Positions 1-64,000 of a stretch of DNA of 64,000 bases are shown here, piece after piece. Both the position numbers and the translations under genes were made by a program. The DNA lies in contig JAFWFV010000018.1 of NCBI GenBank assembly GCA_017515465.1, forward strand, positions 1 through 64,000, given 5' to 3'. This DNA is from Clostridiales bacterium (GTDB lineage Bacteria; Bacillota; Clostridia; Saccharofermentanales; Saccharofermentanaceae). The first letter of the stretch is position 1; every line of letters begins with the position of its first letter. The notes below the pieces were generated by a model, which did not search any database, was not told where the DNA came from, and saw only the letters and a list, made by a program, of their open reading frames with translations.

Positions 1-95
1 CCGTTAAGGCCATATTCCTTCGAAAGATAATCGCTTCCATAACCTTCGCAATGCTTCTCGTAAATCTCTTTCTTAACTTCAAAACTGTATTTCAT
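1..95 (-). CDS. Transposase OrfA, N-terminal helix-turn-helix (partial)
   Basis: An ATG at 93-95 opens a frame that runs off the left edge: MKYSFEVKKEIYEKHCEGYG and on, 31 codons visible. This pattern (K.E....K..C.GYG...L..E.G) is the usual start of IS3-family OrfA helix-turn-helix proteins, which bind the IS ends. The start codon is just after the sub-terminal hairpin, as expected for the first gene of such an IS. No strong ribosome binding site is visible; the hairpin ends about 7 bases upstream and could limit translation. Partial because of the window edge, so whether the transposase is intact cannot be judged. Confidence 0.7.
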   Translation of the reverse strand, partial: MKYSFEVKKEIYEKHCEGYGSDYLSKEYGLN

Positions 96-136
96 ATAAA
101 GACCCCTAAAGTGTTCAACTTTAGGGGTTCACTTCA
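1..136 (-). mobile_element. End of an IS3 (IS150-type) insertion sequence
   Basis: The minus strand starts at about 136 with TGAAGTGAACCCC, resembling the terminal inverted repeat of IS150-group IS3 elements (TG..TG.ACCCC). A perfect 10-bp inverted repeat (102-111 with 119-128, 7-nt loop) follows, then the start of an OrfA-like transposase reading off the window edge. The element end lies about 50 bp past the stop codon of the secreted-protein gene at 187. The family is inferred from the tip sequence and the OrfA N-terminus; the other end and any target duplication are outside the window. Confidence 0.7.
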
Positions 137-186
137 ATCTGATCTCTTCCGGGGACATTTCATGTTGTTCATTGAGACTGCTATGT

Positions 187-3100
187 TCAGCCGACTCCGT
201 AGTTCTTGGCTCCTCTGTAATACAGAGCGAGAGCTTCGCAGACATTGTTCAGATCAGAACCCAGGCTGGAGTCATCGCTGAGTACCTTGGCAATATATCT
301 GGAAGGTGCGATCTTGAACGAACTGCCGCTGGATACACCTGATCCGGGATATATGCTCAGTTCGATCACATCCATCAGATCTTTGATATTGTCAAGTTCC
401 AACGTAACGATGACCATATCGCCCTTGGCTTCGATCGTTCCTTTGGATACCTGTATATAACGTGCATCGTAACCATCAACCTCAAAATAGAGCTTCAGCC
501 TAAGATCAGACTTCAGGACAAGTGAACTGCCGTAGAATCTGATACCGTTTGCCCAGTCGCTCCTGTAGCTGTAGTAATCGTTGACATCTATGCCTGCTTC
601 AGTGATGCTCTTCGGACAGTTGTAGAAGTCACCACTATGATCTTCCAGATACTGCTCGATTTCAGCACCCTGATCACCATACTTGAAGATCTTCTGCGCC
701 TTGGCTCCATAGTTCAGGAGGGAATATACAAGATCATTGGTCTCGTGGCTTCCCACATTATGATTATTCTTGATATAGTCAGCATATTTCAGGACAGTAA
801 ATTCATGGTCGCCTTCGTCTGCCAGTTCGAGCGAGCCGCTGTCTGATACATATGAGATCTTCACTACATCCGTCATCTGCTTGGCTGACAGGTTGCAGAT
901 GTAGCTGCAATAGTAATTGTAATAATTATCCATTGAGCGGTCGAAGTGATCCTTAACAGGGATCTCCCTGTCTTCGCCTCCAACACTGAATACTATCCTG
1001 GCACTGGTATCATCATATGCCTCGTCGGGCAGGACTATCACAGGCTTTACTCCGATGGAACCATTCAGCTGGACGCTGTATCCGTAGATCCTGATATCAG
1101 GTTTTTCAGCTTTTGTAAGCGGAGTTCCGATCAGTCCAGGATAATTCTCCTCAGCGACCGTACCGAAGAAAACCTTGCCATCACCGTTCTTGACTGCACC
1201 GCCGTCCACGATCTTTACTGTAAGTTCTCCTCTGCCCCAAGGATAAGGATCCGGTGTGGGCGTAGGGGTAGATGTAGGGCCAACAATATCACCCTCATAG
1301 GGATCTTCGGGATCCGGATCGACTACATCATAAGGAGAATCATCGGGATAATCCCTGTATACGTCATATTCCGTAAAGTCATCATCGATACGGATACTAT
1401 CTTCATTGGTGTTGCAGCCCAGTACCACTTCGATATCGCGGGGAAGGATACGTGCAATGGATCCACAGATCCTCACCGTTCCTCCCGTGAACCTGACATC
1501 ACTGCCGGCAATGATTCCATATGCGCTTCCGTTTTCGGAGATCGGTTCAACATAAAGATCGCCGCCCGTAACACAAACGCTGTTATACTCTTTCACATCG
1601 GTACCGGATTCAATGAAACCGTCAGCATTAATACCAACAGCCTGTCCTGCGGCCGAGCTGTTGGCAGCAATTGCAACTCTGCCGCCGGTAACCTTTATCG
1701 GGGCATATATCCCGCACACAGCAGTATCATAATTCGAATGAGCGTTTACGCTAAGGAAACCACCGTTAACAGTCGTTGCCAATGATCCTATGCCCTGTAT
1801 CCCGTAATACGGGGGCAGATCACCGGGATCCTCGCTCATAATAAGCAGTTTGCCTTCCTCCACCTTCAAACTGCACACGGACGGAACAAGCGATGATAAT
1901 CCGACCAGATCAGAGTCTATCCGGACATAACCGTTTTCGACTCCGTAATCTACTGTTACATTGCCGTTATCTACCTGTACACCAGCAACAGCATTGATCT
2001 CAACATAACCTCCGAAGAAATTAACTGCATCAGCATTGATGCCTGCTTCCGGACGATACATATTTGGAGCAGTATATGGACCATCCGCTCCAATCACTTT
2101 GCAGACTCCCCAACCCTTATCTCCGAGTTCTGTGACTTCCTGACCATAGAAAGTCAGTATATCCTCAGAAGCTTCACCGGGTCTGCTGTCAGGTGTATGA
2201 GTAAAGCCATCCAAAGTGAGTTCACACCCGTTTGTCAGGATGATCCTGACATCACCTGATATCGAGATCTTGTCCAGATCCATCTCTCCTGCTGCCACAT
2301 AGAAACCAGCTGTAAGTGAGTTCTCATATCCATTCAGATAAACAGGATCATTGACACTCTGTTCCACGCCATTCTCATCGATATAAGTAACTGCTTCGGA
2401 AACTCTGACTAGAGTCTTGCCGCTGATCGCAGTAATCTCATCATAAGTCAGGACTGCGCTTATAACAATGGAGCCATCTGATGTCTTAAGGCTCTTGCCA
2501 CCATCAACAGTTATATCATGTTCTACATCAAACGAAGAAACCTTAATGCTGTCAGATGCAGATGAGCATCCGAGATATACATCACTATTGCCGTAGGCTT
2601 CGATCCCGGCACCAGTTTCAGAACCGGATATATCAATTTTACCGCCTATGAGATATACGGTAGTTGCAACAGGAGCATAGATACCGCATCTGCATCCGGA
2701 AATATTAAGCTCTCCTCCTGCAAATATCAGATTGCCGGTATCTTTGCCTTCAACCCCTACATTGAACCCGGACACATTCAGTTCGCCGCCACGCATGGTG
2801 AGACTATAAGTCTGGATACCATTAATGCTGTCGTTATCAGCTGCGGTGCAGATAATATTCACCTCACCTCTGTTGATGGTAACCATATTGGCCAGGACAG
2901 CTTCGTTAAGTGAGTCCTGACTGATATTAACGATACCGCCATTGAAATAGATGTTTTCCATGGAAATCCCATCATTCACTCCGGCGCTGCTGATCTTAAT
3001 CTTGCCGTTTCCATTTGACTGTCCATAGAAACGGATCGTATCGTCATTATCATCAGCTGTGATGAACTGGATTGCATCCACATCGCATCCGTCAGCAAGG

Positions 3101-3648
3101 ATGATCTTAACATCGCCGTCTATATCAACGGGGACCGGGAAATCTATCTCTCCCTCAGCGATATACCATCCTGAATCGAGTGCGGTTTCCGTACCCGTAA
3201 GGCTTGTCACTTCCTCCGTCAGATACTGGGGTGAACCGGTCTCATCAACATATTCTGTTACCTCTGTAGAAGGGCTTATGACACCCGGATCAGGGTTGAC
3301 AATCGGTATCTTATCGTCTGCAGCAGGGATCTCCACCTCATCGATATCAGTGATATCAATGATCTCATCGACCACGATATCGGCAGGTTCTTCTACGGGT
3401 TCTTCCTCCGGTACTTCCACGGGGACTTCCTCGTCAGCGGGGGATCCATCTTCATCAGGAACGGTCTCATCTTCTGCCTGTTCCTCAGGAAGCTGCTCCT
3501 CCTGCTCACCTTCCGGTTCGTATCCGGTTTCAACTATCTCTTCGGGGAAAACCTCTTCTTCCTCATCAGCCATAACCGTTGCAGGGATCATGCTGACCAT
3601 CATGGCAATACTGAGAACTAGAGCTACTATCCTTCTATTATTCTTCAT
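187..3648 (-). CDS. Large secreted beta-repeat surface protein
   Basis: 1153 residues with a clear signal peptide (basic MKNNRR, hydrophobic core to about residue 27, AXA-like site before DEEEE). Residues about 28-105 are a Glu/Pro/Val-rich acidic stretch. Two similar blocks follow, about 125-400 and 410-800: each opens with Y.DE.G, then L..G.Y.A.GE.D and a GDV.IIL..GC line, and continues in short beta strands rich in Gly, Ile and Asn typical of right-handed beta-helix/carbohydrate-binding surface proteins. A TPTPTP linker near residue 845 joins a C-terminal domain of about 300 residues that I do not recognise. No LPXTG signal or C-terminal membrane anchor, so it is probably released or held non-covalently. 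AAGGAGG lies ahead of the ATG. Function unknown; adhesion or glycan binding is an inference. Confidence 0.75.
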   Translation of the reverse strand: MKNNRRIVALVLSIAMMVSMIPATVMADEEEEVFPEEIVETGYEPEGEQEEQLPEEQAEDETVPDEDGSPADEEVPVEVPEEEPVEEPADIVVDEIIDITDIDEVEIPAADDKIPIVNPDPGVISPSTEVTEYVDETGSPQYLTEEVTSLTGTETALDSGWYIAEGEIDFPVPVDIDGDVKIILADGCDVDAIQFITADDNDDTIRFYGQSNGNGKIKISSAGVNDGISMENIYFNGGIVNISQDSLNEAVLANMVTINRGEVNIICTAADNDSINGIQTYSLTMRGGELNVSGFNVGVEGKDTGNLIFAGGELNISGCRCGIYAPVATTVYLIGGKIDISGSETGAGIEAYGNSDVYLGCSSASDSIKVSSFDVEHDITVDGGKSLKTSDGSIVISAVLTYDEITAISGKTLVRVSEAVTYIDENGVEQSVNDPVYLNGYENSLTAGFYVAAGEMDLDKISISGDVRIILTNGCELTLDGFTHTPDSRPGEASEDILTFYGQEVTELGDKGWGVCKVIGADGPYTAPNMYRPEAGINADAVNFFGGYVEINAVAGVQVDNGNVTVDYGVENGYVRIDSDLVGLSSLVPSVCSLKVEEGKLLIMSEDPGDLPPYYGIQGIGSLATTVNGGFLSVNAHSNYDTAVCGIYAPIKVTGGRVAIAANSSAAGQAVGINADGFIESGTDVKEYNSVCVTGGDLYVEPISENGSAYGIIAGSDVRFTGGTVRICGSIARILPRDIEVVLGCNTNEDSIRIDDDFTEYDVYRDYPDDSPYDVVDPDPEDPYEGDIVGPTSTPTPTPDPYPWGRGELTVKIVDGGAVKNGDGKVFFGTVAEENYPGLIGTPLTKAEKPDIRIYGYSVQLNGSIGVKPVIVLPDEAYDDTSARIVFSVGGEDREIPVKDHFDRSMDNYYNYYCSYICNLSAKQMTDVVKISYVSDSGSLELADEGDHEFTVLKYADYIKNNHNVGSHETNDLVYSLLNYGAKAQKIFKYGDQGAEIEQYLEDHSGDFYNCPKSITEAGIDVNDYYSYRSDWANGIRFYGSSLVLKSDLRLKLYFEVDGYDARYIQVSKGTIEAKGDMVIVTLELDNIKDLMDVIELSIYPGSGVSSGSSFKIAPSRYIAKVLSDDSSLGSDLNNVCEALALYYRGAKNYGVG

Positions 3649-3724
3649 TGCATGGTCCTCCTTACAATTGAGGTCTGTTTTGTTATCTATTAATTATATA
3701 TTATTTTTTTGAGGATTCCCACAT

Positions 3725-3751
3725 GAAAAAGCCGGAGTTCTTAGCTCCGGC
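3725..3751 (-). terminator. Rho-independent terminator after nifU
   Basis: On the minus strand a GGCCGGAG / CTCCGGC stem is followed by TTTTT (3726-3730). It sits 11 bases after the nifU stop codon and separates the Fe-S genes from the secreted-protein gene downstream. Confidence 0.85.
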
Positions 3752-3761
3752 CATCGGTCTG

Positions 3762-4139
3762 TTACTGTTTCTTTCTGTTCTCGTAATCTTCCAGCGCCGA
3801 TTTTATCGCTTCCTCTGCCAGCACCGAACAGTGGATCTTATGGGCCGGCAGACCGTCCAGGGCCTCGGTGACCGCCTTGTTGGTCAGCTGCATTGCTTCT
3901 GTCAGAGGTTTTCCCTTGATCAGCTCAGTCGCCATTGAACTGGATGCTATTGCACTACCGCATCCGAAAGTCTCGAACTTGACGTCTGTTATGATGCCGT
4001 CATCTATCTTCATGTACATCTTCATGATGTCACCGCACTTGGCATTTCCGACCTCACCTACTGCATCTGCATCCTCGATGACACCGACGTTCCTGGGGTT
4101 CCTGAAATGATCCATTACCTTTTCACTGTATAAAGCCAT
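3762..4139 (-). CDS. nifU: Fe-S cluster assembly scaffold NifU/IscU
   Basis: 125-residue IscU/NifU N-terminal-type scaffold on which [2Fe-2S]/[4Fe-4S] clusters are built before transfer to target proteins. The three ligand cysteines are visible: C35 in KCGD, C60 in FGCGSA and C104 in HCSVL, with the conserved Asp after the first Cys. Length matches the short NifU-like proteins of Clostridia that lack the C-terminal NFU domain. It lies 17 bases after the cysteine desulfurase gene on the same strand and ends at a terminator, so the two are surely one transcript, with the desulfurase supplying sulfur. Called NifU-like by the usual clostridial naming; IscU would be equally fair. Confidence 0.93.
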   Translation of the reverse strand: MALYSEKVMDHFRNPRNVGVIEDADAVGEVGNAKCGDIMKMYMKIDDGIITDVKFETFGCGSAIASSSMATELIKGKPLTEAMQLTNKAVTEALDGLPAHKIHCSVLAEEAIKSALEDYENRKKQ

Positions 4140-4156
4140 CTTGATTCCTCCTGTGT

Positions 4157-5341
4157 TTAAAGAATATGCGCTGTCTTGCCTGATTCCAGATCTCTCCAGA
4201 CAGGTGAGAAGCTGCGGAGATATGTGACTACCTCCGATACGGACTTAACGATATAGTCTGACTCTTCGTCCGTTATGTCCTCGCCGAGGCTGAGCCTCAA
4301 CGATCCGTGTGCCACGTCGTGGACCCTGCCTATTGCCAGAAGCACATGACTGGGATCCAGCGACCCGGATGTGCATGCACTGCCGGATGATGCCTGTATT
4401 CCCTTATCATCCAGGAGCAGAAGGAGAGATTCACCCTCGATACCCTCAAAACAGAAGTTGATATTGCTTGGGAGGCGCTTTGCATGATCACCGTTAAGTG
4501 CGCTGTGAGGGATGTTTCCGATTCCTTCGATGATACGGTCCCTTACCTCAGTGAGCCTGGCCGATGTCTGATCTATTCTGCTTACAGATTCCTTAAGAGC
4601 CTCTGCCATAGTAGCTATAGCGGGAACATTTTCTGTTCCTGCTCTCTTGCCTCTCTCCTGGGCGCCGCCCTCTATGATGTTCGTCAGGTTGATGCCCTTG
4701 CGTGCGTAGAGGAATCCCGTTCCCTTAGGTCCGTGGAATTTATGTGCAGAGGCGGAGAGCATGTCGATGTTCTCCTTCTCAACGTCTATGGGGAGATGAC
4801 CTACAGCCTGTACCGCATCGGTGTGGAATAATACTCCGTGACTGCGGCAGATGGCGCCTATCTCACTGATGGGCTGAATGGTCCCGATCTCATTGTTGGC
4901 ATACATGACCGTTACCAGGCACGTATCCTCCCTGATCGCAGATTCCACCTCGGAAGGACGTACCAGTCCGTCCTCGTGCACATCGAGCAAGGTTACCTCA
5001 AAGCCTTCCTTCTCCAGTTTTTTCAGGGTGTGGAGCACGGCATGGTGTTCGAAAGCAGTTGAGATAATATGTGTCTTGCCTCTCTTCTTGCCGAAGGTTG
5101 CAGCTGATACGATCGCCTGATTATCGGCTTCGCTGCCTCCCGAGGTGAAAGTTATATCTCTTGGAGATGCTCCGATAACTGAGGCAATATCCTCTCTGGC
5201 ATGTTCCAGAACCTCTTTTGCCTGCTGTCCGAATTCGTACAGGCTGGAAGGATTACCATATGTACTCTTCAATAGTTCTGTCATCACTTCGATGGCTTTA
5301 TCGCTCATCTTAGTAGTTGCTGCGTTGTCAGCATATATCAT
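4157..5341 (-). CDS. nifS: Cysteine desulfurase (NifS/IscS type)
   Basis: 394 residues. PLP-dependent removal of sulfur from cysteine to give alanine and an enzyme persulfide for Fe-S assembly. The PLP lysine is K201 in SAHKFHGPKG; the catalytic cysteine is C323 in SSGSACTSGS on the long flexible loop typical of group I (NifS/IscS) enzymes; the HTD.VQ.G motif is at 173-181. First gene of a nifS-nifU unit, transcribed divergently from an Rrf2/IscR regulator. A consensus-like promoter lies immediately upstream. Expected to be controlled by that regulator, as in other Isc systems. A role in tRNA thiolation as well is possible. Confidence 0.95.
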   Translation of the reverse strand: MIYADNAATTKMSDKAIEVMTELLKSTYGNPSSLYEFGQQAKEVLEHAREDIASVIGASPRDITFTSGGSEADNQAIVSAATFGKKRGKTHIISTAFEHHAVLHTLKKLEKEGFEVTLLDVHEDGLVRPSEVESAIREDTCLVTVMYANNEIGTIQPISEIGAICRSHGVLFHTDAVQAVGHLPIDVEKENIDMLSASAHKFHGPKGTGFLYARKGINLTNIIEGGAQERGKRAGTENVPAIATMAEALKESVSRIDQTSARLTEVRDRIIEGIGNIPHSALNGDHAKRLPSNINFCFEGIEGESLLLLLDDKGIQASSGSACTSGSLDPSHVLLAIGRVHDVAHGSLRLSLGEDITDEESDYIVKSVSEVVTYLRSFSPVWRDLESGKTAHIL

Positions 5342-5371
5342 GCTTTTTCTCCTCTCTCGTTAGTCACAGCT

Positions 5372-5400
5372 ATCTTAAATCCATTCACCTACTATGTCAA
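5372..5400 (-). promoter_or_regulatory. Promoter of nifS-nifU
   Basis: Minus strand: TTGACA (5395-5400), 17-bp spacer, TAAGAT (5372-5377). The -35 box lies inside an ACCTA/TAGGT inverted repeat, a likely operator. Confidence 0.75.
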
Positions 5401-5449
5401 TAGGTAAATAATTGTTGAAAAACCTATCTACCCTTCGGTATAATGGGTA
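5387..5449. promoter_or_regulatory. Candidate Rrf2/IscR operators in the divergent promoter region
   Basis: Two imperfectly related inverted repeats lie between the divergent genes: ACCTA (5387-5391) with TAGGT (5401-5405), over the nifS -35 box, and TACCC (5429-5433) with GGGTA (5445-5449), spanning the -10 of the regulator gene. Their placement fits simultaneous control of the desulfurase operon and autoregulation. Binding by the adjacent regulator is inferred. Confidence 0.45.
5415..5444 (+). promoter_or_regulatory. Promoter of the IscR-like regulator
   Basis: Plus strand: TTGAAA (5415-5420), 18-bp spacer, TATAAT (5439-5444). A GGAGG (5460-5464) precedes the ATG at 5472. Confidence 0.75.
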
Positions 5450-5471
5450 AAAACGATCCGGAGGATTTGGG

Positions 5472-5870
5472 ATGATCTCTACAAAGGGAAGATATGCAAT
5501 ACGCGTTATGATAGATCTTGCAGAAAATGATACGGGATCCTATATCCCGCTCAAGGACATAGCGGACCGTCAGGGCATCTCCAAAAAATACCTGGAGATC
5601 ATTGCAAAGGAGATGGTCGCCGGTGGCCTGATCACCGGAGCCAGCGGCAAGGGCGGCGGATACATGCTCAACAGAAAACCCGAAGAATACAACATCGGCG
5701 AGATACTGGAGATAATGGAAGGACCTTTGTCTGCCGTAATGTGTCTGGCCAGTGATAAGTTCGAATGTCCCAGAAAGACATCCTGCCAGACCCTTCCCAT
5801 GTGGGAGGAGTACGACAGGATGGTGCACGATTTCTTTTATGGCAAGAGATTAAGTGATCTTCTTGCCTGA
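5472..5870 (+). CDS. iscR: Rrf2/IscR-family Fe-S regulator
   Basis: 132 residues. Rrf2-family winged-helix repressor: the N-terminus MISTKGRYA.R.M.DLA, the recognition region I.KKYLEII.K and the wing GKGGGY are all typical. Three cysteines at 91, 99 and 105 match the IscR-type cluster ligands, so it probably senses [2Fe-2S] status rather than cysteine like CymR, which lacks them. Divergent from nifS-nifU with operator-like inverted repeats between. Good SD (GGAGG, 7 bases before ATG). Its last 21 bases overlap the convergent XRE-AbrB gene. The gene symbol follows the cysteine pattern and context; Rrf2-family assignment is firm, precise sensing is inferred. Confidence 0.85.
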   Translation: MISTKGRYAIRVMIDLAENDTGSYIPLKDIADRQGISKKYLEIIAKEMVAGGLITGASGKGGGYMLNRKPEEYNIGEILEIMEGPLSAVMCLASDKFECPRKTSCQTLPMWEEYDRMVHDFFYGKRLSDLLA

Positions 5871-6284
5871 GTTTCTTCTGACCTGGTCTGCCAGATTCAG
5901 GAAATCCTTAGCTTTGACGATCGCAATTCCCTGACCCTCATCCCCGAGGACTACCAGAGAATCGCCGGGAGTAATGTCAAATACCTTACGCGCCCTGGCG
6001 GGGATCACGATCTGCCCCTTATCTCCAACTCTTACTATGCCGAAGAGATGCTTGCCCTTTGGAGGCATTCCCAATCCCAGGTTTTCCTCCGGTTCGAAGT
6101 TCGCCAGATCATCCAGAGAGACACCGAAGGCATCAGCCAGGATCTTGCACTTATCTATATCCGGAACCGATTCTCCCGATTCCCACTTGGCAACTGACTG
6201 CCTGGTAACACCTGCGATATCGGCGACTTCCTCCTGGGTCATGCCCTTGAACTTGCGTATCTGAACGAGATTATCCTTAAACAT
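5850..6284 (-). CDS. XRE helix-turn-helix/AbrB-SpoVT fusion regulator
   Basis: 144 residues with two DNA-binding modules. Residues about 1-65 are a Cro/CI-type helix-turn-helix (MTQEEVAD.AGVTRQSVAKWESG). Residues about 80-125 are an AbrB/SpoVT swapped-hairpin beta barrel (GIVRVGDKGQIVIPARARK, then F.I.PGDSLVVLGDE). Fusions of this kind occur in Clostridia as transition-state-type regulators, but no specific target is known here. Its start overlaps the end of the upstream acyltransferase by 8 bases, so it is translationally coupled to it and may control that promoter, which carries a 7-bp inverted repeat. It has no effector domain, so any signal must come from elsewhere. Confidence 0.85.
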   Translation of the reverse strand: MFKDNLVQIRKFKGMTQEEVADIAGVTRQSVAKWESGESVPDIDKCKILADAFGVSLDDLANFEPEENLGLGMPPKGKHLFGIVRVGDKGQIVIPARARKVFDITPGDSLVVLGDEGQGIAIVKAKDFLNLADQVRRNSGKKIT

Positions 6285-7359
6285 CCTTCTTCTCCTTTTT
6301 CCTGCTGATCCCCAGCACTGCCCAACGCCAGAAAGGGATCCTCGATATCAGTGCATTGAGCAGATATGCTCCCGCAAATCCGGCCAGAGCGCTGAGCAGA
6401 TAGGCAGCAGTGGCCGGTACGTATCCCGGCTTTGCCAGATATAGTGCAACGGCAGATATCCCCAGGTAATGGAAGATATATAATCCGTAACTCCTCTTAG
6501 ACATCCACTCTGTAAAGCCGTTGCTGACATCACCGAACCTTGCCATTCCGCCCAGTATTGCCATGGAGGCAAAGTATCCGTATCCCAGGAACAGGGGCGT
6601 CTTGTAGACCGGGTTATCAGCATAATTATAACCGAAGAAAGCGATGCAGAAAAATGCGCAGAGCACTACCGAGGCTGCCGCGAACAGCGGAAACCACTTC
6701 TTGAGCACGTCTATTACCTCATCATGGGAGAATACAAAGTATCCCAGCAGGAAAACGAAGAAATAAAGTCCAAATCTGTATACTACGATCACGGGAGTAT
6801 TAAGGATCTGGCCTGCCCCCCATACTGCTGCCGACAAAAGGAGTATCACGATGATGCCTGTCCTGCGGCAGATGTTCCACAGACGGTCCTTGTCGATCTT
6901 TCTGATGAGCACGAGTGCCAGCGAGAACAGCCAGAGCATCTGGATGTACCATAAAACGCTGATCCCGCTGGCGATGGTGGCAATGATCCTGCCGATAAGA
7001 GGCATCTCCGGGCCGATCGCGCCGGCGATCGAAACATTGATGTGGCCTTGAATGAACTGGAAGGCAAACAGACCTACGGTACAGGGAACAAGCAGTTTTG
7101 TTGTCCTGCTCCTGATGAATTCCTTATCAGTGTGACGGTCCAGATACAGTCTGGAGCTGATGCCGGATACGATGAACAGGAGGATCATTATCCACGGATA
7201 GATGGCGTATTGAATGATATCCTGATACTGCACGTCCTGTGAGGTGATCTTGCCTACGACGCCTAATATCCCCTCACCGTTATACATATAGAAAATATGG
7301 TAGATGACGACCATTACGACCGTTACCCACCTGATGTTGTCCAAGTAGTGTTTTCTCAT
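6277..7359 (-). CDS. Acyltransferase 3 family membrane protein
   Basis: 360 residues from the ATG at 7357-7359, chosen because AAAGGTGG lies 7 bases upstream; a longer frame starting at 7425 has no such site. The protein has about ten hydrophobic helices and begins with the family signature MRKHYLDNIRW...V..YH.FYM (catalytic-type His in the first helix). Acyltransferase-3 proteins O-acylate extracytoplasmic sugars or polymers using cytoplasmic acyl-CoA. The next gene, an XRE-AbrB regulator, overlaps its stop codon. The substrate cannot be told from the sequence; a cell-wall or exopolysaccharide sugar is the usual case. Confidence 0.85.
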   Translation of the reverse strand: MRKHYLDNIRWVTVVMVVIYHIFYMYNGEGILGVVGKITSQDVQYQDIIQYAIYPWIMILLFIVSGISSRLYLDRHTDKEFIRSRTTKLLVPCTVGLFAFQFIQGHINVSIAGAIGPEMPLIGRIIATIASGISVLWYIQMLWLFSLALVLIRKIDKDRLWNICRRTGIIVILLLSAAVWGAGQILNTPVIVVYRFGLYFFVFLLGYFVFSHDEVIDVLKKWFPLFAAASVVLCAFFCIAFFGYNYADNPVYKTPLFLGYGYFASMAILGGMARFGDVSNGFTEWMSKRSYGLYIFHYLGISAVALYLAKPGYVPATAAYLLSALAGFAGAYLLNALISRIPFWRWAVLGISRKKEKKDV

Positions 7360-7373
7360 ACATATACCACCTT

Positions 7374-7421
7374 TGCAACTTGATTTAACATCATTATAGT
7401 TGCACTGGTATATGCAGTCCA
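7374..7421 (-). promoter_or_regulatory. Promoter with inverted-repeat operator, acyltransferase/XRE-AbrB unit
   Basis: Minus strand TATAAT (7393-7398) with a weak TGGACT (7416-7421) 17 bases upstream. TGCAACT (7374-7380) and AGTTGCA (7398-7404) form a perfect 7-bp inverted repeat around the -10 box, a plausible operator, perhaps for the co-transcribed XRE-AbrB protein. Confidence 0.5.
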
Positions 7422-7444
7422 CCAACCAAAACGGACATTTGGAG

Positions 7445-9091
7445 TTATTTCATGTTAAGTCCGGTTGCGACGTATTCCTCGAGATTGGCGTAGAAATGAT
7501 CACGCCCTACTGTCTCCTGGAATCCGATCTTTTCCAGGGCACTTCTCACATCCTCATTCAGGCCTACGAAGCAAAAGTCAGCCCCGATGCTCCTGATATA
7601 ATCGATCGCTTCCAGGAACTCTGTTTCAGCTGAAACGTCCACGAATACGACGCCTCTGAATGATAGGATATATGTCTCATACTTCTTCCCGCACTTCTCG
7701 ATAGCCTTCTTGAGCTGCTTTCCGTTGGCAAAGAAATAAGTTCCGACGCTGTATACGATCGCCACGTCCCTGCTGTCCATGAGGGTCTCCTCCTCCACGT
7801 TGACGCGGATGTCAGCGAGTTTGCTGATGGTGATGATCATGGAGAGGATGACACCGATGACGATGGCATAAGTAAGGTCCAGAACTACAGTTGCTGCCAT
7901 GGTGACAAAGCACAGGGCAATGGCATCCTTGAGGCCGTGGGTAAAGTAGCTCTTGATGGTCTTCAGATCGTTCATCTTAAAGGCAGTTACGAACAATACA
8001 CCTGCCAGAGCGGAATAGGGAACCATTCCGATGAGAGGGGCCAGGACGAACATGCACAGGATCAGGAATACCGACTGGAATACTGATGTGAGCCTCGTCC
8101 TGCATCCGCTCTTGATGGCAACTGATGTACGGGCAATGGCTGCCGTAGAGGGAACTCCTCCTGCAAAGGGAACCGCCATATTGGCAATGCCCTGGGCGAT
8201 GAGCTCCACGTTGGAATCAAACTTCTCCTTCTTCATTGATGCTGCGGCTGTACCGCACAGGAGGCTCTCGATCATGCCCAGAAGAGCTATGGTCACTGCA
8301 TATTTTCCTATGGATGTGAGCATGGCAAGATCTACCGATCTGATGTCCAGCGTCTCTGAATTGATTATGGATTTAGGAATGGATCCGATCGTCTTAACAT
8401 CAAGCTTAAATACGATAGCTGCTACGGTCGCGATGATGATCGCAACAAGTGATGACGGGACGTACTGGGAAAGCTTTTTGGGATAAAGAGCCATGATGAG
8501 CACTACGAGTCCGGCAACTACCAATGTCTGCCAGCTGGTGTCTCCTATGTTCCCGGCAAAAGTTATGACCTTGCCTACTGTTCCCTCACCGGACGCATCC
8601 ACGCCAAAGGCGTTGCCCAGCTGCCCGATGGCGATGACCAGGGCAATACCTGAAGTAAAGCCCGTAACTACAGGCTTCGGTATGAACTGAATGAACCTTC
8701 CGAATCTCAGAAGGCCCAGGACCAGCAGTATCACGCCTGAGATGAACGTGGCCATGAACATTCCCTGCAGGCCGTATGTTCCTGATACAATGGTTCCCAG
8801 GATGACTGCCATGGCACCGGTTGGGCCTGAGATCTGGAAGGATCCGCCGCCCAGGAGTCCTGATACGATGCCTGCTATGATCGCAGTGATGAGGCCTCCG
8901 GCGATACCTATTGCCATATGCTCCTGATCCACGCTGGCTGCACCGAATGCCAGAGCCAGAGGCAGGGCGACCGCACCTACGGTAATGCCTGCCGTCAGAT
9001 CATTGATGAAATACTTGCTGTTATATCCCTTGAATTCATTTCTGAATATCTTCGCATAATGCGAGAAAAACGGTCTCTTGTTCTTACTCAT
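7445..9091 (-). CDS. SulP-family anion permease with STAS domain
   Basis: 548 residues. The N-terminal region (about 1-430) carries the SulP signature helices: DLTAGITVGAVALPLALAFG near residue 30, then the G-rich membrane segments, and F.GG.P.TAAIARTSVAIKSG near 310-330. A cytoplasmic STAS domain (about 440-548) follows, with the VFVDVSAETEFLEA loop. SulP proteins move sulfate, bicarbonate or dicarboxylates, usually with Na+ or H+; the substrate is not readable here. Single gene: its start is preceded by AAAGGA, its own upstream region is about 110 bases, and the next gene upstream (VanX-like) is on the same strand but separated. No carbonic anhydrase is adjacent. Confidence 0.92.
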   Translation of the reverse strand: MSKNKRPFFSHYAKIFRNEFKGYNSKYFINDLTAGITVGAVALPLALAFGAASVDQEHMAIGIAGGLITAIIAGIVSGLLGGGSFQISGPTGAMAVILGTIVSGTYGLQGMFMATFISGVILLVLGLLRFGRFIQFIPKPVVTGFTSGIALVIAIGQLGNAFGVDASGEGTVGKVITFAGNIGDTSWQTLVVAGLVVLIMALYPKKLSQYVPSSLVAIIIATVAAIVFKLDVKTIGSIPKSIINSETLDIRSVDLAMLTSIGKYAVTIALLGMIESLLCGTAAASMKKEKFDSNVELIAQGIANMAVPFAGGVPSTAAIARTSVAIKSGCRTRLTSVFQSVFLILCMFVLAPLIGMVPYSALAGVLFVTAFKMNDLKTIKSYFTHGLKDAIALCFVTMAATVVLDLTYAIVIGVILSMIITISKLADIRVNVEEETLMDSRDVAIVYSVGTYFFANGKQLKKAIEKCGKKYETYILSFRGVVFVDVSAETEFLEAIDYIRSIGADFCFVGLNEDVRSALEKIGFQETVGRDHFYANLEEYVATGLNMK

Positions 9092-9202
9092 AACACATTC
9101 CTTTCAAAAGCAAGCGTTATTCTATCATTGATATTTGATAAGGAAGTGTATGCGTTTGCACAAAGTAGAGACCGTTTGTCCGCGTTATACTAGTTCAAGA
9201 TA

Positions 9203-9952
9203 CTACCCCAATGAATCGCTGTTCACCGGGAATGTGAAATATGTATCGGGATAAGGCTCGTTCTCGAGCGTAAAATGCCACCATTCCTCGTCCAGGGGCT
9301 TAAACCCGTGACTGAGCATGGCCTCGCGCAGGATCATGCGGTTATTGTACTGTTCCTCGGTGATATCGGTGTAGTCTGGATGGCTCAGTTCTCCGAAATA
9401 ATCGAATGTTCCGCCCATGTCCAGTTCCTTCTCTGTTGTCATGTCAAACAGCGTCAGATCCACGGTGCTTCCCCTGCTGTGACCGGAATGAGCCATGATG
9501 TATCCCTGAGGGAACAGCACGTCCTTATCCAGTTCAGGATAGAAGTATTCCTTCATCCTGGTATCGTCCTCATCCAGAGCCCAGTTCATAAAATTGGTAA
9601 CTGCCATCTGCGGACGGTAGGCATCGTATATCTTCAGGCGGTATCCCTGCTGTCTGAGATCGTCGCTCACTTCCTTAAGCGCGGCTGCCGCCTCCTTTGT
9701 CAGGAAAGCCAGGGGCTCCTCATATCCGTCTATCCTGTCACCTACAAAGTTATAGGTTGAATAATACCTGATCTCCAGTATGGCGTCAGGAACGGCGTCA
9801 GTCAGCAGTACGAAATCAGATGAGTCATTGCTTAGTGTTATCCCGTCTTCGGCCACTACTTCAGTAACCTCGGTCTTGGCGGGAGCCTCACTGCAGGATG
9901 CCAGAGATAACAGCATCGCTGCCGATAAAGCCAGACAAATATGTTTTTTCAT
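9203..9952 (-). CDS. VanX/DdpX-type D-Ala-D-Ala dipeptidase lipoprotein
   Basis: 249 residues from the ATG at 9950-9952, chosen because AGGAGGAGAGG lies just upstream; the earlier ATG at 9970 contains this site. Lipoprotein signal peptide with lipobox LASC. The zinc-peptidase core is visible: SGHSRGSTVDL (His and Asp ligands), and DEEWWHF (catalytic Glu, third-ligand His). Peptidase M15D enzymes cleave D-Ala-D-Ala dipeptide. As a secreted lipoprotein without vanH/vanA genes nearby, wall turnover or D-Ala recovery is more likely than vancomycin resistance. Ends with TAG at a normal family length, evidence that TAG is a regular stop in this organism. Confidence 0.88.
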   Translation of the reverse strand: MKKHICLALSAAMLLSLASCSEAPAKTEVTEVVAEDGITLSNDSSDFVLLTDAVPDAILEIRYYSTYNFVGDRIDGYEEPLAFLTKEAAAALKEVSDDLRQQGYRLKIYDAYRPQMAVTNFMNWALDEDDTRMKEYFYPELDKDVLFPQGYIMAHSGHSRGSTVDLTLFDMTTEKELDMGGTFDYFGELSHPDYTDITEEQYNNRMILREAMLSHGFKPLDEEWWHFTLENEPYPDTYFTFPVNSDSLG

Positions 9953-10003
9953 ATCCTCTCCTCCTGTCATGTCTGTTATCCTTCAATTCTATCACTAATG
10001 AGC

Positions 10004-10032
10004 AAAAAACAGCCGGAGCATTGCTCCGGCTG
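10004..10032 (-). terminator. Rho-independent terminator after ppdK
   Basis: Minus strand CAGCCGGAGCA / TGCTCCGGCTG hairpin followed by TTTTTT (10004-10009), about 23 bases after the ppdK stop. Confidence 0.88.
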
Positions 10033-10054
10033 CTGTTGGATAATGGTCTTCAGA

Positions 10055-12682
10055 TCACTTTCTGGCGATCGCTGCCTGTGCTGCTGCCAAACGTGCGATA
10101 GGTACACGGAAAGGTGAGCAGGATACATAATCCAGGCCAATGGCATCGCAGAACTCGACTGACGTGGGATCGCCGCCGTGCTCGCCGCAGATACCGATGT
10201 GGAGGTTAGGGTTAACGCCCTTACCGAGATCGATAGCCATCTTCATGAGCTTACCAACGCCGTTCTGGTCGAGACGTGCGAAGGGATCGGACTCGAAGAT
10301 CTTGGACTCGTAGTAAGCTTCGAGGAACTTGCCGGAGTCGTCACGTGAGAAACCGAATGTCATCTGTGTGAGGTCGTTTGTACCGAAGCAGAAGAATGCA
10401 GCTTCCTTACCGATCTCATCAGCTGTGAGTGCAGCTCTGGGGATCTCGATCATGGTACCTACTTCGTACTTCAGATCAGAACCTGCTGCTGCGATCTCAG
10501 CGTCAGCTGTCTCAACGACAACTGCCTTAACGACCTTGAGCTCCTTGACATCACCGATCAACGGGATCATGATCTCAGGCTCGATAGCCCAGTCGGGATG
10601 GTTCTTCTTAACGTTCAGTGCAGCGCGGATAACAGCCTTTGTCTGCATCTTTGCGATCTCAGGATATGTAACTGCGAGACGGCATCCTCTGTGACCCATC
10701 ATGGGGTTGAACTCGTGGAGGGAATCGATCATTGTCTTGATCTCTTCTACTGACTTGCCCTTTGTATCAGCGAGCTTCTTGATGTCAGCTTCCTCTGTGG
10801 GAACGAATTCGTGGAGCGGGGGATCCAGGAAACGGATGGTAACGGGATATCCCTCGAGAGCCTCGTAGAGAGCTTCGAAGTCAGACTGCTGCATGGGCAG
10901 GATCTTCTCCAGAGCTTCCTCTCTCTCCTCAACTGTCTCAGAACAGATCATCTCACGGAAAGCATCGATCCTTCCCTCGCCGAAGAACATGTGCTCTGTA
11001 CGGCAGAGTCCGATACCCTCAGCGCCCAGCTCACGAGCCTTCTTGGCATCGCGGGGTGTATCTGCATTTGTTCTTACCTTGAGACGGCGGAATTCGTCAG
11101 CCCATGCCATGATGCGGCCGAACTCACCTGCGATGGTAGCATCAACTGTGGGGATGATACCGTCGTAGATCTTACCTGTGGAACCGTCGATGGAGATCTC
11201 ATCACCTTCGTGGTATTCCTTGCCAGCGAGTGTGAACTTCTTGTTAGCTTCGTCCATGGCGATGTCGCCGCATCCTGATACGCAGCATGTACCCATACCA
11301 CGTGCAACAACTGCTGCGTGAGATGTCATACCGCCTCTTACTGTCAGGATGCCCTGGGAAGCCTTCATACCCTCGATATCCTCAGGGGATGTCTCGAGAC
11401 GTACGAGAACTACCTTCTTGCCAGCTGCCTTCCATGCCTTTGCATCGTCAGCTGTGAATACGATCTGTCCGCAAGCAGCTCCGGGAGATGCACCCAGCGC
11501 CTGTGCGATAGGTGTAGCAGCCTTAAGTGCTGTAGCGTCGAACTGGGGGTGGAGCAATGTATCCAGGTTACGGGGATCGATCATTGCAACAGCCTCTTCC
11601 TTTGTTCTCATGCCCTCGTCAACGAGATCACATGCGATCTTAAGAGCGGCCTGAGCTGTTCTCTTACCATTTCTGGTCTGGAGCATGTAGAGCTTGCCGT
11701 GCTCGACTGTGAACTCCATATCCTGCATGTCACGGTAGTGATTCTCGAGGATGGAGCATACTTCTGTAAACTGCTTGAAAGCCTCGGGGAACTTCTGTTC
11801 CATCTCAGCTATCTTCATAGGTGTGCGGACGCCTGCAACAACGTCCTCGCCCTGTACATTTGTCAGGAACTCACCGAAGAGACCCTTGTTGCCTGTTGCG
11901 GGGTCACGTGTGAATGCAACACCTGTACCGCAGTCATCACCCATGTTACCGAAAGCCATGGACTGAACGTTAACTGCTGTGCCCCATGAATAAGGGATAT
12001 CGTTGTCACGGCGATATACGTTGGCACGGGGGTTATCCCATGAACGGAATACTGCCTTGATAGCGCCCATGAGCTGTTCCTTGGGATCTGTGGGGAAGTC
12101 CTCACCGATCTTGGACTTGTACTCTGCCTTGAACTGGTTAGCCAGTTCCTTGAGATCGTCAGCTGTGAGCTCAACGTCCTGCTTAACTCCTCTGTCGGCC
12201 TTCATCTTGTCGATGAGTTCCTCGAAGTACTTCTTGCCGACTTCCATAACGACGTCGGAGTACATCTGGATGAATCTTCTGTAGCAATCCCATGCCCAAC
12301 GGGGATTTCCGGACTTCTCAGCAATAACGTTTACTACTTCTTCATTGAGACCGAGGTTGAGGATGGTATCCATCATGCCCGGCATTGATGCTCTCGCACC
12401 GCTACGAACGGAAACGAGCAGGGGGTTCTCAAGATCTCCGAATTTCTTGCCGGTGATCTCTTCCATCTTGCCTACGTACTCCAGGATCTGAGCAAAGATC
12501 TCGTCATTGATCTTTCTGCCGTCCTCGTAGTACTTTGTGCAAGCCTCCGTTGTGATCGTGAAACCCTGGGGAACGGGAAGACCGATGTTGGTCATCTCAG
12601 CGAGGTTAGCGCCCTTGCCGCCGAGGAGTTCACGCATTGATCCGTTACCTTCGGTAAACAGATAGACATACTTTGTTGCCAT
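10055..12682 (-). CDS. ppdK: Pyruvate, phosphate dikinase
   Basis: 875 residues, the usual bacterial length. Interconverts pyruvate + ATP + Pi and phosphoenolpyruvate + AMP + PPi; in anaerobes it commonly runs in the glycolytic direction as a PPi-saving pyruvate kinase. N-terminal ATP-grasp domain begins with LLGGKGANLAEM; the swivelling phosphohistidine domain has the catalytic His in GGMTSHAAVVARGMG (about residue 455); the C-terminal TIM barrel carries GICGEHGGDP with the catalytic Cys (about 830). AAAGGCGG precedes the ATG. Single gene with its own terminator, 76 bases downstream of glyQS. No regulatory-protein (DUF299) gene is adjacent. Confidence 0.97.
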   Translation of the reverse strand: MATKYVYLFTEGNGSMRELLGGKGANLAEMTNIGLPVPQGFTITTEACTKYYEDGRKINDEIFAQILEYVGKMEEITGKKFGDLENPLLVSVRSGARASMPGMMDTILNLGLNEEVVNVIAEKSGNPRWAWDCYRRFIQMYSDVVMEVGKKYFEELIDKMKADRGVKQDVELTADDLKELANQFKAEYKSKIGEDFPTDPKEQLMGAIKAVFRSWDNPRANVYRRDNDIPYSWGTAVNVQSMAFGNMGDDCGTGVAFTRDPATGNKGLFGEFLTNVQGEDVVAGVRTPMKIAEMEQKFPEAFKQFTEVCSILENHYRDMQDMEFTVEHGKLYMLQTRNGKRTAQAALKIACDLVDEGMRTKEEAVAMIDPRNLDTLLHPQFDATALKAATPIAQALGASPGAACGQIVFTADDAKAWKAAGKKVVLVRLETSPEDIEGMKASQGILTVRGGMTSHAAVVARGMGTCCVSGCGDIAMDEANKKFTLAGKEYHEGDEISIDGSTGKIYDGIIPTVDATIAGEFGRIMAWADEFRRLKVRTNADTPRDAKKARELGAEGIGLCRTEHMFFGEGRIDAFREMICSETVEEREEALEKILPMQQSDFEALYEALEGYPVTIRFLDPPLHEFVPTEEADIKKLADTKGKSVEEIKTMIDSLHEFNPMMGHRGCRLAVTYPEIAKMQTKAVIRAALNVKKNHPDWAIEPEIMIPLIGDVKELKVVKAVVVETADAEIAAAGSDLKYEVGTMIEIPRAALTADEIGKEAAFFCFGTNDLTQMTFGFSRDDSGKFLEAYYESKIFESDPFARLDQNGVGKLMKMAIDLGKGVNPNLHIGICGEHGGDPTSVEFCDAIGLDYVSCSPFRVPIARLAAAQAAIARK

Positions 12683-12758
12683 TGCATTGTCCGCCTTTCA
12701 TATATTTATGTTGTTGTCATAATTAATAAGTTTAACACGAAGTGTTATTCTTATAAAT

Positions 12759-14174
12759 TCAAAAATCGAATTTCCCCTCAAAAAATTCTTCGAGCTTATC
12801 GATGGGGAATCTGATGTTTCCGGGCTCGTATTCCACGTTCTTCATGGAGTCTCTCTCCCTGATGGTAACGCAGCCGTCATTCTCGGAATCGAAGTCATAG
12901 ACTACGCAGTAAGGAGTACCGATCTCGTCCTGCCTTCTGTAGCGCTTACCGATGCTCTGTCTGTCATCGAGTTCGCACATGTACTTCTTGGAAAGCTTCT
13001 CGTAGATGGGCTGTGCCTTGTCAGTAAGCTTTGCTGACAGAGGGAGCACGCCGATCTTGATGGGAGCCAGGAAAGGATGGAAGTGCATGACTGTCCTGAC
13101 GTCTCCGCCTTCAAGTTCCTCCTCGTCGTAAGCGGAGCAGAGGAATGCGAGAGTAACACGGTCAGCACCCAGTGAAGGCTCGATGACGTAGGGAACGTAC
13201 TTCTCGTTCTTGTTGGGATCGAAATATGTGAGATCCTGCTTGGAGAATTCCATGTGCTGCTTGAGATCGTAGTCAGTACGGTCAGCGATGCCCCAGAGTT
13301 CGCCCCAGTCTGTGAAGGGGAAAGCAAACTCAAAGTCCGTTGTGGCTCTGGAATAGAAAGCGAGCTCCTCCTTGGCATGATCCCTGGTGCGGAGTTCCTC
13401 CTCCTTGATGCCCAGGTTGATGAGCCAGTCGTGGCAGAATGTCTTCCAGTAATCGAACCACTCCAGGTCTGTTCCGGGTTCGCAGAAGAACTCCAGCTCC
13501 ATCTGTTCGAACTCTCTGGTACGGAAGATGAAGTTGCCGGGCGTGATCTCGTTCCTGAAGCTCTTGCCTATCTGGCAGATGCCGAAGGGGATCTTCTTAC
13601 GTGCGCTGCGCTGTACGTTTGTAAAGTTTACGAAGATGCCCTGCGCTGTCTCAGGCCTGAGGTATACCTCACTTGTTGCATCCTCCGTAACACCGATGAA
13701 TGTCTTGAACATCAGATTGAACTTACGGATGTCAGTAAAGTTGTGACCTCCGCATGTAGGACATGCGATGTTATTATCCCTGATGTACTGGACCATTTCC
13801 TCGGGACTCATTCCCTCTACGGGAACGTTCTCAATGCCGTTCTCCTTGTTCCAGTCCTCAACGAGGTTGTCTGCCCTGTGTCTGGCCTTGCACTGCTTAC
13901 AGTCGATGAGAGGATCGGAGAATCCTCCTACGTGACCTGATGCAACCCATGTCTTGGGATTCATGATGATAGCCGCATCGAGACCTACGTTGTAGGGACT
14001 CTCCTGAACGAACTTCTTCCACCATGCCGCCTTTACGTTATTCTTGAGCTGTACGCCCAAAGGACCGTAGTCCCATGAATTGGCAAGACCGCCATAAATA
14101 TCAGAACCCGGATATACGAATCCTCTCACCTTGGCAAGGGATACGATCTTATCCATTGATTTCTCAACTGCCAT
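12759..14174 (-). CDS. glyQS: Glycine--tRNA ligase (single-chain alpha2 type)
   Basis: 471 residues, the dimeric eukaryote/Gram-positive form rather than the alpha/beta tetramer. Class II core: motif 2 around [19 protein letters not shown] with E.EFFC, motif 3 near [12 protein letters not shown], and a C-terminal anticodon-binding domain (about 365-471). A C..C...C..H-like zinc insertion is visible ([11 protein letters not shown] and CPTCGGH). Charges tRNA-Gly; a tRNA-Gly(CCC) is encoded elsewhere in the window. Lies 24 bases after rpoZ's neighbourhood on the same strand order yicC-remA-gmk-rpoZ is downstream, so it may be read with ppdK. No T-box leader fits in the short gap upstream. Confidence 0.96.
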
Positions 14175-14198
14175 ATATGAATGTTTCCTCCGTTCCGA

Positions 14199-14597
14199 TT
14201 ATTCTTCAGTCTCAGTCTCTGCATCTTCGTCATCTGCAGAAACATCATCGGACTGATCGTCACCTGCCATTGCAGACAGGAGACTGTCAAGGCCGGAACC
14301 GATCCTGGAAGCCTTCTCTTCCTCGAGCTGCTGCTCTCTCTTGCGTCTCTCCTCTTCCCTTCTGATCCTCTCCTCACGTGTGATGGGGATAACGGGATCC
14401 TTCTGGCCGGGAACTGCAACTACAGTTCCGGATGCAACCTCGCAGCAAGCGAGAGATACATTGTTTGCAGCCTTGTCTGCAACCATGGGCTGAGCTCCCT
14501 CTGTGAGCTGTCTTGCCCTCTGGCTGACGAGTATCGCAGCCTCAAAGGGGCAGTTTGCCTGCTTCTTGATTTTCTCGATCGAAGGTTCTACCAACAT
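14199..14597 (-). CDS. rpoZ: RNA polymerase omega subunit
   Basis: 132 residues. Omega helps assemble and stabilise RNA polymerase by clamping beta-prime. The core (about 1-75) begins MLVEPSIEKI and contains the hallmark AAILVSQRARQL and ADKAANNVSLAC. A charged coiled-coil-like tail (about 90-132: RREEERRKREQQLEEEK, then an Asp/Glu-rich end) makes it longer than the roughly 70-90 residue norm. Fourth gene of the conserved yicC-remA-gmk-rpoZ order, 50 bases after gmk, and followed after 24 bases by glyQS on the same strand. Confidence 0.92.
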   Translation of the reverse strand: MLVEPSIEKIKKQANCPFEAAILVSQRARQLTEGAQPMVADKAANNVSLACCEVASGTVVAVPGQKDPVIPITREERIRREEERRKREQQLEEEKASRIGSGLDSLLSAMAGDDQSDDVSADDEDAETETEE

Positions 14598-14647
14598 TTC
14601 TTTTTACCTCTTTCCTTTGCTTTCTATACACATTTAATTTGTACGCT

Positions 14648-15220
14648 TTATCTGTTCTGCTTCTGCCTGATGAGTCCGATGACCTCCGCCACTGCCTGAT
14701 CCAGATCGTCATTTACCACGACGTGATCGAATTCATCTTTCCTCTCCATCTCGGCTGAAGCCTGTGCCAGTCTGGTGGCTATCTTCTCATCCGTCTCGGT
14801 CCCCCTGCCTCTCAGCCTGGCTTCGAGGACTTCCATAGAGGGCGGCATGAGGAATATCGTCAGGGAATCGTCTCCAAAGATGTTCTTAAGTGCCACGCTG
14901 CCTGCTACGGTCAGGTCCATGAGGCAGTCTATTCCCTCTTCGCTCAGTCTGGTCAGGTGGCCGCGGGGCGTTCCGTAGTAGTTGCCTGCATAGACATCGT
15001 ATTCGATAATCTCGTCATCGGCGATCATCTGGCGGAACTGTTCGGGAGTGCGGAAATAGTATTCAACGCCTTCCTGTTCCGTTCCCCTGGGGGCGCGGGT
15101 AGTTACGGAGATCGATGTTCCCATGTCCGGGAATACCTCCTGGACCCTGCCCAGGACAGTGCCCTTGCCTGCGCCTGAAGGGCCCGAAATGCATATGATC
15201 AATCCTTTGCGGTCTGCCAT
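14648..15220 (-). CDS. gmk: Guanylate kinase
   Basis: 190 residues. Phosphorylates GMP to GDP with ATP. P-loop GPSGAGKGT at residues 13-21; GMP-binding region SVTTRAPRGTEQEGVEYYF; lid arginines around RLRGRGTETDEKIATRL. The start is a single base after the remA stop, so translation is coupled. Sits in the usual yicC-remA-gmk-rpoZ arrangement, which ties nucleotide supply, an RNA-processing factor and RNA polymerase assembly in one operon. Confidence 0.97.
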   Translation of the reverse strand: MADRKGLIICISGPSGAGKGTVLGRVQEVFPDMGTSISVTTRAPRGTEQEGVEYYFRTPEQFRQMIADDEIIEYDVYAGNYYGTPRGHLTRLSEEGIDCLMDLTVAGSVALKNIFGDDSLTIFLMPPSMEVLEARLRGRGTETDEKIATRLAQASAEMERKDEFDHVVVNDDLDQAVAEVIGLIRQKQNR

Positions 15221-15221
15221 C

Positions 15222-15449
15222 TTACATCCTCCCCCTGATCTCGTCCACGGTAAGCGAACTGAGAACCACGTGATCGCTGTCTGTTACCATGACTGCCTTG
15301 CACTTCTTGCCGGCGCAGCAGTCGATGCACATCGCCCTGTCCTTGGCATCCTGGATCATCCTCCTGGCGGGGGCTGAATCCGCAGATACGATGCAGAGGA
15401 TCCTGGTCTGTGCTATGAGATTGCCAAAACCTATGTCAATAAAGTTCAT
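15222..15449 (-). CDS. remA: RemA-like regulator (DUF370)
   Basis: 75 residues. RemA-family proteins of Firmicutes form rings that bind DNA and, in Bacillus, activate matrix and osmoprotection genes. The conserved start MNFI.IGFGNL, the central SADSAPARRMIQDAKD and the C-terminal VVLSSL are visible. Two closely spaced cysteines (CIDCCAGKKC) in the middle are unusual next to the Bacillus protein. Positioned between yicC and gmk as in most Clostridia. Its regulatory targets here are unknown. Confidence 0.9.
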   Translation of the reverse strand: MNFIDIGFGNLIAQTRILCIVSADSAPARRMIQDAKDRAMCIDCCAGKKCKAVMVTDSDHVVLSSLTVDEIRGRM

Positions 15450-15459
15450 CTGCCGTTCC

Positions 15460-16347
15460 TCATACCAGGTTCTGGACCTGTTCCCTCATCTCTTCAACAA
15501 GGTTCTTCATCTTCAAGACCCTGTTGGTTATCTCTATGTCGTTGGCCTTGGAGCCTGTGGTATTGATCTCCCTGTTGATCTCCTGGATGAGGAAATCCAT
15601 CTTCTTGCCTATCGATCCGTCTGATGCCAGGATCTTTCTGGCCTGGGCAAAGTGGCTGACCATCCTCTTCATCTCCTCATCGATGCAGCACTTGTCCGCA
15701 AATACGGCAACCTCTGCTGCCAGCCTGCTCTCATCGTAGAAGTCACGCTTCTCATCAGTCAGGAGAACATCGATCCTGTCGCTCAGACGCTGTCTGTAAT
15801 CGGCAACGACCTCGGGGGATCTCGCTGCGATCTCGTTCCTCAATGTCTCGAGACCGTCTACCTTGGTAAGGATGTCGGATGTGAGGCTCGCGCCCTCCAT
15901 GTGCCTCATCTCCATCATGCCGTCAACAGCATCGTTTACTGCCTGTTCGAGTTCAGAATAGAGACTGTCCTCGTCGAGCTCAGTCTGCCTGACGGTGATG
16001 ATGTCGGGATATGCAGACAATCTGGAAGCTGCCAGATCATCCTCCCTGCCGGTCGATTCAGCGATCTTCCTGACTGCATCGGAATAAGCTCTGGCCAGGC
16101 CCTCGTTGATGACGACCTCAGTGCCCTCGCTGTTGTTGTCCTCGTAATTGATGAACATGTCGATCTTGCCGCGGATGAGCCTGTCAGATACCAGCTTCCT
16201 GATCCTGGCGTCAGCAAAATTAAATATCCTGGGAAGTCTCAGATTTATGTCGCAATACCTGCTGTTAACAGACTTTATCTCAACCGTGTATCTCCTGGAA
16301 TCGAATATTCTCTCACCGCGGCCGTAGCCTGTCATACTGTATGCCAT
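15460..16347 (-). CDS. yicC: YicC/YloC-family endoribonuclease
   Basis: 295 residues. YicC-family proteins are stress-related endoribonucleases acting with other RNases on mRNA/sRNA. N-terminus MAYSMTGYGRGE and the central VKSVNSRY.DI..RLPR are signatures; the C-terminal DUF1732 part has DFLIQEINREINTTGSKAND and the basic helix. First gene of yicC-remA-gmk-rpoZ; GGAGGA-type SD before the ATG and a terminator of the upstream transcript about 35 bases ahead. Confidence 0.93.
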   Translation of the reverse strand: MAYSMTGYGRGERIFDSRRYTVEIKSVNSRYCDINLRLPRIFNFADARIRKLVSDRLIRGKIDMFINYEDNNSEGTEVVINEGLARAYSDAVRKIAESTGREDDLAASRLSAYPDIITVRQTELDEDSLYSELEQAVNDAVDGMMEMRHMEGASLTSDILTKVDGLETLRNEIAARSPEVVADYRQRLSDRIDVLLTDEKRDFYDESRLAAEVAVFADKCCIDEEMKRMVSHFAQARKILASDGSIGKKMDFLIQEINREINTTGSKANDIEITNRVLKMKNLVEEMREQVQNLV

Positions 16348-16379
16348 AAATCCTCCGGATCAACTGTTCTTATAGATGG

Positions 16380-16421
16380 AAAAAGCCTGCTGCGGAGAGT
16401 TATTCTCCACAAGAGGCTTTT
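16380..16421 (-). terminator. Terminator after the HPr-like/uvrC/phosphoesterase operon
   Basis: Minus strand: AAAAGCCT ... AGGCTTTT outer stem with an inner GGAGA/TCTCC hairpin, ending in TTTTT. It lies about 65 bases past the phosphoesterase stop and before yicC. Confidence 0.75.
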
Positions 16422-16485
16422 CAACGTAAAATATTATAATATACAGGGCCGGAAAATGCAAGAAAAATACGCTCAAATGCCCGTA

Positions 16486-17202
16486 TTAATTGAGTTTGAG
16501 GGGTTTGAACTTCAGGTAATCCCCGGAGGTGCAGACATACCTCGTTCCTCCTATATCATCCCCGTCGTAGATCTTGCCGTGGGCCCTGCCGTGGAGATGG
16601 CCGTACACACATATGCTGCACCCGCCCTCCGACAGTATGTCCGTAAAGTCAGTCGGGCAGTTTATCCTGGTGACGGGCGGATAATGGAGCATTATGATCC
16701 TGGGCTTTGTCCTGTCCGGATCAGCCTTGTCCATCTCGGCAAAGCACAGCCTGAGCCTGGCCAGTTCACGGTCGTAGATCTTTCTGTCCTTTTCCCTGAA
16801 CTCGGAATCACCGGGCATCATCCATCCTCTGGTACCTGATATCAGGCAGCCTTCGGACTCTACCACATTGGTCCTGACTATCTCTATGCTGCCGTAATCC
16901 CTGGATGCGAAATATTCATCCATCTTGTTTATGGTCGTCCACCAGAAGTCGTGATTTCCCCTGGAAATGAGCTTTCTGCCGGGAAGGCCTGCCAGGAATC
17001 CGAAATCCTCATCCGCCTCACCGATCCTGGTGGCCCATGAGATGTCTCCGGCGATCAAAACTGTATCGGAATCCGTAACGGTCCCGTTCCAGTTATCCCT
17101 GATCCTGTCTATATAATCCTCCCAGCCCTGACCGAATACGGTCATGCTCTTCTCCGGATTGGAAAGTGACAGATGCAGATCCGATATGGCGAATATGGAC
17201 AT
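16486..17202 (-). CDS. Metallophosphoesterase
   Basis: 238 residues, calcineurin-like phosphoesterase. Metal-binding motifs in order: ISDLHLS (D7, H9), GDISWA, RGNHDFWW, LHYPP and GHLHGRAH. Family members hydrolyse phosphomono- or diesters; the closest pattern I recognise is the YpbG-like group of Firmicutes, whose substrate is unsettled. The ATG abuts the old uvrC stop codon (TAA 17203-17205), so it was originally translated right after full-length uvrC. With the uvrC amber mutation, ribosomes now stop 238 bases earlier, which could reduce coupling. Cytoplasmic; no signal peptide. Confidence 0.88.
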   Translation of the reverse strand: MSIFAISDLHLSLSNPEKSMTVFGQGWEDYIDRIRDNWNGTVTDSDTVLIAGDISWATRIGEADEDFGFLAGLPGRKLISRGNHDFWWTTINKMDEYFASRDYGSIEIVRTNVVESEGCLISGTRGWMMPGDSEFREKDRKIYDRELARLRLCFAEMDKADPDRTKPRIIMLHYPPVTRINCPTDFTDILSEGGCSICVYGHLHGRAHGKIYDGDDIGGTRYVCTSGDYLKFKPLKLN

Positions 17203-17439
17203 TTAACCCTCTGTGTCGAAATAGATTCTGATAGATCTGGCATCGGCGGACGATATGCCTTTTACGGCGGACAGTTCCTCCTCCGTTGCCTTCTCTATGT
17301 TCTTGATTGTACCAAAATGAGAGAGCAAAATCTTTCTCTTCGAAGGTCCGATCCCCGGGATGTTCTCCAGGCGGTATCTGATGTTCCTCTTGCCGGACAG
17401 CTTCCTCTGATATGTGATCGCAAATCTGTGGACCTCGTT
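17203..17439 (-). pseudogene. uvrC: Detached 3' part of uvrC (HhH domain)
   Basis: Directly after the TAG at 17440-17442 the uvrC frame stays open for 78 codons to TAA at 17203-17205. It encodes NEVHRFAITYQRKL, the usual continuation of UvrC, then the tandem helix-hairpin-helix: IPGIGPSKRKILLSHFG and the second hairpin AVKGISSADA. No internal ATG with a ribosome binding site offers an independent start. The family normally has Gln before NEVHRFA/DEAHRFA, so CAG to TAG is the simplest history. Confidence 0.85.
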
Positions 17440-19077
17440 CTAGACGGCAGTGAGGAACCTCAGGAGCGATATCTCCTCATCGGTGAGATCCTTTCTCTCC
17501 AGGGAGATCTGCTCGCCGTTTTCAAATACGATCCCCGCTGTCCTGTGACGGTCATTCTTGACCATGCCTGCCAGGAGTATGTTTTCCGTTCCTGGCATGG
17601 ATCTGACGATCCCGGCAATTGCCGAAAGCTGGCCTTTGCCGCCGTCTGCCAGTATGAGATCCGGAAGGTCAAATCCATCGGACGAGTTGTGGGCAAACCT
17701 CCTGGACAGGGTCTCTCTCATGGAGGCGAAATCATCCTGGGTCACTACCTGTTTCATCTTGAACAGTCTGTAGGACTGCTTGTCGGGTTTCCCGCCCTTA
17801 AAGACGACCATGCCGGAGCATATGTCATCGTTGCCGTGATTTGAAATGTCAAAGGATTCCACTCTCTTTATGCTGCCTTCGGGTGCTCCCATGAGCTTTT
17901 CCAGATATCTGACGGGGGCTTCGGGATCAGCGCCTGCACCGCCTCCTCTCAGGATCCTCCTGACCATCATCTCGCGGGCATTTCTCATGGCGAGCTGCGA
18001 CAGTTCGCGGAGTTCACCTCTCTGTGCAACATGGATGCTGATCCTCCGTCCTGCCAGTTCTGACAGATACGAGGACAGATCAGATGAGGAATCCTCATCC
18101 AGGATATCTGAAGGCACTACCACCGTGGCAGGGATCCTGGGGGCATTCTCATAATACTGGGTTATAAATCCCTTCAGTATGTCCGGTGCATCTTCTGCGG
18201 TGCCGGTCATGAAATAGGTCGAGGAACCTACGACCCTTCCTTCCCTGACCTCCAGCTTGCGGACGCATGTCTCACCAGCATCAGAATAGATGCCTATTGC
18301 ATCCACATCGCGCCTGATCTCCATGAACACATGCTGGTTTTTCCTGATATTTGCTATTGCGCTGAGCCTGTCCCTATATACTGCAGCCTTCTCGAATTCC
18401 AGCTCCTCTGATGCCCGGGCCATCTCTATCCTGAGCTTTTCCGTTATACCTTCGTAATCGCCCTCAAAGAAGCTGACGATCTGACGGATCATGGCCTGAT
18501 AATCCTCTGCGGAAACATCTCCCGAGCAGGGAGCCATGCACTTACCTATATGATAGTTGAGGCAGGGTCTCTCCTTGCCGATGTCCCTGGGGAATACTTT
18601 CCTGCATCTCTTGAGAGGGAAGATGTTATCGATGGTCTTTATTACCTCGTAGAGGTCTGAATTCATGTAGGGACCATAGTAGAGGGCTCCGGCCTTTCTC
18701 ATCTTCTCGTCAACCCTGAAGGATTTGAAGACCCTCGGGTACTGTTCGTTCAGTGTGATGCAAATATAGGGGTATCCCTTGTCATCCCTCAGGAGGATAT
18801 TGTACTTGGGCTGGTATCTCTTGATGAGATTGGCCTCCAGCAGGAGAGCCTCGGATTCCGACCCTACGACCGTATATTCAAAATCAGCCACATGGCTGAC
18901 CATCGCACGTACCTTGGGGTGGGCGATGGGGCCTGATGCGAAATAGCTCTTGAGCCTGTTCCTCAGTTTCTTGGCTTTGCCCACATAAATAATACATCCC
19001 GAAGAGTCCTTCATCAGGTAAACTCCGGGATCCTGTGGTACAGTATCTAATCTGGCGTCGAAATTTCCGTTCATCAT
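17440..19077 (-). CDS. uvrC: Excinuclease ABC subunit C, truncated by an in-frame amber codon
   Basis: 545 residues ending ...FLTAV at a TAG, where family members continue for about 75 more. UvrC makes both incisions in UvrABC nucleotide excision repair. Present: the GIY-YIG 3'-nuclease (GVYLMKD...IIYVGKAKKLRNRL, near 13-45), the UVR motif region (about 200-235), and the RNase H-like 5'-nuclease with ESFDISNHG and LILADGGKGQ catalytic acids. Missing: the C-terminal (HhH)2, needed for DNA binding and for the 5' incision on many substrates. The start overlaps the HPr-like stop (ATGA). Either a recent nonsense mutation, amber suppression, or a sequencing/assembly error; the downstream frame is undamaged. 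Confidence 0.9.
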   Translation of the reverse strand: MMNGNFDARLDTVPQDPGVYLMKDSSGCIIYVGKAKKLRNRLKSYFASGPIAHPKVRAMVSHVADFEYTVVGSESEALLLEANLIKRYQPKYNILLRDDKGYPYICITLNEQYPRVFKSFRVDEKMRKAGALYYGPYMNSDLYEVIKTIDNIFPLKRCRKVFPRDIGKERPCLNYHIGKCMAPCSGDVSAEDYQAMIRQIVSFFEGDYEGITEKLRIEMARASEELEFEKAAVYRDRLSAIANIRKNQHVFMEIRRDVDAIGIYSDAGETCVRKLEVREGRVVGSSTYFMTGTAEDAPDILKGFITQYYENAPRIPATVVVPSDILDEDSSSDLSSYLSELAGRRISIHVAQRGELRELSQLAMRNAREMMVRRILRGGGAGADPEAPVRYLEKLMGAPEGSIKRVESFDISNHGNDDICSGMVVFKGGKPDKQSYRLFKMKQVVTQDDFASMRETLSRRFAHNSSDGFDLPDLILADGGKGQLSAIAGIVRSMPGTENILLAGMVKNDRHRTAGIVFENGEQISLERKDLTDEEISLLRFLTAV

Positions 19078-19334
19078 ACCTGAGGGTTTCTCAGGAAAGA
19101 AGCGAGACAGTCAACCGCTGCCTGTGCGTCATCGCCCTCAGCAGTGATCTCTATCTCAGCACCGTTCTCGATACCCAGGGACATAACGCCGAGCAGGCTC
19201 TTGGAATTGGCACGCCTTCCGCCTCTGACGAAATAGATCGTGCTCCTGAAAGAAGATGCCTTCTGGATAAGTGTTGCAACCGCCTTCATCGCAAGTGCGT
19301 CTTCACAATTAAATACAACTGTCTCCTCAGCCAT
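19074..19334 (-). CDS. HPr/Crh-like protein lacking the phosphorylatable histidine
   Basis: 86 residues from the ATG at 19332-19334 (GGAGGGG 4 bases upstream; the earlier in-frame ATG at 19346 contains that site). HPr fold: the regulatory serine region ANSKSLLGVMSLG matches the Ser46 site of HPr/Crh. The His15 site, normally GLHARPA, reads ALAMKAVA, with Ala in place of His and no P-loop Arg, so PTS phosphotransfer is impossible. This is Crh-like: a Ser-phosphorylated partner of CcpA. It overlaps uvrC by 4 bases and heads the operon. No gluing PTS genes are near. Regulation through HPr kinase is inferred. Confidence 0.82.
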   Translation of the reverse strand: MAEETVVFNCEDALAMKAVATLIQKASSFRSTIYFVRGGRRANSKSLLGVMSLGIENGAEIEITAEGDDAQAAVDCLASFLRNPQV

Positions 19335-19375
19335 ATTCCCCTCCATACAGAATGAGATATCATAGAACAGAGTAA

Positions 19376-19404
19376 AGTATATTTTTGTAAATGACCTAAG
19401 TCAA
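19376..19404 (-). promoter_or_regulatory. Promoter of the HPr-like/uvrC operon
   Basis: Minus strand TTGACT (19399-19404), 17-bp spacer, TATACT (19376-19381), about 40 bases before the HPr-like start codon. An A/T-rich stretch continues upstream to the rimI stop. Confidence 0.8.
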
Positions 19405-19485
19405 CATTTCCAGGACCAATGAAACCAATTTCGACATTATGGTTCAAATATCAAAAAAGTGATAAATTATTTTGTTCAAATTGCC

Positions 19486-19932
19486 TTATGAGATCTCCAT
19501 GCTCATGAGCAGGGCGTTCCTGCCGGGGCCGTAATAATCACCGCGGCGGTTATATTCCGTAAAGCCCAGTTTTCCATACAGGGCCATCGCAGCAGCGTTG
19601 GTATCCTCCACCTCGAGGAACACCTTGCGGACCCCTTTCCGCTTCAGTTCATCCAGGGCAAATTCCATGAGCTTTCTGCCGATGCCCTCTCTCCTTCTGG
19701 CTGCTGTCACGGCGAGGTTTCCTATCTCCGCCTCATCCAGGACGCAGGATACTCCCACATATCCCGAACCTTCCGCGATAACGGCAAAGGAGAATGTCCC
19801 TTGCTCATCACCTTTGTATTCCAGCAGCCTTGATATGGCATCTTCCGCCCACGGGTGCCAGATGCATTCCTTTTCCAGCTCCATTATGAATTCCAGATCG
19901 CCCTGATCTGCAAAGCGGATGGCGGGGATCAT
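19486..19932 (-). CDS. rimI: RimI-like GNAT N-acetyltransferase
   Basis: 148 residues from the ATG at 19930-19932, which overlaps the tsaB stop as ATGA; a frame extending to 19965 would overlap further. GNAT fold with acetyl-CoA pyrophosphate loop RRREGIGRKLM, followed by FLEVEDTNAAAMALYGKLGF, the RimI hallmark. RimI acetylates the N-terminal alanine of ribosomal protein S18. It follows tsaE-tsaB exactly as in many Firmicutes and proteobacteria, where a second tsa gene (tsaD) often comes next; here tsaD is not adjacent. Confidence 0.9.
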   Translation of the reverse strand: MIPAIRFADQGDLEFIMELEKECIWHPWAEDAISRLLEYKGDEQGTFSFAVIAEGSGYVGVSCVLDEAEIGNLAVTAARRREGIGRKLMEFALDELKRKGVRKVFLEVEDTNAAAMALYGKLGFTEYNRRGDYYGPGRNALLMSMEIS

Positions 19933-20621
19933 TTCTTGAATCTCTCTGCCTGGGATACGGCGCAATACCTGGCCGTTACCTGCTCAGCGGGTATGAGGTC
20001 AGGTTCGATCCTGGCGGCCTTGGCGATCCCGGACGGGAGTATGACCGCGCCCTTGGCATATTCGGCCCTGACGCCTGCCTCATCCATGAATTCGCGGAGG
20101 GTGTCCGCGCCATCGCCCACGACTATGATCCTGGGCTTGCTCGACCCTGCCATCAGTTTGACCTCGTGGACCAAGTCATAGGCATTATATGCATTTTCCT
20201 CGATGATCTGCTCATTCGTCCTGGCATTGAGCATCTGGGCAAATACCCTCTTGTTGCGGGCATCAAAGCAGGGGATGAAATATGTGTTCCTCCCCTGGTC
20301 ATCGGCGATCTCGCAGGACAGCGCCAGAGCCAGTGTGGATGATACCGGAACCACCTGTTTCCCCGCTGCCAGGGCCATGCCCTTTACGGCAGAAATGCCG
20401 ATCCTGATGCCGGTAAAGGATCCCGGTCCTACACAGACCGCAAAGTAATCTATCTGATCGAAGCTCATTCCGGCCTGCTCCATCACCCTCGACACGAGAG
20501 GCATGAAAGTCTCCGAATGGGTCCTCTTATCGTTGCACACTTCGTATGCGACGGGCTTCTTCCCGTCAAAGATCCCCGCACAGCAAGTGGAATTGGAAGT
20601 ATCGGCAGCAAGAACTATCAC
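19929..20621 (-). CDS. tsaB: tRNA threonylcarbamoyladenosine biosynthesis protein TsaB
   Basis: 230 residues. TsaB partners TsaD and TsaE to put t6A on position 37 of ANN-decoding tRNAs. ASKHA-type start ILAADTSNSTCCAG; DYFAVCVGPGSFTGIRIG is the family signature; it lacks the metal-binding histidines of TsaD. Overlaps tsaE (4 bases) and rimI (4 bases), so the three are one translational unit. Confidence 0.95.
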   Translation of the reverse strand: MIVLAADTSNSTCCAGIFDGKKPVAYEVCNDKRTHSETFMPLVSRVMEQAGMSFDQIDYFAVCVGPGSFTGIRIGISAVKGMALAAGKQVVPVSSTLALALSCEIADDQGRNTYFIPCFDARNKRVFAQMLNARTNEQIIEENAYNAYDLVHEVKLMAGSSKPRIIVVGDGADTLREFMDEAGVRAEYAKGAVILPSGIAKAARIEPDLIPAEQVTARYCAVSQAERFKK

Positions 20622-21082
20622 AGATCCATCTCCTTTATGATCCTGCCCATACCGGGCGCTCTGTCGTCGGATATCTCTATCGTGAAATTCCTCTCATCGC
20701 CGGTGCCGGTGATCTCTATCCCTATGACATTTTCCGGCAGGATATCCGAAATGATGTTGCTCCACTCTATCACGCATACTCCGTCCCTGTCAAAGTACTC
20801 GTCAAAACCTGAGCGGAGGAAATCCTCGCTGTCTGACAGTCTGTATGTATCAAAGTGGAATACGGGAAGCCTGCCGTCGTATTCGTTTACGATGGTAAAT
20901 GTGGGAGAGGATACAAAGGATGTGGAGTTCAGCCCTCTGGCCAGTCCCCTGGTAAAACATGTCTTGCCTGCACCCAGATCGCCGTCCAGAGTAATGATAT
21001 CGCCGGCTCTCAATATGGCGGCGATACGTGATGCGAATTCTTCAGTCTGTCCGGCAGATGATGTCCTGAGTACGAATTTCAA
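20618..21082 (-). CDS. tsaE: tRNA threonylcarbamoyladenosine biosynthesis ATPase TsaE
   Basis: 154 residues. P-loop GDLGAGKTCFTRGLARGL near residues 34-51, followed by SPTFTIVNEY and the HFD.YRL (Walker B-like) line, all family hallmarks. Its ATP hydrolysis drives turnover of the TsaBD t6A synthase. Starts 7 bases after the EAL-protein gene, ends in an ATGA overlap with tsaB. Confidence 0.95.
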   Translation of the reverse strand: MKFVLRTSSAGQTEEFASRIAAILRAGDIITLDGDLGAGKTCFTRGLARGLNSTSFVSSPTFTIVNEYDGRLPVFHFDTYRLSDSEDFLRSGFDEYFDRDGVCVIEWSNIISDILPENVIGIEITGTGDERNFTIEISDDRAPGMGRIIKEMDL

Positions 21083-21089
21083 GGAGACC

Positions 21090-23609
21090 TTACTGACCTC
21101 TTTCCTTGAAATACTTATTCTCGAAGTTGAATACAGTCAGGGGCTTGCTGAAATAGTAGCCCTGAAAAATGTCGGCACCCATGTTCCTGATGATGTTGAC
21201 CTGGTTCTCGTTCTCGACACCCTCTACTACGACACGCATGTTGATGGAGTGAACGAGTGTTGTGACGGCGGAGATAAACGACTTGTTAAAGCTGTCAGTC
21301 TCAACGTCGTCTACGAATGTCTTGTCTATCTTGATCTCGTCAACGGGAAGTTCCTTGAGATAGTTAAATGATGAGTAGCCTGTACCGAAATCATCGAGGG
21401 CGACCCTGACGTGCTCACTCCTCAGCTTGATGAAGTTACGCTTACTCATAGCCAGGTTTTTCATAAGGGACGTCTCTGTGATCTCTATAAGGATGTTCTG
21501 GGGAGGAAGCCCGTATTTCTTGAGCATTCCCAGGACCTTGTTGGCGAAATCACGCTTGACGATATCGTCAGCCGTTACGTTGATGTGCACGTAAAATGCC
21601 TTGGGGGCACCGTTATTGATCCATGTGGCACACTGGGCGATCGCCTGTTCCAGGATCCATGTGCCTACGATCTCCATCTGGTCAGTGGATTCCAGCGCAC
21701 CTACGACCCTCTCGGGGTTTACGATCTCGCCGGTATCGGATACCCATCTGAGCAGTGCCTCCGCACCCTCGAGCTTGCCTGTCTTGGCGTGGATGAGAGG
21801 CTGGTAATGGAGCTGGAAACTCTCCATGTTGTTACGGATGGACTGCAGGATCTGATGCTCAAAGTCGAGTCTCTCCTTGAGTTCTCTCTTGTCCGTAGGA
21901 GAGTAGACTGCGTACTTGAGGTTCTTGTCCTTCTTGACCTTGTGCAGGGCTATCTCTGCATTGACCAGCAGCTCGTCTATGGTGGATCCGCTGTAGGGAT
22001 AAAGCGATGCGGATAGACCGAGGGAAACGAAGAATGATCCGAATCCCGTATCGACGGGTTCGGTTGTCAGTTCCTGGAGCATGTCCATATATTCACCGAC
22101 GGTCTTCCTGGTGGCGTGGGGCCAGAGGATGACGAATACGTCGACGCCGCTGTGGTACAGCTTTGCATCCTTGGGCAGGTTGGCATTGAGTATATCCGAC
22201 AGGCAGATCAGGATCTCGTTTCCTGCGGATCTGCCGTATCTGTCATTAAAACTATGGAATCCGTTGATGTCGCACATTACGACGGCAGCGGACAGGAGAT
22301 CCTTGTTGCGGATCATTTCCTTTGCATCAGTAAGGAGTTTGTCCCTCATGGGGAGTCCGGTAAGTTCGTTAAGCGAGTCAGCCTTCTCCACGCTCTCCCT
22401 GGTCTCGTTCATGGATGTCATGTCAAAGAGGGTTCCTACGCAGATGCTGTCCTTGGTGCCTTCATCCACATATGTCTTGCCCCTGCATGCGATCCACATG
22501 ACCTTGCCGTTCTGATTCCTGATCCTGACCTCGAAGGAGTATCTGTCAACATTGCCGTCAAAGATCCTGTTGATGATCGCTATGAACCTGTCCTTGTCAG
22601 CATCGATGACCTTGGCAGCGATGGGGTCGACACAATCATCCCTGTACTCCAGCTTTGCTTCCTCGAAAAGTTCCCTGATGTTCTCGGAAAAAGTGAGGAT
22701 CTTGCGTTTTATGTCGTACTGGAACGTGATGGCCTCAGTACCTTCGATGATGTTCCTCCTGAGCTGCTCCTTGCGGATCAGGTCCGTGATATCGGTGAAC
22801 GAACCGGAGATATATCTCAGGTCTTTCTTGTCACTATGCCTGGTGATGTCTTCCTGGATCCTGCTGGAATCCTGATCGGACAGTCCGTTGCATCTCAGAT
22901 ACAGCTTGCCCTTGGCAGGCGCCATTGCCGTGATGACAACATCCTCAGGCAGGGAGTGGTTCTTGATATAGTACTCAAAGATCCCCGTCAGTTTTTCGAA
23001 CTGGTCGGGATCTATGTAGTCTGCCAGGCCCTTCCTGAAATCGTCTATCTTCCATGAGGGAAGAGCAAAATCACTGGTGAACTTGTCATTGACATAAAGG
23101 GAATTGTCTGCAAAATCGATGATAAAGAAATACTCGTTGAGGGAACCTGAGAACAGCTGTCTGGCACATCTCTCCATCCTGCTTACAGGCTGCTCGAGGA
23201 TAATGCCGATTATGTATTTGTCCCCAACCTTGCTGACCTGTCTGCAGTTCATGGTGACATGCTCCACATCATATGCCGTATAGTTCATGTCGAAATAGAT
23301 GGTAACATCCTCGACTACGCCTATGGCCAGGTCCTTGAATATGATGTCCAGCTGGGATTTGACCTTTCCCCTGAACTCATCGGTCACATACTGCAGGAAT
23401 GCATCGATCACGACACCCTCTGAGACGGTGCCTCCCATGATCTTTCTCATTCCGTCAGTGAAATAAAGGAGTTTTTCCTTGGGGTCGTATACAAAGCCAC
23501 AGAGCATGAAAGAGGATACGATATCCATGAAATCGCCCAGATTCGTCCTGTTGAGAATCTTGAGCTTTTCTTCTCTACTACCAAACAATTCAAGATTGTG
23601 CTCGGACAT
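21090..23609 (-). CDS. PAS-degenerate GGDEF-EAL c-di-GMP phosphodiesterase
   Basis: 839 residues. One or two PAS-like regions (about 30-130 and 290-405, the second with the W-rich VMWIACRGKTYVDEG), a GGDEF domain (about 420-575) and an EAL domain (about 590-835). The GGDEF motif reads SGVDVF, so cyclase activity is probably lost. The EAL domain keeps its core: GAEALLRW, the LDDFGTGYSSFNYL loop, the IKIDKTFV strand and VVVEGVEN. It therefore probably degrades c-di-GMP, with the degenerate GGDEF as GTP sensor. No membrane segment, so cytoplasmic. It lies between rsmI and tsaE, an unusual site for such a gene. Confidence 0.9.
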   Translation of the reverse strand: MSEHNLELFGSREEKLKILNRTNLGDFMDIVSSFMLCGFVYDPKEKLLYFTDGMRKIMGGTVSEGVVIDAFLQYVTDEFRGKVKSQLDIIFKDLAIGVVEDVTIYFDMNYTAYDVEHVTMNCRQVSKVGDKYIIGIILEQPVSRMERCARQLFSGSLNEYFFIIDFADNSLYVNDKFTSDFALPSWKIDDFRKGLADYIDPDQFEKLTGIFEYYIKNHSLPEDVVITAMAPAKGKLYLRCNGLSDQDSSRIQEDITRHSDKKDLRYISGSFTDITDLIRKEQLRRNIIEGTEAITFQYDIKRKILTFSENIRELFEEAKLEYRDDCVDPIAAKVIDADKDRFIAIINRIFDGNVDRYSFEVRIRNQNGKVMWIACRGKTYVDEGTKDSICVGTLFDMTSMNETRESVEKADSLNELTGLPMRDKLLTDAKEMIRNKDLLSAAVVMCDINGFHSFNDRYGRSAGNEILICLSDILNANLPKDAKLYHSGVDVFVILWPHATRKTVGEYMDMLQELTTEPVDTGFGSFFVSLGLSASLYPYSGSTIDELLVNAEIALHKVKKDKNLKYAVYSPTDKRELKERLDFEHQILQSIRNNMESFQLHYQPLIHAKTGKLEGAEALLRWVSDTGEIVNPERVVGALESTDQMEIVGTWILEQAIAQCATWINNGAPKAFYVHINVTADDIVKRDFANKVLGMLKKYGLPPQNILIEITETSLMKNLAMSKRNFIKLRSEHVRVALDDFGTGYSSFNYLKELPVDEIKIDKTFVDDVETDSFNKSFISAVTTLVHSINMRVVVEGVENENQVNIIRNMGADIFQGYYFSKPLTVFNFENKYFKERGQ

Positions 23610-23676
23610 GCAAGACAGACTCCTAGTATTCTATAAAGAAGATTTTAACAGATTTAAACTGTGATTATAAGACCCC

Positions 23677-24507
23677 TTACATTACATCCTTGCGTCTTTT
23701 TACAATGATGTCATATATGTCTTTTTTGTTAGCGCCCGTCCTGGATGCAACTTCTGCTGCGATCTCCTTGGTCGACATCCCGGTTCCCTCAAGCTGTGCG
23801 ATAAGACTGTCTATATCACACTCTTCCTCCTCACGGGTTTCGCTTAGGGGCTCAAGGCACAGAACGAACTCGCCCTTCGGTGGGGTATTCTCAAAATAAG
23901 CCTTAGCTTCATTTACGTTCATCCTTATGACCTGCTCGTATTTCTTGGTCAGTTCACGGCAGAATGCACACATGTTGTCACCAAATCCCGCGCCGATGAG
24001 CTCATCGATAAGCTTGTTCAGCCTGTGGGGAGCCTCATAGATGACCATTGTCTCCCTGTATTCCCTGAGTCTTTCCAGACGCTGCCTGCGGGGCTTGCTC
24101 TCCGAGGGGAGGAATCCTTCGAAGTGATAATATCTGGTATCCAGGCCGCTGAGGACCAGTGCTGATATGGCAGCAACGGGACCGGGAACTACGGACACAT
24201 CCACGCCTTCATCGATGCATAGCCTGACCAGATCCTGGCCGGGATCGCTGATCGAGGGCATGCCGGCATCTGAGACCAGACTCACGGTCAGGCCTTCCTT
24301 CATCATCCTGACGAGCACCGGGCCCTTGGCCGCCTTGTTATGTTCATGATAGGAAAACAGTTTGCCGCTGATCCCCATCTGCGACAGCAGCAGTCCGGTC
24401 CTTCTGGTATCCTCGCATGCGATAACATCCGAGGCAGACAGCACCTCTTTTGCACGGGGTGACATATCACCCAGGTTTCCGATGGGTGTTCCGACTAGAT
24501 AAAGCAA
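23677..24507 (-). CDS. rsmI: 16S rRNA (cytidine(1402)-2'-O)-methyltransferase
   Basis: 276 residues. Tetrapyrrole-methylase-like fold: LYLVGTPIGNLGDMSPRA at the start, ACEDTRRTGLLL, SDAGMPSISDPG and VPGPVAAISAL are the family blocks. Methylates C1402 of 16S rRNA (helix 44, P site) from SAM. A C-terminal extension (about 230-276) with a predicted helix-turn-helix-like end is common in Firmicutes (YraL). Its start overlaps the trmN6 stop region by 13 bases. Confidence 0.95.
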   Translation of the reverse strand: MLYLVGTPIGNLGDMSPRAKEVLSASDVIACEDTRRTGLLLSQMGISGKLFSYHEHNKAAKGPVLVRMMKEGLTVSLVSDAGMPSISDPGQDLVRLCIDEGVDVSVVPGPVAAISALVLSGLDTRYYHFEGFLPSESKPRRQRLERLREYRETMVIYEAPHRLNKLIDELIGAGFGDNMCAFCRELTKKYEQVIRMNVNEAKAYFENTPPKGEFVLCLEPLSETREEEECDIDSLIAQLEGTGMSTKEIAAEVASRTGANKKDIYDIIVKRRKDVM

Positions 24508-25277
24508 TCCTTGTGTTCTCCTTCGTAGATCCCGTTCATCCTGTCCGCATCGTCAAGGAACAGAGGCGGAAGGATCCTGATCTTTGACCTGTTATTTCCT
24601 ACCCTGCCTGCGATCAGTATCGAAGACGCCTCCCTGCCCTGTTTGGGATGGACAGGAAGGAGCCGGGTGGGACTGATGTTCATGTTATCCATCAGGCTCA
24701 TTACTTCAGTCAGCCTGTCGGCCTTCATTACCATTATAATATGTCCCGTCGAGGGTATCACCCTGGACTTGGATGCCCTGAGGAAATCCTCCAGGCCGCC
24801 GTTTTCTTCGAACCTGCCAGCCAGTTTCTCCCCGGATGACTTTGCAGGATCTGTCCTGACGTTATTCTGTGCATTAAAAAATGGCGGGTTGGAAAATACC
24901 ACGTCATACTGTCTCTGTTTTATCTCGCCGGGAAATGACCTGATGTCGCAGTTAAATGCCCTTACCCTGTCCTCCACACCGTTGGCGGAGATGTTGAGCC
25001 TTAGTACGTCACAGGGAACATCCATTATCTCGCAGCAGTCGATGGTACAGTCAGGAAGCCTGGCAGCGACGCACATGGCAGCTCCCCCGCAGCCTGATCC
25101 CAGTTCCAGAAAAGACGTGCTGCGGTAAGCGCCGCCTTTGTCCTTTCTCGCAAATGAAGCTGCAAACCAGGCCAGAAGGACACTGTCCGTCCCGAACCTG
25201 AACCCGTCCTTCTGCTGGTAGAGGATAAAATCCCTCCTGCCGATATTATCAAGCGTCAGGTTATCAGGATCTGTCAT
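24495..25277 (-). CDS. trmN6: tRNA1(Val) (adenine(37)-N6)-methyltransferase-like
   Basis: 260 residues from the ATG at 25275-25277, where similarity begins (NLTLDNIGRRDFILYQQKDGFRFGTDSVLLA); an upstream in-frame ATG at 25334 would add 19 unlike residues. Rossmann methyltransferase: ELGSGCGGAAMCVAARLP SAM loop, then NPPFF catalytic motif (amino-N6/N4-type). YfiC/TrmN6 proteins methylate A37 of tRNA-Val; in Firmicutes the partner is exactly this ricT-trmN6-rsmI order. Starts inside the ricT 3' end and ends with TAG at a normal length. Confidence 0.88.
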   Translation of the reverse strand: MTDPDNLTLDNIGRRDFILYQQKDGFRFGTDSVLLAWFAASFARKDKGGAYRSTSFLELGSGCGGAAMCVAARLPDCTIDCCEIMDVPCDVLRLNISANGVEDRVRAFNCDIRSFPGEIKQRQYDVVFSNPPFFNAQNNVRTDPAKSSGEKLAGRFEENGGLEDFLRASKSRVIPSTGHIIMVMKADRLTEVMSLMDNMNISPTRLLPVHPKQGREASSILIAGRVGNNRSKIRILPPLFLDDADRMNGIYEGEHKDCFI

Positions 25278-26139
25278 CTCTGTCGTTCTTTTTGGCGGGA
25301 CACTTCTCACAGTTGTGCTCAGGAGCCTCAACATTCAGAGGAGCGATATCCTCCCACCTGTACTTCTCGATCTCAGTTGCCTCATCGTTGGTGAACTTTA
25401 CTGAGACCTCCTCGGAGATGAGGGATACGTCAGTTACTATGCCAAAGCCCAGAGGAGTCTTGATCTTCCTGCCTACCTTGGGCAGGCGCTTAAGGGCCTC
25501 CTCGTATGCTTCCTTCTCAAACTGCAGGCAGCACATGAGCCTGCCGCAGGCGCCGTTGAGCTTGCTGGGATTCAGGGCCAGACCCTGATCCCTGGCCATG
25601 CGGAGAGTAACGGGAGCGAAGTGGTTCAAAAACGTGCAGCAGCACATCTCCCTGCCGCATATTCCTATGCCGCCTACCAGCTTTGCCTCATCCCTGGATC
25701 CGATCTGTCTGAGCTCGATCCTGACATGGAATTCAGACGCGAGCCTCTTGACCAGTTCACGGAAATCCACTCTGTTATCAGCCGTGAAATAGAAGACTAC
25801 CTTCTTACCGTCAAATGCGAACACCGTATCGCAGAGGTTCATATCGAGACCGAGCTCTTCTATGAACTTCTGGCACTTTGCATTGGCTTCCTTTTCCCTG
25901 GCCTGCTTATCCTCATATACGGCCAGTTCCTCAGGAGTTGCCTTGCGCAGGACGGGGATGAGGCTGTCGCCATCCTCCTTGCCGTCGATCACATAGGGAG
26001 ATTCGATGACATGTGCCATATCCTCGCCCAGGTTGGTATTGACCATGACCTTGTCGCCTATCTTAAGGCTCATTCCGTCACATCTGTATCTGTAAACACG
26101 ACCCGCTTCCCTGAAGCGGCAATTGACTACCTTTGTCAT
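25264..26139 (-). CDS. ricT: PSP1-domain protein RicT (YaaT)
   Basis: 291 residues. The PSP1 domain lies about 60-150; the cysteine-rich stretch GICGREMCCCTFL and CGRLMCCLQFE supplies the ligands of the two 4Fe-4S clusters of the Bacillus RicAFT complex, which affects RNase Y processing, sporulation and biofilm. A C-terminal CEKCPAKK adds two more Cys. The gene sits after holB as in Bacillus (holB-yaaT), overlapped by ATGA. RicA/RicF are not adjacent. Confidence 0.93.
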   Translation of the reverse strand: MTKVVNCRFREAGRVYRYRCDGMSLKIGDKVMVNTNLGEDMAHVIESPYVIDGKEDGDSLIPVLRKATPEELAVYEDKQAREKEANAKCQKFIEELGLDMNLCDTVFAFDGKKVVFYFTADNRVDFRELVKRLASEFHVRIELRQIGSRDEAKLVGGIGICGREMCCCTFLNHFAPVTLRMARDQGLALNPSKLNGACGRLMCCLQFEKEAYEEALKRLPKVGRKIKTPLGFGIVTDVSLISEEVSVKFTNDEATEIEKYRWEDIAPLNVEAPEHNCEKCPAKKNDRDDRS

Positions 26140-27146
26140 TTATTAAGCTCCTTATACATTTTCAGGGTGAGCGCCGTAACGCAGCCCTCATATTTTACGT
26201 TGACCTTGAGATCGGAGAGGAATCCGTTGATATATTCCAGTATCCTGCCCATCTCCTTGATGCCGATGTTTTCGTGAGATACCACGAACTTCTCCAGGCG
26301 CATGCGGTCCTGATTAAACCTCACCTGTTCGCAGTCTATGTCTGCCTTGAGCCTCATGATATCGTTTACTATCCATATCAGGAGGATCGCAGGCTCCATA
26401 TAGTTATGCTCATAATCAGCAAATATCTCGTCGGCTCTCTTTATCGACCGGGAGACCTTCTCCCCGGGCATGGAAAGGACATGATCCATCAGATCGTTCT
26501 TGAGATCCAGGAATGTCTCGTCGGACATGAGCCTAACCGCCCTGCCGGGAATCCCGTCTGCAAAATCGACCAGCAGATCCAGTTCATCCCCGCTGATGTC
26601 CGGAGACAGCTTTCTTACGATCTCAACGACCTCTTCCTTGGTGTAGGGCTTGATCTTATAATCGACTGCTCTCGACAGTATCGTGGGCAGGAGTGCATCC
26701 GTATTAGTCGTCTCAAAGATGAAGATAACGTCAGAAGGTGGTTCCTCAATGGACTTGAGCAGGGCATTCTGGCCTTCCTTGTTCAGATGATCCCCGTCGA
26801 TGATATACACCTTGTTGGGGGAGAACCTGGGAGCCGTCTCGTAATCGCCTACTATGGATTCCCTGATCCTGTCAACGGGAATGACATTGGCATTCTTTTC
26901 CGGAGCGACCCTGACCAGATCAGGATTGGTCCCGTTGGCTGTATAGATGCAGCTCCTGCATTTTCCGCAGCATCCGTCAGGCCCGGGCGTCTCGCACAGG
27001 AACGCCTTTGCCAGTTCGTTTGTTATGAATGTCTTGCCTGATCCGGACGCTCCCGAGACAATATAAGTACTGCCCCTGCGATCCATCGCTTCGCGGCCCA
27101 TTCTCTCCTTTAGCTTTGACTGTCCTGTGATACTGCTGAAAGACAC
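26136..27146 (-). CDS. holB: DNA polymerase III delta' subunit
   Basis: 336 residues. AAA+ clamp-loader subunit: SGASGSGKTFITNELAK P-loop, zinc site CCGKCRSC near residue 58, EEPPSDVIFIFETTN, and the SRAVDYKIKP (SRC-like) line. The P-loop lysine is retained, as usual in Firmicute HolB. A C-terminal collar region follows. Overlaps ricT by 4 bases and follows tmk directly (1 base gap), the standard tmk-holB-ricT order. Confidence 0.95.
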   Translation of the reverse strand: MSFSSITGQSKLKERMGREAMDRRGSTYIVSGASGSGKTFITNELAKAFLCETPGPDGCCGKCRSCIYTANGTNPDLVRVAPEKNANVIPVDRIRESIVGDYETAPRFSPNKVYIIDGDHLNKEGQNALLKSIEEPPSDVIFIFETTNTDALLPTILSRAVDYKIKPYTKEEVVEIVRKLSPDISGDELDLLVDFADGIPGRAVRLMSDETFLDLKNDLMDHVLSMPGEKVSRSIKRADEIFADYEHNYMEPAILLIWIVNDIMRLKADIDCEQVRFNQDRMRLEKFVVSHENIGIKEMGRILEYINGFLSDLKVNVKYEGCVTALTLKMYKELNK

Positions 27147-27147
27147 T

Positions 27148-27789
27148 TTATACTTTATATCCTCTCGCTATGAGACTCTCTTTTGTTACCGATATTATCT
27201 CCGATGCTATCTCGTCCCTGGGACGTGAAGCATCGATCACCCTGATCCTGTCATCACGTGATGCCATGTCCAGATATCCCGCTCTGACGGCAGACTGGAA
27301 CTCCATGCCCAGAGCCTCCATCCTGTCTTCCGCCTCACCGCGGATGCCTCTCCTGGCCAGCGCCGTCACAGGATCAAGATCGAGCAGGAACGTTATGTCA
27401 GGCTTAAGGCCTCCCGTTGCCGTCAGGTTCAGATCTGATACAACATCAGTTCCCAGCTTCCTGGCATATCCCTGATATGCATAGGTGGAATCGAAGAACC
27501 TGTCACTGATGACCGTTATGCCCTGTTCCATGGAGGGCTTTATGACCTCCGATGTTATCTGTGCCCTGGCTGCCTCAAACAGGAGAAGTTCGCATACGGG
27601 ATCCATGTTGTCGTTCTTCTTGTCCAGAAGAACGTTCCTGATCTTTTCCCCGACGGAGGTTCCGCCCGGCTCCCTGACTCTCCTGAATTCAACGCCTGCT
27701 GATCCGAGATACTCCTCGAGCATCGCGATCTGGGTGCTCTTGCCGCAGCCGTCTATGCCTTCGAATGTAATGAATAGTCCCTGGGGCAT
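27148..27789 (-). CDS. tmk: Thymidylate kinase
   Basis: 213 residues from the ATG at 27787-27789; a TTG two codons earlier (27793-27795) overlaps the previous stop codon and could also serve. dTMP + ATP to dTDP. P-loop EGIDGCGKSTQ near residue 8, the REPGGTSVGEKIR (DR..) base-binding line, DRFFDSTYAYQGYAR and lid RRGIRGEAEDR. Standard member; linked to holB and ricT. Confidence 0.96.
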   Translation of the reverse strand: MPQGLFITFEGIDGCGKSTQIAMLEEYLGSAGVEFRRVREPGGTSVGEKIRNVLLDKKNDNMDPVCELLLFEAARAQITSEVIKPSMEQGITVISDRFFDSTYAYQGYARKLGTDVVSDLNLTATGGLKPDITFLLDLDPVTALARRGIRGEAEDRMEALGMEFQSAVRAGYLDMASRDDRIRVIDASRPRDEIASEIISVTKESLIARGYKV

Positions 27790-27791
27790 GA

Positions 27792-28232
27792 TCAACCTAT
27801 CTTGATATTCTTGATATCTGCGATCTCCAGATAGATCTCCTTGGTGATCCTGGCGTTATCGCTCTTGATATCCTCATATGTCTCTTCAGCCTTTACCTGG
27901 GGCTTGGACTGCTGGTAATTGTTATTCTTCTTGGGAGGACGCTTGCCGTCATTTCTGTTGTCGTTCCTGTTTTCACCCCTGTTCTCATTGCGGTTCTTCT
28001 TCTGGAACGACTGGTTGTCCTTGTTGTATTTCTTGTTCTTTGCAGGCTTGTCAGCTGCTGCAGCAGTATTATCAGACTCGGCATTCCTGGATTCGGTTTT
28101 TTTGCGGTTCTTGTCAAACTCACGCCTGTCTCCGCCGTTCTTGCCGTTGTAGTTATTTCTCCTGCGGTTCCTGTTGTAATTTTTATTGCCGTTCTTTTTC
28201 CCGGCATTGTTGTTATTCACGTTCTCAGACAT
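27792..28232 (-). CDS. Low-complexity Asn/Lys/Arg-rich protein of unknown function
   Basis: 146 residues from the ATG at 28230-28232, chosen because GGAGG lies 5 bases upstream (an ATG immediately before it is too close; the longest frame starts with a TTG inside the SD region). Residues about 4-110 are nearly all Asn, Lys, Arg, Gly, Asp and Glu (NRNRRRNNYNGKN, ENRGENRNDNRND), so disordered and strongly basic. Only the last 20 or so residues (about 125-146, ITKEIYLEIADIKNIKIG) look ordered. RNA binding or condensate-like behaviour is a guess from composition. It is fixed between folK and tmk in this operon. No Cys; no signal peptide. Confidence 0.7.
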   Translation of the reverse strand: MSENVNNNNAGKKNGNKNYNRNRRRNNYNGKNGGDRREFDKNRKKTESRNAESDNTAAAADKPAKNKKYNKDNQSFQKKNRNENRGENRNDNRNDGKRPPKKNNNYQQSKPQVKAEETYEDIKSDNARITKEIYLEIADIKNIKIG

Positions 28233-28283
28233 CATAACCTCCAATTGATCAGGGCTTAAAGTTAGATTATAAATAATCTTGAA

Positions 28284-28757
28284 CTAAACTTCAAATTCCC
28301 ACGGTATCTGCTTTACGTACTTGTCGTCCGGTATCTCACCGCTATATTCCATCAGGTCCTTCATGGGTATCAGGACAAATGCCCTCTGCCTGTACCTGGG
28401 ATGGGGGATCTGAAGTTCTTCCGTATCGACCGTCTCATCTCCATAAAGGATTATGTCTATGTCGATCGTCCTGGGACCCCATCTGATCAGCCTCTTTCTG
28501 TGAAGGGCATTCTCGATCCTGTGGATCTCCTCCAGGAGCTCCATTGGGCTCAGTCCGGTCTCACAGAGGACACAAACGTTATAGAAGCTGTCCTGATCCT
28601 CATATCCCACAGGTTCCGTCTCATACATGTGAGATATACCCGTCACCCTGAGATCTGCCAGACCGTTCAGCCTCCTGATGCTCTCCTCGATATTGGCCTT
28701 TCTGTCTCCTATATTACTGCCTATGCTGAGCAGCACCCGGTTGGTATCACCTGCCAC
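28284..28757 (-). CDS. folK: 2-amino-4-hydroxy-6-hydroxymethyldihydropteridine pyrophosphokinase
   Basis: 157 residues. Transfers pyrophosphate from ATP to the pterin alcohol in folate synthesis. SIGSNIGDR start, TEPVGYEDQDSFYN, E...GR..-type catalytic region as RKRLIRWGPRTIDIDIILYGD, and IPHPRYRQRAFVLIPM. The start codon is GTG (28755-28757), overlapping the folB end, so it is translationally coupled to folB. Confidence 0.95.
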   Translation of the reverse strand: MAGDTNRVLLSIGSNIGDRKANIEESIRRLNGLADLRVTGISHMYETEPVGYEDQDSFYNVCVLCETGLSPMELLEEIHRIENALHRKRLIRWGPRTIDIDIILYGDETVDTEELQIPHPRYRQRAFVLIPMKDLMEYSGEIPDDKYVKQIPWEFEV

Positions 28758-29109
28758 GTTCTATTACGACCTCCATGGAATCGAACCTGCCGTCGATGGG
28801 GCAGTCGGGCTTTGCAACTGTCACCCTGACACGGGAGGAGGTCCTGGCCAGATATAGGACCTTGCCAGCTATCTCATATGCCAGATGTTCTATGAGGTTG
28901 CCCTTATCGCCCTCCACGGTCTTTCTGATCTCCTCAAAGATCACAGAGTAATCTATGGTGTCGCTGAGGTTATCAGTGACCTTGCCCCTGATATCATCAC
29001 AGAAGATCTCGCAGGATACGACGAACCTCTGTCCGTTTATCTTCTCCTCCTCCAGACATCCTGTATGTCCGAAGAATTCCATGTTGTTCATCCTGATGAT
29101 ATCCATCAC
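28747..29109 (-). CDS. folB: Dihydroneopterin aldolase
   Basis: 120 residues. Splits dihydroneopterin to the pterin alcohol and glycolaldehyde. FFGHTGCLEEEKINGQRFVV (a YG.HG.-like start), DYSVIFEEI, LIEHLAYEIAGKV and the catalytic lysine in VTVAKPDCPI are visible. Overlaps folP by 4 bases and folK by 11. Confidence 0.94.
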   Translation of the reverse strand: MMDIIRMNNMEFFGHTGCLEEEKINGQRFVVSCEIFCDDIRGKVTDNLSDTIDYSVIFEEIRKTVEGDKGNLIEHLAYEIAGKVLYLARTSSRVRVTVAKPDCPIDGRFDSMEVVIERGR

Positions 29110-29924
29110 TTGTCCTCCATTATCCTGTCAAACACATTGAGCTGATCCCTGAGATTCCTGATCCTGTGGCTCCTAATGAGGGATGCGCCCCGGGAGACTG
29201 CCGCCAGAGCCAGGGCATCTGAACTGTCATCCAGCAAGTCCATATCCTCTGTCCCTCCGATGATATCCTTGACCACTCTCTTGCGGGAAGCCGCATATAG
29301 GACGGGAAACCTGTCCCCGAACGAAAGATCTTTAAGTCCTCTGGTGAGTTCGATGTCCTGGGATCTCGTGGTGCCGAATCCAATGCCGGGATCGATGATG
29401 ATCCTGTCCTCATCCACTCCCGCTGCCAGCGCGTATTCTATGTTCTCCTCTGTCTCGGATATGGCCCTGTTCAGTATGCTGCCGTCCTGAGTGCCATTCC
29501 TGCGGCAGTTGAACATGATGACCAGGCCTGATCCGTTCATGGCAGCAGCCTCTGCCATGCCTGATGATCTGAGATCCCCGCCTATGTCGTTGATGATCGA
29601 TGCCCCGTTTTCCGATGCAGCTATGGCCACCTCAGGCTTGGTGGTATCAACGGATATCACCATGCCCATGTCTGACAGCTGTCTGATCACGGGGATGATC
29701 CTTCTCTTTTCCTCTTCACATTCAACGGGAATAAATCCGGGTCTGGTGGATTCACCGCCGACATCTATGATATCCGCTCCCTCATCCCTCATCTCCAGGG
29801 CCCTTGCCACGGCCTTGTCCTTATCGAGAAACATACCCCCGTCCGAGAACGAATCAGGGGTAACGTTAAGTATCCCCATAATGAATGTACGTCCGCTTAT
29901 AGAACGCTTATAGCCTGATGCCAT
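29106..29924 (-). CDS. folP: Dihydropteroate synthase
   Basis: 272 residues. Joins the pterin pyrophosphate and 4-aminobenzoate; the sulfonamide target. ILNVTPDSFSDGG, the pterin-binding region DVGGESTRPG, SVDTTKPEVA, DIGG and DPGIGFG-type loop (IIDPGIGFGTTRSQD) are all present. Follows folE with no gap (TAA then ATG), overlaps folB. Confidence 0.97.
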   Translation of the reverse strand: MASGYKRSISGRTFIMGILNVTPDSFSDGGMFLDKDKAVARALEMRDEGADIIDVGGESTRPGFIPVECEEEKRRIIPVIRQLSDMGMVISVDTTKPEVAIAASENGASIINDIGGDLRSSGMAEAAAMNGSGLVIMFNCRRNGTQDGSILNRAISETEENIEYALAAGVDEDRIIIDPGIGFGTTRSQDIELTRGLKDLSFGDRFPVLYAASRKRVVKDIIGGTEDMDLLDDSSDALALAAVSRGASLIRSHRIRNLRDQLNVFDRIMEDK

Positions 29925-30548
29925 TTAGCCTCCTATGCGCTGCCTGTTGATCAGTGCCAGCGCCTCATTTCTCGTTCTGGCATCGGTCCTGCATCCGCCT
30001 CTCATGGCGGAGGTGACCGTCTTGGACCCGGGCTTTCTTATGCCTCTCATGGTCATGCACAGATGCTCTGCTTCGATGACGACACATACGGCTGAGGCAT
30101 CGACTGCCTCGATGATGCTGTCTGCTATCTCCGATGTGAGACGCTCCTGGACCTGGGGCTTTCTGGAAAGGGTATCTACGATCCTGGCGACCTTGGACAG
30201 GCCGAGGATCTTGCCGGCGCGGGGAATGTAGACTACATGTGCCTTGCCGTGGAAAGGCAGCAGGTGATGCTCGCACATGGAATAGAAGGGGATGTCACCT
30301 ATCAGGATCATCTCATCATTTCCGGGCTCGGTGAAGACCTTAACGTCCTGTGAGATATCCCTGTGAAGTCCGGAGAAGATCTCCGCATACATCCTGGCAA
30401 CACGCTTGGGTGTTTCCTGGAGACCCTCCCTGCCGGTGTCCTCACCGATCGCTTCGAGTATCATGGACACAGCCTCTTCGATCTTGGGCAGATCCATGTT
30501 CTGTCTGCTCTCTATGGGCAGCTGGTCATCGTTCATATAATCGTACAT
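29925..30548 (-). CDS. folE: GTP cyclohydrolase I
   Basis: 207 residues. First step of folate synthesis, GTP to dihydroneopterin triphosphate. Zinc ligands C in [12 protein letters not shown] and a second Cys in [10 protein letters not shown]; also [20 protein letters not shown] and TSAMRGGC. N-terminal 30 residues are family-typical linker. Heads folE-folP-folB-folK directly after the AraC regulator gene (3 bases apart), so it may be read from that promoter. Confidence 0.97.
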
Positions 30549-30551
30549 TTG

Positions 30552-31547
30552 TTACTTTCCGCTCCTTCCGCTGTCTTTCGAATGCCCCTTGCGGTATTCA
30601 ATAGGTGTCATGTTCATGTGTTTCCTGAATGCCACATTGAACCTCTGGGCGCTGGAAAAGCCCACCGAAGTTGCAATTGCAGACACCTTTATATCGTTAT
30701 TAAGCAGCATTTCGCATGCCTTTGTGATCCTGACGTTCATAAGATAGTTCATGGGGCTTACACCGATCTCATCCTTGAATGCACGGGTGAAATAGCCCTG
30801 ACTGAGATATACGTATGCGGCAACGTCATTTATCGTTATGCCCCGGTCATAATTGGTATCCATGTAGTTCTTGGCGATGAGGACGAGCTCCTTGGCCTTG
30901 CCGTTCTTGACCCTTAAGGATTCCTCCCATTCGTTCCTCATTGCCCTGGACAGTATGATCATGAGCTCCATCGTCAGGAGCCCCAGCATCAGATCCTTGG
31001 AATGACGGTTCTCGGATTTCTCTACGATTATCCTCTCGGCAACCGTCTCAACGTCGCGCTTATAGATACCCGATACGATGATATATGGATCCTTGCGCCT
31101 GTTCTCCTCACCTTCGGTGGCGAACTGCATAAAGCTCTCCAGTGATGTGGGAGCGAGCTTGGGGATCGGTATCGAAGGTCCGGGAGAATACTGTTTTCTC
31201 TCGGGAGTCCTGCCGTTATCCGCATTGGGATCGCTGTATCCCACAGGAGTAAAACCGAAATAGAGTGTAAACATGTCGGCTTTCTTGGATGTGATCCTGA
31301 CGGTATGTGCCATATGAGGTCTTATTACCAGTGTATCGCCCTTACACAGGGAAACCTTCTTGCCCTCGATCTTCAGGTCGATCTCCCCGTCCCTGAGGAA
31401 CAGGAGTTCATGGGTATCGTGCATGCTGGATTCAGACAGGGGAGTCGTCTTTTCCAGGACGTGTTCAAAGCCCTCGAAAACCACAGGCACTGCGCCTGAA
31501 GTCTTGAGCATTCCGTTTTCCAGGTTAGAAAGCAGTTCGTTCGCCAC
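30552..31547 (-). CDS. AraC-family transcriptional regulator with cupin sensor
   Basis: 331 residues. An N-terminal cupin-like sugar-sensing domain (about 15-110, HELLFLRDGEIDLKIEGK and the VIRPHMAHTVRI line) and a C-terminal AraC/XylS domain of two helix-turn-helices (about 230-325: YMDTNYDRGITINDVAAYVYLSQGYFTRAFK, then SAIATSVGFSSAQRFNVAFRK and MTPIEYRKG). Such regulators usually control glycan or sugar genes. Immediately downstream of the esterase-like gene (14 bases) and just upstream of folE. Its likely target is the esterase-like gene; no sugar transporter is close. Confidence 0.9.
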   Translation of the reverse strand: MANELLSNLENGMLKTSGAVPVVFEGFEHVLEKTTPLSESSMHDTHELLFLRDGEIDLKIEGKKVSLCKGDTLVIRPHMAHTVRITSKKADMFTLYFGFTPVGYSDPNADNGRTPERKQYSPGPSIPIPKLAPTSLESFMQFATEGEENRRKDPYIIVSGIYKRDVETVAERIIVEKSENRHSKDLMLGLLTMELMIILSRAMRNEWEESLRVKNGKAKELVLIAKNYMDTNYDRGITINDVAAYVYLSQGYFTRAFKDEIGVSPMNYLMNVRITKACEMLLNNDIKVSAIATSVGFSSAQRFNVAFRKHMNMTPIEYRKGHSKDSGRSGK

Positions 31548-31561
31548 AATACCCTCCGTAA

Positions 31562-33790
31562 TCAGATGAACCTGATGTTGTCGATGTAGATCTCACCATT
31601 GCGCTCAGTATCGGTAATGCTGAACTTCAGGCTCGATATCGAGATGTATCCTTCCCCCTTGAATTCAAAGGTCAGGGTCTGCCATGTGAGATCCTGTCTG
31701 ATATCTGATTCTCCGAAGTTTTCAATGGAAAGCCTCTTCTTGCGCTGCTCCGGATTGAATACGTCCACCACCAGCTTGTTCCTGCCCCTGATCTCGATGG
31801 GGGCAAGGAGTGATGCATAGCTCAATACGGGTTCAAAACCGTAGAGGGATTTGTCTGTCTCATATCTGATGTGGAGAGATGAAGCTCCCTGTGTCTTGTT
31901 CATCTTCTCGGTAGTGATGACGCCGTTGCCCTTGAAGGTGCGGTAGACATCCAGGAGTTCAAAACTGCTCTCCCTGTCTCTCTTGCCTACGAACTGCAGC
32001 TTGTCACATGCTGCAAATGACAGGTCGGGACAGTAATATGCAGCTCTCCTGTCAAATCTGAAGGGAAGCACGGGAAGATCTGCCAGATTCCTGAATGTCG
32101 CATCATGGGGGAAAGGCGAGAAGCCGTATGTTACGCTGACAGGCTCCTCCACTGAGTCAGCCCAGACCATGACCCTAACTCCGTGAAGTATCCTGGCGCT
32201 GGCAGGATAGAATATCCTGTCGGGACCGCAGACTGCAAAGCCAAGGAGCTCACTGTTGCCCTCGGTGAGCCTCAGGCCGTCTGCCAGGTTGTTGAACTTG
32301 AGTATGAGCTTGTTTCCGGTCTTTTCCACGCCGGTCAGCTGAGGACATGAGCAGGGGAGCTTGGGCGTAAAGTGTGTACCCAGAGCGGCGGTCGCCATCC
32401 TCTGTCCCAGGATAAAGCTCATTGTCTTGTCGGGAAGCAGAAGGTCGTGAAGACTTATGATGCCTGACCTCATCTCCAGCTTGTTCATGAAGGCCTGGAT
32501 GACCTCGTTGAACTCGAGAACGCTGTAGGGTTCATCGAAGTCCACATGATCGGGATGCATGGCAACGAATATGATCGAAGGCATCAGCGCCTCATCGTAG
32601 ACCTCCGATGGCTCGAAGGTGAATGCAAAAGTAGTGAGCATGCCCATGAGCAGGAGATCGTATCTCTCAAAGAGGAGATCCTCCCTGTCAGGAGAGAAAC
32701 AGAAACCGCGGACGGGAAGTCCCGTCAGAGGCGAGAGTATCCTGTTGTACAGATATGCAGTCCTGAACTTGGGCCTGATGTAATCTATGTCTTCCTTTTT
32801 TTCTTCCTTCTCCGGCTTTGTACTGGGGATCATGGAAAAATCGAGCATCTTTGCAGCGGATGCCTTCAGCATTCCGTCGCCCTCTCCCGCTTTCTTAAGT
32901 GCACTGCCTTCGGATGTTGGGAAGTCGAGTTCCTTGACTTCCTGGATGACCTCATAGTCACTGGCCTCGCCCTTGAGGTCCTTGAGTTCTTTATCCTTAT
33001 TAAGGTCGAAATCCAGGAGTTTGCTGCTCTCCTTGATCTCCTCCTCCAGACTGGATGTCTCCTGTCTCTTTATATCCTCTTTCTCGAGGGCATCATATCT
33101 CTCCTGATCGAGGTACAGACCGATACTCTCCAGGTAGTCCTTGACGGCGACCATGCTGTCTACCGCCTCTCCTGAGATCCAGTTCAATATGGATGAATTA
33201 AGCCTGGCCAGATCCACTACTCCTACGGGGTATGAGATCTGGTTAGCCAGGGAATATGCGAATGCGAATGCAGAGGATGATACCTCGGATAATGCCTTTG
33301 TGTCCGTGATCTTGATCCAGTTGAAATCCTCTCCGTCATCCGATGCCCTGAGGAATCTGAGATAGCTCATTACCCTTCTCTTGAGCGGGCCGGAAGGTGC
33401 ATTTGCCTCCTTCATGGGGATGGAAAGGAATTCGGATCCCGTAAAGATCCACACGTCGCCGCACCTGATATCAGTAACGGATACCTCTTCGGACATGCAT
33501 CTGAATATGAATGTGTATGAGTCGGCAGAGGCCTTGTATGCGGGGATATTGAACTGAAAATCGCCCTTGGCGCCCGTCGTTGCCTCGCGGCTCAGGATGA
33601 CGCCGTAGTCCGTATCCAGCTTGGATATCCTCCTGCCGTCAGTAGGATATTTGACGATCTCCAGTGTTATCGTAGCCATTGCAGGAGCCTTGCCGGTTAT
33701 GTTAAAGGCAAGATTCTGCTGAAATATCGCTTTGTCGGACAGCCACTTGGGCAGGATTATCTTACTGTTATGCTTATCTTCGGACTGCAT
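31562..33790 (-). CDS. Sialate O-acetylesterase-like protein with lost catalytic motif
   Basis: 742 residues from ATG 33788-33790, the start with a GGAGG site upstream (13 bases); an upstream ATG at 33814 lacks one and lies right after the promoter -10, and similarity begins at KIILPKWLSDKAIFQQN. N-terminal jelly-roll plus SGNH-type esterase layout and a C-terminal beta-domain (PCSCPQLTGVE...FPHDATFRNLADLPVLPFR) match sialate O-acetylesterases, but the nucleophile motif (GQSNM-like) reads GDVWIFTGSEFL, with the serine position replaced. A highly charged insertion (about 205-340) splits the middle. A C-terminal domain of about 120 residues looks like a carbohydrate-binding module. No signal peptide. 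Probably non-catalytic; substrate unknown. Confidence 0.65.
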   Translation of the reverse strand: MQSEDKHNSKIILPKWLSDKAIFQQNLAFNITGKAPAMATITLEIVKYPTDGRRISKLDTDYGVILSREATTGAKGDFQFNIPAYKASADSYTFIFRCMSEEVSVTDIRCGDVWIFTGSEFLSIPMKEANAPSGPLKRRVMSYLRFLRASDDGEDFNWIKITDTKALSEVSSSAFAFAYSLANQISYPVGVVDLARLNSSILNWISGEAVDSMVAVKDYLESIGLYLDQERYDALEKEDIKRQETSSLEEEIKESSKLLDFDLNKDKELKDLKGEASDYEVIQEVKELDFPTSEGSALKKAGEGDGMLKASAAKMLDFSMIPSTKPEKEEKKEDIDYIRPKFRTAYLYNRILSPLTGLPVRGFCFSPDREDLLFERYDLLLMGMLTTFAFTFEPSEVYDEALMPSIIFVAMHPDHVDFDEPYSVLEFNEVIQAFMNKLEMRSGIISLHDLLLPDKTMSFILGQRMATAALGTHFTPKLPCSCPQLTGVEKTGNKLILKFNNLADGLRLTEGNSELLGFAVCGPDRIFYPASARILHGVRVMVWADSVEEPVSVTYGFSPFPHDATFRNLADLPVLPFRFDRRAAYYCPDLSFAACDKLQFVGKRDRESSFELLDVYRTFKGNGVITTEKMNKTQGASSLHIRYETDKSLYGFEPVLSYASLLAPIEIRGRNKLVVDVFNPEQRKKRLSIENFGESDIRQDLTWQTLTFEFKGEGYISISSLKFSITDTERNGEIYIDNIRFI

Positions 33791-33848
33791 CTGAAAGTGT
33801 TTTCCTCCGCACATAATTAGTCATTATGATTATACATCTAAAATAAGA

Positions 33849-33876
33849 AAAAGGCGGCAGTTAATTGCTGCCGCCT
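33849..33876 (-). terminator. Terminator after the DRE-TIM aldolase gene
   Basis: Minus strand GGCGGCAG / CTGCCGCC hairpin (33854-33861 with 33869-33876) followed by TTTTTC. It closes the aldolase transcript 25 bases past its stop. Confidence 0.88.
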
Positions 33877-33900
33877 GGTGTAATCCATGAATGTGATAAA

Positions 33901-34881
33901 TCATATATCCTGCATGGTGATCTCTTTGTAGAAATTGGTGAGGTCAGTCCTGTTCTCATTGGTATATCTGATGGCATCCCTGGGGTGCTGGTTGAACAGG
34001 CCGGAGAGGAGATACTGGATATCGTAACCCCACTTAACGCCGTCTGCCTTAAGAGGTTCCATGTACTCCTCGATGAACTTGATCACGGGATAGAGATTGT
34101 ATTTGGGATTCCTGAGGAAACCGATGACATTCTCCATGGAGCAGTTGCCTGCGCCTCTGCCCATTCCCAGATATGTGGCATCGATCCAGTCAACGCCGTC
34201 GCCTATAGCCTCGATGGTATTGGCAAAAGCCATCTGCTGATTGTTATGGGCGTGGATGCCGACCTTCTTGCCAAACTTCTCTGCGTATTCCAGATAGAGG
34301 GCTGAGATCCTCTGGATCTGCTCGGGATAGAGAGAGCCGTAGCTGTCAACGATATAGATGCAGTCAACGTCAGTCTGGAAGATCATGTCCAGAGCGCATC
34401 TGACATCCTTCTCACCGGCGTTGGATACAGCCATGATGTTGCAGCTGACTTCGTATCCCTTTTTCTTTGCATCGTTGATCATTGCGCAGCACTCGGGGAT
34501 AGTATGTACATATGTGGCAACCCTGATGAGATCGATGGGGCTCTCAGACTTTGGACGGATGTCCTCCCTGTAGTTGCATCTGCCCACATCAGCCATTATG
34601 GAGAGCTTGAGACCCGTGTCCTTGTTCTCTCCTATGACATCCAGGATATCCTCGTCGGAGGAGAACTTCCACTTGCCGAACTTGTCAACATCGAACATGG
34701 TCTTGTCTGCTCTGTATCCGACTTCCATATAGTCAACACCGGCTCTGAGGTTAGCTCTGTACAGGGCCTTTACGAACTCATCCTTGAAGAAAAAGTCGTT
34801 GCACAGACCGCCGTCACGAAGGGTAGCATCAAGAACCTTAATAGACTCTCTGTAGCCCATCAATGCTGATAATTCTTTCAT
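33901..34881 (-). CDS. DRE-TIM metallolyase (HMG-CoA lyase/4-hydroxy-2-oxovalerate aldolase-like)
   Basis: 326 residues. The barrel begins with VLDATLRDGG, the metal and catalytic DRE motif, and has the second metal site in GIHAHNNQQMAFANT, a conserved C-terminal GAGNCSMENV loop. It is clearly in the HMGL-like superfamily, but lacks the dimerisation or acceptor domains of isopropylmalate or homocitrate synthase, and no aldehyde dehydrogenase partner is adjacent. Proteins of this short type occur near surface-polysaccharide or nucleotide-sugar genes; here the neighbours are a YfhO-like membrane protein upstream and a terminator downstream. The reaction is not established. Confidence 0.8.
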   Translation of the reverse strand: MKELSALMGYRESIKVLDATLRDGGLCNDFFFKDEFVKALYRANLRAGVDYMEVGYRADKTMFDVDKFGKWKFSSDEDILDVIGENKDTGLKLSIMADVGRCNYREDIRPKSESPIDLIRVATYVHTIPECCAMINDAKKKGYEVSCNIMAVSNAGEKDVRCALDMIFQTDVDCIYIVDSYGSLYPEQIQRISALYLEYAEKFGKKVGIHAHNNQQMAFANTIEAIGDGVDWIDATYLGMGRGAGNCSMENVIGFLRNPKYNLYPVIKFIEEYMEPLKADGVKWGYDIQYLLSGLFNQHPRDAIRYTNENRTDLTNFYKEITMQDI

Positions 34882-34929
34882 CTTAGTCTCCTTGGTAAAA
34901 ACGTTTCAGGTAAGAATTATACTACCTGA

Positions 34930-36879
34930 TCAGCGTTCGGGGTAGTGCATATCATAAAAATTTTCGAGAAATACGAAAATCATGAGCAGCACTACCGCGA
35001 TCAGCGATATGAGCGCCGTCGTGGTAAAGAAATCCGGCATGTATCTGATGGTTATCAGGTTGGTTCCGGGATTAAGCACTACCGAATAGAAGAAACCGTC
35101 GTAGTATTTGGGAACGGTCCTGGAACCATTTACATTGATCTCCATGTGGGAGTCTGCCGGGATGGAGATGAACAGCTGCTGACCCTCACTGCCGTCTAAT
35201 GTGAACTTCATGTTCTTGGAGGTGATGCTCATGGCCGTGGGAGGCATCTTTCCTGCTTCCTTGGACATCTGCAGTCTCGTTTCTGGATCTGCCTGCTTAT
35301 AGGCTTCAACGAAATAATCGCCGTCAAATACCATCGCCATCGGCATGTGATAAGGATTGAGATATACACTGTATCCCTCCAGTTCTCCGAGGGGATCATC
35401 TCCTCCCGTTATGCTCTTGAGATCAGCTTTTGATACAAAATACTTGACTGCGTAAGGATACAGCGTTCCGATGAGATCACCTTCCGCAGCGATCTCCTTG
35501 GACTCGTCCTTGAAATAGATATAGTCGTCATTGGAAGACAGGAGAGTTACCTTGGACAGATCCTCTGATACGATACCTATCCTGTAGGTTCCCTTGTCCA
35601 GATCCCTGACGGCTCCGATTATCGTACGTTCCAGCGTTGCCTCAGTATAGAGTGATACAGGCTTTTCAGGTGCGTTCTCAAATCTGGATCCGACGGGCAG
35701 GATCACGCCTGTTATGAAGGTGATCACCATGAACACGCCTGCAGCAGAAACAGTGATGATATCAACAAACCTGCGTTTGCTGAGACTGTTATATGTCAGC
35801 AGTGACTGGGCAAATGTGAATACTATGACCATTACGATGGCGTACTTTACCGGATGGGAACCGGTATCGATCTTTTCCCCGCCCGTGATGAGCTTCATCA
35901 GCGTGGGAGAAAGTGATATGGTCGCAATAACTGCGGCAGTAAGGAATACTGCGATCTTCATCGTATATCTGAAATTATTGAGGAACAGGAATGCTATGAG
36001 GACCAGTCCTCCGAATATCAGGATGCTCAGTGCGGGAAGGTTTGTTGTTATGTCAAACGTGGATACTGTGGGTTCATCCGGAAGGAGCCTGATGGACATG
36101 AACCATATGACGGCACCTGAACCCAGTGCCAGGATCTGCGAAGCAAGGTATCTTGCTGATCTGGCCAGCAGTGTCCTCACATCCAGGTTCTTTACGAAAC
36201 CTTCAACTGAACATGATCTGTATACCAGTTCAAAGATGAACCAGATCAGTGTCACCATTGAGTTGAAAAGACCTGTATACCAGTCGGAAACAAGACTGAG
36301 GAGTGAGGTTACCATAAGGAGCTGACCGCCCTTATCGTCACAGATCTTATAGGCTCCGAGCATCATTACGGGCAGGAAGATCATTCCGTCTGCCACTGAC
36401 AGGCCGTCTCCTGTCATGAAAGATGACATCGCATACATTACGGAGATGAATATGCAGGACAGGTGCTTGAGTTCAAACTTCCATCCCTCGATATTCTTGC
36501 CGAAAAGGAAACGGTAGTTGATGAATGCCGCACATGATGCCGCTGCCAGTGCGATCTTGATCACATAGACAACGTCATATGCCCTCTCGAAGTTCTGAGC
36601 ACCGGACAATACAGCCAGATATGTCAGAGGGGAGAAAAAGAATTCGCTGATCCTGTAGAAAACACCTTCCCCGGAACTGCCGGAAAAGGAATAGAAGATG
36701 CTCTGCCTGCCGTCGACCACGGCCCTGATGTACTCGAAAACATCGTATTCAGAAGCCGTACCCAGCGATCTCGCCCCAAAAGGGGCGAGACCATATACCG
36801 AGCATATTATCGCAAAAAGGATCAAAGTCGCCGCAAACGCGATCAGACAATTGTATGAACGTCTGTACTTAAACCTCAT
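34930..36879 (-). CDS. YfhO-family membrane protein
   Basis: 649 residues with about 12 predicted membrane segments in the first 400 residues (ending near SLSKRRFVDIITVSAAGVFM), then a large extracytoplasmic part (about 420-620) with a final membrane segment before the C-terminus. The first-loop motif with ASEYDVFEYIRAVVDGRQSIFYSF resembles YfhO/GT-C-like glycosyltransferases that add sugars to teichoic acids or lipids from polyprenyl donors; the DXD-like acid is in that loop. It follows the pseudo-PP2C gene by 11 bases. Substrate and donor are unknown. Confidence 0.75.
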   Translation of the reverse strand: MRFKYRRSYNCLIAFAATLILFAIICSVYGLAPFGARSLGTASEYDVFEYIRAVVDGRQSIFYSFSGSSGEGVFYRISEFFFSPLTYLAVLSGAQNFERAYDVVYVIKIALAAASCAAFINYRFLFGKNIEGWKFELKHLSCIFISVMYAMSSFMTGDGLSVADGMIFLPVMMLGAYKICDDKGGQLLMVTSLLSLVSDWYTGLFNSMVTLIWFIFELVYRSCSVEGFVKNLDVRTLLARSARYLASQILALGSGAVIWFMSIRLLPDEPTVSTFDITTNLPALSILIFGGLVLIAFLFLNNFRYTMKIAVFLTAAVIATISLSPTLMKLITGGEKIDTGSHPVKYAIVMVIVFTFAQSLLTYNSLSKRRFVDIITVSAAGVFMVITFITGVILPVGSRFENAPEKPVSLYTEATLERTIIGAVRDLDKGTYRIGIVSEDLSKVTLLSSNDDYIYFKDESKEIAAEGDLIGTLYPYAVKYFVSKADLKSITGGDDPLGELEGYSVYLNPYHMPMAMVFDGDYFVEAYKQADPETRLQMSKEAGKMPPTAMSITSKNMKFTLDGSEGQQLFISIPADSHMEINVNGSRTVPKYYDGFFYSVVLNPGTNLITIRYMPDFFTTTALISLIAVVLLMIFVFLENFYDMHYPER

Positions 36880-36890
36880 TTAGGTTTCTG

Positions 36891-39800
36891 TTACTGCTCC
36901 CAATTGTTTTCAAGCCCTGCGCCCTCTCCATAGTCAGCGCCGCCGAGCTGAGGCGTACCTTCTACCTGACCTTCACCACCGGTGCCGGTGCCTGCATCCT
37001 GACCGCCCTGGGTATCCGTACCGGCCTGTGTATCCCCAGTAAGTGAGGGGGTAAACGTGTTCGGGATGGTACCTTCGATGACACCCTTAGGAGGAAGGAG
37101 AACTTCACTGTTAGCCTGAGGAGTGTAATCAGCAGGGAAGTTGTTGTAGTCCTTGATGATCTGGATCCTGGGATCGCTGAGATCGGACAGGTTGATATCG
37201 TATACATAGTGGAAGAGATCCCACCATGTTCTGTATCCGATGTAGTTGGAGAACTTGAAGCTTGCAATAGGAGCTGAGGGATTCTCAGCAGTCGTCTCAG
37301 TAGCTGATGTCTCCACCGGCTGTGTAGGTATCGTCGTCTCTGATGTTGTGAGAGGATCGTCCACTGAAGAGGATGTCTCTGATGTCTTCTCACTGCAGCT
37401 CTTGACTATGAGTGAGATTATGATCGTCAGACATACGATCAGGAGGACAACAAATACGATAAAGATGTATCCGTTCCTGTTGAGCTTGAACTTTGTCTTG
37501 CCGCCGCCTCTGTTGCCGCCATTTGCAGAACCGGGCTGACGGGGTCTGGTTCCGCCCGGACGCTGTGCGCCCTGGGAATGAGCTCTGTTAGGGCCGCCGT
37601 CTGCAGCATTGTAGCCTGTTCCTCTGGGGTTGGCATTCTGAACAGGAGCTGCCTGCGGCTGTGCTGCTGCAGCTGCTCCGCCTGCCACGAAGGTCTCGGC
37701 ACCGGGGATATCCTCCCTGCCGTAAGACGCATTGTCATCTACTCCGAGGAGGTCCATGATCCATGCATCATCGCCTGATCCTGCAGAAGATGATACTGAA
37801 GCTGCGGGTTCGGAAGAATAGTTGCCCTCACCCATATCCTGATATCCGGAATATGCGGATGTCTGGTACTGCTGGCTGTTGTCTGTCTGATAATTAGCCT
37901 GGTCACCTGTCTGGAATACCTCACCGCCGTAAGGCTGATAAGGAACATCCTCCTGAGGTGCCTGGGCAGTTGCATATCCATTCACCTGATCTGCAGCCTG
38001 AACATCTTCGTAGCCGCCGTATGCGTAGGTATCTTCTACCTGGGCATCGATGGGCTGTTCTGAGTTGACTGCATTAACGGGTGTATCGTATACATTTGCA
38101 TCGTATTCTGGCATGTCGGGAACCTGTTCGGTCATCTCGGGTGCGCCTACGGTGTCAACGTCATTTGCAAAGGGGAGCCTGAATCCGTCTGCAGGCTCTG
38201 CCGCAGGTTCTGCGGTCTTTTCCTCTGCCTCGGGGAAGTCAACATTGAGCTTGTCCTCGCTGTCGATATCAGGCTTGGGATTCTCGATCTCAAAATCGGG
38301 TACGGGTATCTCGGATACCTCCTCAGCGGCCTCTTCAACAGGGGCAGATGCCTGAGCCTGGGAATCGTCGCCAAATATCAGGGGAGCTGCATTCTTCATC
38401 TCCTCAGGATCTCCGGCACTGTAGGGATTGAAGCTCTCCTCAGTGGGAACATCCATGAACTTGTTGCTGTCATCTACGGCATCGAAAACGATCTCATCAG
38501 ATGAAGATGCCTGGGGTGCCTCGCTGACGAAGGACATGGGTTCCTCGGGAACAGGCTCGCTGACGATCTCAGGCACCTCTTCGGCAACAGGCTCGGGTAC
38601 AGGTTCAATTGTATCCTTGATGGCCTGCTCGAGGACTCCGCCCTGCTTAAGACCTGCAAAGATCGATGAATCAAGGCTCGTGATGGGCTTTGTAGGCTCA
38701 TCGTCAGTTGCGGTCATGGGATTGAACTCTGAAATGGAGATAGTCTCCATATTGTCAGATGCTGCGCCGTCTCCGGAAGCATTCATGTTATTCATGGCAT
38801 TTTTCATCAGATCCTCAGGTGTTATCTGGACCTGATCACCGTCTACTGAACCGTCGAGGAACTCGAGCTTGCTCTCTGAGGGACTGACCTCAGTGCCGAC
38901 TTGGATACCCAGATCAGGTGAAGCAACCTGGTTAACTGCGGGAGCGGAAACAGCAGCTGCCGCTGCCTCTCCGAATACAACGGCACCCTCTGCTGCAGAC
39001 TGTGTAGCTACAAATGATCCTGCGCTCTCAGCTGCTGTGAGGGAAACGAATCCTGCATCGCTGGCAGCCTCTGCTGCTGCGCCTACGACTCCGCCCTCTA
39101 CGACGGATTCAACATTGTTTTCCTCTTCATCGTCATCTCTGGACTTTTTCTTGAATCCGAAGATGCCTCTCTTGTCCGTGTTGGTAACGTTCTCGACAAA
39201 TGAGATGGAGAACTGCATGGGAACATTGGGCATCCTTGCAGACGCCTGTGTGATGACAACGCCAGCGGCGTCACACTGATCCTCAGCCTCGTTCAGGATC
39301 CTGAGGAGTTCCCTCTGTCCGAGAGCATCGTATACAGCCTTGTTGCACAGGATGATGCAGTCATCGGGAGAAAGTGTAAAGTAATTGGACCAGAGGGCAT
39401 TAGCCGTCTTGGATGCACAATAATACATGAAATCCCCAACTCTGTTATCGAATGCATCGATAGCTTCCATGGGGATTCCTGCGTCTGTCAGTGGAAATAA
39501 TGTATCGTCACGGTAGAGGAATGCCAGACCGTTTCCAACCGTAACTGCAAATGCCTCTGCGTCCCTGACGATGATGCCGGAAAAATAAGGGCTCCTCATC
39601 TCGTTGTCAGACAGACGCATCTTGCCCGTAACCTCAACTGCCGTTGAGAGGAATTTCTCGATAAGGCCGTCGATCTCCTTGTGGCCGAACTTAACGTCAT
39701 TGCAGAGTGATCTGAACTGTGGCTCGAAGGGAGGGAGCATGCCGGGCTCAAATCCCTCGATCGTCGGATGTGTGAAGACGGAGAAGAAGTAACCTCTCTC

Positions 39801-39941
39801 TTCCTTTTCGATTGTTATATCAGCCTGACGCGTTTCTCTTTTTCCGCAAAGTCTTCCATCAATATAGAATGCATCTGTGAGAGTCTGTGACGGCGAAAAC
39901 TTCGCTGTCAGTGTACTCGCGAGACGGGTTAAGGTGGCCAT
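36891..39941 (-). CDS. Pseudo-PP2C / acidic linker / membrane helix / LysM-like protein
   Basis: 1016 residues, not a standard family. Residues about 1-250 resemble a PP2C phosphatase: VTVGNGLAFLYRDDTLFPLT aligns with VGDSRAYL, and DDCIILCNKAVYDAL with the SDGL region, but both metal-binding Asp motifs are changed, so catalysis is unlikely. About 275-800 is a disordered Glu/Pro/Ala-rich linker, then Gln/Tyr/Gly-rich, then basic. One membrane helix (about 825-846, ends LIVKSC) and an outside part of about 165 residues whose residues 895-950 (WWDLFHYVYDIN..., PQANSEVLLPP) look LysM-like. The topology would put the phosphatase fold in the cytosol and the wall-binding fold outside. Novel architecture; function unknown. 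Confidence 0.65.
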   Translation of the reverse strand: MATLTRLASTLTAKFSPSQTLTDAFYIDGRLCGKRETRQADITIEKEERGYFFSVFTHPTIEGFEPGMLPPFEPQFRSLCNDVKFGHKEIDGLIEKFLSTAVEVTGKMRLSDNEMRSPYFSGIIVRDAEAFAVTVGNGLAFLYRDDTLFPLTDAGIPMEAIDAFDNRVGDFMYYCASKTANALWSNYFTLSPDDCIILCNKAVYDALGQRELLRILNEAEDQCDAAGVVITQASARMPNVPMQFSISFVENVTNTDKRGIFGFKKKSRDDDEEENNVESVVEGGVVGAAAEAASDAGFVSLTAAESAGSFVATQSAAEGAVVFGEAAAAAVSAPAVNQVASPDLGIQVGTEVSPSESKLEFLDGSVDGDQVQITPEDLMKNAMNNMNASGDGAASDNMETISISEFNPMTATDDEPTKPITSLDSSIFAGLKQGGVLEQAIKDTIEPVPEPVAEEVPEIVSEPVPEEPMSFVSEAPQASSSDEIVFDAVDDSNKFMDVPTEESFNPYSAGDPEEMKNAAPLIFGDDSQAQASAPVEEAAEEVSEIPVPDFEIENPKPDIDSEDKLNVDFPEAEEKTAEPAAEPADGFRLPFANDVDTVGAPEMTEQVPDMPEYDANVYDTPVNAVNSEQPIDAQVEDTYAYGGYEDVQAADQVNGYATAQAPQEDVPYQPYGGEVFQTGDQANYQTDNSQQYQTSAYSGYQDMGEGNYSSEPAASVSSSAGSGDDAWIMDLLGVDDNASYGREDIPGAETFVAGGAAAAAQPQAAPVQNANPRGTGYNAADGGPNRAHSQGAQRPGGTRPRQPGSANGGNRGGGKTKFKLNRNGYIFIVFVVLLIVCLTIIISLIVKSCSEKTSETSSSVDDPLTTSETTIPTQPVETSATETTAENPSAPIASFKFSNYIGYRTWWDLFHYVYDINLSDLSDPRIQIIKDYNNFPADYTPQANSEVLLPPKGVIEGTIPNTFTPSLTGDTQAGTDTQGGQDAGTGTGGEGQVEGTPQLGGADYGEGAGLENNWEQ

Positions 39942-39973
39942 TTACCGATCCTCCGTATATTTATTCACACTAG

Positions 39974-39982
39974 ATTATATCA
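39974..39982 (-). promoter_or_regulatory. Extended -10 promoter of the pseudo-PP2C gene
   Basis: Minus strand TGATATAAT (39974-39982), an extended -10, about 35 bases before the ATG; upstream is A-rich (AAAAAAAA). No good -35 is visible. Confidence 0.45.
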
Positions 39983-40034
39983 CAAGGTTATTTGCAGAGA
40001 CTTTTTTTTGTTAAATTTAATGTATATGTTACAT

Positions 40035-40080
40035 AAAAAAGACGGTGGAGCCGGGGTATCAACCCTCAAGCTCCGCCATC
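40035..40080 (-). terminator. Terminator overlapping the DUF885 stop codon
   Basis: Minus strand GATGGCGGAGC...GCTCCACCGTC stem (with G-U pairs), inner GAGGGTT/ACCCC pairing, then TTTTTT. The stem starts inside the last codons of the coding sequence and contains its TGA (40059-40061). Confidence 0.75.
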
Positions 40081-42032
40081 ATGTTAGCTTCGATCTGTTC
40101 GAAGGTACCTGTGTTGGCATTCAGGTAAGCAGTATGGATCTGAAGATCCGTTGCATCCGGGAATCTGTCATGTGCAGCCTGGATAATGAGTCCGGTGTTA
40201 ACTAAGCCGTTGCCGTACTTTACCGCGTAACCGGGATCCGAGATCAGAAGATCATACATGTCCTGAATGTCACTTGCACTGATCGTTCTTCTCATCAGGT
40301 TGGAGAAGTAAGTTGCACAATCCTGCAGATCCCATCCCTCCCAGTGGATGCCTATGTCACACCTGGCCATTGTAAGGACATTGAGCTCATCCTCTATCTT
40401 GACCAGAGTCCTGACAGTTTCATTATCGTCGTAGTACTTCATGGAATACAACTCTGTATATTCCGCCCATCCCTCTGCGTATCCGATGGAATCGTAGAGA
40501 TACATATAGGGGTGATCGCTGATGCTCCTGGTATATACTGACTGGAACATGTGTCCGGGGTATGCCTCGTGGGCGATGGTAATTCCGAAATCCTCATCCA
40601 CGTTGGAATTGTTGACGATTATGAGGTTCGAATCATAGTTATCCAGATGATATCCCAGATAAGCCGCAGGGCTGAAATTCTCCTCCAATGCCTCCGGAAC
40701 TTCGGACAGTGAATACGAATGATCGTGAAGTGCAGGGAAATCAGCAAAGATCTTGTTTTTCAGGTAAGCGAGATTCTGTTCGGTGTCTCCGCTGGAATAG
40801 GAGTGGGACAAGTATCCCGACTGCCATGATCTGTCAGCACCGTAAGCGATCCCGAAATATGTGTTGGTGATGGATGTCAAAACGGTATCAAGATCCTGTG
40901 CCAGCTGATCCACGCTCTTGCTGCTGTTGGACAGATGCCTGCAGATGGACGCATAATAATCATCGCCTCCGGGGATCGCGGTGAGGGCGGAATCATGTCC
41001 TCCGCTGCCTTTGAGTCCTCTCATGCGGTCAGCACATTCCTGAAACTCCGGGAAGACAACGTCATGAAGTGCATCGTGAAGCCCGGATATGAGATCAGCC
41101 TTTTCAGCAGAAGACAGACCGGGAATGGCGTTTACCTTCTCCTCAAAGTGGTCGTAAAGGAAGCAGTCATCCGTCATCTCAACGAGGCTGTCAAAAGACT
41201 CTGCGATCTGCTCATAGGTATCATCCGATGATGCAAAACCATAAGCTGCCCTCTCCTCCTCAAATTCACAGATATCATCATAGTACCTGTCGACGTCCTC
41301 CAGGAGGGTTATCATATTTTCCGCTTCGTCAGCAGTTGTGATGGGCATGATGTCCATAATGAACAGGAAATCGCACTGGGGGCCCGTAAGGGGATTGAGA
41401 ATGGATTCATAATACCTGAACGCGGTATACTTATCCTGATATGCTTCCTCCTCCAGATCCCATACCATCTTGTCGTAACATATCCTGTCCTGATGATCCA
41501 GTGATTCCTCATCGATCGTGTAGAGCTTGTTGAGCTCCTGAAGCACGAAATCTCTTTCTACCTCAGGGTCAAGGGTTGCTTCACCCATTGTGACATCATC
41601 TGCCTCCAGGCCGAAATTTTCCGGATGTTCAAAAATGATGCAGATGTCGATATAACTTGTAACAAAGTGAGTTATGTACTCCATCTCGACCTGGCTCAGC
41701 AGTTCCTTTGCCTGCGTTCCGGTAATATTTCCCCTGGTCCTGGCAGGATGAACCTCATCCAGAGTCGCTACATGATCGGGATATGTAAGATCATCCGTCT
41801 TCGTGCCGCCGGAAGGCTTCAGTCCGCCGCCCTGCTTGTCGTCGTCCTCGTCATCCCCGTCATCCTCATCCTCGTCATCCTCATCATCTTCTTCGTCCTC
41901 GTACCTGTCGTGGTCACGCCTCGAAGAATCTCCGCCGCCAAGGAGTCTGCTGACTATGCTGCAGGATGTCATGGACATCACCATCATCAATGCCAGGAGC
42001 ATTGCGATCAATCTTACAGAAAACTTTTTCAT
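40059..42032 (-). CDS. DUF885-family zinc-metallopeptidase lipoprotein
   Basis: 657 residues. Lipoprotein signal peptide (lipobox MTSC near residue 27), then a remarkable run of Asp/Glu (about 40-70, DEEDDEDDEDEDDGDDEDDD) before the globular part. The DUF885 metallopeptidase motif HEAYPGH (near residue 505) and the YAEGWAEY line of this family are present; DUF885 proteins of Gram-positives are gluzincin-like zinc peptidases, mostly uncharacterised. Anchored outside the cell. The Asp/Glu tract could bind calcium or hold the enzyme away from the membrane; that is only inferred. Single gene, divergent from radA. Confidence 0.85.
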   Translation of the reverse strand: MKKFSVRLIAMLLALMMVMSMTSCSIVSRLLGGGDSSRRDHDRYEDEEDDEDDEDEDDGDDEDDDKQGGGLKPSGGTKTDDLTYPDHVATLDEVHPARTRGNITGTQAKELLSQVEMEYITHFVTSYIDICIIFEHPENFGLEADDVTMGEATLDPEVERDFVLQELNKLYTIDEESLDHQDRICYDKMVWDLEEEAYQDKYTAFRYYESILNPLTGPQCDFLFIMDIMPITTADEAENMITLLEDVDRYYDDICEFEEERAAYGFASSDDTYEQIAESFDSLVEMTDDCFLYDHFEEKVNAIPGLSSAEKADLISGLHDALHDVVFPEFQECADRMRGLKGSGGHDSALTAIPGGDDYYASICRHLSNSSKSVDQLAQDLDTVLTSITNTYFGIAYGADRSWQSGYLSHSYSSGDTEQNLAYLKNKIFADFPALHDHSYSLSEVPEALEENFSPAAYLGYHLDNYDSNLIIVNNSNVDEDFGITIAHEAYPGHMFQSVYTRSISDHPYMYLYDSIGYAEGWAEYTELYSMKYYDDNETVRTLVKIEDELNVLTMARCDIGIHWEGWDLQDCATYFSNLMRRTISASDIQDMYDLLISDPGYAVKYGNGLVNTGLIIQAAHDRFPDATDLQIHTAYLNANTGTFEQIEANMMAELEG

Positions 42033-42134
42033 ACAATTAAATCCTCTGATTCCCTAAAAAATACAGCGCTATTATACACAAAAAACTTCTGATATACTTT
42101 ACACAAATGACTCAAAATTATGGCGGTTTCTAAA

Positions 42135-43553
42135 ATGGCAAAGAAAAATGAGAAATTCTTCTGCAAAGAGTGCGGATATGAGACCATTGGATGGTTGGGA
42201 AAATGTCCTGGATGCGGTTCATTCAACTCTTTCGTAAACGCTCCCGATGAGGACAAGCCCGGCAAGGGATCAGGCAAGAACTATCCCTCCTCTCCCGTAT
42301 TTGCGGCAAGCACTTATTCCTGGACGGCAAGCGACAGGACCCTGAGGCTGTCGGAATGCGGTGATGAACTGTACAGCAGGCATTCCACAGGGATCCCTGC
42401 CCTGGATGATCTGTTCGGCGGAGGCATAACTGACGGTTCCGTAACCCTGGTCGCCGGCGAGCCCGGAATAGGCAAATCCACTATGCTCCTGCAGCTTGCC
42501 GATTCATACGACTGCGGTGAGTCTGACCTCCTCTACGTGTCGGGCGAGGAATCGCCTGCCCAGATCAGGATGAGGGCAGACAGGCTGAATGTTAAGAGAG
42601 ACATTTTGATCTGTGCCCAGACGAAGTTCGAGACTATAGCAAAGGAGATCGCCGACAGACATCCCAGGCTGGTCATCATCGATTCGATCCAGACACTCTA
42701 CTCGGAACAGATCGCAGGAACACCCGGAAGCGTTACGCAGACCCGTGAGGTAACTGCCGGTCTGGTAAGGATAGCAAAGACAAATAACGTATCGGTGATA
42801 CTGGTAGGCCACATCACCAAGGAAGGTTCCATCGCAGGTCCCAAGATCCTCGAACACATGGTGGATACCGTCCTCAATTTTGAAGGTGACGGATCAGGAG
42901 GATACAGGATCCTGAGAGTTATCAAGAACCGTTTCGGCAAGAGCGGGGAACTGGCATTTTTCGAGATGGGCACGGCAGGACTTGTCCCCGTCTCCAGTTC
43001 ATCGGCACTTCTTATCTCAGGCAGGCCATTAAACGCTCCCGGATCTGTCCTGACATCAGCCATCGAAGGAACCTGCGCTCTGCCTGTCGAGATACAGGCT
43101 CTGGTCACCGACAGCTGCTATACCAATCCCCAGAGGATGACATATGGTCCTGACAGGGCGAGGGCGAACATGATCATTGCTGTATGCGAGAAGAACTTTG
43201 CCGCAGGACTCGCCGCCAAGGACATTTTCCTGAATGTAATAAGCGGGCTTAAGATATCGGATCCTGCAACGGACCTGGCCATTGCCAGTGCTATAATCTC
43301 CTCCGTCAGGGAGATCCCCGTCAGATCAAACACACTGATACTCGGTGAGATAGGACTGTCCGGCGAGATCAGACCCATATCGAACCTCACCAAGAGGCTC
43401 AACGAGGCAGTCGCCCTGGGCGTAACCAGCGTCGTTCTTCCCGGCAGCATGAAGAAGGAGACTGCCAAGAACAGCGAGACCTATGCATCGTTCAAGATGG
43501 AATTCATCTATATAGACAACATACATGAAGCCATCGACATCCTGTTTACCTGA
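42135..43553 (+). CDS. radA: DNA repair protein RadA/Sms
   Basis: 472 residues from the ATG at 42135-42137, where family similarity starts (MAKKNEKFFCKECGYE); an in-frame ATG at 42120 adds five residues and neither has a clear ribosome binding site. Zinc finger CKECG...CPGC, RecA-type P-loop GEPGIGKST, the KNRFG motif characteristic of RadA, and a C-terminal Lon-like domain. A RecA-family helicase acting on recombination intermediates. Plus-strand pair with ispD, as in Bacillus-type genomes. Confidence 0.95.
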   Translation: MAKKNEKFFCKECGYETIGWLGKCPGCGSFNSFVNAPDEDKPGKGSGKNYPSSPVFAASTYSWTASDRTLRLSECGDELYSRHSTGIPALDDLFGGGITDGSVTLVAGEPGIGKSTMLLQLADSYDCGESDLLYVSGEESPAQIRMRADRLNVKRDILICAQTKFETIAKEIADRHPRLVIIDSIQTLYSEQIAGTPGSVTQTREVTAGLVRIAKTNNVSVILVGHITKEGSIAGPKILEHMVDTVLNFEGDGSGGYRILRVIKNRFGKSGELAFFEMGTAGLVPVSSSSALLISGRPLNAPGSVLTSAIEGTCALPVEIQALVTDSCYTNPQRMTYGPDRARANMIIAVCEKNFAAGLAAKDIFLNVISGLKISDPATDLAIASAIISSVREIPVRSNTLILGEIGLSGEIRPISNLTKRLNEAVALGVTSVVLPGSMKKETAKNSETYASFKMEFIYIDNIHEAIDILFT

Positions 43554-43562
43554 GAGGCAACT

Positions 43563-44297
43563 ATGTCACAGACCAAGATCCACGTAATCATACCAGCAGC
43601 GGGAAAAGGCGAGAGGATGGGAGGAGACATCCCCAAGGTCCTCCTTAAGATAGACGGCATCCCCGTAGTGATCAGGACGCTTCAGGCCTTCGACCGCATG
43701 GCAATGGAGACAGGTGTTTCCGTTTCATCCGTCGTGGTAGCTTCTCCCGGGCTCATCCCCGTCATCAGTTCTCTTGCAGAGGAATACGGCATAACCACTC
43801 TGTCAGGTGTGATAGAGGGAGGTGCCACCAGGACCGGATCTGTCTATAACGGAGTCAGATATCTGGAACTAAGCGGGATCGAGCCTGATTCCTATGTCTT
43901 CGTCCACGACGGGGCGAGATGCCTGGTAGACATGGATACTCTCACCTGCTGTCTGGAGGGCGTCAGATCTCACGAAGTCTGCGTCGCCTCAGTACCGGTC
44001 AAGAACACTCTCAAGATATGCCAGAAGGACGCAGACGGCAGCATGAAAGTAGTATCAACTCCCGACAGGGACAACATCAGAGAGGTTCAGACACCCCAGT
44101 GTTTCCGTGCAGATGTCATCATCAAGAGTTATGAGAACGCAATAAAAAACGGCATAACAGCCACCGATGATACTGCTCTTGCCGAAATATTGGGATATGA
44201 GGTATTCCTGACGGAAGGATCCTATTCAAATATAAAGATAACTACTCAGGAAGATATTCCCCTGGCTGAGGAGATCATCCGCCGCCGAGCATACTGA
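43563..44297 (+). CDS. ispD: 2-C-methyl-D-erythritol 4-phosphate cytidylyltransferase
   Basis: 244 residues. Third step of the non-mevalonate isoprenoid pathway, making CDP-ME from MEP and CTP. IIPAAGKGERMGGDIPKVLL nucleotide loop (here extended by a short insertion), VHDGARCLVD, DRDNIREVQTPQCFRADV and the TDD pocket. Begins 9 bases after radA. ispF, often fused or adjacent, is not next; the following gene is convergent and overlaps the last 23 bases. Confidence 0.93.
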   Translation: MSQTKIHVIIPAAGKGERMGGDIPKVLLKIDGIPVVIRTLQAFDRMAMETGVSVSSVVVASPGLIPVISSLAEEYGITTLSGVIEGGATRTGSVYNGVRYLELSGIEPDSYVFVHDGARCLVDMDTLTCCLEGVRSHEVCVASVPVKNTLKICQKDADGSMKVVSTPDRDNIREVQTPQCFRADVIIKSYENAIKNGITATDDTALAEILGYEVFLTEGSYSNIKITTQEDIPLAEEIIRRRAY

Positions 44298-44532
44298 CGA
44301 GCCATACCATTCCGGCAACAAGCCAGAAACTCGTTACTATCAGGACAACTATCATCCACACTACCTTAAGGACCTTGCCGACCTTTTTGCCGACGATCTT
44401 GGTATCCTCAACGGCCTGCTGACCCTTTGTCATCTGTTTCCTGTTCATGACATCAGCGCGGTACATATAGTATCCGCACTTCGCGCAGATGGTCCTGTTT
44501 CCATTCTCAGTTTTGCATCTTGGACATTTCAT
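44275..44532 (-). CDS. Small zinc-ribbon membrane protein
   Basis: 85 residues. Four cysteines in MKCPRCKTENGNRTICAKCG (C-X2-C...C-X2-C) form a zinc ribbon, followed by a charged stretch and one membrane helix (about 57-80, VWMIVVLIVTSFWLVAGMVW). Topology would keep the ribbon in the cytosol. It ends inside convergent ispD and starts 4 bases after hemZ, so it is translated with that operon. Function unknown. Confidence 0.7.
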   Translation of the reverse strand: MKCPRCKTENGNRTICAKCGYYMYRADVMNRKQMTKGQQAVEDTKIVGKKVGKVLKVVWMIVVLIVTSFWLVAGMVWLVSMLGGG

Positions 44533-44535
44533 AGG

Positions 44536-45951
44536 TCAGATTATACCAAAGAATCGCATTTTGCGCTCTGCCATCTCCCGGCTGCTGTTCATGTAACCGA
44601 TCACGTCCTTGATGCATGGGCATCTCTCGACGCGGTATTTGTTTCCCTCACTGCCGAACACTCTCTTGCTCATCCCTCCCGCACCGAAAGACAAAACATC
44701 CCTGGCATCGGTCATCATGGCAACGTTATAGAGGCACTCCGTGCCGGGAAGTGCAAATCCGGTATTCTCCAGTCCGTGACCCGTATCCTTCTGGCGGTAC
44801 ATGTAGTAAGGGATGTAGCCCGCCTTATCCAGCAGTCCGTATCCCTTTCTGACGGCATCATCCACCTCATTGTTGTCATCGGTCAATACGTCTGAGACAC
44901 TGATGGCAGCTCTCCTTTTCTTGTACAGGGTATGTACCGTTATGTTCTCGGGATGAAGATCTATCAGCCTGTTTACCGAATCTATGAAATCAGATGCCGT
45001 TTCGTATTTGAGACCTGCGATCAGGTCCATGTTGATAACATCAAAACCGGCCTTTCTGGCCATCTCAAATACCCTGACGGTATCCTCTGATGAATGGAGC
45101 CTGTTGAGTCTGGCAAGGGTCTCCGAATTCATTGTCTGGGGATTGATGCATATCCTCCTGACGCCGTGCTCCGCCATGGATCTGAGCTTGTGTTCTGTAA
45201 TGGTATCAGGTCTTCCCGCCTCCACCGTTACCTCAGTTTCCGGGTCCATTTTCAGGTTGTCGTATATAATGTCCAGGAGCCTGTCGAAATCCGTATCGTT
45301 AAATACCGTAGGAGTTCCTCCTCCCAGGTATAATGTGCTGATCTTTCTGCCTATGACGGGACCGACTGTCTTTATCTCTTCCTCTAACGCATCCAGATAC
45401 TTTCCCAGCCTGTCCATGTGATGGCTGATGTCAGATGACACGAATGAACAGTATTCGCACCTCGACGGACAGAATGGTATCCCCACATAGATATTGATGT
45501 CTTCCCCGGGGATCTTGCTCAGGACTTTCTGTTCGTTGGCATATGTCTTCAGGGCCAGTTCAGCCTTGTCCTGCCTGACAAAATACTTCTCAGAAAGCTC
45601 TTGGGGATCACCGGTCTCACCTGCCACCAGTGTGGGCCTGATACCGGTAAGACATCCCCATGGAGCCTTTCTGCCAAGGAACTCAGACAGTGCGGTATAA
45701 CAGGATCTTTTTACCTCCCTGGATATGGAAACGGGATCTGTCACGAAGGGCAGAATTATGCTGACCGTACCATCCTTTGAGGTGCACGATGAGGAATCCT
45801 CACCCACTGCGGAACAAAACACCATATCAGGCGCATCACTGCAGTATACACGCAAGCAGTCCTTGTCTTCCGTGGGCCGCAGATAGAATGCCCTCATGAC
45901 ATCCGCTATCCCGTAATAGTTATCGTGTCCTTCCAGGTATATCTCAAGCAT
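44536..45951 (-). CDS. hemZ: Oxygen-independent coproporphyrinogen dehydrogenase HemZ-like radical SAM protein
   Basis: 471 residues. Radical SAM enzyme: CPSRCEYCSF (C-X3-C-X2-C) within IYVGIPFCPSRCEYC near residue 155, then LGGGTPT, EAGRPDTIT and GVRRICINPQT-type lines of HemN/HemZ. Length and an N-terminal domain of about 150 residues match Bacillus HemZ, which acts on coproporphyrinogen or heme under anaerobic conditions. Other heme genes are absent here, so a heme-salvage or chaperone (HemW-like) role is not excluded. Overlaps the DUF3810 gene by 8 bases. Confidence 0.85.
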   Translation of the reverse strand: MLEIYLEGHDNYYGIADVMRAFYLRPTEDKDCLRVYCSDAPDMVFCSAVGEDSSSCTSKDGTVSIILPFVTDPVSISREVKRSCYTALSEFLGRKAPWGCLTGIRPTLVAGETGDPQELSEKYFVRQDKAELALKTYANEQKVLSKIPGEDINIYVGIPFCPSRCEYCSFVSSDISHHMDRLGKYLDALEEEIKTVGPVIGRKISTLYLGGGTPTVFNDTDFDRLLDIIYDNLKMDPETEVTVEAGRPDTITEHKLRSMAEHGVRRICINPQTMNSETLARLNRLHSSEDTVRVFEMARKAGFDVINMDLIAGLKYETASDFIDSVNRLIDLHPENITVHTLYKKRRAAISVSDVLTDDNNEVDDAVRKGYGLLDKAGYIPYYMYRQKDTGHGLENTGFALPGTECLYNVAMMTDARDVLSFGAGGMSKRVFGSEGNKYRVERCPCIKDVIGYMNSSREMAERKMRFFGII

Positions 45952-47113
45952 CAGTTTCTGCCTTTACATACGTCATGTAGTAGTCGAGATAAACATCTTC
46001 CGGAACCTTATAGGATCCTACGCCGCTCTCGCCGTTGACCTTGAGGAAGGTATCATTCGTCTTTTCCGAGACAGTTGCTATCTCCTCTGACAGTTCCATT
46101 CCCTCGATCAGCTTCCAGTAATCATCGGCAGCTTTCATGTCGCGGAATACCGGTGCCATCAGATCTCCATACACATATGTGGGGATCTCCCCGTCATTGA
46201 AATAAGCATTCTTATAGATGACATCGAACAGATCCCAGAATATGAAATAATACCCCGCATATCTGAAGTCCGGCCTGTTTGAAGATATGCAGGCAACGGT
46301 CGAGATGATGTTGCAGTCAGTCTCGCTGCCGTATCCCTTTGCATGGCACAGTTCATGGCAGAGAGTATGGGCAAAGGATTTTATATCCAGATATCCCGTA
46401 TTGATGTTGGCCTCACCCAGGAAAGGATCGTACATCCCGACTATGTTCGTCAGGCTCCAGTAATCACTCATCGCTACCGGCTTTGCCCTGACAAAATTCC
46501 TGGACAGGCCAAATCCGTACCGGGCAGACACTTCATCCAGGAGGAGGTTGGCATGGGTGGAGGCATCTTCGAAGCTGGTGGTAAGATGAGCTACGCCCAT
46601 ATAGTCCTCTCCAAGCTCGTATCTGGCCTGGAGCATGTTCTGATACGCCCAGCTCAGCGCCTCCTGATACGCTTCTATCGAATGGTCATCATTGTCCAGT
46701 TCAAGGTGTGTACGTGCAGAGATCCTCCTGTAGTTCATTCCGTGCATGAGCTGGAATACCAGCATGCCGCAGCACGAAATGATCAGTACGGCACTGATCG
46801 ACTTCAGCAGGAACGAAATGAGTCCTCCCTTACCCAGTATCTTCATGATCAGCATGATGATCCAGACCATCAGGAGGGAAACCAGAACTACCGCTCCCAC
46901 CACCACGAAGTTCTCCGTCAGTGACATATGGAACATGCTGCTGAAGATATTCCCTGGAAGTGATATCACGGGAAAGATATCCCTGCAGTAAAGCTCCGAT
47001 ACAAATAACGGAAGGATCCTGGGTACGAAAAAGAAAACCGCCAGCAGAAGGGCAGGTATCAGTATCAGCAGGATGGAACGCAGTACATGCTTTTCTTTTG
47101 GGAAACGCTTCAT
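45944..47113 (-). CDS. DUF3810 membrane-anchored zinc-metallopeptidase-like protein
   Basis: 389 residues. Two to three N-terminal membrane helices (about 10-30, 60-85, 95-120), then an extracytoplasmic domain with TLCHELCHAKG, an HE..H zinc site, and DCNIIS, the DUF3810 signature. Substrate unknown. Overlaps hemZ (8 bases) and follows the DUF1624 gene by an ATGA-type overlap, making a set of two membrane proteins and the kinase with hemZ and the zinc ribbon at the end. Confidence 0.8.
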   Translation of the reverse strand: MKRFPKEKHVLRSILLILIPALLLAVFFFVPRILPLFVSELYCRDIFPVISLPGNIFSSMFHMSLTENFVVVGAVVLVSLLMVWIIMLIMKILGKGGLISFLLKSISAVLIISCCGMLVFQLMHGMNYRRISARTHLELDNDDHSIEAYQEALSWAYQNMLQARYELGEDYMGVAHLTTSFEDASTHANLLLDEVSARYGFGLSRNFVRAKPVAMSDYWSLTNIVGMYDPFLGEANINTGYLDIKSFAHTLCHELCHAKGYGSETDCNIISTVACISSNRPDFRYAGYYFIFWDLFDVIYKNAYFNDGEIPTYVYGDLMAPVFRDMKAADDYWKLIEGMELSEEIATVSEKTNDTFLKVNGESGVGSYKVPEDVYLDYYMTYVKAETDA

Positions 47114-47880
47114 TTGATCACCATGGAAAGCAGATAGCAGATGAGCAGTACAACAGGCTGATGGATAATGTAGATGGCAAGTGAATGCCTTCCGATGAAT
47201 TCCAGGGGCGCAGTGATCTTGCGCGTAACATCATGTTTGGGAGGAAAGAGAGTCTTTTTCTCCTTATAGCAGACCCTGCCGATCACGGTTCCTACCAGAA
47301 AGACTCCTATCCACGGGAACAGAGGCATGTAGTCCGCCATCGATGGAGTGCAGTCCATTATTATCCCGGTGGGGATCAGGAGCGGGCAGTCCACAGTCCT
47401 GTTGAAATATCCGATGGTATTGCCAAGGATTATCGAGTAGATGCCTGCAAGTCCCATGAGCACGTTCGTGAACCTGGGATCCGTCTGGAACTTCTTTTCC
47501 AGGTACTCGATCAGGGCATAGATGAATATACCGCAGCTGAGGAGATGCAGAACGTTGAATATGATCAGGCAATCCGCATCAAAACAATATGTCGCAATGG
47601 ATGTGATGAGCGTCAGTCCCAGCGCGACAGATATGAGCTTGATGCCTCTTTTTACATTGCTCCTGGAGAATGTGCAGCACACACCCGATACGCCCACGAA
47701 TATAACGAGAAAGAACGGATGCATCAGTCCCTCGAACCAGGGGGCATCCAGATATCTGCAGTCTGCCAGGCGGAAGATAAATCTCAGATCCCAGGAGATA
47801 TGCATCCATATGACAAACACCATGGCCAGGCCACGCATCGTATCAAGTTCATATGCTCTGGTATCGCTCTTCCTGCTCAT
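47110..47880 (-). CDS. Heparan-alpha-glucosaminide N-acetyltransferase-like membrane protein (DUF1624)
   Basis: 256 residues, about seven membrane helices. The DUF1624 signature YELDTMRGLAMVFVIWMH opens the protein, with the R-G-.. and the H near residue 27; the C-terminal GRHSLAIYIIHQPVVL is the usual end. Related to acyltransferase-3 and HGSNAT enzymes, which transfer acetyl groups across membranes to sugars. Start overlaps the coaW stop; ATGA-type overlap with DUF3810. Substrate unknown. Confidence 0.82.
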   Translation of the reverse strand: MSRKSDTRAYELDTMRGLAMVFVIWMHISWDLRFIFRLADCRYLDAPWFEGLMHPFFLVIFVGVSGVCCTFSRSNVKRGIKLISVALGLTLITSIATYCFDADCLIIFNVLHLLSCGIFIYALIEYLEKKFQTDPRFTNVLMGLAGIYSIILGNTIGYFNRTVDCPLLIPTGIIMDCTPSMADYMPLFPWIGVFLVGTVIGRVCYKEKKTLFPPKHDVTRKITAPLEFIGRHSLAIYIIHQPVVLLICYLLSMVIK

Positions 47881-48695
47881 TATCTATCTGCCAGACATGC
47901 GCCGATCGCCGTTCCGAACACTGCATCCTCGGGAACGATGAAATTAACGTCGTAAAGGTCGTGGAATGTGTCCAGGACCTGCCTGCACTGTTCGAAATCA
48001 GCCAGCTGGCCGGTAAAAACGATGTCCCTGATGCCTGCCACTCTCGAAGCGAGGACAGCCATGGATCCTATGGCCTGGAATACCAGGTTGAATATTCCTG
48101 CTGCCTTGTCCTCCCTGGTCAGGTCGTCTGCGACCTTGCCAAAATTGGAGGCAGTTGCATACGTAGGAAGTCCCGGGATATCTGATTTCGTAATATCGCC
48201 TATGGTCAGGTCCACCGCCTGAAGATCGCCCGCATGGGCCAGTTCCGACAGTTTCTCCGCATCATCCATTCCCAGGATGCTGTTGCACAGACCCACCAGA
48301 GTTCCTCCTCCGACACCGGAACCGATTATATGCCTGATCCTGTCAACGGAAGCATCCAGATAGGCAGTACCGGTACCGAGACTTACGACCACAGCATGGT
48401 CCAGCTTACTCAAAAACAGACCGCCCCTGCCCGTGGCATCGAACTCCTTGATCTCTACAGTATCTATTCCCAGGATAGAGCCGGACGGGAAAGACGCTCC
48501 CACTCCGGTGATGTTGATCCTGTCTATGTCATTCAGTGAAATGCCGTTATCATTTATCAGCTTGCCTACGGCGCCGAATGCAGATGTAACGGGATCTGTT
48601 GCCTTGACCACTGTCTTGTACAATATCTCACCGTCCTTCATTCCGACGATCTTGGTCGTACTGCCGCCGACATCCAAACCGATCCTGATACTCAT
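47880..48695 (-). CDS. coaW: Type II pantothenate kinase-like protein
   Basis: 271 residues. ASKHA-fold kinase: IGLDVGGSTTKIVG phosphate loop, NITGVGASFP, EFDATGRGGLF, VVVSLGTGTAYL and GSGVGGGTLVGL match type II PanK (CoaW), which phosphorylates pantothenate in coenzyme A synthesis, and, unlike type I, is not feedback-inhibited by CoA. It resembles the BadF/BcrA-like activators in fold, but those carry Cys ligands that are absent here. It heads coaW-DUF1624-DUF3810-hemZ-zinc ribbon with an extended -10 (TGATACAAT, minus strand near 48735) upstream. Confidence 0.85.
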   Translation of the reverse strand: MSIRIGLDVGGSTTKIVGMKDGEILYKTVVKATDPVTSAFGAVGKLINDNGISLNDIDRINITGVGASFPSGSILGIDTVEIKEFDATGRGGLFLSKLDHAVVVSLGTGTAYLDASVDRIRHIIGSGVGGGTLVGLCNSILGMDDAEKLSELAHAGDLQAVDLTIGDITKSDIPGLPTYATASNFGKVADDLTREDKAAGIFNLVFQAIGSMAVLASRVAGIRDIVFTGQLADFEQCRQVLDTFHDLYDVNFIVPEDAVFGTAIGACLADR

Positions 48696-48792
48696 GCTCC
48701 TGCCTCCGTTAGGGTCAATAGTATGTGAATGATTGTATCATAAATACAGAAACAATGTTGACGAACCGTGGCGCCCGACCCGTTACAGTCCC

Positions 48793-48900
48793 CTGATTCA
48801 TCATTTTGCTCATCAAACAGCACCGGGTGATGAATGAAATGATGAAATTCATCATTTCGTTCATCATTTACCCTTCAGTGTAGAACAATCTGATGAATCA
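48793..48900. repeat. Cluster of TTCATCATTT direct and inverted repeats
   Basis: TTCATCATTT occurs at 48797-48806, 48848-48857 and 48860-48869; its complement AAATGATGAA at 48837-48846, which pairs with the copy at 48848 to make a palindrome with one central base. TGATTCATCA (48793-48802) and TGATGAATCA (48891-48900) bracket the cluster as a perfect 10-bp inverted repeat. Looks like an array of protein-binding sites or a complex hairpin; role unknown. Confidence 0.75.
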
Positions 48901-48963
48901 ACCTGAAAAGCGAAAAAAGCCTTTCCGGTGTACTTACCGCAGAGTGAGTTCCTCTGATAACGA

Positions 48964-49064
48964 ATGACTCCCTTTGGGAATCCTTACCGCAGGTACGTCA
49001 ACGTATCTATACTAATGCAGATACTGGAAATAGTACCGAGGACTGGATTCCCAAAGGGAGTCAT
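48964..49064 (-). ncRNA. Candidate tRNA-linked structured RNA/hairpin element A
   Basis: A perfect 20-bp inverted repeat (48964-48983 with 49045-49064, ATGACTCCCTTTGGGAATCC) encloses nested GGTAC/GTACC and GTATC/GATAC stems. Read with the tRNA strand it begins 5 bases after the CCA of tRNA-Gly. Between arm and inner stem it has AGTCCTCG on one side and CTGCGG on the other, as in the element after tRNA-Cys. No U-run follows, so it is not a normal terminator. Confidence 0.6.
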
Positions 49065-49069
49065 GAGTC

Positions 49070-49145
<76 letters not shown>

Positions 49146-49171
49146 AAAACAATGAAATATTAAAACATCTG

Positions 49172-50230
49172 TCAGTTGATGTCAAACACAGGGGCAGTCC
49201 TGATGCGGTCTTCTGACATGAACTCCAGGAAGTTCTCCGTCATCTCGTGAGGATGGCCGTTCTTGATGTATGGTACCCAGTGCTGGATATCAGAGAAATT
49301 TGCCCAGAACAAAAGATATGCGATGTTGTGTTTCAGCACGACTCCGGACAGATCGGTAAACCATGTGCGGGGGTTGCCGGAAGGAGCCAGTCCTTCGTAG
49401 TAATCTATTCCGGAATCGAGTGTTCTCATACCGATCTCCGTGAGTGCGGGTATCAGATCCTTCTCTTTTGCGATCTTGCAGAGGATCTTGAGAGTCGAAT
49501 CCAGGCTGTCCCAGAATCCGTCTCCGTCGCATGGCCTGTCGTGGTAGTAGTCTACGCCGATGACGTCGATGATATCATCCCCGGGATACCTGGACATAAA
49601 ATCCCTCTTGTTCTTTACAGGCCCGTTTGGGGAATAGCAGTAAGCGAAACTGTCGACGCCCTTTCCCTCCAGATATGAATAGGTATACCTGAACAGAGCT
49701 ATGTATTCCTTGTCCGACAGATGAGGCCTGCCCCACCAGAACCAGTCGCCATTGCACTCATGGAAAGGACGGAAGATCATGGGGATCTTATTGCCGTGGA
49801 CATCAACGCAGGCCGATGCAAATTCGGCGATCATGTCCAGGAAGTGTGTATATTTGGTGTTCAGATCCCCTCCGGGCATTATGCGTCTGCCGCAGTCACC
49901 CGTGACGTTGTTAGGAGAATAATCGTAATATGTGTCCTTGCCGCCCAGGGTAAAGTTGGGCATATGTGAAGACAGAGTGATTATTATCCCCTGTCTGTGA
50001 AGGTTCTTGCAGATCTTGATGAGGTCGTTCATACGGCCTTCGTAGCCGAGAAAACTGAGAGTGTCGATCCCCACTACTGCGGGCATCTTACCCGATATCT
50101 CCCTGATGTCGGAATCAGTTCCGTCTGTCTTTTTGATGCCTACTCCGATATGGCCTGCGTTCTGATGACCGAGAAGGATCTCGGAGTTTTCCACGGAACG
50201 TTTAAGAACCGACAGCATCTCGTCACGCAT
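49172..50230 (-). CDS. Glycoside hydrolase family 26 (beta-mannanase-like), no signal peptide
   Basis: 352 residues from the ATG at 50228-50230, just past the previous stop; a TTG-started frame reaching 50272 would overlap that gene. GH26 catalytic pair: acid/base Glu158 in FRPFHECNGDWFWW and nucleophile Glu265 in ALTEIG, with the family GRPHL.. and HMPNF lines. GH26 enzymes cut beta-1,4-mannans. Without signal peptide or carbohydrate-binding module it looks cytoplasmic, acting on imported oligosaccharides or on a different beta-glycan. No mannan transporter or mannobiose phosphorylase is near. Overlaps its upstream neighbour, the helical unknown, at the stop. Confidence 0.82.
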   Translation of the reverse strand: MRDEMLSVLKRSVENSEILLGHQNAGHIGVGIKKTDGTDSDIREISGKMPAVVGIDTLSFLGYEGRMNDLIKICKNLHRQGIIITLSSHMPNFTLGGKDTYYDYSPNNVTGDCGRRIMPGGDLNTKYTHFLDMIAEFASACVDVHGNKIPMIFRPFHECNGDWFWWGRPHLSDKEYIALFRYTYSYLEGKGVDSFAYCYSPNGPVKNKRDFMSRYPGDDIIDVIGVDYYHDRPCDGDGFWDSLDSTLKILCKIAKEKDLIPALTEIGMRTLDSGIDYYEGLAPSGNPRTWFTDLSGVVLKHNIAYLLFWANFSDIQHWVPYIKNGHPHEMTENFLEFMSEDRIRTAPVFDIN

Positions 50231-50231
50231 A

Positions 50232-51191
50232 TCAATCGTTACCCTGATTATATTTCTTTCTGAAATCTCCAAAAGGGTCTTCTATGTCTGTTATATCGCC
50301 GCCAAGCTTCTGGATGGCGGACATCATCTCGTAGAACAGTTCACGGCTTATGGTTTTCTGATTCCTGTTGATGTAGCTCTTGAACATCTTGACTGCCCTG
50401 TCGTCGCCGTAGTCAGCCAGACAGATAACGGCATAGATCTTGTTCTCCATGAACCTGAATGCTCTTCTGAGTTCTTCATAGATGTCATCTGACTTATAGT
50501 CTTTGCCGATGGCAGCCAGCATGATGACCAGATCCTCGCAGGGCCCCGTCATCTTGTCCTCAGTATGCTTTTCCAGTTCATCGATGAGAAGGGGAACGGA
50601 TACTGCAGGGAAAGCCTCGATATATTCAGAAATGGACTCTGCTACGAAATCCCTGACTGAAGGATAGCTCATGAACCTGTCCAGAACAGCTTTGACAAAG
50701 ACAGGTTCTTCCATCTTTATCAGGACGTCGAGTGCTGCTCTGACCTTCTGGAATTCGATCTCAAATACGGAATCTTCATCTGACAGTTCCTCTTCATTCC
50801 AGGCGGAATCGCCGATGATGGTGGAACAGTAATCCATAACCCTGTCATGGTCTGAATATGTAGCCATGCTCTCTATGAGACTCTGGGGAACTCCCCTGTC
50901 GAGATTGAGAGCGGAATACTCCATGGTCTCACACAGCTCATCGAAGCTCATCTCATCGAATACATCCCGGAGGCTCTTTCCTCCGAGCAATTCATCAGGA
51001 TCGTTCTCCAGTTCGTATGTGGCATTGTCCGTTGCCTCTGTGGCAAGGGCCTGTATCTTCTGCTCGAAATCCTCTTCATCATCGGATTTGCGGGACATCA
51101 GTTCATCGGAATACCTGTCGACTGTCTGGTCGAGGATGAGCGCAGACAGTTCATCGTATCTCTTAAGAACGCTGATTATTTCTTCTCTCAT
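50232..51191 (-). CDS. Hypothetical alpha-helical repeat protein
   Basis: 319 residues I do not recognise. Acidic, soluble, no signal peptide or membrane helix. Predominantly helical, with HEAT/ARM-like spacing in about 130-290 (paired helices such as KVRAALDVLIKMEEPVFVKAVLDRFM, then AVSVPLLIDELEKHTEDK, VKMFKSYI). HEAT-like folds usually serve as protein scaffolds. Coupled to the GH26 gene downstream and 14 bases after the ABC ATPase gene on the same strand. Function unknown. Confidence 0.65.
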   Translation of the reverse strand: MREEIISVLKRYDELSALILDQTVDRYSDELMSRKSDDEEDFEQKIQALATEATDNATYELENDPDELLGGKSLRDVFDEMSFDELCETMEYSALNLDRGVPQSLIESMATYSDHDRVMDYCSTIIGDSAWNEEELSDEDSVFEIEFQKVRAALDVLIKMEEPVFVKAVLDRFMSYPSVRDFVAESISEYIEAFPAVSVPLLIDELEKHTEDKMTGPCEDLVIMLAAIGKDYKSDDIYEELRRAFRFMENKIYAVICLADYGDDRAVKMFKSYINRNQKTISRELFYEMMSAIQKLGGDITDIEDPFGDFRKKYNQGND

Positions 51192-51205
51192 CTTTTGTAC
51201 CCTTA

Positions 51206-52000
51206 TCAGGACAGGATGGCCTTGTCGTTTGCGAACTCTTCTCCGGATGCCTTCTCGAATTCCTGGAGGAGATCCTTGACGGTGAGCTTTTTCTTGTCCT
51301 CACCCTTGATGTCGAGGATGATGTCTCCATTATTCATCATGATGAGCCTGTTGCCGTGAACGATGGCATCATGCATGTTATGAGTGATCATGAGAGTTGT
51401 CAGATGATCACGGTTTACGATCTTTTCCGTCGTATCGAGAACAGTTGCTGCCGTCTTGGGGTCGAGGGCTGCTGTATGCTCGTCGAGGAGCAGGAGCTTC
51501 GGCTTCTGAAGAGTAGCCATGAGGAGTGTTATGGCTTGACGCTGACCACCGGAGAGTACGCCTACCTTTGTTGTGATACGGTCCTCGAGTCCGAGATTGA
51601 GTTCTGCCACTCTCTCCTTGAATGCAGCACGCTGCTTGGAGGAGATCCCCCATACGAGTCTCCTGCTGTGGCCTCTCCTGGCTGCCAGAGCCAGATTTTC
51701 GTCGATGCCGAGGGCTGATGCGGTTCCCGTCCTGGGATCCTGGAATACCCTGCCTATGTATGCAGCTCTCTTGTAATCGGGGATACCCGTAACGTCTATG
51801 CCGTCGATGGTTATCGTTCCTTCATCAACTGGCCATACACCTGCAATGGCGTTGAGCAGCGTTGACTTACCGGCACCGTTACCGCCGATGACTGTTACGA
51901 ACTCACCCTCTTCTATCTTGAGATTGATGCCGTCGAGAGCCTTTTTCTCATTGACTGTACCGGCATCGAAAGTCTTATGTACATTGATTACTTCAAGCAT
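51206..52000 (-). CDS. ABC transporter ATP-binding protein (TrpZ-type)
   Basis: 264 residues from the ATG at 51998-52000, with AGGAGGTAAGAAA upstream; a frame beginning at 52090 includes permease-encoding sequence. ABC ATPase: Walker A GGNGAGKSTLL, signature LSGGQRQA, Walker B LLLLDEHTAALD, H-loop MITHN. Type matches the amino-acid/branched TrpXYZ group. Overlaps the permease 3' end by 8 bases. The downstream helical protein starts 14 bases after its stop. Confidence 0.9.
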   Translation of the reverse strand: MLEVINVHKTFDAGTVNEKKALDGINLKIEEGEFVTVIGGNGAGKSTLLNAIAGVWPVDEGTITIDGIDVTGIPDYKRAAYIGRVFQDPRTGTASALGIDENLALAARRGHSRRLVWGISSKQRAAFKERVAELNLGLEDRITTKVGVLSGGQRQAITLLMATLQKPKLLLLDEHTAALDPKTAATVLDTTEKIVNRDHLTTLMITHNMHDAIVHGNRLIMMNNGDIILDIKGEDKKKLTVKDLLQEFEKASGEEFANDKAILS

Positions 52001-52958
52001 TTTTCTTACCTCCTGCAGAATTCTTACCTGCTCTGTGGAAGGAACTCTTCCTGGCGTTCTTGAGGTAAGGAACAGCCAGACAGATCGCAACGATAACAGC
52101 CGTGAACAGCTTCATCATGTTCGGATCCATCTTGAGCCACAATACGATCGTGTAGATCATGTAGTAGATGATCGCACCAATGGCGATAAAGATCATCCTG
52201 AACAGGAAGTTCATCCTCTTGCCGAGGATGGCATCTCCCAGGACCTCACCGATGATGACTGCTGCCAGACCGATGACGATCGCGCCTCTGCCGCTGTTGA
52301 CATCAGCATAACCGGAGTACTGGGCAAACAGACAGCCTGACAGTGCAACGAGACCGTTACTGAGAGCCAGACCGACAACCTTGTTGAGGTTGATGTTGAT
52401 TCCCTGTGCTTTACTCATCTGCGGATTGCAGCCCGTGGATCTGATGGACATTCCGCGCTCTGTTCCGAAAAACCAGTAAAGCAAGGCAATTATTACTGCC
52501 ACAAAGCAAACGCTCACGATGATGGCAACATTTACATCTCTACCGGAAACTATCAGATTGAACTTGTCTGCGCTGATGGCCGTGTTGGCCTTGAATCCCA
52601 TGATGGCCAGGTTGATAGAATACAGTGCATACTGAGTAAGGATACCTGCAAGGATGGCAGGGATTCCGAGCCTGGTGTGAAGGAGGCCGGTGATCATGCC
52701 GGCAAGGATACCGCAGACAAAGGCAACGAGAACGGCAACGATCGGGGGAACACCCGCAACTATGAGGACTGCTGTAACGGCTCCGCCTGTTGAAAACGTA
52801 CCGTCAACGGAAAGATCCGCAATATCGAGGATCCTGAAAGTAATGTAGACGCCCAATGCCATAAGCGCCCAGACAAGTCCCTGCGCTACGCCTGCAGGGA
52901 GTCTCGAAAGCAATCCTACAAAGCTTAATGAACTTAAGTATTCACCGATCGCACCCAT
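51993..52958 (-). CDS. ABC transporter permease (TrpY/LivH-like)
   Basis: 321 residues, about 8-9 membrane helices, of the branched-chain amino acid/sugar permease family (BPD_transp_2): LGVYITFRILDIADLSVDGTF and GC-NPQMSKAQGIN are family lines. With the substrate-binding protein and ATPase it forms a TrpXYZ-type transporter, typically for tryptophan or other aromatic or purine-like substrates. A terminator-like hairpin separates it from the binding-protein gene upstream in the transcript. Confidence 0.9.
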   Translation of the reverse strand: MGAIGEYLSSLSFVGLLSRLPAGVAQGLVWALMALGVYITFRILDIADLSVDGTFSTGGAVTAVLIVAGVPPIVAVLVAFVCGILAGMITGLLHTRLGIPAILAGILTQYALYSINLAIMGFKANTAISADKFNLIVSGRDVNVAIIVSVCFVAVIIALLYWFFGTERGMSIRSTGCNPQMSKAQGININLNKVVGLALSNGLVALSGCLFAQYSGYADVNSGRGAIVIGLAAVIIGEVLGDAILGKRMNFLFRMIFIAIGAIIYYMIYTIVLWLKMDPNMMKLFTAVIVAICLAVPYLKNARKSSFHRAGKNSAGGKKNA

Positions 52959-52975
52959 AAAGTCTCCTTTTACGC

Positions 52976-53017
52976 AAAAACCCGTCAGAGAGGAAAGGCA
53001 TGCTTTCCTCTCTGGCG
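52976..53017 (-). terminator. Intercistronic attenuator between binding protein and permease
   Basis: Minus strand CGTCAGAGAGGAAAG / CTTTCCTCTCTGGCG hairpin (52983-52997 with 53003-53017), then TTTTT (52976-52980). It lies after the binding-protein stop and before the permease start, so part of transcription ends there and the binding protein is made in excess. Confidence 0.8.
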
Positions 53018-53062
53018 ACGGTCAATGCTGGTTATTAGTTGTTTACTATTTAGATAGTAATA

Positions 53063-54028
53063 TTATTCAGCAGCAACATATCCCTCAGGAACAGTTACGT
53101 TGAGCTGCTCGCAGATCTCGGGATTGTACTTCTTGACGGGGTTAGGATAGTAAGCGATAGGTGTTGTGGAAACATCAGCTGCACCTGTGAGGATATCAGC
53201 TGCCATCTCGCCTGTTGTATATCCGAGTCCGTAGTAGTCGATTGAAAGTGTTGCAACACCGCAACCCTTCATGATGCCTTCCTCACCTGCAATGATCGGT
53301 ACACCTGCGGGAAGAGCTACGTTGTTGATAGCCTCTGTGCAGGAAGCAGCGGTATTGTCTGTGGGGATGTAGAGAACATCAGAGTTGTTGCAAGCCTCTC
53401 CTACAACAGATGAAATGTCGTTGGAGTCAGCAAATGTGTAGATATTAACTGTAAGTCCTGCCTCTTCGAGATAAGCCTTTACAGAATCAGCCTGATACTT
53501 TGAGTTAGGCTCTGCAGAGCAGTAGATGATTCCTACTGTTGATGCATCAGGGAAGAGCTCTGTTACCATTGAAGCCTGCTCGTCGAGCGGGGGAAGGTCA
53601 GAAGTACCTGATACGTTTCCGCCAACTGTACCGTTGAAGTTATCGATTCCGAGAGCTACACCATACTCTGTAACGGATGTTCCGAGTACGGGGATGGAAT
53701 CTGTTGCAGCAACTGCAGCCTGAAGTGCAGGTGTAGCATTTGCCATGATAAGGTCAACATTCTCAGCTACCAGGTTCTGGCAGATGATGGTTGCTGTTGC
53801 GGAATCGCCAGAAGCGTTCTGCTCATCGAACTCAACGTGTTCTGCACCAAGCTTGTCAACGAGAGCATCTCTGAAACCCTTTGTAGCGGCATCCAGAGCC
53901 TCGTGCTGAACGAGCTGGCAAATACCTACAAGATACTTATCTTTTCCGGTATTAGTCGTTTCGCTGCTGCATGAAGCAATGCCGAGTGCCATTGTTGCAG
54001 CAAGAACTACTGAAATCAACTTCTTCAT
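53063..54028 (-). CDS. ABC transporter substrate-binding lipoprotein (TrpX-type)
   Basis: 321 residues from the ATG at 54026-54028 (GAGAGG upstream; an earlier TTG adds three residues). Lipoprotein signal, lipobox GIASC near residue 20. The two-lobe periplasmic-binding fold (Peripla_BP_4/TrpX) shows VGICQLVQHEALDAATKGF, the NASGDSATATIICQNL region and GEEGIMKGCG. Such proteins bind tryptophan, tyrosine or related ligands; the ligand is not readable here. First gene of a three-gene operon, with promoter TTGACC-17-TATTAT upstream. Confidence 0.87.
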   Translation of the reverse strand: MKKLISVVLAATMALGIASCSSETTNTGKDKYLVGICQLVQHEALDAATKGFRDALVDKLGAEHVEFDEQNASGDSATATIICQNLVAENVDLIMANATPALQAAVAATDSIPVLGTSVTEYGVALGIDNFNGTVGGNVSGTSDLPPLDEQASMVTELFPDASTVGIIYCSAEPNSKYQADSVKAYLEEAGLTVNIYTFADSNDISSVVGEACNNSDVLYIPTDNTAASCTEAINNVALPAGVPIIAGEEGIMKGCGVATLSIDYYGLGYTTGEMAADILTGAADVSTTPIAYYPNPVKKYNPEICEQLNVTVPEGYVAAE

Positions 54029-54074
54029 AAACACCAAACCTCTCTTTTCTTTAATAGGTTAAAAAGCATTGTTA

Positions 54075-54103
54075 ATAATAATATGTTTTATTGTAAAGGT
54101 CAA
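54075..54103 (-). promoter_or_regulatory. Promoter of the TrpX-type transporter operon
   Basis: Minus strand TTGACC (54098-54103), 17-bp spacer, TATTAT (54075-54080), about 50 bases before the binding-protein start. Confidence 0.65.
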
Positions 54104-54119
54104 ACAAAATGTTATTATG

Positions 54120-55517
54120 TCACAATATTCCCAGGGACATCAGGAGCAGGACGAATACCAGCAGCGGAGCGATGAACCTGACCATGACCTTGTAAAGGCC
54201 TGCCCTGCGGAACTTCTCCCCGTTCTTCGTGACCTCAGAGATGACGTAATCGGGCTTCATGACCCATCCTATCAGGATGCATGTAGCAATGGTAACTACA
54301 GGCATCAGAACCTGATTGCTCACATAATCCATTACGTCGAGCAGCTGGCCGGTCTGTCCCGGAGCACTGTTGGGCAGCGTAACCTCGAAATAGAGGACGT
54401 TATATCCCAGACATACGACCAGTCCTATTACGAGTGCGAACAGCGTCTCAAAAGCAACGCTCTTCTTTCTGGAAAGACCGAATTGGTCGATCGCCGAGGC
54501 CACCACGGCCTCCATGAGCGACATTCCGCTGGTAACAGCCGCAAACAGTACCATTCCGAAGAAAAATGCTCCTACGACGTTTCCGATACTTCCCATCGCC
54601 ATAAATACCTTGGGCAGGGATATGAACATGAGGGAAGGACCTGAACTCATGCCCTCCGGCCCCATGAATACGTATACGGCAGGGATTACCATTACACCAG
54701 CCAGGAAAGCTATGGCCGTATCAAAGAATTCGATCTGATTAATGGATCTTGACATATTGGTATGGTCGGGCACGTAGGAACCGTAGGCGATCATGATGCC
54801 CATGGCAACGCTCAGACTGAAGAACAGCTGCCCCAGAGCATCCATTACGGTATAAAAGAAAGATTTCAGAGTGATCCCTTCGAAACTCGGTATCAGGTAG
54901 ACCATGAGGCCGTCCCATCCCGTTACTTCGTTGCCCTGTGCATCCGTACTTTCGATAGTCAGTGAGAAGATGGCAATGCCGATGACCATGGCGATCAGTA
55001 TGGGCATTATTATCTTGGACGTGTTCTCGATGCCGCCGCTTACTCCGAAGAATATGACTGCGGCACAAAGCAGGGCAAAGATCACCATGTATATGACCGA
55101 TTCGCCTCTGGACGTAATAAAGTCTGTAAAATACGAGCTTTCGACGCAGTCATGTCCATGGCCCGTGAGGAATGCGACAAAGTACTTGAGCACCCATCCT
55201 CCGATAACACAGTAATACGGAACGATCAGGAACGGGATTATGCAGGAGAAGACTCCTATCCATCCCCACCTCTTGCTGATGTTCTTATACGCCGTCAGCG
55301 GGCTCTGCTTCGTCCTGCGTCCTATCGCCACCTCCGTAGTCAGGAGTGCAAAGCCAAAGGTAACTGCCAGTATGATATAGATCACCAGGAAAAGTCCGCC
55401 GCCATCCTTGGCCGCCAGATAGGGAAATCTCCAGATATTGCCCAGGCCGACGGCACTGCCTGCCGCTGCCAGGACAAATCCTATCGATCCTTTGAAAGAC
55501 CCCTTTTCCTTAGACAT
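54120..55517 (-). CDS. Sodium:neurotransmitter symporter (NSS/SNF family)
   Basis: 465 residues from the ATG at 55515-55517 (AGGAG upstream, 7 bases); the frame opens earlier at 55541 within the leader. Twelve membrane helices of the LeuT fold: GSIGFVLAAAGSAVGLGNIWRFPYLA (TM1 with the unwound sodium-binding GNIWRFPY), and the TM6 unwound region FFSLSVAMGIMIAYGSYVP. LeuT-like NSS proteins take up amino acids with Na+. The 5' leader contains hairpin element B and the tRNA-Cys gene, giving an unusual tRNA-hairpin-symporter order on one strand. Confidence 0.92.
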   Translation of the reverse strand: MSKEKGSFKGSIGFVLAAAGSAVGLGNIWRFPYLAAKDGGGLFLVIYIILAVTFGFALLTTEVAIGRRTKQSPLTAYKNISKRWGWIGVFSCIIPFLIVPYYCVIGGWVLKYFVAFLTGHGHDCVESSYFTDFITSRGESVIYMVIFALLCAAVIFFGVSGGIENTSKIIMPILIAMVIGIAIFSLTIESTDAQGNEVTGWDGLMVYLIPSFEGITLKSFFYTVMDALGQLFFSLSVAMGIMIAYGSYVPDHTNMSRSINQIEFFDTAIAFLAGVMVIPAVYVFMGPEGMSSGPSLMFISLPKVFMAMGSIGNVVGAFFFGMVLFAAVTSGMSLMEAVVASAIDQFGLSRKKSVAFETLFALVIGLVVCLGYNVLYFEVTLPNSAPGQTGQLLDVMDYVSNQVLMPVVTIATCILIGWVMKPDYVISEVTKNGEKFRRAGLYKVMVRFIAPLLVFVLLLMSLGIL

Positions 55518-55537
55518 AAACAAACTCCTGAAAGGTA

Positions 55538-55602
55538 ACAACCCCTTGCTTGCGGTCTTCCGCAGACGCTAAGCGTCGAGGACTTAGCAAGCAAGGGGTT
55601 GT
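55538..55602 (-). ncRNA. Candidate tRNA-linked structured RNA/hairpin element B
   Basis: A perfect 16-bp inverted repeat (55538-55553 with 55587-55602) encloses a GTCTTC/GAGGAC pairing and an inner GACGC/GCGTC stem, so almost the whole 65 bases pair. Read with the tRNA strand it begins 6 bases after the CCA of tRNA-Cys and contains AGTCCTCG and CTGCGG, shared with element A although the arm sequences differ. No U-run follows. It lies in the leader of the NSS symporter gene. Confidence 0.65.
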
Positions 55603-55608
55603 GAACTC

Positions 55609-55683
55609 TGGAGGTACCACCCAGATTTGAACTGGGGAATGGAAGTTTTGCAGACTTCTGCCTTACCACTTGGCTATGGTACC
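55609..55683 (-). tRNA. tRNA-Cys (anticodon GCA)
   Basis: 75 bases, acceptor GGTACCA/TGGTACC, D arm AGCCAAGTGGTAAGGCA, anticodon stem GAAGT/ACTTC around CTGCAAA, T arm CCAGTTCAAATCTGG, discriminator T, encoded CCA. Confidence 0.95.
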
Positions 55684-55705
55684 GTTGCCGTAATATTATG
55701 CAAGG

Positions 55706-56764
55706 TCATTTATGATTTGTCAAGGCAAGATATATGCCGGATACTGCAAATACACCTGTTGCCAGTATAGCGGTGCATGCCGCAAATGACATATCTTCAC
55801 AGAAATAAGATATCAGGTTGATCCCGGCCACCTGCGCCAGATATACGGGAAGTGTGATCTTGCCCAGGAATACCGAGAACCTGTTGTTGACGGCACCGTA
55901 GAGCAGGCCCTGCCCGGAATGAGCCATTATGAGGAGAAGAGCGGATACGGGTATCATCAGGAATTCATACCTGGCCGGAAGCGTAAACATGATGTATACG
56001 AAACTGCCTGCCAGGAGCACTATGCTCAGAACAGTTATCAGGATGCTCCTGGCCCTGGTCTTCTCCCCTTTTTTGAACCACTCGGCTATCTCGTATGTTG
56101 TCATGCCCACGAGGATCTCAGCAAATCCGCGGAGCATCGATTTGTAGAATATCCCGTCTACTACCATGACGCCCGTCAGCGAAGAATACTTGAAGAACAG
56201 ATGGCCGAGGATGAAAAGAGCGAGCATGGGGGCTATGGCTATCACAAAGGTACTGTAATGCTTCCTGGCAAAGGGATATATGACGAACATGGAGATGAGC
56301 ATGACGGACAGATACCAGCTGACGTGATTGGGAGATGTCCCCTTGAATCCCAGCATCTGGATCAGAAAGAACGACGGGATGGAATCCACAGCCCTCTTCA
56401 GTGTCTCGGCAAAGCCCCATGAACGGACGATGATCAGCGATATGAACGAGATGACGAAAAAGATGATATGAACGGGAGCGATCGACCTGATCTTATGAAG
56501 CATGAACCTGACTGAATCACTGCCTATGTCAGATCCGCCCTTCTGAACGTCACGGCTGACAGACCTGGCCAGGAAGAATCCCGAGCATACGAAAAAGAAC
56601 TCAACGCCAACTGCTCCGTGAACAAAAAAATACGGATGAAATCCGCCCAGCTTGTCCGGTTCCCCGAGGAAATATTTCTCCGCATGGAAGAAGAGTACTG
56701 CCATACAGTACAAAAACCTATATAATTCGATCTCTCCGTTGATTTTATTGTTCATTTTATTCAT
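55706..56764 (-). CDS. Acyltransferase 3 family membrane protein
   Basis: 352 residues with about ten membrane helices. Signature start GEIELYRFLYCMAVLFFHAEKYFLG, with the catalytic-type His in helix 1; FSVFLGKITLPVYLAQVAG is the usual C-terminal line. Family members O-acetylate or O-acylate surface sugars and polymers from the cytosolic acyl-CoA side. Divergent from the TagF-like gene, so its substrate may be the polymer made by that cluster. Two possible starts (56764 or 56755); no strong SD. Confidence 0.82.
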   Translation of the reverse strand: MNKMNNKINGEIELYRFLYCMAVLFFHAEKYFLGEPDKLGGFHPYFFVHGAVGVEFFFVCSGFFLARSVSRDVQKGGSDIGSDSVRFMLHKIRSIAPVHIIFFVISFISLIIVRSWGFAETLKRAVDSIPSFFLIQMLGFKGTSPNHVSWYLSVMLISMFVIYPFARKHYSTFVIAIAPMLALFILGHLFFKYSSLTGVMVVDGIFYKSMLRGFAEILVGMTTYEIAEWFKKGEKTRARSILITVLSIVLLAGSFVYIMFTLPARYEFLMIPVSALLLIMAHSGQGLLYGAVNNRFSVFLGKITLPVYLAQVAGINLISYFCEDMSFAACTAILATGVFAVSGIYLALTNHK

Positions 56765-56844
56765 AGAAATATTCTATCAGCAGGGGTATAAATTCGCTTG
56801 TAGTATAATTACTAAATAATAAACGCAATAAGAGAGGGAAAATA

Positions 56845-58077
56845 GTGGGTAAGATAAAAAGATTTCTGATCCAGGGAACATTCTTTTATCACATCAACAA
56901 CAGGATCTCCAAGATATTCAAGGGCATCCGCAAGGGTGTTGACAATGCTATTGCCCTCGCTATCAGGAGAGCCATATACAGCAAGGGTGGGATCCAGGAT
57001 AACAAGGTCTTTGTAATGACCTTTGAGAATTCCTATACATGCAATCCCAAGTACATCGTTGAGGAACTCCTCAGGAGAGATCCCACGCTGGACATCGTAT
57101 GGGCGATCCCGGTAAAGAAGACAAAGTTCAAATACAATTTCCCCAGAGGCGTGAGGACCGTAGACAGAGGTACGATGGAGATGTTCGAGGAACAGTCCAC
57201 GGCCAAGATCTGGATTGATAACGCTCTTAACTGCGTCTGGTTCGGCCTGCCCAAGAAAAAGGGACAGATCTACATAAACACATGGCACGGCAGCATGGGC
57301 ATCAAGAGGCTTTCCGGCAACTTCACCTGGAGGAGGAGAGCTGCCAGATGCAACAAGCTCACCGATTACTGCATCACGAATTCCACTTTCGAGGAAGACG
57401 TTTTCAGGAAGGAATTCTGGCCCGATGTAAAGTTCATGAAATACGGACATGCACGTAACGATATCTTCTTTGATGAGGATAGGATCGCCCTGGCCAGAGA
57501 ACATGTCAGGGAAAAGTATGAGCTGGATAAAAACAAGAAGATAATGCTCTACGCCCCTACCTTCAGGGATGACGGCAGAGGCGGGTTCTTCAATCTTGAC
57601 TTTGAGGAGATCAAGACATGCCTGGAGGAACGGTTCGGCGGAGAATGGGTGATCATAGTAAGGCTGCATTTCAAGGACAGGATCAAGGCCGGTCAGATCC
57701 CCTATAACGATCACATCATCAATGGAGGCGGATATCCCGACATGCAGGAACTGATGGCTGCGACCGACATCGGCATGACGGACTATTCCAGCTGGGCCTA
57801 CGATTTCATCCTTACAGGCAGGCCGCTGTTCATATATGCCCCCGACCTGGACTATTATGCAGGCGGCAGAGGTTTCTACTATCCCATCGAGACTACTCCT
57901 TTCCCCATATCAAGAGATCAGAATAAAATGATTGAAGATATCAGGAATTTTGACGATAATATCTATAAGAACAAGGTGAAAGAGTTTTTAGAGGACAAAG
58001 GCTGTTATGAGACAGGATCAGCTGCTTCCAAGACTGCAGATCTGATCCTCGACGAAATTAGAGGAGAACACAAGTGA
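56845..58077 (+). CDS. TagF/TagB-like glycerophosphotransferase
   Basis: 410 residues starting at GTG 56845 (AGAGGG 6-7 bases upstream). CDP-glycerol:poly(glycerophosphate) transferase family: the GT-B-like blocks NTWHGSMGIKRL, YAPTFRDDGR and MTDYSSWAYDF are family hallmarks, TWHG and the final DYSS with its acids being catalytic or nucleotide-binding. A short basic N-terminus may bind the membrane. Makes or extends glycerol- or ribitol-phosphate wall polymers. Followed by GTGA-overlapped TarI-like cytidylyltransferase, so the donor is likely CDP-ribitol or CDP-glycerol. Confidence 0.87.
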   Translation: MGKIKRFLIQGTFFYHINNRISKIFKGIRKGVDNAIALAIRRAIYSKGGIQDNKVFVMTFENSYTCNPKYIVEELLRRDPTLDIVWAIPVKKTKFKYNFPRGVRTVDRGTMEMFEEQSTAKIWIDNALNCVWFGLPKKKGQIYINTWHGSMGIKRLSGNFTWRRRAARCNKLTDYCITNSTFEEDVFRKEFWPDVKFMKYGHARNDIFFDEDRIALAREHVREKYELDKNKKIMLYAPTFRDDGRGGFFNLDFEEIKTCLEERFGGEWVIIVRLHFKDRIKAGQIPYNDHIINGGGYPDMQELMAATDIGMTDYSSWAYDFILTGRPLFIYAPDLDYYAGGRGFYYPIETTPFPISRDQNKMIEDIRNFDDNIYKNKVKEFLEDKGCYETGSAASKTADLILDEIRGEHK

Positions 58078-58793
58078 ATACTGCTTTGATCTTTGCCGGA
58101 GGTGTCGGCACCAGGATGCATTCAGAATCAGTTCCCAAACAGTTTCTGGAATTTGAAGGCAAATCCATACTTATCTACACCATTGAGCATTTTGAGAAAC
58201 ACCCCATGGTCGATTCTATCGTTGTAGTATGCGTTGAGGAATGGATAGACGTTCTCAAGGCACAGATAGAGAGATTCGGCATCACCAAGGTAACATCAGT
58301 CATTCCCGGCGGCAAGAGCGGTCAGGAATCCATCAGGCTTGGTCTCATGGAGATCGAGCGTCTGTCGCCTGTCCCCAAGGAAGAGGTTGCAGTCCTTATC
58401 CATGACGGTGTCAGGCCACTGATAAATGAGCAGGTCATTACCGACAACATCAACGGAGTGTGGGAACACGGCAATGCCATCACCACCGTATCGTCAGTTG
58501 AGACCGTTATCGAGATCGACTGTGACGGTGACATATTCAAGGTTGCCGACAGGAGCATCTACAAACTGGCCAGGGCTCCCCAGAGCTTCATCCTCTCTGA
58601 CATCATGGAAGCTCACAGACGTTCACTGGAGGACGGCACTGATTACATCATTGACTCCGCCATGCTGATGCGCCATTACGGTGCTATCCTGCATACTGTC
58701 GAGGGACCTACAGAGAACATCAAGATCACTACACCCACGGATTTCATCATCTTCAAGGCCCTCGTAAAGGCCAAGCAGAACGGAGAGATCTGA
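58074..58793 (+). CDS. tarI: IspD/TarI-family cytidylyltransferase (D-ribitol-5-phosphate-type)
   Basis: 239 residues, start GTG (58074-58076) overlapping the previous stop as GTGA. Nucleotide loop ALIFAGGVGTRMHSESVPKQFL; GGKSGQESIRLGL, LIHDGVRPLI and LARAPQSFILSDIM fit the IspD/TarI superfamily. ispD itself is elsewhere (43563), so this copy probably makes a CDP-alditol (CDP-ribitol as TarI). The GTR-MHS insertion and PKQF line match TarI better than IspD. TarJ, the reductase making ribitol 5-phosphate, is not present, so the substrate is unproved. Confidence 0.8.
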   Translation: MNTALIFAGGVGTRMHSESVPKQFLEFEGKSILIYTIEHFEKHPMVDSIVVVCVEEWIDVLKAQIERFGITKVTSVIPGGKSGQESIRLGLMEIERLSPVPKEEVAVLIHDGVRPLINEQVITDNINGVWEHGNAITTVSSVETVIEIDCDGDIFKVADRSIYKLARAPQSFILSDIMEAHRRSLEDGTDYIIDSAMLMRHYGAILHTVEGPTENIKITTPTDFIIFKALVKAKQNGEI

Positions 58794-58798
58794 CGGTC

Positions 58799-59695
58799 AT
58801 GAATTCAGCTGATATAATCAGACGGTCGCGCGCAGCAGGTTGTGTAGAGCTTTCGGATGCACAGATAAAGAAGATGCAGGAAACGCTCCTCATGATGTTC
58901 GATGATATCAGGCAGATCCTCGAAGAAAACGATATCCCTTATACTCTGGGTGGAGGCTCCGTACTGGGTGCATTCAGGCACAGAGGCTTCATACCCTGGG
59001 ATGATGACATAGACATCAACATCACCCGTTCAGCGTTCAACAGGTTTGTACCCCTCTTTACTGATCGTTTCGGAGAGAAATACTGGATACATATCCCCGG
59101 GATCACCCCTGACTATGCACTGCTCTTCCCTCAGATCCGTCTTAAGGGAACATCCGTTAAGACCAGGGATGACTATAACAATGACGAGTGCGGGTGCTGC
59201 ATCGATTTATTCTTTATGGAAAATACATACGACAACCCCGTTGCCAGGCTATGGCACGGCATAGGATGCCAATATTACGGTCTGGCTGTCTCCTGCCTGA
59301 AATTCTTCAGGGACAGGGAATTCCTCACCGGTTTTGCAAAGACTATAGGAAACAAAAAACTCCTTATGGTCACCAGAGCCAAGATCCTGATCGGCAGGCT
59401 ATTATCATTTCATTCCATGGACGGTCTCGTATCGAGAGCAGACCGCTGGAACGGCAGGTGCAGAAACGAAGAGTCCGGTTATGTTTCCTTTCCCACGGGA
59501 CGCAAGCACTTCTTCGGTGACATGTATAAGAGAAAAGTCATGTATCCCGTATCCAGATACACATTTGAGAACAGGGTCGTTTCATGTCCCTGCGACACTG
59601 AGTTTTATCTGTCACATCTCTATGGCGACTTCATGAACATCCCTGCCAATGAGGCCAGGGAATCCCATCTGTATTTCGAGCCATTCATCATCTGA
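58799..59695 (+). CDS. LicD-family phosphotransferase
   Basis: 298 residues. The LicD nucleotidyltransferase-like fold: YTLGGGSVLGAFRHRGFIPWDDDIDINI (GG.LLGA.RH...IPWDDD.D core, the acids binding metal), and a family C-terminal part. LicD proteins transfer phosphorylcholine or, more generally, nucleotide-activated alcohol phosphates to surface glycans. Begins 5 bases after tarI with translational coupling. With TagF-like and TarI-like genes it looks like a polymer decoration step, possibly using the CDP-alcohol made by TarI. Confidence 0.85.
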   Translation: MNSADIIRRSRAAGCVELSDAQIKKMQETLLMMFDDIRQILEENDIPYTLGGGSVLGAFRHRGFIPWDDDIDINITRSAFNRFVPLFTDRFGEKYWIHIPGITPDYALLFPQIRLKGTSVKTRDDYNNDECGCCIDLFFMENTYDNPVARLWHGIGCQYYGLAVSCLKFFRDREFLTGFAKTIGNKKLLMVTRAKILIGRLLSFHSMDGLVSRADRWNGRCRNEESGYVSFPTGRKHFFGDMYKRKVMYPVSRYTFENRVVSCPCDTEFYLSHLYGDFMNIPANEARESHLYFEPFII

Positions 59696-59707
59696 AAAAA
59701 GACCAAG

Positions 59708-59734
59708 AAAAAATAGTCCCCATCAGGGACTATT
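59708..59734. terminator. Bidirectional terminator between licD and tRNA-Glu
   Basis: AATAGTCCC / GGGACTATT hairpin (59712-59720 with 59726-59734), with A-run (59708-59713) on one side and TTTT on the other, so it can end the plus-strand polymer operon and the minus-strand tRNA transcript. Confidence 0.85.
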
Positions 59735-59735
59735 T

Positions 59736-59810
59736 TGGTGACCCGTACGAGAGTCGAACTCGTCACTCCGCCGTGAAAGGGCGACGTCTTAACCGATTGA
59801 CCAACGGGCC
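59736..59810 (-). tRNA. tRNA-Glu (anticodon TTC)
   Basis: 75 bases. Acceptor GGCCCGT/ACGGGTC, D arm GGTCAATCGGTTAAGAC, anticodon CGCC/GGCG around CTTTCAC, T arm GACGAGTTCGACTCTCGT, encoded CCA. Four bases after tRNA-Met on the same transcript. Confidence 0.95.
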
Positions 59811-59814
59811 ATTG

Positions 59815-59891
59815 TGGTAGCGGCAGCGGGATTCGAACCTGCGACCTGCCGGGTATGAACCGGACGCTCTGGCCAACTGAGCTATGCCGCC
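59815..59891 (-). tRNA. tRNA-Met (anticodon CAT)
   Basis: 77 bases. Acceptor GGCGGCA/TGCCGCT, D arm GCTCAGTTGGCCAGAGC, anticodon loop TTCATAC, T arm GCAGGTTCGAATCCCGC, encoded CCA. Sequence is of the elongator Met type (A1-less acceptor rule of initiator not met), though a lysidine-modified Ile2 cannot be ruled out; the stem 27-43 pair is a mismatch. Confidence 0.9.
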
Positions 59892-59921
59892 ATATCGGGT
59901 CGCCCCTTCGGGCGCTTAAAG

Positions 59922-59950
59922 ATTGTAGCAACTTAAATGCTCAATGTCAA
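59922..59950 (-). promoter_or_regulatory. Promoter of tRNA-Met/tRNA-Glu
   Basis: Minus strand TTGACA (59945-59950), 17-bp spacer, TACAAT (59922-59927). The -35 box directly follows the T-run of the rplL terminator. A GCGCCCGAAGGGGCG hairpin lies between promoter and tRNA-Met. Confidence 0.88.
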
Positions 59951-59951
59951 G

Positions 59952-59988
59952 AAAAACTCCCGCAAAGCATGAAAGCAATGCGGGAGTT
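59952..59988 (-). terminator. Terminator after rplL
   Basis: Minus strand AACTCCCGCA / TGCGGGAGTT hairpin (59955-59964 with 59979-59988), followed by TTTTTC (59952-59956). It closes the rplJ-rplL transcript. Confidence 0.87.
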
Positions 59989-60008
59989 GAAATTAAGCAA
60001 TCTTATAA

Positions 60009-60401
60009 TTACTTGATCTCGAGCTCAGCGCCGGACTCAGCGAGCTTCTTAACGAGCTCATCAGCCTCATCCTTAGCAACGCCTTCCTTGAGGTTAACAG
60101 GAGCCTTCTCAACGAGCTCCTTAGCTTCCTTAAGGCCAAGACCCATAACGTCCTTAACTGCCTTGATAACGCCCATCTTGGAATCACCGAAGCTCTTAAG
60201 AACAACTGTGAACTCTGTCTGCTCAGCTGCGCCGCCTGCTGCACCGCCAGCTGCAGGAGCTGCAGATACAACTGCTGCTGCAGATACGCCGAATTCTTCC
60301 TCGATAGCCTTCTCGAGCTCGAAAAGCTCTACAACGGACAATGTCTTGATCTCATCAAGAATGCTTGTTACTTTCTCACTTGCCATTTTATTTTCCTCCA
60401 A
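60009..60401 (-). CDS. rplL: 50S ribosomal protein L7/L12
   Basis: 130 residues. N-terminal dimerisation helix pair (about 1-35), Ala/Gly-rich hinge (about 40-58) and C-terminal domain with the factor-binding [30 protein letters not shown]. The stalk recruits translation GTPases. Overlapping-free 39 bases after rplJ; the terminator follows. Confidence 0.97.
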
Positions 60402-60439
60402 TTCAATATAGTTTTACTGGTTAGTGATGTCCCGCAGGA

Positions 60440-61060
60440 TTACTCAGCGGGTGTCTCTTCTGCTGCAGGTGCCTCTGCTGCTACTGCAACGGGCTCTTCT
60501 GCTGCGGGTGCTTCAGCAGGTGCTTCAGCGGGAGCTTCCTCAGCTGCTGCTGCGGGTGCGCCTTCCTCTTCTTCCTTCTTCTCTGCTACTGCCTTAACGA
60601 GCATAGCAAGCTTTGTGAAAGGGAAGAGCAAACCATAAACAACCTGGCTGTACAGTGTCTCCACATCCGGGATAGAAGCGAGTGTCATGATCTCGTCGAT
60701 GGATGCTGCCTTACCTGCGATTACACCACCCTTGATCTCAAGGGGCTCATATTCCTTTGCATACTTTGCAAGGATCTTCGCGGGTGCTGTGACACTGTCA
60801 GCGTAAGCTACGGCTGTAGGGCCTTCGAAGAGATCGGATACACCATCGATCTCAAGAGTCTCGAATACTCTCTTGAGTGTAGTGTTCTTGATAACCTCGA
60901 ACTTTACGCCATTGTCACGGAGCTCCTTACGCATTACTGTGTCCTGAGCAACTGTAAGTCCTCTGGATGCAACGAATACGAAAGACTGTGCGTCCTTCAT
61001 CTCTTCAGCAAGCTTTGCGATTCTCTCCTGCTTTTCTGCAAGAATCTTTGCACTTGGCAT
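60440..61060 (-). CDS. rplJ: 50S ribosomal protein L10 with Ala/Glu-rich C-terminal tail
   Basis: 206 residues; most L10 are 165-175. Core (about 1-160): N-terminal rRNA-binding KQERIAKLAEEMKDAQSFVF, the ASRGLTV loop, KFEVIKNTTLKRVF and the C-terminal helix that binds L7/L12 dimers (KLAMLVKAVAEKKEE). From about residue 163 the protein is almost only Ala, Glu and Pro (EEAPAEAPAEAPAAEE), an acidic tail similar to those of eukaryal/archaeal stalk proteins but here on L10. Preceded by a leader RNA at 61076-61205. Function of the tail is unknown. Confidence 0.93.
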   Translation of the reverse strand: MPSAKILAEKQERIAKLAEEMKDAQSFVFVASRGLTVAQDTVMRKELRDNGVKFEVIKNTTLKRVFETLEIDGVSDLFEGPTAVAYADSVTAPAKILAKYAKEYEPLEIKGGVIAGKAASIDEIMTLASIPDVETLYSQVVYGLLFPFTKLAMLVKAVAEKKEEEEGAPAAAAEEAPAEAPAEAPAAEEPVAVAAEAPAAEETPAE

Positions 61061-61075
61061 AAATCTTATTCCTCC

Positions 61076-61205
61076 TTATTTTATTTTTATAAAAACCCTC
61101 ATGCCTGAAGACATGAGGGTTAGAAAATTACTAATCTCATTATCTTCCTCGGCTGGCCGCTTGCGCTGATTAAGAGTTACTACTCACCTGCTGTCTTAGG
61201 CAGAA
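61076..61205 (-). ncRNA. L10 ribosomal-protein leader with attenuator
   Basis: Between rplA and rplJ. Contains GCCGAGGAAG in the leader part and, just before rplJ, an AACCCTCATG / CATGAGGGTT hairpin followed by TTTTTAT, an attenuator. The CCGAGGAAG context and the operon position match the L10 leader (RF00557), where L10(L12)4 binds its own mRNA. Exact 5' end is not certain; the attenuator is firm. Confidence 0.75.
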
Positions 61206-61234
61206 AAGGATATTTATCTGTATTGGCTCAGGTA

Positions 61235-61927
61235 TCAGCCAAACTTGGCTACGTTTACCTTGATGCCGGGGCCCATTGTTGAAGCGATAGAGCAGCTCTT
61301 GATGTACTGACCCTTTGCTGCTGAAGGCTTCGCCTTGATGATGGCCTCCATGATAACCTTGAGGTTCTCCTCAAGCTTCTCCTGACCGAAAGAAACCTTT
61401 CCTATCGGGCAGTGAATGATGTTTGACTTGTCGAGTCTGTACTCGATCTTACCTGCCTTAACGTCATTTACGGCCTTTGTGATATCCATTGTAACCGTAC
61501 CTGACTTAGGGTTAGGCATGAGGCCCTTAGGACCCAGAACCTTACCGAGACGGCCAAGCTTACCCATCATATCAGGTGTTGCGATAAGAACATCGAAGTC
61601 GAACCAGTTTTCTTTCTGGATCTTATCGATCATATCGTCATCACCTACATAATCTGCACCGGCTTCCTTAGCCTCATCAGCCTTGGGACCCTTTGCGATT
61701 ACGAGAACTCTCTTTGTACGTCCTGTACCGTGGGGAAGTACTACTGCACCTCTAACCTGCTGGTCTGCGTGACGTGAGTCAACACCCAGACGAACGTGGA
61801 GCTCTACTGTCTCATCGAACTTTGCCTTACCTGTTTCCTGAACAAGACGAACTGCCTCGGAAGGATCGTAGATCGTTGCTCTGTCAACAAGCTTGGAAAG
61901 ATCTGTATATCTCTTACCTGCTTTCAT
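61235..61927 (-). CDS. rplA: 50S ribosomal protein L1
   Basis: 230 residues. KAGKRYTDL start; [27 protein letters not shown] (rRNA-binding); [37 protein letters not shown]1 forms the E-site stalk and represses its own operon by binding an mRNA mimic. 18 bases after rplK. Confidence 0.97.
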
Positions 61928-61945
61928 ACGAATCTCCTTTCCTTA

Positions 61946-62371
61946 TCAGTCCTTGACAACAATACCCATTGAACGGGCTGTTCCTGCTACCATTCTTGCA
62001 CAAGCCTCTACGTCAGCTGCGTTAACATCGGGCATCTTGATCTCAGCGATCTTTCTGCAATCATCCCATGTAACTGTTGCAACCTTCTGTACGTTAGGCT
62101 TACCGGAACCCTTCTCGATCTTTGCTGCTTTCTTGAGCAATACAGGTACCGGAGGAGTCTTGGTAATGAAAGAGAATGTTCTGTCTGCATAAACTGTAAT
62201 AACTACAGGGATTATGAGACCTGCATCCTTTGCTGTTCTCTCATTAAACTCTTTTACGAACTGCTGGATATTGATTCCGTGCTGTCCAAGAGCTGGTCCT
62301 ACCGGCGGCGCTGGTGTTGCTTTGCCTGCAGGGATCTGAAGCTTTACATAACCTGCAATCTTCTTAGCCAT
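61946..62371 (-). CDS. rplK: 50S ribosomal protein L11
   Basis: 141 residues. [27 protein letters not shown] start and the conserved C-terminal rRNA-binding part (VWTWDD..., [27 protein letters not shown]). Binds the GTPase centre of 23S rRNA with L10. Follows nusG by 76 bases. 18 bases before rplA. Confidence 0.97.
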
Positions 62372-62447
62372 TTGCGGCCACCTCCCAATTAATTAATCTT
62401 TATTTCCACGATGCAACGCTGCATCATTGAAACCTTAGTGCTGTGGC

Positions 62448-62996
62448 TCAGACTTTCTGAACCTGTGTGAAGTTTACTGTGGTAGGAGTGATCCTGCCGA
62501 ACATCTGAACTTCGATAGTAACCTGTTCCTTCTCGTAATCCATGGCGGATACAGTTCCCTTGAAATCTGCGAACGCACCGCTGATGATCCTGACATAGTC
62601 GCCTTCCTTGTAGTCGACCTCGGGAACCCAGTCTGTCTCGATGCCCATTGATACGAGATCCTGCTCTGTGAGAGGCAGGGGCTTGTTAGGGTCAGGTGAT
62701 ACGAATCCAGTAACTCCGCGCACATTGCGGATCAGATACCAGAGATTCTTGTCTTCCTTCTCCTCGTATCCGAATACGAGCTTAACGAGAACGTAGCCGG
62801 GGAACTTGTTGCGTGTCTTTTCCTTACGGACACCGTCCTTGACCTCGACGTACTTCTCCTCGGGGATCCAGACTCCCTGGATCCTCTCGCCCATGCCGTG
62901 ATTCTCGACATAGCGCTCGAGTGTATCCTTAACGGAATTCTCATATCCCGAATAGGTATGCAAAGCGTACCAACGAGCTTCTCTCTCTTCAGGCAT
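62448..62996 (-). CDS. nusG: Transcription termination/antitermination protein NusG
   Basis: 182 residues. N-terminal NGN domain (about 1-110: WYALHTYSGYE, VLVKLVFGYEEKEDKNLWYLIRNVRGVTGFV) and C-terminal KOW (about 125-180, GDYVRIISGAFADFKGTVSAMDYEK). Bridges RNA polymerase with the ribosome or Rho. Directly after secE. Confidence 0.97.
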   Translation of the reverse strand: MPEEREARWYALHTYSGYENSVKDTLERYVENHGMGERIQGVWIPEEKYVEVKDGVRKEKTRNKFPGYVLVKLVFGYEEKEDKNLWYLIRNVRGVTGFVSPDPNKPLPLTEQDLVSMGIETDWVPEVDYKEGDYVRIISGAFADFKGTVSAMDYEKEQVTIEVQMFGRITPTTVNFTQVQKV

Positions 62997-63016
62997 CTTA
63001 TTACTCCTTATATGCT

Positions 63017-63349
63017 TCAGGCCTCAGACTCGGAAGAACCGGTGGAAGCCTCTGTTGACTCCGATGTCTCGGTTGCTGCAGTTGTTGCAGCTGCAGTAGT
63101 CTCCTCAACTGTAGATACCTCTGTGGTCTCTACTGAATCATAAAAACCAACCTTATCAAGAAGCCAGCGTCCGCCGGATCCGATGAGTGTGAGGAGTACA
63201 GCAAAGAATACGATTACGAGCAGAACAACTGCTGATGTGTTCCTGAGCTTTTCTCCGGTAGGCCAAACTACCTTCTTCAACTCGGCTATTACGTCCTTGA
63301 CACCCTTGCCAAAGCGCTTAAAGATATTACCTTTGTTATTGCCAGCCAT
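63017..63349 (-). CDS. secE: Preprotein translocase subunit SecE with Ser/Thr/Glu-rich tail
   Basis: 110 residues against about 60-75 in most Gram-positives. Core: VKDVIAELKKVVWPTGEKL amphipathic helix and one membrane helix (about 38-60, VVLLVIVFFAVLLTLIGSGG), then WLLDKVGFYD as usual. The last 40 residues (about 71-110, SVETTEVSTVEETTAAATT...) are almost only Ser, Thr, Glu and Ala and would lie outside the membrane. Stabilises SecY. Between rpmG and nusG, as is standard. Confidence 0.92.
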   Translation of the reverse strand: MAGNNKGNIFKRFGKGVKDVIAELKKVVWPTGEKLRNTSAVVLLVIVFFAVLLTLIGSGGRWLLDKVGFYDSVETTEVSTVEETTAAATTAATETSESTEASTGSSESEA

Positions 63350-63374
63350 CTTGTAATCCTTCTTAAGTTAAAAC

Positions 63375-63539
63375 TTACTTTGTTTCCTTGTGAACTGTGT
63401 GCTTGCGGCAGAAGGGGCAATACTTCTTAAGCTCGAGTCTCTCAGTATCGTTCTTCTTGTTCTTGTATGTCTGATAATTTCTCTGCTTACACTCAGAACA
63501 TGCAAGTGTCAGCTTATCACGTGCGCTAGCCTTAGCCAT
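63375..63539 (-). CDS. rpmG: 50S ribosomal protein L33
   Basis: 54 residues, short gene (complement of 63375-63539): [18 protein letters not shown], with the C-X2-C and CPFC zinc cysteines, [34 protein letters not shown]. Zinc-binding (C+) form of L33. Starts after GGAGG-type SD (TTTTGGAGGTAATC) and heads the rpmG-secE-nusG operon. Confidence 0.95.
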
Positions 63540-63630
63540 GGTAGATTACCTCCAAAATATATCTTTCTTTACTGCTTTCCCGTATTTTTGGCGCAATAAA
63601 AAAAGAACCTCAGCGGGTTTTAGCTTGAAA

Positions 63631-63659
63631 ATTCTATCACAGGTGGCAGATTAAGTCAA
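63631..63659 (-). promoter_or_regulatory. Promoter of the rpmG-secE-nusG-ribosomal protein operon
   Basis: Minus strand TTGACT (63654-63659), 17-bp spacer, TAGAAT (63631-63636), about 95 bases before the rpmG ATG. The leader contains CCCGCTGAGGTTCTTTTTTT, a weak terminator-like stretch that could stop read-through from hisE. Confidence 0.85.
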
Positions 63660-63661
63660 CA

Positions 63662-63940
63662 TCAACCTCTTCTGGACTTAAGTTCCGCCTCGACATCCTC
63701 AATGGAGATGTCCTGATCAGCCATAAGGACCAGGATGTGATAGATAACATCAGCGATCTCACCGATTATCTCCTGCCTGTCTTCCTTTGCAGCGGCGATG
63801 GCAGTCTCAACGGCCTCTTCGCCTACTTTCTTGGCGATCTTCTCGGTTCCCTTTTCCAGAAGGTAGTTTGTGTAGGAACCTTCTACGGGGTTCGACTTGC
63901 GGTCCAGGATGACACCGTAAAGTTCATTTAATGTGTTCAT
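63662..63940 (-). CDS. hisE: Phosphoribosyl-ATP pyrophosphatase
   Basis: 92 residues. MazG-like all-alpha hydrolase: EGSYTNYLLEKGTEKIAKKVGEEAVETAIAAA, E..EE.AD..YH-type metal residues in GEIADVIYHILVLM. Second step of histidine synthesis, PR-ATP to PR-AMP + PPi. Starts 17 bases after the upstream gene's stop and ends 2 bases before the ribosomal operon promoter's -35 region; probably the last his gene. Confidence 0.93.
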   Translation of the reverse strand: MNTLNELYGVILDRKSNPVEGSYTNYLLEKGTEKIAKKVGEEAVETAIAAAKEDRQEIIGEIADVIYHILVLMADQDISIEDVEAELKSRRG

Positions 63941-63957
63941 TATATCTCTCCTTCAAA

Positions 63958-64000
63958 TTACTCTTCAGTTACTGACAGATCCCATTCATCGAGGGGAGTG
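63958..64000 (-). CDS. 3' end of an upstream gene, probably histidine biosynthesis (partial)
   Basis: Frame open from the right edge to TAA at 63958-63960, encoding ...TPLDEWDLSVTEE. It ends 17 bases before hisE with GGAGAGAT in the gap, so it belongs to the same operon. hisI or hisF is the usual upstream neighbour of hisE, but the 13 visible residues are not enough to decide. Confidence 0.45.
   Translation of the reverse strand, partial: TPLDEWDLSVTEE

Follow-up and report, generated by a model that had tools for sequence, protein, structure and literature searches.

What is the function of a membrane protein that appears to carry a defunct phosphatase on its cytosolic side and a domain of a wall-binding type on its outer side? 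The question is raised by a gene in the window, the whole stretch of 64,000 nucleotides analyzed here, which belongs to a Saccharofermentans-like genome with Saccharofermentans sp., Mageeibacillus sp., and Ruminococcaceae bacterium YRB3002 as near relatives. As proposed in the initial annotation, the open reading frame occupies positions 36891–39941 on the minus strand; it starts with an ATG at 39941 and encodes 1016 amino acids. We propose, with a probability of about one half, that the product is a receptor-type pseudophosphatase, in which a LysM end is linked to the cell wall and an inner PP2C domain, dead as an enzyme, works by binding proteins. No Pfam or NCBIfam model matches the 1016-residue protein above cut-off, and it is likely a wall-signaling component that current domain libraries have overlooked.

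Architecture of the Protein

The protein is predicted to span the membrane once, with its N-terminus inside and its C-terminus outside. Full-length members contain a single hydrophobic segment by hydropathy analysis, corresponding to one membrane helix as originally suggested (residues about 825–846; 37404–37469), and a charge count places basic residues on its N-terminal flank, the pattern predicted for a single-pass receptor with a cytosolic N-terminus. Preceding the helix are the pseudo-PP2C domain (residues 1–252; 39186–39941), delimited by an AlphaFold2 model, Foldseek and VIA comparisons, a profile–profile match, and the rate of nonsynonymous change (dN), and a cytosolic linker defined by composition and conservation (residues 253–820; 37482–39185). 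The outer portion consists of a spacer whose sequence is rich in Ser and Thr (residues 847–894; 37260–37403), a degenerate LysM-like domain assigned by hhalign comparison with the LysM domains of orthologs that pass the Pfam cut-off (residues 895–951; 37089–37259), and a Gly/Thr-rich C-terminal tail with almost no conserved column (residues 952–1016; 36894–37088). A survey of orthologs found the same order of parts, PP2C, linker, membrane helix, and LysM, in every full-length sequence inspected. Since this order and the inner domain are conserved across a bacterial order, the layout is not a product of chance.

The acidic, low-complexity linker, estimated initially at roughly 500 residues, comprises 568 and holds 105 Asp and Glu versus 23 Lys and Arg residues between positions 259 and 815. 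Its length varies from 396 to 827 residues in the window's family, versus 63 to 332 residues in the other families of the order. While weakly conserved overall, it retains a few short conserved motifs. We speculate that this long disordered segment, specific to the window's family, would give the protein reach and may hold short binding motifs. Conserved stretches lie within residues 600–735, around DMPEYD, YQPYGGE, and DAWIMDLLG, and could serve as binding peptides.

A PP2C Fold with a Lost Catalytic Site

Sequence searches with the window protein alone do not reveal its relationship to phosphatases: neither PF00481 nor PF13672 reaches its cut-off, and no PP2C match appears at E-values up to 1. 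When the family profile was run directly against solved structures, it likewise returned nothing relevant, so that a comparison of folds was needed. An AlphaFold2 model of the inner domain built from 35 sequences (pLDDT 90.9, pTM 0.90), which replaces an earlier model of moderate confidence from 22 close sequences (pLDDT 70), adopts the PP2C fold that had been suspected for the N-terminal region. Its top match among solved structures is Stp from S. agalactiae (2pk0; Foldseek E = 1.4e-9), with which VIA aligns 197 residues at a Z score of 17.4 and an rmsd of 3.7; VIA Z scores are 16.2–16.4 for PstP from Mycobacterium tuberculosis (1txo/2cm1) and 13.7 for the pseudophosphatase TAB1. In the model, the flap region of the PP2C fold is shortened and contains no helix. 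Profile comparisons agree with this assignment. In a one-template comparison, the profile of the window's family aligns with an intact PP2C domain over 216 columns at a probability of 95.9%, and a broader inner-domain profile reaches authentic phosphatases of about 250 residues in many Clostridia genomes.

Alignment with intact relatives demonstrates that the metal sites have been lost. All four metal-coordinating aspartates (Asp38, Asp118, Asp191, and Asp229 in PstP numbering) are replaced in the window protein. The Asp–Gly of the DGMGG motif, with Asp38 and Gly39, has become T57–H58 (39768–39773). The GDSR motif that supplies the third-metal Asp118 reads GNGL, with N137 in place of the aspartate (residues 136–139; 39525–39536; aligned with intact relatives L133, L134, and L142), and the CSDGL motif reads CNKAV (residues 199–203; 39333–39347), with SDG replaced by NKA (200–202) and Asp191 by K201. 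These are the two motifs, within VGNGLAF and ILCNKAV, that had been flagged as altered at the outset. In addition, the Arg and Glu of the RxxNED motif are replaced by S18 and T22, and the Asp–Asn of the final motif by Val–Pro. Members of the order present in the alignment share these losses, except for a lone aspartate at the GDSR position in L092 (GDGV), and most of them have Lys or Arg at the Asp191 position. The only site residue to survive in the window protein is the aspartate of NED, D23.

Because all known PPM phosphatases require at least two metals (PMC12002173), the inner domain is expected from its sequence to lack phosphatase activity. It is very unlikely that it remains a phosphatase through an unconventional metal site or some other mechanism: D23 hardly varies and sits in an intact, strongly conserved fold, but the metal requirement, the disappearance of the other ligands in the order, and the prevalent exchange of Asp191 for Lys or Arg all argue against residual catalysis. 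Could the emptied pocket instead hold a small molecule or nucleotide, for example a wall precursor or a second messenger? Basic residues lie at former metal positions (K201, and H58 in many members) and the strands flanking the pocket are invariant, as such a binding module would predict; several of the former ligand positions nevertheless differ between genera, and we regard this alternative as improbable.

Constraint on the Dead Domain

Loss of catalytic residues together with a degenerate LysM domain might indicate a decaying, pseudogene-like remnant or a misread low-complexity frame. The pattern of substitution and the conservation across the order refute decay and leave this explanation a negligible probability. 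The gene is single-copy with an open frame, and the dead domain is under the tightest constraint measured in the region. When the window is compared with four close relatives, dN in the dead domain is 0.014–0.019 with synonymous sites saturated, which, dS values being rough, corresponds to a dN/dS below 0.01, versus 0.15–0.20 for the linker. Its identity to the close relatives (97–98%) is that of ribosomal protein L2 (96–98%) and exceeds that of FtsZ (84–90%), which argues against decay; the corresponding values are 77–82% for RadA, 53–61% for DUF885, and 48–60% for IspD. A more distant congener (G012) yields 83% for the dead domain, 85% for L2, and 68% for FtsZ. Recent transfer as the source of the 98% domain identity was rejected since synonymous sites are saturated. 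For a dead domain, constraint this strong probably means that a large part of the surface matters, and hence favors a role in protein binding. We infer that the domain, having given up catalysis, would serve to bind a cytosolic partner that itself varies very little, and that signals from the wall are probably carried by partner binding and not by catalysis.

The Outer LysM-like Domain

The outer end of the protein had been described as LysM-like. The homology holds, and the domain is canonical in orthologs, but the window copy is degenerate and falls below the Pfam cut-off. The window protein does not match Pfam LysM (PF01476), nor do L049 and L058 of its family, while 15 relatives outside this family pass the cut-off (for example, L081 with 53.9 bits and L101 with 59.2 bits). 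In a one-template hhalign comparison, the window domain aligns with orthologous LysM with a probability of 95.4% (E = 1.8e-8, 42 columns). It also occupies the same location as the LysM domains of the orthologs, past the membrane helix and a spacer, and profile match and orthologs together support a LysM fold. In the window's family, the domain starts with GYRTWW in place of GDTLW, and the GDT loop has become GYRT or GFRT. Owing to the loss of this loop, glycan binding is uncertain in that family, and putative wall binding by its LysM-like domain may be altered. In our model, the LysM end would anchor the protein in the cell wall or sense the state of the wall.

Distribution and History

Within the window's family, 105 of 115 genomes carry the inner domain, one of these copies being a fragment (E = 2e-8); across the order, the figures are 176 of 188 genomes and all 30 genera. 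No copy was found in three genomes that are 94–97% complete (G029, G030, and G055), which may reflect either true loss or a gap. Beyond the order, at least seven additional families across Clostridia have proteins that combine PP2C, a membrane helix, and LysM; these proteins are about 440–490 residues long (675 in one case) and range from an intact PP2C domain with two LysM domains through partly dead to fully dead forms. Two relatives, L127 and L128, bridge the series, as each exceeds the cut-offs for PP2C and LysM in one chain (PP2C scores of 30.9 and 20.9 bits, respectively, against a cut-off of 20.3). L134 (G319, 3269–4876) carries a PP2C domain with all metal ligands, a membrane helix, and two canonical LysM domains, and judging from these features it is likely an active wall-receptor phosphatase of Clostridia. 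With structure prediction and orthologs, this intact-to-dead series supports the original description of a dead phosphatase inside and a wall-type domain outside, and neither of the contrary observations named with that description, a lack of both folds or metal sites that align as intact, was made.

In a phylogenetic tree whose branching among families is poorly resolved, 47 rows form a LysM clade (support 100/98), with L134, L133, and L142 falling outside and L134 branching directly next to it. A single long branch (2.5 changes per column, support 100/100) leads to the window's order. GDSR is kept in none of the 47 rows of the clade; Asp38 is kept in most rows outside the order and Asp229 in about half, while the order keeps neither. 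This graded retention suggests that the metal site was lost stepwise, and the third-metal aspartate looks to have been lost earliest. The intact LysM-bearing receptor phosphatase and the fully dead receptor thus mark the two ends of a series on one tree. The dead form is kept with a constancy like that of a ribosomal protein, and the series offers a concrete case in which to study how an enzyme that has lost its activity can become difficult to discard.

The outer domain differs between lineages. L142 (7490–8707) combines an intact PP2C domain with a membrane helix and an Ig-like Big_2 domain, and L135 (7653–9053) has the same layout with a partly degenerate PP2C domain.

Comparison with Known Systems

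Our literature search found no bacterial LysM–PP2C protein, no bacterial PP2C pseudophosphatase, and no earlier description of the window protein, and a classification of bacterial PP2C proteins does not mention LysM (PMC12088040). The protein can be described as a PP2C pseudophosphatase, comparable to eukaryotic TAB1 and PHLPP, in a wall-receptor layout comparable to PstP and the PASTA kinases. PstP of M. tuberculosis shares a cytosolic N-terminal PP2C domain, one membrane helix, and an outside C-terminal domain, described as a putative PASTA domain (PMC12088040). PstP differs in being an active, metal-dependent enzyme with an outer domain of another type than LysM, whereas the window protein has lost the metal site and contains an acidic linker of great length. 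The PASTA-domain Ser/Thr kinases PrkC, PknB, and StkP likewise place a catalytic-type fold inside and a peptidoglycan-recognizing domain outside, on either side of one membrane helix, and the anatomical parallel drawn at the outset with these kinases is borne out. They differ in having a kinase fold, PASTA in place of LysM, and activity, and they are encoded separately in genomes of the order. TAB1 and PHLPP have a PP2C fold and no activity. TAB1 works by binding its kinase TAK1, which resembles the binding role proposed here, and PHLPP2 likewise lost its activity, having descended from active ancestors (PMC12002173). TAB1 and PHLPP2 each retain one bound metal (PMC12002173), and TAB1 and PHLPP are eukaryotic proteins that have neither LysM nor a wall-facing receptor layout. 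L134 has the same order of parts as the window protein, yet keeps all metal ligands and has two canonical LysM domains.

Genomic Context and Possible Partners

What might the inner domain bind? The suggestion in the initial annotation, that the protein could detect the state of the wall and, on its inner side, bind a kinase or phosphoproteins, is still the hypothesis we favor. Its kinship with PP2C phosphatases leads us to suggest a tie of the inner domain to Ser/Thr phosphorylation, most plausibly through a component of that circuit such as the PASTA kinase, Stp, or a phosphorylated substrate. In its most specific form, which we advance tentatively and at less than even odds, the protein would be a core part of Ser/Thr phosphosignaling throughout this order of Clostridia: LysM would read the wall, the dead PP2C domain would hold or shield phosphoproteins or the PASTA kinase, and kinase, phosphatase, and pseudophosphatase would form a three-part circuit. 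All 38 sampled genomes of the order encode PASTA domains and 37 of them PF13672 phosphatases, in each case away from the pseudo-PP2C gene; in several of these genomes, the phosphatase adjoins the PASTA kinase at a distance from it. The order-wide presence of PASTA proteins leaves no contrast for a co-occurrence test. In the window's own assembly (G000), we found one PASTA match, in an 808-residue frame, and two kinases without PASTA; the PASTA kinase of the usual operon and Stp were not found there. Since the nearest relatives have PASTA proteins of about 700 residues, this absence is likely an assembly gap.

Gene neighborhoods of the pseudo-PP2C gene contain no conserved signaling partner and no linked kinase gene. 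The lack of linked signaling genes would also fit a wall-to-cytosol tether or scaffold, in which the dead domain binds a structural or divisome partner unrelated to phosphorylation and positions wall machinery. A fixed protein interface would account for the ribosomal-protein-like constancy, and the former ligand positions hold varied residues instead of one new chemistry. We nonetheless consider such a scaffold somewhat unlikely: class relatives closer to the enzyme retain up to three of the metal aspartates, and two of them pass the Pfam PP2C cut-off, so the ancestral role was probably phosphoprotein signaling.

Across genomes, the neighbors of the pseudo-PP2C gene are mostly housekeeping or local genes (DUF885, RadA, IspD, SerA, an aminotransferase, and AlaS). 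The YfhO-like and DRE-TIM aldolase genes initially pointed out next to it are present in the window (PF09586, 113.6 bits; HMGL-like PF00682, 87.2 bits), but this neighborhood is confined to the closest relatives, carries no weight, and was rejected as functional evidence. The aldolase (33901–34881) is 88–94% identical in close relatives, and the adjoining YfhO-family protein (34930–36879) only 43–47%. Further along, a 750-residue open reading frame (31562–33814) has no Pfam or NCBIfam match above cut-off and is 75–77% identical over its full length in two close relatives.
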